From Thamnocephalis sphaerospora (lineage: Eukaryota > Zoopagomycota > Zoopagomycetes > Zoopagales > Sigmoideomycetaceae), in the NCBI GenBank assembly GCA_003614735.1, contig KZ992585.1, positions 1 through 28,167 of the forward strand: 28,167 nt of DNA, written 5' to 3'. Made by a program: the position numbers and the translations under genes. The notes under the pieces are model-generated. The model saw only the letters and a program-made list of their open reading frames with translations. It made no database searches and was not told the DNA's origin. Shown here piece by piece: positions 1 to 28,167 of this stretch (the first letter of the stretch is position 1; each line of letters begins with the position of its first letter).

Positions 1-210
1 ATATCGATCGCAATACTGCGTTGCTGGTCTGAAAGCGGGCTTTATCCGCTACGAAACCTGTGGGCAAACATGGATGAAAATAGCCCACAGAGGCAACCAA
101 ATAGTTCTTCTGCATTCGATTCACTCGAGTATATGGTTGGCCCGACGGCACCAAATGCCAGGGTAATCCGTATTGATGATATGCCTGGTGTGGCCGACTA
201 TTCCCCTTGA
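1..210 (+). CDS. F-box-family protein, C-terminal end only (5' part outside the window)
   Basis: Frame 1 is open from the first base to a TGA at 208-210, giving 69 residues with no start inside the window. The peptide contains SGLYPLRNLWANM and ends GVADYSP. The C-termini of the two intronless F-box genes at 18503-19966 and 20429-21886 read GLYPLRSQW or NLYPLRNQW at the same distance from the end, followed by a variable tail with a conserved PNA triplet. At DNA level the stretch agcgggctttatccgctacg is shared with the minus-strand copy. I therefore call it a third member of the same family. The F-box itself is not visible. Its role as an SCF substrate adaptor is inferred from the paralogues. 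Confidence 0.8.
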   Translation: MSIAILRCWSESGLYPLRNLWANMDENSPQRQPNSSSAFDSLEYMVGPTAPNARVIRIDDMPGVADYSP

Positions 211-1196
211 TATTGGCAAGAAAATACGGTGATGAGGGTTGATGCCTGTTATACCATTGTAGCAAAACATAAAGCGCCAGTTGGCATCAAGTAAAATGAT
301 GGTGGAAATTAGGCGAAACGAATGGCGTGTGAATGAGATTAGAGATTAATTGGAATTTACTCAACGGCTTTTCCTAGCGGCTGGACGGTGTTGCAAGCCT
401 GCGTCAAGGGGGTCGGCACTAGCTATGGTAGGGCATAAGTGACCTTGATGAGGCTGCAGGTGGAACTGCTTGACAGACGTGAAGCGGCACGTTGCGGGCA
501 GCCCGACGAGACTGATGCGTTGCGTTAGATGGAGCGCGGAAGCGCGACACGAAAGGAAGAAATATATAAAGGGAAATCTGTTGTTTATTCTGCCAATGCG
601 CGGTGGCGAGGCTTTTATGCTACGCCGCTGCGCGCGCGTACTGATGGCGGAGGTAAAAGAGCGTTGAGTCAACATATATGGGTACGGCGGCGGAGCGTGA
701 TCGATCCAATGACCGGCGGCGGCAACAGCGCGATCGTCGACTGCTCTGGCTCTCTCAAATGAACGAGGAGCTGGATGTTGGCACGATGTGTTTACCTTCT
801 TTCCTGGAAATAACCCAGTTGAGCAGACTGAGTACTTTCAGCATATCGTCGATGAACGGCACATCTTGTGGTCTGGGTCGGGACTTTGGCTGTTGCCCAG
901 GCTTTTGCGGTTGGGTCGTGCCTTTTATACCGCTTGGCTCAGGGCTGGCTTCCATGACTTTGCCCTCCTCGTGCTGCTGTGGGTCTTGCTAAAAGTATGA
1001 GTATTACGGCCATGGTGGAAACAGGATGGTTGTTTGCAATGCCAGTAGGACCTGAGGAGTGGGTGCTCGCTTGGATATAGATTGCTGGTTGAGCAACCGT
1101 ATTCCACGCCAATATTGAGACATGAGCGTGCCACAGGTGAAATAATGTTTGTAATGTGTGGCTCATGCGCGTCTGCCATACTCCATACTCTGCCTC
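211..1196. other. Gene-poor interval between the partial F-box gene and RFWD3
   Basis: No gene is recognised here. A TATATAAA element lies at about 563-570 (+) and a TATAAAAG element at about 922-929 (-); they face each other. An open frame at 678-992 (+, 104 codons) starts with a charged Arg-rich stretch, and an antisense frame at 755-955 is also open. Neither resembles a family I know, and they cannot both be coding over the same bases. The interval may hold the RFWD3 promoter and 5' leader, a small unrecognised spliced gene, or both. Confidence 0.5.
563..570 (+). promoter_or_regulatory. TATA-like element
   Basis: The sequence TATATAAA sits in an otherwise GC-rich stretch about 630 bp upstream of the chosen RFWD3 start and about 110 bp upstream of the 678-992 open frame. 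A core promoter role is inferred from sequence only. Confidence 0.3.
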
Positions 1197-3749
1197 ATGC
1201 CTACTGACGTGGATCCCCCCATATTTACGATATATGTCGATACACAGGATATTGCACAGGTTGAGGACGCAGAGCCGAGTGGCGGCGAAAGCGACCGATT
1301 GCCAGGAGACAGTGGCGAGGCACGGAATCTGAATGACGACAACCGCAGCGACAACAGCGAAGCGTCAGCAACCGCAGCGGGGCAGAATGCACACCAGAGT
1401 CAAAGAAACGCGGACACTACGATTGTGTCTGACCATGACGACACGTAAGTTGGGGCTGCTAGACTGCTGTCGACTTTGCGAGCGGAATCTCACGAGGCTA
1501 GCGTTGCACCATATTCGTTGCGTACTCTAGCGACGTTATAGAACAGTCGACGGAAGACGGCGACGTATTTCAGGGATCTGCAAACCACGCGCACAGCACG
1601 AGTCTTGGCAAGCGGCGCCGTGCTGACCAGTGCCGAGTGGAAGACGAAGATGACGATGAGGTGCGCGCTCACACAGGGCAGTCAATATTGTGCTGATGCT
1701 GACCTGCGGAAACTGGATGTGGTGGCATTTAGGCTAGTCAGTGCATCATCTGCTTTGAGGCATGGTCACAGCTAGGCCCGCATCGCGTCGTTGCGTTAGT
1801 CTGTGGGCATTTATTCGGTGAATGGTGAGATGTGGTAAAGATAGGTACAGGGCGATAATGACGCTGCTAACGTGCATCGCTAGTTGTATTCGGAAATGGC
1901 TATCAAGCAAAAACAGCTCACGCAAGTCGCATGGCAAGTGCCCGCAGTGCAAGTAAGAGATGCAGGCGCTTGGCTAGTTGCCAAGTCGGTGCGACTGCTT
2001 ACATGTGCGGTGGGCGCCTCAGCCAACAGGCGCGTCTAAAGGACATACGGCCAATCTGGGTGCGTCGAGTTGTTGCTGTCGACAACGGTGCTGTACTGGA
2101 AGCAGAGCGCGTTGCCAGCGAAGAGCGGGCGCGCCGCGTTGAACTGGAAGTGGAGCGTGCCAAGGCCCAAATGGCTTATCGCATGGCTATGGTACGTTGC
2201 TCGGTAGGTTCCTGCGATATTGTGGCATTAACGCCCACTGGCTGCCAGGAAAGCCTAGAAATGGCGCAGAGTGAAATACAAAGACTTCAGACTATAGTTG
2301 AACGGTAAATGACGCACTCGGTTTTTTGCAATTGCACTGCCAACACAACCTTGTTAGGTATTTACCGGACCATCTTGCCGAAACAGTCGGCGATTTGGCA
2401 CCTGAAGCACAGGGAGCTGCGCCAGTGCGGTGGCCCTCAGGCAATCGTGAAGTTAGATTCAGGCAGATACACGCCATACCGGTTGATGTTCAGGCAAGAC
2501 CTAGCATCTGGGAACCTTATTTGTGTGTGCATCGACTGACACACAGCTGCGCACAGCATGCCTCACTGCGAGCATTGTCGTTTGGCAATGAGACGGGCAC
2601 CATGCTAATTGGATGCAAAGAGCCGTCTGCGACTGCTGGCGAACGCTATGGCATAGCGCGTGTGCGTCTTGATGGCACCATGGATCGGTTTGCTTCTTTG
2701 CACGACAAATCAGTACGCGATTTGCATGTCCACACGCTCGATAGTCTTCAGTTGACGGTCAGTCTCGACCGGACAATGCAGCTGTCTTCTTTAGACACGC
2801 CTACCGCCAGCGTCCAAACGTGAGTACGTCACTTGCGCTTGGTAGAGTCAACGTTAACCGTTACTGGGCTGCCTGTGTAGATTTGATTTGGGTGCACCCG
2901 GCTGGTCGTGTGCCTGGCAGCCAAAGGATCCGGCCTATATCGCAGCTGGCCTAGCCAACGGCACTGTACTGCTATTTGACCGCCGCCACCATTTGCGGCC
3001 ACTGCGTAGATTGGAAGGCGCACGGTGGCTTGGTATCAAACCAACGCATTCCCTTGCGTTTCTTGGATCGCAGCCAGGAGCAGCAGCAGCCTCGTCCTCG
3101 GGTGGCATTGATGCGATGCTTGCTGCAGCCAACTTTGACCGTGTGCTGGTCTGGCACTGGGATGAGCTGTGCCGTATTGGTGTCAGTACAGATCCACCAC
3201 GCCGCGTCCTGCACACATCGGCGGCCGACACATCATGCTATGCTATGAGCGTTGATCCGGTCAGCGGGCAGTGTCTGCTGTCCCATCGACAGGGATATTC
3301 CGCATCCACCCGCCATGTGGCCGGTAGCATCGGCTCTACAAATACCCCTGATGATCCAGCGTCGGTCACTTTTCAGGTGCAAAGTTCCGTGTCGCTTCCT
3401 TTGTCTCAACTGACGCTGGCGCGCAACGCACTATTCTCAGTCGGTGCAGCACAGAACGGGCGTGCTCGCGTGTTTGCCGGTATTGGCGTAAACGCATCCC
3501 ACACTGTACGTATTCTTGATGCACTCCTTGTCGTTTTCAGCTGCCTGCTCACATGCATCTTCTCGCGCACAGGTACAACTCTTTGACATGGCCGATGGCA
3601 CTGGCAAACAGGTGCTAAATCTGCCAGCAACTGCTTCAGCACTAGCAATCTGCCATCAGCCAGACAGAGCGGGCGATGGCTCGACGGCCGGCCGGCTGGC
3701 TGTCATCACCGGCACGCATTTGTACACCTATAACGCTGTTCTTACATAG
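1197..3749 (+). CDS. RFWD3: RFWD3-like E3 ubiquitin ligase (RING, coiled coil, WD40)
   Basis: Proposed exons are 1197-1444, 1531-1660, 1742-1824, 1884-1952, 2023-2191, 2249-2304, 2358-2819, 2881-3505 and 3573-3749. All junctions are GT...AG and keep frame, giving 672 aa (human RFWD3 is about 774). An acidic, Ser/Asp-rich N-terminus is followed by a RING at residues about 127-176: CIIC, then CGHLFG, then CIRKWL, then CPQCN. This matches the RFWD3 spacing and flanks. A charged coiled coil spans about 178-252, and the C-terminal half resembles the RFWD3 WD40 propeller (for example GTVLLFDRR). In vertebrates RFWD3 ubiquitinates RPA and RAD51 at stalled forks and crosslinks and stabilises p53; the fork role would be nuclear here. 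The start at 1197 is a choice. An in-frame ATG at 1158 or an upstream exon is possible. The fifth intron (2192-2248) is 57 nt and stop-free. The gene is convergent with the Ki-67-like gene. Confidence 0.88.
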
Positions 3750-3876
3750 ACCCATTGGTGTTGCCAAACAAATAGGCGCTATACTTTTATAAACTACGGG
3801 TGCTGGAAACAAACAGCACAAACGCACGACATGGCAGTGCAGCAGTAAACAGGAGCAAATGGTGTCTTCTAAACGA

Positions 3877-6649
3877 TTATTGCACGCGCCGCGACCGGAG
3901 TGCGCGGCTGGGCACCGCCTCCAGCTCCTCTACAGCCGCCTTTTTGGAGGCGGCGCTGCGACGGGTCCGCTTGGGCGGCGATGCTGCAGGTTCCTCGACA
4001 GACGCGTTACGCTTGGTGGCGCCACGCGCGCCACGCTTGGGCGCGGGCTGGTTCTCCTTTTCGTTTTCCTGCACATCATCAGCCTGAGCTTCAATGTCTG
4101 CTTCCGAGACCACTTTGGGCGTGTCACGGCGAGTGCGGCGACGTACTGCAGATTCCGCTGCGGAACGCGAGCGTAAGTATCTTATATCATTGGCGAATGC
4201 ATTTCACGTACCGTTTTCGGTGGTTACAGCGGCATCTTCAGATGCAGACGGAGCGGTCTTGCTGGCTGCAGCACGCCGGCCACGGCGTGGCGCAGGTGTT
4301 TCAGCCGTTGGTGCAACAGATGTCGCGTCCGTCTCTGGCTTGCTCTCTGGCTCTGCTTGCTTGACTGCAGCTCGTCGGCCACGGCGCGGTGCGGGCTTTT
4401 CAACAGCCGGCTCAGCCGTCTCTGCGAGCTCAGACTCGGCCTGCTTTGCACTGCGACGTCCACGCCGTGTCGGTGATGCCAGCGGCTCGTCCACCTCCAT
4501 AGGCGTTTCGCTCTGTTCAGTGGTTGCTGCATGCAGCGCTGGTGCTGCAGCTGCCGCGCGACGCCCGCGACGTTTGGGTGCCTCTCCAGCAGCTGGCGTG
4601 CTAGCAGATGTCTGATCTGGCTGCTCAGTCGCTTCGGTGGCCTTCCGACCGCGACTGCGGCCTCGACGCAGCGTGGTTGTCTCTGCCACAGGCTCCGGTT
4701 CTTGTACAAGTGCAGGCTCACTGGACTCTTTCTCCATTTCGACGGAGGCGCCAGCAGCATGGCTCTCTGCCCGCGCACCTGCACTACGGCCGGCTCTACG
4801 ACTAGCACGTACAGTTGGCACCGGTTCCGGCCCGGCGTCGTCGGCCTTTTCGAGTTGCGGCTCAGTGTTCTCTGTGCTCTCAACCACCTTTGCAGCAGTC
4901 TGGCCACGCGTACGACGAGCAGGCGTGGGTGCAACTTTTGCTGCTGCCGCACGGCCACGACCACGTCGTGTCGCTGGCGGGTGCGCCTCGGTGGTCGTCT
5001 CCAAAGCATCCTGGCCACTGTCTGCGGCCGGGGCAACATCCACCATCTCTGTGTCTGGCGCGCACACTGTATCCTTGGCCTGACGACGAGCTGTCCTGCG
5101 CGTTGTCTTTTTCGGTGTCGGTGGCATTTCCTCTGCTTGTTTGTTTGCCTGGATGGCAGGCGTCGCATCGTAGCGGCGACTACGGGTTGTATGCACTGGC
5201 TCTTCAGTATCGGCAATAGCAGCGGTCACAGCTTCTGTTGCTTCCTCAGTAGCGTCGACATCGGGTGAATCCTCCTGGTTAGACACTGGCTCTGTCACTG
5301 CATCAGGAGTAGATTCGGTGTCCATGACATCTTCAGGCGGCGAATTGGCAACAACAGTATCCTGCGACGTTTCGGGCGCCGTGTCTGCGCATATGGGTAC
5401 AGATCGAGCCAGCGACGAAGACGATAGCGTGGATGTATGCTTTGCTGTTGGCGGCGCTGGTGACTGCAACATCTCCGCTATACCGTCGGTGGCGTAGCTG
5501 TGCGTTGTCGGCCGCTTTGGTGTCTTGAAAATGCCTTGGACACCCTCAAAGCATGTCGCGTGTGACTGCTGCGGCGTCTGTACCAGCTCGCGTACACCAA
5601 TATAGCGCTGCTGCACCGGCTGTTTGGGTGTTTGCATGGTTTCACGCACGCCTACGTAGACCGGCTCGTCACCCTGGCGCGGCGTCTGCATCGTCTCACG
5701 TAGACCAACGTAGACCGGCTCTGTATCCTGTCGCGGTGTCTGCATCGTCTCACGTAGACCAACATAGACTGGCTCAGCATTGTGACGAGGTGTTTGCATC
5801 GTCTCGCGTACACCGGTGTATGCTGGTTCAGCGCCCTGGCGAGGCGTTTGCATCGTCTCTCGCACGCCAACATACACGGGCTCGGTCGCCTGATGAGGTG
5901 TTTGCATGGCTTCGCGCACACCCACGTACACTGGCTCGTCGCCCTGACGCGGTGTCTGCATTGTTTCGCGTATGCCTGCGTAGATGGGCTCAGCATCTTG
6001 GCGAGGCGTATTCATCGTTTCGCGCACCCCCGTCAGATCAACCTCTTTAGCTGGCTTGGGCGTCTGCACGAGTTCACGGACGCCAAGCAGTGTCGTCTCC
6101 TGCGCTGGTCCTGGCGTCTTGACCAGCTCACGCACGCCAACAAGCTCCATCTCCTTGGCTGGCTTGGGCGTAGCTACCAGTTCTCGCACACCCAGCAAGA
6201 CTGGCTCTTCGGTGACCTTGGGCGTTGCAACCAGCTCGCGCACGCCAACTAAACTCGACGATGTGCTTTGTACTGCCTTTGGTGTGTGCATGAGATCACG
6301 CACCCCGGTGTACCTTGGCGTAGCAGCTGTGGGCGGTGCTTTAGGCGTCTTCATCATTTGCGCAACACCAAGAAGCTGCGGCGAAGGACGTGGTCGTGGT
6401 GTTCGTAACAACTCGGCCACGCCATGCAAATCTACACTCTGCGGCTTCTTGGGCGACTTTAGCAAGCGCATTAGGCCAATGGCCAGAGGAGAATCGGTCC
6501 GGTCGCCGCTGGACGTCGAGGGCTTGGACGGCGTGTGTAGTGGACCACTGGATGCGGATGAGGTGGCGGCCTGCACGTCATCATCGTCATCCGACTGAGC
6601 GCTGGTAAATTGCTGAGCCGTGTCTACGATATCTGTCGCAGTGGTGTGC

Positions 6650-6718
<69 letters not shown>

Positions 6719-9183
6719 TCCACTGCAACATAATTTTCTGCAAACGGCATAATCTCTGGTCCGACCCTCTCTTCCAACGACGTATCGCCTCGCAAGGGTG
6801 TAATCTACAAGGGACAACGGTGAGTAGAAAGTCGGCAGTGGTAAAGCAGTGCAATCGACATGCATGCGCGCTAAATACCTTAACAAGCGGCTGTCCTGGA
6901 CTGGCCGTGCCAAGCAAGCTCTCAACGCCGCCCATCATGCGGCGACCCAGCAGTGCTGGCGAGCTGAAGAGACTACCAAAACCATTGAAGCCTGGTGTGG
7001 CTGGGCCAGGCGATGGGAGTTGCGTCGGCGGTGCACGTGATGCCGACGACAGGGTAAGCATGGGTGCCGGCGCTGCTGCTAAAGTACCAGCGTCCTGAGC
7101 TGCACTTTTGTCGCGTCGATTCACGGGCGTCGCTTGATAAGCAGCATCCTCGGCACTGCCAGATGGCGACACCAGCTGCAAGTGCTGCAGCGTAGACCGT
7201 GCTCCGGCCGCAATGGGTGACGGTTCAGTCTCGCTGTTGGGCGATGCAAATACTTCACGTATCGTCGTGCGCTGCAGAGTGGCTGTCGCGGTCGGACGCG
7301 TCGTCGTAGGCATATGGCGTACCTCAAAGCTGCCCGACTCGGTAACAAGGCGTCGAACACGTACACTAGGCGCACTGCGTGGCACTGGACGCGATAACGC
7401 TGCGCGTAGTGCGGGTCGAATCGCTGTGCGACTGGGCGTGTCAACGCGGCGACCACGGCGCACCGGTGTGGAGGGCGGCTGTCGATAGTCAAACACCTCT
7501 GGGCTAAGATCTGGTCCCCAGGTCACGGTACGCCGTGCTGACTGAGCGCTGGCTGCATTATCAGGCAGGGCGAGAGCAGAAGCATTGCTGGCCTGAGGCG
7601 TGTTGGTAACCGACGCGCTCAGCTGCATGCTGGCATTCAAAAGTGCATCGGCGACATCCGAGGCTGCGTCGCACGCGGCCTCAGCAAGGACCGACAGGTC
7701 AGCGTCAAAAATGTCGTCCTGGTGCAAAAAGATGTTGCCAAGCAAGCTAGAATTGCGGAGAGCCGTCTCCAGAATGGAGGAAGCCGTGCGAGCGGGCGTC
7801 TCAACCGCCGGCGTCATGTCTGTCTTCCAAAGCGAATCTAGCGCGTCGCTCTGCATCTCCATTTGAGCTTCTTCTAACAGTGCTGCAGCCTCTTTGCTGA
7901 TAGCATCTGTCGGGATGTAACCACTAGACTCGGCTGCAATCGCCGGTGTACCATCGTCAATGGCGACCGACTGGTACGCATCGTCTGACTGCTCTGTTGC
8001 ATCGGCTACCGCTGGTGACCGCTTATTGGGCGTTGGGACCATGCGGCTGGGAAGCATACCCGGGTGAAGAGAGGCGCGACGATGCTCGGCTTCCGCATCC
8101 GGAGACTCGTCCGCATCACGCAGACGGTCAAGTTCCCGCGGATCCAGCGAGACACGGCTGGACGGCTTACGATTGGCAAACTCGGGCAACGTCACCGGGT
8201 CTATCGTATGAAAACTGCTTAGCCATCGATGGTGAATTTGCTACCCGCTGCTCCCCATGCTACACTTACGCTTTCGATGGGGCGATGGCGGCCTAGCTGA
8301 TGTCGACTCGTTGGCAGGCGCTGGCTCGCTGGCAGAACTATACTCTGCCAGCATTTCGTCATCCAAGGTACTCGCCATCATTGGCGGTGGTGCCTGCTCG
8401 TCAATCATCAGCAGGAGTGCTTCCTCGCCCGGGTGTGCAGGTGAGCGTGCGGCATCAGCTTTGCCCTCGGGAGATGGCATGGTATCACTCTCGGCCGCTC
8501 GCTTTGCCTGCAGCATATCGCGCACAGAGCGGTTGATGGATCTTGCTGCGTGTGTGCTCGACCGGCGTGCCGAGCGTGTTGGCGTGATGCTTGCAGTCAT
8601 TTCTTGATGACGTCGTGAACGGGGCGTCTGAGTATTCTGCGCGGTGTGCCAATTCCCAGGCCATGACGCATGCCGGTTAATTACGTCGCTGTTTATCGTG
8701 CCACATCATCACCGGCCAACTTACAGCGCTGCGCGGTGGCGTTGAGCGGACAACCTCAAAGCGGAACTCGCGGCCGGCAATGCCGATCACATCGCCGTCT
8801 TTTAGCTGATGCGCTTCGTGCAGCTTGAGCGGCTGATTGTTGAGCAAGGTTCCGTTCTTGCTGCGGTTTGTAATCCACGGCTAGACATATGCCGTGTTAG
8901 CAGGGCGTAACATGATTCTGGCTGCGGTCTACAAGTACCTACCACATTGGCATCGTCAAACTCGACGACACAGTGGTTCTCGGACACTTCAGGTAGCTGC
9001 AAGCGAACATGCCCCTTTCTGTGTCATTCGATAGCGTATGTTAGCACTCGACGAATGGACCGGTGCACACGACAGCAAGCGCTACACGCACCGGCCAAAG
9101 TGGCATACACGATTGGTGATGGGGTAGGACGAAAGATCACGTCCATTGCGTCGCGTAATAACAATATTGGCTAAATGCGCCAT
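3877..9183 (-). CDS. MKI67-like: Ki-67-like FHA / PP1-docking / TP-repeat chromosomal protein
   Basis: Exons in transcript order are 9183-9092, 9018-8943, 8880-8725, 8636-8270, 8200-6879, 6804-4212 and 4157-3877. They join in frame to 1628 aa. Residues 1-100 form an FHA domain with FGR at 29-31, SENH at 43-46, KNG at 64-66 and DGDVIGI. It aligns by eye with the Ki-67 FHA (LQLPEVSENHC beside the human IQLPVVSKQHC). Residues about 454-480 contain RTVTWGPDLSPEVFDY then PSTPVRRG. This is the PP1-binding signature of Ki-67 and Repo-Man (RVxF-type core, then PEVFD and NTPL-like). Residues about 790-1120 carry 18 tandem GVRE-MQTP repeats, comparable with the GFKELFQTP core of Ki-67 repeats. A 23-Thr run precedes them. 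From about 1180 to the end the chain is basic with many RRGRRAAA blocks (AT-hook/LR-like), and a KEN box lies at 1569-1571. Expected role: mitotic chromosome surface and nucleolus, recruiting PP1, controlled by CDK. Function is inferred. Confidence 0.85.
5455..6480 (-). repeat. Tandem 54-nt (18-residue) TP repeats in the Ki-67-like gene
   Basis: The minus strand encodes 18 units of the form GVRE-(TM/LV)-QTP-(RK), plus one degenerate leading unit (LMRLLKSPKK). The central units (about 5570-6030) have a regular 18-residue period with near-identical DNA. The flanking units vary in length and sequence, as expected if the core expanded recently. Almost every unit carries a TP or SP dipeptide, the minimal CDK target, usually followed by a basic residue or RQ. 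Confidence 0.9.
6651..6718. repeat. (TAG)n / (ACT)n trinucleotide microsatellite encoding poly-Thr
   Basis: Twenty-two uninterrupted ACT codons (minus strand) plus one ACG codon encode 23 consecutive threonines in the Ki-67-like protein, upstream of the TP repeats. The array is perfect, so its length is probably polymorphic. In other frames it yields poly-Ser, poly-Leu or poly-Tyr, which are artefacts. Confidence 0.97.
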
Positions 9184-9482
9184 GGCCGTAGCATACACCG
9201 TCGCTCCTGCAGGTGTTTTTGACGTTGTGTGGCTAACCCTGGGCGACTAGGCAGGCATGCGCGCCGTGGAGCGTTGGCTAACAAGTGTCACTGAAAGGCT
9301 AATGCAGCAGCAGATAGGCAGTGGCAGCAAAAAGGGAAGAGTAGGGTACGTAGGGCAACAGGATAGAAGCGCGTCAGCTAGGCAAGAACCAAAACAATCG
9401 GTACTTCAAACGGCGCGCTGGACTGGCAAGAGGCAATTGTTTACATTTCAAAAGGCACACGAGTGTGCGCGATTGGCAGCCA

Positions 9483-9973
9483 TCAAAGACACGCAACCAG
9501 CATGGCTTCGACGCGCTGAAGCAGATCCCGCGAGGGTACGGTAGCTGTACGCAGCGTGATGCTGACGAGTAGCGGGCGCTGTTCCTGCGGCCGCTGTGCT
9601 GCCACCTTCTCCGCCAGCTGGGTTGCAAATAGCTGTTGCAATTCCTGTTGGTCAGTGCTCACGGTAAACACTGGCAGCGGCACAAGTCGACTGCAGGCCT
9701 CTGTGTCTGCGTTGCCCAACAGCTCATCCATGAAATTGGGTACCTTTGCGCACTCGCTCAGCGTACATTGCAGCTAGATGCGAGCAGGCTTGGCGTTAGT
9801 CACGGTGTGCTGGTGCCTGGCCAGACACTTACCAAATTGCCAATCTTTCCTAGCTGCGTAACCAGCACTAGGAGGCGATCGCGAAATTCGGCCAGCAGCA
9901 CCTCGGTATGGACGCCGTGCACCAACTCGGCCTGCTGGCGAATCTTTAGGGGAAACGGGGACGGTGCAGCCAT
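9483..9973 (-). CDS. PSMG3: Proteasome assembly chaperone 3 (PAC3)
   Basis: Two exons, 9973-9833 and 9773-9483, separated by a 59-nt intron (GTAAGT...CATCTAG), encode 143 aa. The N-terminal half reads HGVHTEVLLAEF then ILVLVTQ-like LLVLVTQLGKIGNL. This matches the PSMG3 core seen in the human protein (CGVPTQVVCTAF ... ILVLVTQFGKMG). The C-terminal half has the family pattern of a helix and strand (LLVSITLRT) and a closing helix. PAC3 pairs with PAC4 and helps assemble the 20S proteasome alpha-ring in the cytosol. Human PSMG3 is about 122 aa. The ATG at 9973 was chosen because the family begins just before this point; a longer in-frame extension to 10075 exists but is not family-like. The gene lies in tandem with the Ki-67-like gene, about 300 bp upstream. 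Confidence 0.85.
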
Positions 9974-10503
9974 GATACGTGGAATAGTCGTCGCAAGGAG
10001 GCGGTTGTTTACGAGGAAAAGGATAAAGACGGCGTACAAGTGTATCCAAGTCAACACCAAACACTTACAAAGCATCGATTAGGCTAGCTGGTGTGTATAG
10101 TTGGCGCGTCACCGACAACAGCCGGGTAAACAAAGATTTGACGCGCAGGCCATCGTCTACGCTAGCTTATGGAGTCAAAAAGGTACATTGCATAGCAGGT
10201 AAGAATGCCAGCCAAGCTGATGTACACGCTGGTCGACTATACATTCGACGGTGTAGGCCAGTGTGCACGTAATAGTGCGTGTACGCGACATTTACGCCAT
10301 CAGGAATCATCCTTGGCATATTACATTACGTATGCTTATCTACAGTGGTCAGAGAACGATGGCAATCTCATACATATTAGCTGCAAACGCCAAACCAAGC
10401 GCCAGTAATGGCACAAAAGGGTGGTAAAGATAGGTGCTTTTAGTTTGCCTTGCAACATTACGGCCACTGGGCCGCGCCAGCCACCACCGTCGCTCGCCGA
10501 CGC
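9974..10503. other. Intergenic stretch between PSMG3 and the membrin/Bos1 gene
   Basis: No gene is recognised. A plus-strand open frame at 10205-10408 and a minus-strand frame ending at 10349, whose tail is hydrophobic, are both short, match no family I know and lack convincing context. The interval probably contains the PSMG3 promoter and the 3' untranslated region of the SNARE gene. Confidence 0.4.
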
Positions 10504-11489
10504 TCATCCGAGGTAATGGATAATGGCCCACATCAGAAAGATGCACACAATCACGCCGGCAAAAAAGATAAACTTGTCCTGAGTGGAACGCCGCTCAATA
10601 TACTGAATCACCGATCGCGACAGGCCCAGTGTGTTGGCCGCGTCCAGAATACGCCGCTGGGTACCCTGTTGTGTCGGCCGCCATTCACGTTAGCTTGCAG
10701 TATCAACTGGCTGGTATATGCGCCAAAACATACCTTGAGAATCCCCCGCTGTTCGACAAGATTGTTCAGTGCAGATCGGCCCTGAGCAATAAACGTGTCC
10801 AGCTGCTGGTCCGCATAGTCGGCAAAGTCAGCCTCCCGCTGTGAAAAGTCCGCCATGTTGATTGTGGTGGACTCGCTCTAAAAGGTGGGTTGACGTTGCA
10901 GTGTCAGCTGCCTAACGGCGGTATCGCGTAGCATCCCCATGGTGTTTACCTGTGCGTCTGTCTGCTGTAATAGCTGATCACGTTCATTGTGATGCATCGC
11001 CTGCCATCCGTCGTCAGTGGCCTGCAAAAGCGGTGTCTATTGCAAATACGTGTTGTCCTGGCATACATACCCGTGTATGGGCCTGATGTTTTGCGCGATC
11101 AAATGTCTGCTTCATGCCAAAGTAGTCATCGCGAAACTTTTGGACGCGCCTAAATAATCGGCATCAGCTGGTGCCTGCATGGTGCTGTCGCTGTGACTCT
11201 GCGTGTCAACGTACGCAAATCCAGTCTTTTGCTTTTCCGGATTCAACTCTCGCTTTGTGACCGTGTCGTACTCCTCAATGTGTCGCTGCAGACGCCGGAG
11301 ACCTTCGAGTATACGCTCTGGACCAGCAAGAGTCGTGTCAGCAGACACTGGGAGAAGAACAGCGAGCAGCTGGCTTGGTCGACGCTCACCTTCCTGCACA
11401 TCGTCAGTTGTGCGTGCAGATTCAAAGGCAGCTAGCTCGCGCTGCACCGACTGCGATTGCTTGAGCGTGCGGTTATAGGCGACGTTCAT
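10504..11489 (-). CDS. GOSR2/BOS1: Membrin/Bos1-type Qb-SNARE (ER-Golgi)
   Basis: Six exons (11489-11390, 11317-11215, 11149-11071, 11021-10950, 10877-10734, 10665-10504) give 219 aa, close to human GOSR2 (212). The N-terminus (MNVAYNRTLKQSQSVQREL) fits the membrin start. The SNARE helix contains QRGILKGTQRRILDAANTLG, which matches the GOSR2 stretch TLKGTQKKILDIANMLG. A single C-terminal transmembrane segment spans about 198-218 (FIFFAGVIVCIFLMW...) followed by only one or two residues, typical of a tail-anchored SNARE. The protein should sit on ER-to-Golgi vesicles or the cis-Golgi and pair with syntaxin-5/Sed5, Bet1 and Ykt6 or Sec22. Intron 1 (11318-11389) is 72 nt and stop-free in frame. 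The gene is divergent from the PheRS alpha gene. Confidence 0.9.
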
Positions 11490-11959
11490 GATGGCACCGC
11501 TTTGCACTGGCGACCACTTTTGTATAGAAACCAGCACGCTGTATGCACAGGGTGGAGAGGGGCTGGCGTAACGTGCAACGACAACAATACCCGCCAAGCA
11601 CAGACGGCAGAGCGGTGGCGCGGATGAAGTTGGCGGGAAACAACTATGCTGGTCAATGCGATGACCTGCTGACAATAGGCGGACCAACAGTCGGTCAGGT
11701 ATGATGCCGCAACGTGTCTAATCCGGATTGAGCCAGACAGACTCTGGCCGGACCAGTGTGTGAATTTTATCGGCGGTGATGGCGATGATCGCTTTTCGGT
11801 GCGCCACCGCTTTTCCTCTGTGTTGGTGTGTATACCGCTGTGATCTGCACGTGTCTCCTGCTCTACTCTGCGTCGGCTGCCTACGCTCACGCCTGCAACG
11901 CCAGCTGTTTATAGTACACGACCGCTGATCTGCCGCCAGCCCTGCCAGCAACGGCCAAA
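11490..11959. other. Divergent intergenic/promoter region
   Basis: About 470 bp separate the divergent starts of the membrin/Bos1 and PheRS alpha genes. The open frames crossing it show no family resemblance. It is likely to hold both promoters and 5' leaders; I see no clear TATA box for either gene. Confidence 0.4.
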
Positions 11960-14362
<2,403 letters not shown>

Positions 14363-15241
14363 TGGCGTATGTGTGTATGTGCATGGCGCACGTGTGTCCG
14401 ATGTCTGCATAAATGATTGCTACACCTCCTATTCCATGTTATGTTTAGCGGCCAGTTTGCTAGCACTTTACGTTACTCTTGGCATGGCCGATCGTACACA
14501 GCACGCCCATATCTGGCGCACGCTCGACGCTTTGCCCGCCCGTCCTTAGCTGCTATTAATAGACCGCACAAAGAACGAGTGTGGCACACCTAAGGCGTGC
14601 GCGCGCTCGCTTACGCTTGCTTGTTGCTTGTTGCGCATCAGTGTGGGCAGCATGCCCCGTCCCGCTGCACGCAGGTGGTGCCACATTGCGCTTGACTTAC
14701 TTGGGCGGCCGTAACCAATCTGCAGACACGGATTCGACGGTGCGACGGCACTGCCACACTCGTATATCATCGCGTGTCTCCTCCCTAGCAAGCGCCGCTG
14801 CTGCTATTCTGGTCTATAAGAAACAGGCGGCAGTGACCTGCACTTGCATACTGCCTGTGTACTTTTTACCCTCCGCCAACCATTCTGCCGGCCGCCTGAC
14901 TTGCATTGATCCACCCCACGGACGCTATCTCGCTCGCTTGCTCGCTCTCTTTCTCTGTTTCTATCGCTTGCTTCCATTCGGACGCTCGCTCTTCTAGCTT
15001 ATCTGCGTAAGCCACGCCCTGTCTCCGACTTGAGACCGTGTCACGGCCGCCTGTGGCTGCTAATTCACTTAAAGACACTGTGGTTGGCAGTGCCGCCGGT
15101 GTGCTCTAAACCGCTCAACGCTGCTCGCCACCAACGCCACGACTGGATTGTGCGCCGTCCTGCCATCGTCGCACATTCCGTCCTTGCATACACGCTACCG
15201 CTTCACCGCCACTATCACGGTCATCGCCGTTGCCAGTGACC
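14363..15241. other. Intergenic stretch between FARSA and an F-box gene
   Basis: This 880-bp gap contains no recognised gene. It includes a pyrimidine-rich CGCTCGCTTG/CTCTTTCT tract at about 14925-14980, which could lie in the promoter or leader of the downstream F-box gene. Open frames such as the GTG-started one at 14581-14997 are low in family-like features and appear random. Confidence 0.4.
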
Positions 15242-17023
15242 ATGGCAGCCCGCTGGAGGTCGCTGCCATTGCAAGTACGTCAGTGCATTCTCCTCTTTTG
15301 TGATGGTCACACGGCTGCCGCGCTGGCGCACACCTGCCGCCTGCTCTACGATACCATACCGGCTGACCGCTGGCTCTGGGCCACTCTCTACGAGATGACC
15401 TTTCCGCAAACGGAAGAGGAGCGGCACTGGCGTGAATGGCAGCTGGCCGGCCTGGCGCGCACCAACGGCTATGGCGGCAATATCAGTGCAGCCACTTCCG
15501 TGGACCCGTCCGAGCCGGTGCACGCGGTCGACTGGTACCGCGTGTACCGAAGACGCGTTGCTTTGGAACGTCGCTGGCGCGCAGGCCGTTGCACCGAGCA
15601 GCGCGTGACACTGCCGCTGTCGCGCTCTCATAAAGTAGGCCAGGTCCAGGTGAAGGCCACCTCACCTTGGCGCACCATCCTGCTGCTAAGCCCAGACTGG
15701 GAGCTGCTGGTGGTGGAACACGGCTGTGCACGCGTCAACGCGCCTTACAAACTGTCGTGGGCGCCCGGCTGCTGGCCAGGTCCACGCGAGTTTCTGCAGA
15801 ATGCCGACTACATTGTCGCGGTCAGCAATTTCTCGGGACACCAGCATAGCACATGGATCTGGCGCACAGGCAGCCACAAGCCCATCACTGATCGCTGGCC
15901 TATTCTCAGCAATTCAAGCCGCTGTCCGGTCGAACTGTACGGCCGTTGGCTGCTGGTGACGGATGCCAACACAGGCGCATCGGTCACAGCCTTTAGCCGA
16001 GGCGTCTGCCGTGACTTTCACGTGCTGGATCTGGTGGATGGTGGCACTGTATCGGTGACGGTGCCTGGAGGCTATGCGACCTGCCATCTGCAAGCAGCTG
16101 GACCAGGCGGACTGCGTGTCTACTGCGGACGTCAGACCCTCGACTATGCAGGCCAGGGCCGACTCGAGTGGGAAGTCTGGGGCTGGCGCGCATCCGGTGA
16201 AGCCCATGTCACGCGTCGTGGTGCCTGTCCGATGCATGTAGATTTGTTCAACGGTCGACTTAGCTCGCGGCGTATGGATGCAGCACGCGTCCTTTTGGAA
16301 GCCCACCCAGTGTGGACCAACGATTGTCTGTACGCGGTCCACTCGCTCTACGATTCCGAGGTGCTGCATCAGGGCTCGGTAGGCGCTGGACACGCTTTCC
16401 CGCTGGGTCGTTATCATCTGCGCTATCTGCCCTGCGGTCCCACTCTGTCCGCACGGATGATCCAGAAGCCGGAAGGGCACATTCTTCTGGCAGATGCCAT
16501 CGTTGATCTGGATGTGGGAGCGCGCCAGCCTGGTCTCAATGTGCAGCTGTGCCGTGCGCTGGATGCCATCTGCTATGCTGTGCCCATCTCACCCGGCAGT
16601 AGCGACGACAAGAGCGGCTCTGCGGGCAATCTGTTGTCTGGCGTCACGCAGCCGCTTGACAACCACCATCCCAACAAGCACGACTATCACTATCTGATTG
16701 ACGCCAAGGCCGGTCGGCTGATTGGCAAGCTGCGCCTTTCAGCGGGCACTCGGCCTGCCGTGGCCGTCTGCGCCACTCACATCTGCTTGGTTGATGTACG
16801 CACGCGCACGCTCACCCTGCGAGACTTTGGCGCATCCAGCCGTACCATATCCAAGCGCACATCACGCGATACGACACGTTCCTCTACCCATGGTGGTGAT
16901 CGCACGTTGGCCGCTCGGGCAGATGCCTGGCGGCTACGTCACGCGGGTAGCTTTACCAACACACTGCGCAAAACACGGCGCCAGTCCTACAACGTGTGGG
17001 AAAGCATCTTTCGCCCAGGCTGA
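15242..17023 (+). CDS. F-box-like protein, divergent relative of the local F-box family
   Basis: A single intronless frame of 593 aa starts at ATG 15242. Residues about 5-55 have an F-box pattern: SLPLQVRQCILLF, then an Ala/Leu-rich helix with CRLLYD, then LWATLYEMTFP. The following charged segment (EEERHWREWQLAGLAR) parallels the DENELRWLRHYARTH segment of the F-box pair at 18503-21886, so they look like distant relatives. The remaining ~480 residues are rich in Trp and short beta-strand-like segments, suggesting a propeller or other beta-rich substrate-binding region; I cannot assign a repeat type. The C-terminus is basic and Ser/Thr/Arg-rich. The expected role is an SCF (Skp1-Cul1-F-box) substrate receptor. 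Its target is unknown. Confidence 0.7.
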   Translation: MAARWRSLPLQVRQCILLFCDGHTAAALAHTCRLLYDTIPADRWLWATLYEMTFPQTEEERHWREWQLAGLARTNGYGGNISAATSVDPSEPVHAVDWYRVYRRRVALERRWRAGRCTEQRVTLPLSRSHKVGQVQVKATSPWRTILLLSPDWELLVVEHGCARVNAPYKLSWAPGCWPGPREFLQNADYIVAVSNFSGHQHSTWIWRTGSHKPITDRWPILSNSSRCPVELYGRWLLVTDANTGASVTAFSRGVCRDFHVLDLVDGGTVSVTVPGGYATCHLQAAGPGGLRVYCGRQTLDYAGQGRLEWEVWGWRASGEAHVTRRGACPMHVDLFNGRLSSRRMDAARVLLEAHPVWTNDCLYAVHSLYDSEVLHQGSVGAGHAFPLGRYHLRYLPCGPTLSARMIQKPEGHILLADAIVDLDVGARQPGLNVQLCRALDAICYAVPISPGSSDDKSGSAGNLLSGVTQPLDNHHPNKHDYHYLIDAKAGRLIGKLRLSAGTRPAVAVCATHICLVDVRTRTLTLRDFGASSRTISKRTSRDTTRSSTHGGDRTLAARADAWRLRHAGSFTNTLRKTRRQSYNVWESIFRPG

Positions 17024-17168
17024 TCTGCATGCTGGAGCGTCCATTGGTATTTTCTCGTATGCTGTTTTTACTTTCACGTCATGTTTATCTATCTCTTTGC
17101 GGCGGCTACCGTGGGCTAGATTAAAGCATCGTCCACGTTTACACACACGCCTGCTCCGGCGCCATCGT

Positions 17169-18191
17169 TTACAAGAGTCGATCACGCTGCAGCAGTCGTG
17201 TGCACAGATAAGCCGCATGGGCGTGGGTGCATTCGCGCGACGGTAGGCCGAGCCGTTCCCACTCTGGCGATGGCGGTGACCGTGTGTCGAAGCGTGCCGT
17301 GGTCTCACCGCCTGCGGATACGTCAGTGGCAAGGCCGGTCACAGCTTTGCCTGCTTCTTCTTGCTTTAGCTTGGCGGCGTATTCGGCGGCCAGGGTGGGG
17401 GCCGGTGCAGCAGGCAGTAGCTCTTCGGGCGTCAGTGCACTCCAGACCGCACCGGCAGGAAGCAAGTCGCGTAGCAAGATTTCTAGCGCGGCACGGCAGC
17501 GTCCAGGTGTGCGCGATGCCATGTACTCGAGCTCTACCACCAGACCGCGATGGGCCTGGCCCACGGTAAGACTGCCGGCACGCAAAAGCAGATCACCCAT
17601 AGCGTAGATGAATCCCTGGCAGGTGCTAGGCGTCAGTATACGCCAATATGGCTGCGCCGGCTTGCTCACCTCAATAACGGCACTTTGGCGAACGACCCAT
17701 AGTGTACGCAGTTTGCTCAGCACTGCTTCCAGTTCACGACCAGCCGCCACCACAACGCGTCCGCTCATCACAGCATACACTTGCGATGGCCATGACGTGG
17801 ACTGGATAAAGTAGAGCGGTGCACGCGTGTCCATGGCATCCACATTGCTGCCAGCAACGCTGCCCGGTGTGCTGCTTCCACTGGCGGCGCCGACGCCTGT
17901 AGCACTGGCACTGCTGCCGCCGGCTGATGCGACAACACTTGCGGCGGCAGCGGTCAAACCGACAGGACCGCCATTCTGTACGCCCGTTAGCGTTGAATGG
18001 TAGACGCGGCATTGGACGGCCCATCGGCCGAATGGCGAAGCCTGGTAAGCACGCTCCAGTCGCTCGCGTAGTAGCTGCAAGCTCTGCGCGCCATTGGCGT
18101 TGGTCCAGCGGACAATGCTGCGCGTAAATGTCCGTCAAGTTGCCGACAATATGCGCGCCTTTTTCGCCGCTACTTACATGGTTTCGCCCAT
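17169..18191 (-). CDS. MED20: Mediator complex subunit 20 (head module)
   Basis: A 14-nt first coding exon (18191-18178: MGET plus two bases) splices over a 60-nt intron to 18117-17169, giving 320 aa. The restored N-terminus MGETIIVRWTNANGAQSLQ fits MED20, which starts MG- and forms a beta-strand. The core reads VYHSTL ... LYFIQSTSWPSQVYAVMSG ... FIYAMGDLLLRAGSLTVGQAHRG then LVVELEYMAS. This parallels the family's EIGDFLVRIGNV-type strand and the RGIVVEVEY signature. MED20 pairs with MED18 in the Mediator head and helps RNA polymerase II initiation. Unlike human MED20 (212 aa), this protein has an Ala/Ser/Gly-rich insert at about residues 55-105 and a longer C-terminal tail. The identification rests on motifs read by eye. 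Confidence 0.8.
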
Positions 18192-18502
18192 GTCGACAGA
18201 GGCACAGGGGAAGAGGAATCGTCACTGAGAAAGACAACAACACACCGACGAGAGAATCGTTTCTGGCGTCTTTCTGGCAACACCATGTTCTCTCAAACAC
18301 ACATGGAATGCCCTTGTCCTAGCCATGCATTTAGATATGGTAGGTTAGGATAGGCTTTGCCAAAGATAGAGAACGACTTGGTGGCAACAGCTTCAACACA
18401 CGTACATACGGCCGTCATTTAGGCCTGAAAGAATAGTCTAGACCGCACCGCTATGGTAGCACACCACGCTCGCCACCTCTTCTTTGCTCTGCCCACGTCA
18501 CC
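18192..18502. other. Divergent intergenic region between MED20 and F-box copy 1
   Basis: This 311-bp gap between divergent starts has no open frame worth calling. Its last 30 bp (from 18473) are nearly identical to the sequence upstream of the other F-box copy and belong to the duplicated tract. Confidence 0.4.
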
Positions 18503-18874
18503 ATGAACAGAGTGCCCGCCGAGATTGTCTACCGTATAGTCTACCTATCCGACGACGAAGCTGCGCTTGTTGCGCTGGCTACTACGTCACGCTGGCTGTA
18601 TGCTTGCGTGGCAGCACAACGCAAGCTGTGGCGTCTACGCTTTGAGCGCGACTTTCCCAAGCAGGACGAGAATGAGCTGCGTTGGCTGCGGCACTATGCA
18701 CGGACTCATCTAGCCCATTTGCTGTTTGCAGAAGAGCAGCAGGAGACACTTCTTCCGACGGACGAGCTACTCGACTGGTTCCACGCCTACTGTAGTCGAC
18801 GTGCAACCGAATACCGTTGGCGCCATGGACTATACAAAGAATATCAGCCCGAGCAAGCTACTGGCACGCATATT
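18473..18874 (+). repeat. Arm 1 of a 402-bp inverted duplication (F-box 5' region)
   Basis: This tract matches 21515-21916 in reverse complement without gaps, with about a dozen mismatches counted by eye (about 97% identity). It covers 30 bp of leader, the F-box and the adjoining helices. Similarity falls sharply just after ...GTHI, at about codon 124. Confidence 0.9.
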
Positions 18875-19966
18875 GGTGGTATACGCTTACAGAGTCTCTT
18901 TTCATCTGGCCGCTCCATACAACGGTCATTTGTCACATCAAAACGGATACTGTCTCCGCAACAATCGCCGGTATGGATTACCGAGCAACTGTGCTGGGGC
19001 GATGTCGATACAGATAGCATATATATTGGGACACACCAGCTGTCCGACGAGTACTTGGTTATTGCCACCATGCCTAACAGTACTGGTATATCGGTCGGAC
19101 TCAGCAGTGCCGACTTGTATGTGTGGCATCTGGATGCGCTTCATCTACCGCCACGCCTTATCGTCTCTCAGCTCGTAGGGCATTATCAGCTGTGCAAAAA
19201 CTGGCTCATAATTCGAAAGCGTTATTTTTATGGCAACATTCGAAGCAACACACTTGTGTTTGATCTTACCAAGCACACGTTTTGCCCCGATGTCATAGAA
19301 AAAGGAAGCGATAGCCTTCATGTGCAACAGGCCACCACGAAAAGCATCTACCTTCTGTGGACAGATGAAGCCAAGCTGGTCAAAGACAGTACGGCGATTT
19401 TGTTTCGACTATGGAAATTCACGCCAGACATAGCACCACCACTGCAATGCTTGATGAATTACGAGGTAGTGGTTCATGCAAAGGGAGTACTGCCTGTAAC
19501 ATACCGTGTTGATGACAACAGGTTGGTCCTATTCTATTCCCGAAACGTAGCATCAATTGCAGAAGCATCAAATCCCAATCTAATGTTGATGGAGGTTCTG
19601 GAAAGCGAATCCGGTGTGTCAATGAAAGAAAAATGGTCGCTCGCACTGGATATGGACGATGTGTACGCCATCGTATCGCGAGATCTGCTTGCCGTAAGGC
19701 TGTCGTATACAAGCTATAAGCTGCTTAACCTAGACGATGGATCTCTGTTCCGCAACATACCTGCCTCCGGATTGTACCCCTGGTGTTTGAACAACCTTTA
19801 TCCGCTACGAAACCAGTGGGCAAGCATGACTCAAGACGCAATGTGGAGTAACCCAAAGAACAATCAGGCATACAACTTTGGTTCTAACAGCAGGCAGCTA
19901 ACGTCAACAAATGCCATGCTGATTCTCGATACAAAGGCCGCCACTGTGTTTGATTTTTCTGTTTGA
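18503..19966 (+). CDS. F-box protein, inverted-pair copy 1
   Basis: An intronless frame of 487 aa. The N-terminal F-box spans about residues 1-50 (VPAEIVYRIVYLSDDEAAL, then SRWLYAC, then KLWRLRFERDFP). It is followed by a charged helical linker with LLDWFHAYCSRRATEYRWR. Residues 130-487 are rich in aromatic and beta-strand-like segments (LYVWHLDALHLPPR, LVFDLTK, LLLNLDDGSLF-like), spaced as in a beta-propeller, but no textbook repeat is clear. The expected role is an SCF substrate receptor. The first ~125 residues are almost identical to the copy at 20429-21886, while the C-terminal part is strongly diverged. This points to conserved Skp1 binding with changing target recognition. A possible poly(A) signal AATAAA follows the stop at 19976. 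Confidence 0.82.
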   Translation: MNRVPAEIVYRIVYLSDDEAALVALATTSRWLYACVAAQRKLWRLRFERDFPKQDENELRWLRHYARTHLAHLLFAEEQQETLLPTDELLDWFHAYCSRRATEYRWRHGLYKEYQPEQATGTHIGGIRLQSLFSSGRSIQRSFVTSKRILSPQQSPVWITEQLCWGDVDTDSIYIGTHQLSDEYLVIATMPNSTGISVGLSSADLYVWHLDALHLPPRLIVSQLVGHYQLCKNWLIIRKRYFYGNIRSNTLVFDLTKHTFCPDVIEKGSDSLHVQQATTKSIYLLWTDEAKLVKDSTAILFRLWKFTPDIAPPLQCLMNYEVVVHAKGVLPVTYRVDDNRLVLFYSRNVASIAEASNPNLMLMEVLESESGVSMKEKWSLALDMDDVYAIVSRDLLAVRLSYTSYKLLNLDDGSLFRNIPASGLYPWCLNNLYPLRNQWASMTQDAMWSNPKNNQAYNFGSNSRQLTSTNAMLILDTKAATVFDFSV

Positions 19967-19975
19967 TAAGAAGAG

Positions 19976-19981
19976 AATAAA
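19976..19981 (+). promoter_or_regulatory. Possible polyadenylation signal
   Basis: A canonical AATAAA lies 10 bp after the stop codon of F-box copy 1. It is unusually close to the stop, so chance occurrence cannot be excluded. Confidence 0.35.
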
Positions 19982-19983
19982 GG

Positions 19984-20030
19984 TTTGCTTATTCAGCGGC
20001 TATTTTCATGGCGGCCAAACAAACGATATA
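19984..20030 (+). repeat. Left arm of a ~47-bp inverted repeat downstream of the F-box pair
   Basis: The sequence ttattcagcggcta at 19989-20002 and its flanks reappear in reverse complement at about 20326-20372. The arms align over about 45 bp with scattered mismatches. Both arms lie downstream of, and in the same orientation relative to, their respective F-box gene. Confidence 0.7.
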
Positions 20031-20037
20031 ATTACAT

Positions 20038-20382
20038 CTACCATGCTTCTGGAAGAGTCAGGCCGACTGCTTGTGCCAGCCAACACCATTTCCTTGCAAA
20101 AGCTCCGTAATTGTTCATTTTGATGCTGGTACGCCGCTTGGCGGCAATGATATCGGATACCATGTGCTTCCACATTGCAAGCATCTGGTCTGCGGACGTG
20201 TGTGCTTGTTCAAACACCATTCTCGTACGGCAGCGGTATATGCACCATATGGCGCACGCAATGGGTAGAATGCAGGTGGCCTTCTCTAATTTTGGCGGTG
20301 TCGCCCAAAGATTGACGTAAAAGCATATATTGTTATTCGGTCGCCATAAAAGTAGCCGCTGAATAAACAATTTTCTTTCCAA
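20038..20382 (-). mobile_element. Non-LTR retrotransposon-like remnant (C-terminal end of an ORF2-type protein)
   Basis: A minus-strand frame of about 114 codons begins right after an in-frame stop and has no ATG at its start, so it looks like a fragment. It contains FYVNLWATP, then LPIACAIWCIYRCRTRMVFEQ, then a helix ending IIAAKRR. The pattern of a hydrophobic helix, then W-(I/C)-(W/Y)-x-x-R-x-R-x-x-F is typical of the segment after the zinc-binding region at the C-terminus of many LINE-type reverse transcriptases. There is no reverse transcriptase or endonuclease domain in the window, so it is dead. The assignment rests on this one motif. Confidence 0.5.
20326..20372 (-). repeat. Right arm of the ~47-bp inverted repeat
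   Basis: This is the reverse-complement partner of 19984-20030. On the minus strand it reads ttattcagcggctacttttatggcg-like sequence and forms the 5' end of the retroelement-like frame. The left arm keeps only this ~47 bp. Confidence 0.7.
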
Positions 20383-20428
20383 TCACTGGCTAACATCAGC
20401 TCTCATCGCCATATGCTGTTGTTGGCAT

Positions 20429-21886
20429 TCAAATGGACACATCAGCCACGACAGGCACACCATCGGTAAATGATAGCATGGCATTTGGCGATGCTGATGA
20501 TCCTTCGAGTCCAGATGAAATAATGGATGGATTGGCCTTTAACTGCTCCGGCGTAACGTTCTTGCCTATGTTGACCCACTGGCTTCGTAGCGGATAAAGC
20601 CCGCTCCCGGACCAGCAATACTGTGTTGCAACTGGTATGTCATGGATCAAGGATCCGTCGCTCAGGTTCAACAGCCTACGGCCCTTGAGAGGCACGGTAA
20701 TAAGAAGCATGCCCCGCGATACGATCGGTTTTACAGCATTCAACTCCTGTGCGGTGGACCATTTTTCCTTCATAGTTACGCCAGTATCGCTTTCCGTGAT
20801 TTCCATCAGCGCTATAGTTGGTGGAATAGTATCTGTATAATTCTCCCAGTAATCGCGATTGTACATGACAAACCTGCTGTCATCGATACGGCACGTTTCC
20901 AGAGAACGATCACCAGCGTAAAACTGTGTCTCGCAGACTGCCAGGCATTGCGTTGGCGGTGCACGATCCGATGCAAAGTCCCAGAGTCGCCATGATATTG
21001 TTGCATGACTTGCCTCTAACTTGATTTTGTCCCTCCACAAAAGGCGAATGCCATCCTCGGTGGCCACTTGCATATGAATCCTGTTTGCTTCTACTTCAAG
21101 TATACCAGGATGAGATGTGCGTTTGGCAAGATCGAATATAAGCACGATGCCTGGAATGTTGTCATCCATATAATGCTTGCTAACCACCAGCCAGTTCTTG
21201 TACAGGTTGATGGAACCTGCAAATTTGCTCATGATGAGACGTGGCGGTAGGTAGAGCGCGTTCAGATGCCAGGCATACAAAGTGGCATTGGTAGATCCAA
21301 CAGACATGCTGCGTGCTTCGATAGCGATGACCAGATACTCGTCGGAATATCGGTATTCTGTAACGAACATACCATCCGTATCTACGCCATCCCAGCATAG
21401 TTGTTCGACAACCCATACTGGCTGTTGTTGCGGTGCCATAATCCGCTGCGATATGATATATATGTCTTCCAGTTCGCGACCAACAGAGATGACGCTTTGC
21501 AGGCGTACTCCGCTAATATGCGTGCCAGTAGCTTGCTCGGGCTGATATTCTTTGTATAGTCCATGGCGCCAACGGTATTCGGTTGCACGTCGACTACAAT
21601 AGACACGAAACCAGTCGAGTAGCTCGTCCGTCGGAAGAAGCGTCTCCTGCTGCTCTTCTGCAAACAGCAAGTGGGCTAGATGAGTCCGTGCATAGTGCCG
21701 CAGCCAACGCAGCTCATTCTCGTCCTGCTTGGGAAAGTCGCGCTCAAAGCGCAAACGCCACAGCTTGCGTTGTGCTGCCACGCAAGCATACAGCCAGCGT
21801 GACGTAGTAGCCAGCGCAACAAGCGCAGCTTCGTCGTCAGATAGGTAGACTATACGGTAGACAGTCTCGGCGGGCACTCTGTTCAT
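20429..21886 (-). CDS. F-box protein, inverted-pair copy 2
   Basis: An intronless frame of 485 aa starts at ATG 21886, the position equivalent to copy 1. A 14-codon in-frame extension upstream to 21928 begins outside the shared start and was not used. The N-terminal F-box and linker (VPAETVYRIVYLSDDEAAL, KLWRLRFERDFP, LLDWFRVYCSRRATEYRWR) are nearly identical to copy 1 up to about residue 124. Beyond that the proteins keep the same layout (ATLYAWHLNALYLPPRLIM, RLLNLSDGSLI, GLYPLRSQW) but differ at many positions. Its C-terminus is closer to the fragment at 1-210 (SGLYPLR, VVAD/GVAD) than to copy 1. The expected role is an SCF substrate receptor with an unknown target. The start is divergent from the Kish gene, with only 135 bp between. 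Confidence 0.82.
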   Translation of the reverse strand: MNRVPAETVYRIVYLSDDEAALVALATTSRWLYACVAAQRKLWRLRFERDFPKQDENELRWLRHYARTHLAHLLFAEEQQETLLPTDELLDWFRVYCSRRATEYRWRHGLYKEYQPEQATGTHISGVRLQSVISVGRELEDIYIISQRIMAPQQQPVWVVEQLCWDGVDTDGMFVTEYRYSDEYLVIAIEARSMSVGSTNATLYAWHLNALYLPPRLIMSKFAGSINLYKNWLVVSKHYMDDNIPGIVLIFDLAKRTSHPGILEVEANRIHMQVATEDGIRLLWRDKIKLEASHATISWRLWDFASDRAPPTQCLAVCETQFYAGDRSLETCRIDDSRFVMYNRDYWENYTDTIPPTIALMEITESDTGVTMKEKWSTAQELNAVKPIVSRGMLLITVPLKGRRLLNLSDGSLIHDIPVATQYCWSGSGLYPLRSQWVNIGKNVTPEQLKANPSIISSGLEGSSASPNAMLSFTDGVPVVADVSI

Positions 21887-21916
21887 GGTGACGTGGGCAG
21901 AACAAAGAAGAGGTGG
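21515..21916 (-). repeat. Arm 2 of the 402-bp inverted duplication (F-box 5' region)
   Basis: This is the reverse-complement partner of 18473-18874. Five of the mismatches cluster in one 12-bp patch that changes FHAYC to FRVYC. The remainder of the tract is almost invariant. Confidence 0.9.
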
Positions 21917-22021
21917 GCTATGTGGCATTGGATTACTGGTGCTCAGCTACGTCACGACAAGGTGTGAATCACTGTCGTCGCCAGCGTTCTTTCCCCACTT
22001 TGCTCTTCTTTACTGTCCACG

Positions 22022-22488
22022 ATGGTAGGCATGTTGTTTTTAGGTAGAATCTACACAAGCTAATCAGGCAGCGTCCGTTCTAGTCGGCACTATTCAACTT
22101 TCAGAGCCTTTTACTGGTTATTCTGCTGGTCATCTGCACTAGCGCGTATATCCGTGCTCAGGTGGGTGATGACAAACACAATGTTGCGTTGCTTGTGCTG
22201 AAACATCGTGTATGTTGGCAGGCGCCAGGAATCCTCGATCGTAACAAGGAAGGGTACGTTGGCGGCGAGGGATCTGCACGCCGCAGCTGTTCTTTACCGC
22301 ACGACTAACGCGCATTTGCAGCTTTCTTGGTTTGTTTTGGAAAGCGGCAAGAATCGGTGAGGATACAGAGCGTGCTGGCATTCGTCAGATACACCGGTTG
22401 ATACGATTTGCCTATGCTAGGAGAGCGGCTCAGTCCTTATGTAGCCATGGCGTGCGTGGCAATGGCCATCAGCATAATGGTTCAGTAG
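22022..22488 (+). CDS. TMEM167: TMEM167/Kish (Ksh1), small Golgi membrane protein
   Basis: Five small exons (22022-22024, 22084-22161, 22222-22253, 22322-22356, 22421-22488) join in frame to 71 aa (human TMEM167A has 72). The first coding exon is only the ATG, followed directly by GTAGGC. The protein reads [20 protein letters not shown], then AYIRAQAPGILDRNKEG, then FLGLFWKAARIGERLSPYV and a second hydrophobic segment. This is almost residue for residue the Kish family ([32 protein letters not shown]). Two transmembrane helices are expected at about residues 6-24 and 51-70. Kish/Ksh1 acts in the early secretory pathway at the Golgi. The gene is divergent from F-box copy 2 and convergent with Utp22. 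Confidence 0.95.
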
Positions 22489-22596
22489 TGGTATACTTTT
22501 GCAGAAGCACAGCACTGGCTTTGCGCCACATGGTGAATCGCTAACAGGAATAAATGCATTGTAACGGCTGTGTCGGGCACAATACGAAAGATGCAG

Positions 22597-25500
22597 CTAT
22601 GCTGCGGTTGCTCGGACTGATTCTATGCGAGCAACAATGCCCTCGCCGATGCGGCTCATTTCGGAGGCGATTCCAGCTAGGTTAGGCTCAACCAGCTGTA
22701 CTGGCGCCTTTTTCTTGCCCTGTAATGCAAATACGTGAGTTCTTGATGCTGCGCAGAAAGGTTCGCCATTGGCGCCTACCTCAGCCTTCGCGACTTGCGC
22801 GCTGGGCTGCGTGGAATAGCCCGTGTTGACCTTGAGCGGCTTTGCATTGAGCATTGGCCGTTTCCACACCACACCAATGACGGCACCGCCATAGCGATCG
22901 TGGAAGAAGAGCGCAATGTTGCCAAAGCAGTCCTGCAGATCGCGTAGGTAGAACTGGATAGGGTCAAAGCCAACGTGCACTGCATCCACGCTATAATCAG
23001 CATCCGACAGTGCAAGGTTTTTGTAGCGATCAGAGCGGTGCTGGTGGGCCTTCTTGCTGGCCGATGCTGCAGTCCGCTCGTAGCGCCTAGGGCACGCCGC
23101 TGGCTCCAGATGAATCAGCAGATCATAGTCTGCCATCGGAGTGACGAATAGCCGCTGTATCAAGCATTACGCGTTAACAATCCGCCATTCATGTAGCCAG
23201 CGCCGAGTCTCACCTTCAATTCATCCAAGTCGCCAGTGAGGGTGCGATCCAAGCATGCATACGAGGCCTGGGCCAAGCTACGTATCCGTGCGGCCAAGAC
23301 GCCGCCCAGGTGGCTAGCTGCTGTCCACCATGTGCCTTCTGGATCCTTTTCCGTTGCTATCACCATCTGCGCATGCAGCAGCTTTGGGTCGCTGGCAGCA
23401 TCGCGGCGCCGACGCTCTTGAAACGCGCTTGCAATTACATCGCGCTGCTGTGCCGTCATGTTACCCTCCGTGTCGACAATCAGCGGATCGCGCTTCCAGT
23501 TCCACGTTGTCAGCAGACAAAGTACACGCGCAAAACCTGTCTGACCAGTGCCTGGAGCGGACCATGGCTCCGCGTTGGTGAAGACGTGCGCGCAGATCAG
23601 CTCGACAATCTCATCCGGCACCTGCACGCCTAGAAGCATGTGTGTTGCAAACCAGCGTTTGGTCAAGCGAATAGTATCGGACAGGGCGACATGCTGCTGA
23701 CAGAGCGCCTGCAGCTGCAGTGAATGCGCCGGCGCATGCGTGAATATGCGCTGATACACGGCAAGTGCCCGAGCACAGGCATCGCGGCGTGCCGGCTTGG
23801 TGTCCACATCTTCGGCTTCGCGGCGCAACAGGGACTGCTCAGGTGTGTGCTGGATCCGGCAACGGAACACGAATCCATCTGGTGTAAACACATCCAGAAA
23901 TCCGACCGAAGCGACTTCGTTTGTATGCTCGGCTGCTGCAACAACTGCCCGGTAGCCGGCACGCAGTGCATTCAGACATTCTCGCAGCTTCAGGTAAAAT
24001 GCCGATTTCATATGCTGTATAGCGACCAGATCATCGGGCCATGCGCCGGATCGCTCAAACTGCAGCACCACCTCTGCTGGTTCCAAATAGCGCGCCGTTT
24101 CCGGAAGGCGCGACCAGCGGGAAAACTCGCGTGGCTGCGGAGGATATAGGCTGGCGTAACGCAGTGGTGCGCCGGCTGGCAACACGCTAGACACATCTAG
24201 CGGCAGGTCCTCCAGCGCCTTGATCTGCTTGGCGAGCTGGTTGAATGCTAGCATAATTGGCTGGAAGGTTGTCGCTACGGGTTTCTCTAGCGCAAGCGTG
24301 GCGGCAGTGCGTGCCGACATGCGCGTCAAGTCGGCCAGCTGCGTGCCGACAAAGTTCACGCCTGCATCAGTCGTCACTCCCAGGTGATGCTCGATCAAGT
24401 ACAGCGCCATGTCGCGCACAATAAGGCTACGATCATCATTTTGCCAGACCGCACTCTCCACAATGCTGCCGTCTTTGAAGCGACGTAGTTCTGCCTTGGG
24501 TCCCCATAGATCGCGGAAGCGCTGTGCACCCGCCGGGTCATCTTCCGGCGACGGACCCTTGTCCACCAGCCTACTGGCATTCTCGCGATCTACAATTAGA
24601 CCCACAAGCAGCTGCGTCTTCTTTTTCACCTCCAAATACGTAGGCTCCTGCCCAACCTTCCATGGTGCCGGCGCATGATACCCGCATGTCACCAGTCGTA
24701 CGCGGTTGGTCAGACCCTCCCGTAGCAACTGGCTGATGCGGCATGCTACACGTTCGGCGCGCACTACACGATCCAATCGGTTGACAGCAATGCCTGGACG
24801 GTCGCTGGCTACCGCAGACACTGGGATGCTGAAAGGTAGGTAAAATCGGCGTTAGCGACTGTGCAAAAGTATGCACAACCACATATAAAACGCACCGAAT
24901 GACATAGTCGTAGCGCACTCGGTCGTCGTTGACATGCTGCAGAAACAGCGGCTCAAATGTGTCCTTGTTGTAGTTGGTGAAGCAGCTCATGGCCAGTCTT
25001 GCTTCATGTTGCAGCTAATAGGATGCACAGCAATACATCAGCGACTGTATAGGATATCATCGTTGTCATCGCTATTCTTACTTCGTTCAGTTCGGCCAGT
25101 GACATGCCCGCTGCGAGGTTAAGATGACCAGACGGATCAACCATCACCACTTCATAGCTGCGCGTAAAATCGTCCACCGTAAACTGAAAAGTACGTCAGC
25201 CCTCGCATACCAAGTAGCCCCAGTGTATACCATTGCTCACCTCCTCGCCAGCTGACGTAGCGCACATCAAGACTGGCTTCTTTGTAAAGTCGTGTGTCGC
25301 TTTAGGCATCTGGGTTAGCGCTTAGACGGCTCAAATGCAACACAATATCTACACACCCAAAAAGTCCATGGTGCCCTTGAAAAGCTGGTAGGAGCTAAAT
25401 CCAGCAGCTAGCTTCACCTTGTCGCTTCCCTTGGCGAGCAAGAATGCCGTAAGCATCGACCAGAGGAATCCGTTAAACACTCGACCACCTTGGCCAAAAC

Positions 25501-26813
25501 CACGTTGGTGCAGCCAGACGCGAGCTAGCAGACACGCATCCACAAAGCCTGGGCATGCCTTGGCCTGGCCGTATAGGTAGGCTAGATGCTCCTTGAAAAG
25601 GGTGTCAGCAAGCAGTGATGCATTGTAGCGTGGCGTAGCCTCTGCCGGTGCGTTCTCGTCCAAGCCAACAGCCTGTGGGCGCACACAGTTGCGACCAGGC
25701 GCCAGTTTGCGTGCTGGAAACTGGTCGGCGGCCAGAGCAGGGAAAATGCGTACGCGGCAATTTAGGCTGGAAAAGTCCGTGTCGCCACCCTTGCCATTGC
25801 CAGTAAGCAGCAAAATAGGACGACGAGGATCGTTTTGCACGTAGGCGTACGACAAATCTACCGCCAGCTCATCGTCGGCCCGCTTTAGCGATGCAGCAAT
25901 CTCGGCCAGATAGTGGGCGCGCTTGTGGAAGTAGCGGTTGTTGAGAAAGTCCTTGTCCGTAAACATGTTCTACGTTCCGCAAGACGTGTAAGCTAGACAA
26001 TCATGGTGCGTCTGGTGCGCGTTCGGCGACATGCACGTACCATCGGCATCTCCACAGCCACGTCAACGTTAAAGCCATCGCGCGCGGCAACGGTAGCTTT
26101 GATAGCGTAGCTGCCTACCAAGTGCAGCGCAGCCGGACGTCTCCAAGCAAATGTATACCGCACACCGGGCTCCGGCTTTGGCTCCGGGAAAGGCGCCTTG
26201 ACGCCATCGCGTGCCAGTCGGCGGACTGCCTCCTCAAGCTGAGCGAGGACATAAGTAGGCGTTAGTATTCGTTACTCTAAGCAGATAATACTCATCAGCC
26301 ACCCACCGTGTAGCCCTCATGCTCGAGATTGCTATCAAGAATCGACTTGATCTTACGAAGCGCCGTCTCCAGCGGTGCAGCGCGCTTGTAGTTGATGCGT
26401 ACTTCGGCAAGCATTTCGTCGATTTGCAGCTTGAATACGTTGGACTTGAACAGCTCTGCTGTCTCGTTAAGTTCCTGAATCTCCTGGTTGGTCGGCGCTT
26501 TGCTGCGGTCGTGCTCGCCCGCAGCAGCAGCCTCGTTCTCCTCCTCTTCCTCGTCGCTGCTCTCTTCCACGCCTGCGTCGTGCATCTCTTCGTCTGACGC
26601 AGAATCAACGAGGTCCGACATGGCGTCGCTGTTGTCGCCACTGTCATTGCCGGCCGTCGCCGCTGCCAGCAGGTCTTCGCTGTCGTCGCTCACAAACTCG
26701 TCGTCGCTGTCCTCGGCAGCGATGGCCGCCCGCTTCGGCAGCCTGGCATGCTTCTGCATGCTGTCTAGTGCGGCGGACTCGACACGTCCCTTACGTTTCA
26801 TGGCGATTGGCAT
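22597..26813 (-). CDS. UTP22/NOL6: Utp22/NOL6 (Nrap), small-subunit processome protein
   Basis: Eight exons in transcript order: 26813-26307, 26238-26041, 25969-25357, 25320-25241, 25183-25082, 25014-24896, 24828-23214 and 23154-22597. They give about 1263 aa (human NOL6 1146, yeast Utp22 1237). The acidic Asp/Glu/Ser-rich N-terminus precedes a helix (NQEIQELNETAELFKSN). The Nrap domains follow: GFNVDVAVEMP, LLARVWLHQRGFGQGG with NGFLWSML, DPSGHLNLAAGMS, WGPKAELRRFKDGSI, LTKRWFATHMLLGVQVPDE, then ALFFHDRYGGAVIGVVWKR and IGEGIV near the end. All are diagnostic NOL6 stretches. The protein binds Rrp7 and casein kinase 2 modules in the 90S pre-ribosome during 18S rRNA maturation in the nucleolus. 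The exon 3/4 junction is ambiguous: donor at 25356 with an AAG acceptor, or donor at 25354 with the CAG acceptor before 25309. Both keep frame, differing by three to four residues. The start could be 26801. Confidence 0.94.
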
Positions 26814-26980
26814 GCGAAAAGACGGCAACAGGATGGCGATAAAAAGAAGAAAAAGAAAAAACACGAATAGACAGCAACACACGTTTTCATACACAGGCAC
26901 AAGACACAGTAGTACAACGCAGGCGAAGGCAAACATCAGCGCAGCAGGGATGGCCGGACACCATTGCTACCACGCACGGC

Positions 26981-28167
26981 TTAGGCGGCCTTGTTGGCGA
27001 TCGTGACAAAGTGCGGCATAGCGGGCGTCTCCGAAAATGTGGCACGATCCGTCACGATGGCAGGGCCGTCCTGGCTTAGGCTGGGCACCGGTGTCAGCAC
27101 CACCACAGACATGCGCCAGCGGTTTAAATTGTAGACGCCTGACTGCGAGAAGCATGCTTGCACGTATACCGTACGCTCCTCGTTCGAACGGAGCGTTCCA
27201 GTAAGATGCGTGATGCCAATCCAGTCGAAGCGTGATGCGCTAGCATCGGACTTTGTGATGGGCGCGCTGCAGAACGCCCGTTCGTTAGCAGGTGTCCACT
27301 GGCAAGCATCGTTCTTGCACGTACCCGACTTCCGGGCGTTGCGCAAACGCTTCGTCTGCCTCATCCAAATCCAGCGTATACTCTACAGTGCCGACGGCGC
27401 AGTTCTTGATGGCAATAGCCATGTCTACCAGGCAGATACTGTTGCGACGTGTGTTTGTGATTAAATAGTGCGCACGACCAGTACACCATATCAACTTACC
27501 CGTCTGCCTTAAAGTCGTGCTCAACCTCACTTGGCGACTGCACCAGCATCTTGATGGGATCTTCAACAACTAGTGCCATGCGACTGGCCACGCTCATCAC
27601 GCTGTGTCGCTTGGTGGTGGCCGAAGTGCGAACACTAAGCATGCTCATGCTGCGCCGCTTGGAGATGACACTCGAGCGACGAGAGAGCGAGCCGGTGGAT
27701 GTGCTCATGCCCGCTTCCGAATCCCGCCCAGACGAGCCGCTAAGACTCACGCCCAGCACATGGTGATGGCCTTGGTGGTCTTGCTGTGGCGTGCGCCAAA
27801 ACACCGCAAGATCGATCTCGTGGGAGGCAAAGAGTGTAAACACGTTGGGGAAGCGATCAAATACCGCACCATACGTGGCAGAGAGAGAGGTCCGGCGCCA
27901 TTGCCGGCGCGACGAGCTGAAGAAGGGCGCCACTGGCTCAACGGCAAACCGGGTTCCACGATCCTCAAAAGCGATGCGCGATGTGGCTACGTCGAGCACT
28001 GGTGGTCGCATACGCGCTGCTGCACCTTCACCCTCGCGCTCCACTCGCTCTAGGCATTCGCGCGTGTAGCGCTCAGGCGACGCGGCCTCTTGCTTATCGG
28101 ATGCAGCCGCATCACCATCGCTTTCCTGCAGTGGGCTGATGCGATAGTAAGCGTACACCATTTGGCG
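26981..28167 (-). CDS. TRAPPC8: TRAPPC8/Trs85, C-terminal part (truncated by the window edge)
   Basis: Three exons are visible: 28167-27500 (open to the window edge), 27438-27325 and 27266-26981, giving 355 residues in frame. The first contains VDLAVFWRTPQ-like IDLAVFWRTPQQDHQGHHHV, matching the TRAPPC8 segment around VDLVVLWKA ... GQHHV. A Ser/Arg-rich loop and FKADGICLVDMAIAIKNCAV (compare VPVTLLLSNCS) follow. The last exon gives FDWIGITHLTGTL, EERTVYVQACFSQSGVYNLN, matching FTWLGQTQY ... LKACFVHTGVYNL. TRAPPC8 is a subunit of TRAPPIII, which activates Rab1/Ypt1 in ER-Golgi traffic and autophagy. The N-terminal two-thirds lie outside the window. Confidence 0.88.

Follow-up and report, generated by a model that had tools for sequence, protein, structure and literature searches.

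A predicted Ki-67/bridgin-family protein with a PP1-docking stretch and 18-residue TP repeats in the fungus Thamnocephalis sphaerospora

Ki-67 has already been traced as far as Hydra and Trichoplax (PMC4032110), and a 22-residue conserved-domain motif has been described for its homologues (PMC4841783). The core motif of the human Ki-67 repeats is LAGFKELFQTP (PMC8354752). Repo-Man (CDCA2) has only ~40 residues in common with Ki-67 and, therefore, no Ki-67-type FHA domain or repeats; a Swiss-Prot pattern search finds the KiR-SLiM in Ki-67 and Repo-Man only (PMC5005033). Bridgin (Bgi1) of Cryptococcus neoformans is a fungal kinetochore protein described in 2021, whose authors name Ki-67 as its metazoan homologue (PMC7794384), and a review extends the range of bridgin to Amoebozoa and to further fungal phyla (PMC9252888). 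A fungal Ki-67 homologue as such is thus already known, and the sequence-only reading of the present locus, which regarded Ki-67 as studied mainly in vertebrates, overrated its novelty in the light of bridgin and of the wider spread reported for both proteins.

We analysed a window of 28,167 nucleotides of Thamnocephalis sphaerospora DNA (contig KZ992585.1), in which one predicted gene encodes, in this order, an N-terminal FHA domain, a PP1-docking stretch, TP repeats of 18 residues in tandem, and an RRGRR tail (Table 1). What the DNA itself shows is the anatomy of the gene, the sequence kinship and order of its FHA domain, PP1 stretch, and repeats, and an Arg20-type residue in the host PP1. 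With a probability of roughly 0.75, the predicted protein belongs to the Ki-67/bridgin family as a fungal representative. It would be a long nuclear scaffold that carries PP1 to mitotic chromatin, in which all but the FHA domain is probably disordered.

Table 1 Positions of the gene and of the features of its predicted product in the window
Feature	Position	Strand	Remarks
Seven-exon gene, 1628-aa Ki-67/bridgin-family protein	3877..9183	-	predicted in-frame splice, six GT-AG introns
FHA domain, residues 7-98, exons 1-3	8755..9165	-	Pfam FHA E 2e-11
PP1-docking stretch, residues 453-487	7431..7535	-	RVxF-type RTVTW, EV pair, KiR-SLiM-like FDYRQPPSTPVRRG
Poly-threonine tract, residues 701-725	6643..6717	-	trinucleotide microsatellite
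19 tandem units of ~18 residues, all in exon 6	5458..6483	-	consensus [LY]VGVRE[LT][MV]QTP
C-terminal region: RRGRR-type units, one KEN, terminal LRSRRVQ	3880..5145	-	

The seven exons (9183-9092, 9018-8943, 8880-8725, 8636-8270, 8200-6879, 6804-4212, and 4157-3877) join in frame, as the sequence-only reading had proposed. The splice-site scan and frame joining predict a chain of 1628 residues followed by a stop codon, with GT-AG borders at all six introns. More than one GT or AG is possible at several introns, and the open frame decided the choice. The nearest alternative sites at intron 3 change little (three residues), and an alternative acceptor of intron 6, at position 4181, leads to another C-terminal frame, also open, for the last ~90 residues. 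We infer the splicing from the frame, the splice sites, and the colinear relatives. The poly-threonine tract is encoded by a tandem repeat at 6650-6718, in which the plus strand reads GTA 23 times.

The FHA domain is of the Ki-67 type. Its closest solved structures are those of human Ki-67 (2aff, E 1.2e-10; 1r21, E 1.4e-10), which lead the next solved FHA (E 1.1e-3) by about seven orders of magnitude, and the human Ki-67 domain is the nearest among the FHAs compared (39% identity). The segment LQLPEVSENHC, previously pointed out as a matching side sequence, lies in exon 2. An FHA HMM of the family, built from human Ki-67 and the tapeworm, aphelid, and chytrid relatives and leaving out the 1628-aa protein, gives this protein's FHA 68.9 bits, versus 49.0 bits for the top non-family FHA stretch in the PDB (n = 5). 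The same HMM gives at most 24.2 bits at six other FHA loci of the same genome, mostly single exons and hence incomplete, and 8.1 bits to the top of 1000 shuffles. An FHA-only tree of 12 rows, a check that had been suggested at the outset, does not resolve the relationships (0 of 9 inner branches starred), but the profile scores set the family apart from the other FHA stretches tested. In this tree, the six-member Ki-67-like group costs two label changes because the chytrid FHA is placed outside it, among other FHAs; the chytrid domain matches SNIP1 nearly as well as Ki-67. A protein search with the FHA region of the spliced protein yields 213 candidates, none at E <=0.001. The human Ki-67 FHA as query gives no candidate in a first pass over the whole 14.46-Mb genome, a search that is uninformative because introns interrupt the FHA domain.

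The PP1-docking stretch, RRTVTWGPDLSPEVFDYRQPPSTPVRRGRR, begins at residue 453 and scores 32.5 bits with Pfam PP1_bind (cut-off 27; E 1e-7), with no second match in the 14.46-Mb genome at E <=1. Its closest solved structures are Repo-Man (5inb, E 6.1e-6) and then Ki-67 (5j28, E 4.9e-4), in accordance with the earlier proposal of a Ki-67/Repo-Man-type dock. It shares the RVxF, the EV pair, and, in looser form, a KiR-type stretch with Repo-Man, and an RVxF-based dock with a similar flank with Ki-67. Identities are 17/30 to Repo-Man and 14/30 to Ki-67, and Repo-Man and Ki-67 share 18/30. The side sequence noted at the dock is present, but the part described as NTPL-like is actually STPV. The published KiR-SLiM consensus has 14 fixed positions, of which the 1628-aa protein retains nine, compared with 12 in the tapeworm, eight in the chytrid, and seven in the aphelid protein; among the positions visible, Repo-Man keeps 12/12 and the Ki-67 chain 11/12. 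The strict pattern is absent from the 1628-aa protein and is also not matched by the tapeworm, chytrid, or aphelid proteins or by protein P0003. A protein search with the PP1 region of the spliced protein returns 95 candidates, none at E <=10. The host PP1, on C345, has VRG at the Arg20 position, and an Arg20-type residue favours binding of PP1 to Ki-67 and Repo-Man (PMC5005033).

The likeness extends beyond the PP1 stretch, to which it would be limited in a Repo-Man-like protein, into the Ki-67-type FHA and the repeats. The repeat array covers residues 781-1120, with exactly 18 residues at 15 of 18 spacings, and the units end in TP (17) or SP (2). GVRELVQTP, singled out by the sequence-only reading as a counterpart of the human motif, occurs at residues 912 and 1074. 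As in Ki-67, the TP repeats stand in tandem within a single exon and have the core G-x-x-E-L-x-Q-T-P. However, the repeats are ~120 residues long in the human protein and 18 in the fungal one, and the fungal chain is about half the length of human Ki-67 (3256 aa). When the human core motif is scored on the unit matrix of the 1628-aa protein, none of 200,000 random 11-mers scores as high, TP-ended ones included; on the tapeworm unit matrix, 9.5e-5 of TP-ended random 11-mers score at least as high as the human core. Elsewhere in the 14.46-Mb genome, the repeat unit has no match at E <=1. A protein search with the repeat region gives eight matches at E <=1 among the 7992 candidates scored, which were those sharing most words; the relatives described next came from it.

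The order of FHA, PP1_bind, and repeats recurs in Borealophlyctis nickersoniae (chytrid, P0006), Amoeboaphelidium occidentale (aphelid, P0005), and Hymenolepis diminuta (tapeworm, P0001), three species that span two kingdoms, supporting the view that the exons form one colinear gene. In these proteins, GV(R/K)EL-x-K-TP repeats of 18-20 residues follow the FHA and PP1_bind, and an RGR-containing tail is present, the last 300 residues having a pI between 9.5 and 11.3. They differ in having 8-12 repeat matches, versus 20 in the 1628-aa protein, and the chytrid repeats are spaced by 19-20 residues. Common ancestry with Ki-67, claimed from the sequence alone, is thus borne out by the FHA and the PP1 stretch, which each have Ki-67 or Repo-Man as top match, and by the order recurring in three species. 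It is very improbable that convergence gave an unrelated FHA protein both its PP1 motif and its TP repeats. The unstarred FHA tree, the departures from the strict KiR consensus, and the fact that any single short motif could be chance would allow it, but FHA, PP1 stretch, and repeats all point to Ki-67/Repo-Man, and the chytrid, aphelid, and tapeworm proteins have the identical order.

A chitin synthase and a PPZ-like phosphatase are found in the host genome, and the host is therefore a fungus, a case that the sequence-only reading had considered. The nearness of its FHA to that of human Ki-67 could also be explained if the contig were animal contamination within a fungal assembly. This is most unlikely, since the G+C content of the contig (55.8%) matches that of the loci for PPZ (55.7%), PP1 (58.0%), and chitin synthase (57.8%), and the PP1 stretch is nearer to that of the chytrid (19/30 identities) than to those of Repo-Man or Ki-67. 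In addition, the neighbouring gene, Utp22, scores highest against a structure that we take to be fungal (238.7 bits), compared with 186.6 and 173.7 bits for structures presumably from human and yeast, respectively.

For this probable Ki-67/bridgin-family protein, we infer the disorder, each binding step, and the timing and place of action. The FHA domain would bind a phospho-threonine partner, and CDK would phosphorylate the TP repeats in mitosis. The RVxF and KiR-like stretch would hold PP1, and phosphorylation of a threonine within RTVTW may block PP1 until anaphase, as in human Ki-67 and Repo-Man. With the RRGRR tail seated on DNA or chromatin, PP1 would undo mitotic phosphorylation there at exit. 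No match to hNIFK_binding, the FHA-binding family of NIFK, is found in the genome, and the controls are silent too.

A bridgin-like linker at the kinetochore is a serious though lesser possibility. Bridgin works at kinetochores in Cryptococcus, and its features include a putative PP1 site, repeats, and a basic tail; like the T. sphaerospora protein, it is fungal, with the FHA first, a long repeat-bearing middle, and a basic C-terminal end, which in the T. sphaerospora protein covers the last ~300 residues only (PMC7794384). The middle of bridgin is acidic (pI 4.65) and holds 13 copies of a motif (PMC7794384). However, according to the same text, its PP1 site is 'unconventional' and lies at aa 161-164, soon after the FHA, unlike the KiR-like stretch some 350 residues downstream. 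In favour of a kinetochore linker of this kind, Ndc80 is found in the host genome, and the CENP-C cupin family (CENP-C_C) gives only one sub-threshold match there (18.2 bits versus a cut-off of 29), with an internal stop. Against this, the CENP-C_C search also gives faint signals in prokaryote controls (8 of 14), absences in exon-wise genome searches carry little weight, and one of three CENP-T_C matches is barely over the cut-off (28.7 versus 28.1 bits), possibly just through its histone fold.

The main parts of Ki-67, in the same order, in a compact fungal genome suggest that the design predates the animal/fungus split. They do not imply an old perichromosomal-layer function, because the fungal relative acts at kinetochores (PMC7794384). 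We tentatively propose, as a possibility with less than even odds, that the animal/fungus ancestor already had the complete Ki-67 plan: a phospho-binding FHA, a KiR-like dock for the mitotic-exit phosphatase, an 18-residue repeat with a CDK site, and a basic tail. The human 120-residue repeats would then derive from the short unit, Dikaryan bridgins would have changed the dock and taken a kinetochore role, and T. sphaerospora would keep the ancestral chromosome-surface version. In the article texts surveyed, we found no published fungal protein that combines a KiR-like dock for PP1 with Ki-67-type repeats. The looser KiR-type dock with a Ki-67-like FHA and repeats in T. sphaerospora, the chytrid, and the aphelid provides an outgroup for Ki-67, indicating which of its parts are likely ancestral. 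The short, simple 18-residue unit offers a handle for testing what Ki-67 repeats do, and chromosome coating versus kinetochore linking becomes testable in small fungi. A search for radial spoke 3 in the genome gives no match; its controls are silent, and therefore nothing is learnt about flagella.

The RGRR-rich basic C-terminus described earlier holds in part: RRGRR-type motifs lie within residues 1284-1511, but the region is basic over its last ~300 residues only (pI 10.1 over the last 301 residues, 6.35 over the last 469). Ki-67 is likewise basic over its last 300 residues. A difference lies in the LR domain of Ki-67: LRx[RK] motifs are not significantly enriched in the 1628-aa protein (p 0.19). 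A KEN tripeptide is located at residue 1569; KEN is absent from four of the five relatives examined and occurs twice in the sandfly protein.

The protein encoded in the window at 3877-9183 on the minus strand is a fungal homologue of Ki-67 and belongs to a known family. The assembly contains a Chitin_synth_1 match (E 2.8e-80) and a PPZ-like phosphatase, which begins MGNAPSKKGGNSLSR and whose best solved matches, above every PP1 listed, are 5jpe and 5jpf, which we take to be Candida Ppz1. Chitin synthase and PPZ-type phosphatases are fungal hallmarks, and the two loci mark the assembly as fungal. The base composition of the contig agrees with that of both loci, in support of the fungal host that the sequence-only reading had considered.

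The predicted protein has 1628 residues, with seven exons joined in frame through six GT-AG introns, and the spliced model has exactly the span proposed earlier. Where several splice sites are available, the open frame is the criterion of choice. An alternative site of intron 3 changes three residues, and an alternative acceptor of intron 6 at 4181 gives another open frame for approximately the last 90 residues. Within the predicted coding region, a perfect 23-copy GTA microsatellite, perhaps of variable length among strains, encodes a poly-threonine tract situated between dock and repeats.

Predicted gene and other features of the window
Feature	Positions	Strand	Remark
RFWD3 WD40-family neighbour	2302-3586	plus, convergent	E 1.3e-17 for 2858-3586; 2302-2820 below cut-off
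Exons 1-7	9183-9092, 9018-8943, 8880-8725, 8636-8270, 8200-6879, 6804-4212, 4157-3877	minus	predicted in-frame splice
GTA microsatellite	6650-6718		
Proteasome assembly chaperone 3-like exon	9486-9773	minus, upstream	17.2 bits, cut-off 21.2
Open frame	15110-17023		
Open frame, inverted pair	18437-19966	plus	
Open frame, inverted pair	20429-21946	minus	

When the repeat region is searched against 5.8 billion proteins, with scoring limited to the 7992 candidates that share most words, eight matches have E up to 1. The PP1_bind cut-off is passed by six of the eight and the FHA cut-off by three. Both domains are present in the proteins of the tapeworm Hymenolepis diminuta, the aphelid Amoeboaphelidium occidentale, and the chytrid Borealophlyctis nickersoniae, all in the order FHA, PP1_bind, repeats. 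P0002 and P0004 resemble, by eye, N-terminally short near-copies of the tapeworm and aphelid proteins, respectively. P0003 has the dock and repeats without the FHA. P0007, from the sandfly Phlebotomus argentipes, has the repeats, a sub-threshold FHA (17.3 bits, cut-off 20.7), and no PP1_bind match, and its sequence is possibly that of an insect Ki-67 relative that has lost the dock. P0008 (497 aa) carries GVREL-type units and two SAP domains; therefore, the repeat occurs outside FHA proteins too. Used as queries of protein searches, neither the FHA region nor the PP1 region of the window protein retrieves relatives. P0007 is annotated as 'neurofilament heavy polypeptide-like'; its weak FHA is N-terminal, and its tail contains RGRP motifs.

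Pfam places the FHA at residues 29-90 (E 2e-11). Compared with solved structures, residues 1-108 match Ki-67 best (2aff, E 1.2e-10; 1r21, E 1.4e-10), followed by 1uht (1.1e-3), and in the alignment with Ki-67 the FGR, S, and H positions are retained. The corresponding chytrid and aphelid regions also match Ki-67 best (E 1.1e-5 and 9.6e-9, respectively), with SNIP1 close behind in the chytrid (2.2e-5). An HMM built from the FHA of human Ki-67, tapeworm, aphelid, and chytrid, with the window sequence left out, scores the window protein at 68.9 bits and the sandfly protein at 53.7. It gives 28.4 to 49.0 bits for five stretches of non-family solved FHA chains and at most 24.2 for six other FHA loci of the host genome, scores that are lowered because the former are aligned parts and the latter single-exon parts; the best of 1000 shuffles reaches 8.1. 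The Ki-67-type FHA proposed earlier is thus clear by profile (68.9 versus at most 49.0 bits), but the maximum-likelihood tree of 12 FHA rows, suggested as its check, has no resolution (0 of 9 inner branches starred). In this tree, human Ki-67 is the row nearest to the window protein by path.

Residues 453-487 (RRTVTWGPDLSPEVFDYRQPPSTPVRRGRRVDTPS) score 32.5 bits with Pfam PP1_bind (cut-off 27) and are its only match at E up to 1 in the 14.46-Mb genome. The solved matches are Repo-Man (6.1e-6 and 9.1e-6) and Ki-67 (4.9e-4), both from PP1 complexes, consistent with the docking motif first recognized by eye. Identities over 30 aligned residues are 19 with the chytrid, 17 with Repo-Man, and 14 with Ki-67. 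According to PMC5005033, human Ki-67 and Repo-Man bind PP1 via RVxF and a KiR-SLiM of consensus FDxxLP(P/A)N(T/S)PL(R/K)(R/K)Gx(T/S)P, whose most degenerate form retrieves only these two proteins from Swiss-Prot. The 14 fixed positions are kept at 12 in the tapeworm, 10 in P0003, 9 in the window protein, 8 in the chytrid, and 7 in the aphelid, and the strict pattern matches none of these five. Since the window dock keeps 9 of 14 and departs from the strict pattern, we term it KiR-like. The matched solved chains have 12 of 12 (Repo-Man) and 11 of 12 (Ki-67) visible positions. The host PP1 gene (contig C345) encodes VRG at the position of PP1-gamma Arg20; because yeast PP1 carries an Arg20-type residue as well, this indicates compatibility, not proof. 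Arg20 favours Ki-67/Repo-Man docking (PMC5005033).

Twenty units match G[VILMFA]xx[LMTIA][LMVFIT]x[TSA]P, 19 in an array (residues 781-1120) and one outside (residue 637), and 15 of the 18 array spacings are exactly 18 residues. All units lie within exon 6, as the human Ki-67 repeats lie in one exon (PMC8354752). The human motif TPKEKAQALEDLAGFKELFQTP quoted there is itself a TP-to-TP unit, with a TP-to-TP distance of 20 residues. Scored on the window-unit matrix, its final 11 residues reach 22.5 and beat all 200,000 random 11-mers, also TP-ended ones; as the units were picked by pattern, the G and P columns of this matrix are set by the selection itself. On a tapeworm-only matrix, 9.5e-5 of TP-ended random 11-mers reach the human score. 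The chytrid array has three matches in the host genome at E up to 1, all within exon 6 and none elsewhere. The whole chain has 40 TP and 20 SP sites.

Residues 1284 to 1511 contain recurrent RRGRR-type motifs. The predicted pI is 10.1 for the last 301 residues and 6.35 for residues 1160-1628, the latter being low owing to the alternation of acidic stretches and basic motifs. LRx[RK] is not enriched (p 0.19) and thus does not demonstrate a Ki-67-type LR domain in the window protein. The C-terminal ends of the window (LRSRRVQ) and aphelid (LRSRRK) proteins are alike, which is suggestive only.

Bridgin of Cryptococcus neoformans, which joins the outer kinetochore to chromatin, combines an FHA with a putative PP1 site, 13 repeats, and a basic C-terminal tail; its metazoan homologue is named as Ki-67, whose basic domain can replace that of bridgin (PMC7794384). 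Bridgin is also reported from other fungal phyla and Amoebozoa (PMC9252888), and a 2014 Ki-67 alignment reached Hydra and Trichoplax (PMC4032110). Therefore, a fungal Ki-67-like protein is not new: the one put forward by the sequence-only reading is real and homologous, but its novelty falls to bridgin, already published as a Ki-67 homologue (PMC7794384). To the extent that the two can be compared, the window protein retains more of the layout of animal Ki-67 than does the studied bridgin. The increment is a KiR-like dock, 18-residue Ki-67-type repeats, and a Ki-67-like FHA in one chain in fungi, shared with the tapeworm; we found no report of such a set in fungi in the literature searched, supplementary lists of bridgin homologues lying outside the search.

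The dock contains a threonine within RTVTW, preceded by arginines. In human cells, Aurora B phosphorylation of the residue inside RVxF inhibits PP1 binding before anaphase (PMC5005033). The window protein is probably a scaffold that targets PP1 to mitotic chromatin under CDK control, with binding, timing, and place that we infer, because the corresponding parts are present: the RTVTW threonine, TP/SP sites, FHA positions, and DNA-binding-type basic motifs.

The neighbouring genes encode an RFWD3-type WD40 protein, Med20, Utp22/Nrap, and a piece of class II tRNA synthetase (F). The inverted pair of large open frames is related (57% identity across 500 residues, rising to 89% in the first 161) and has no Pfam family; by eye, the N-terminus is F-box-like, and the third frame looks similar to the pair near its start.
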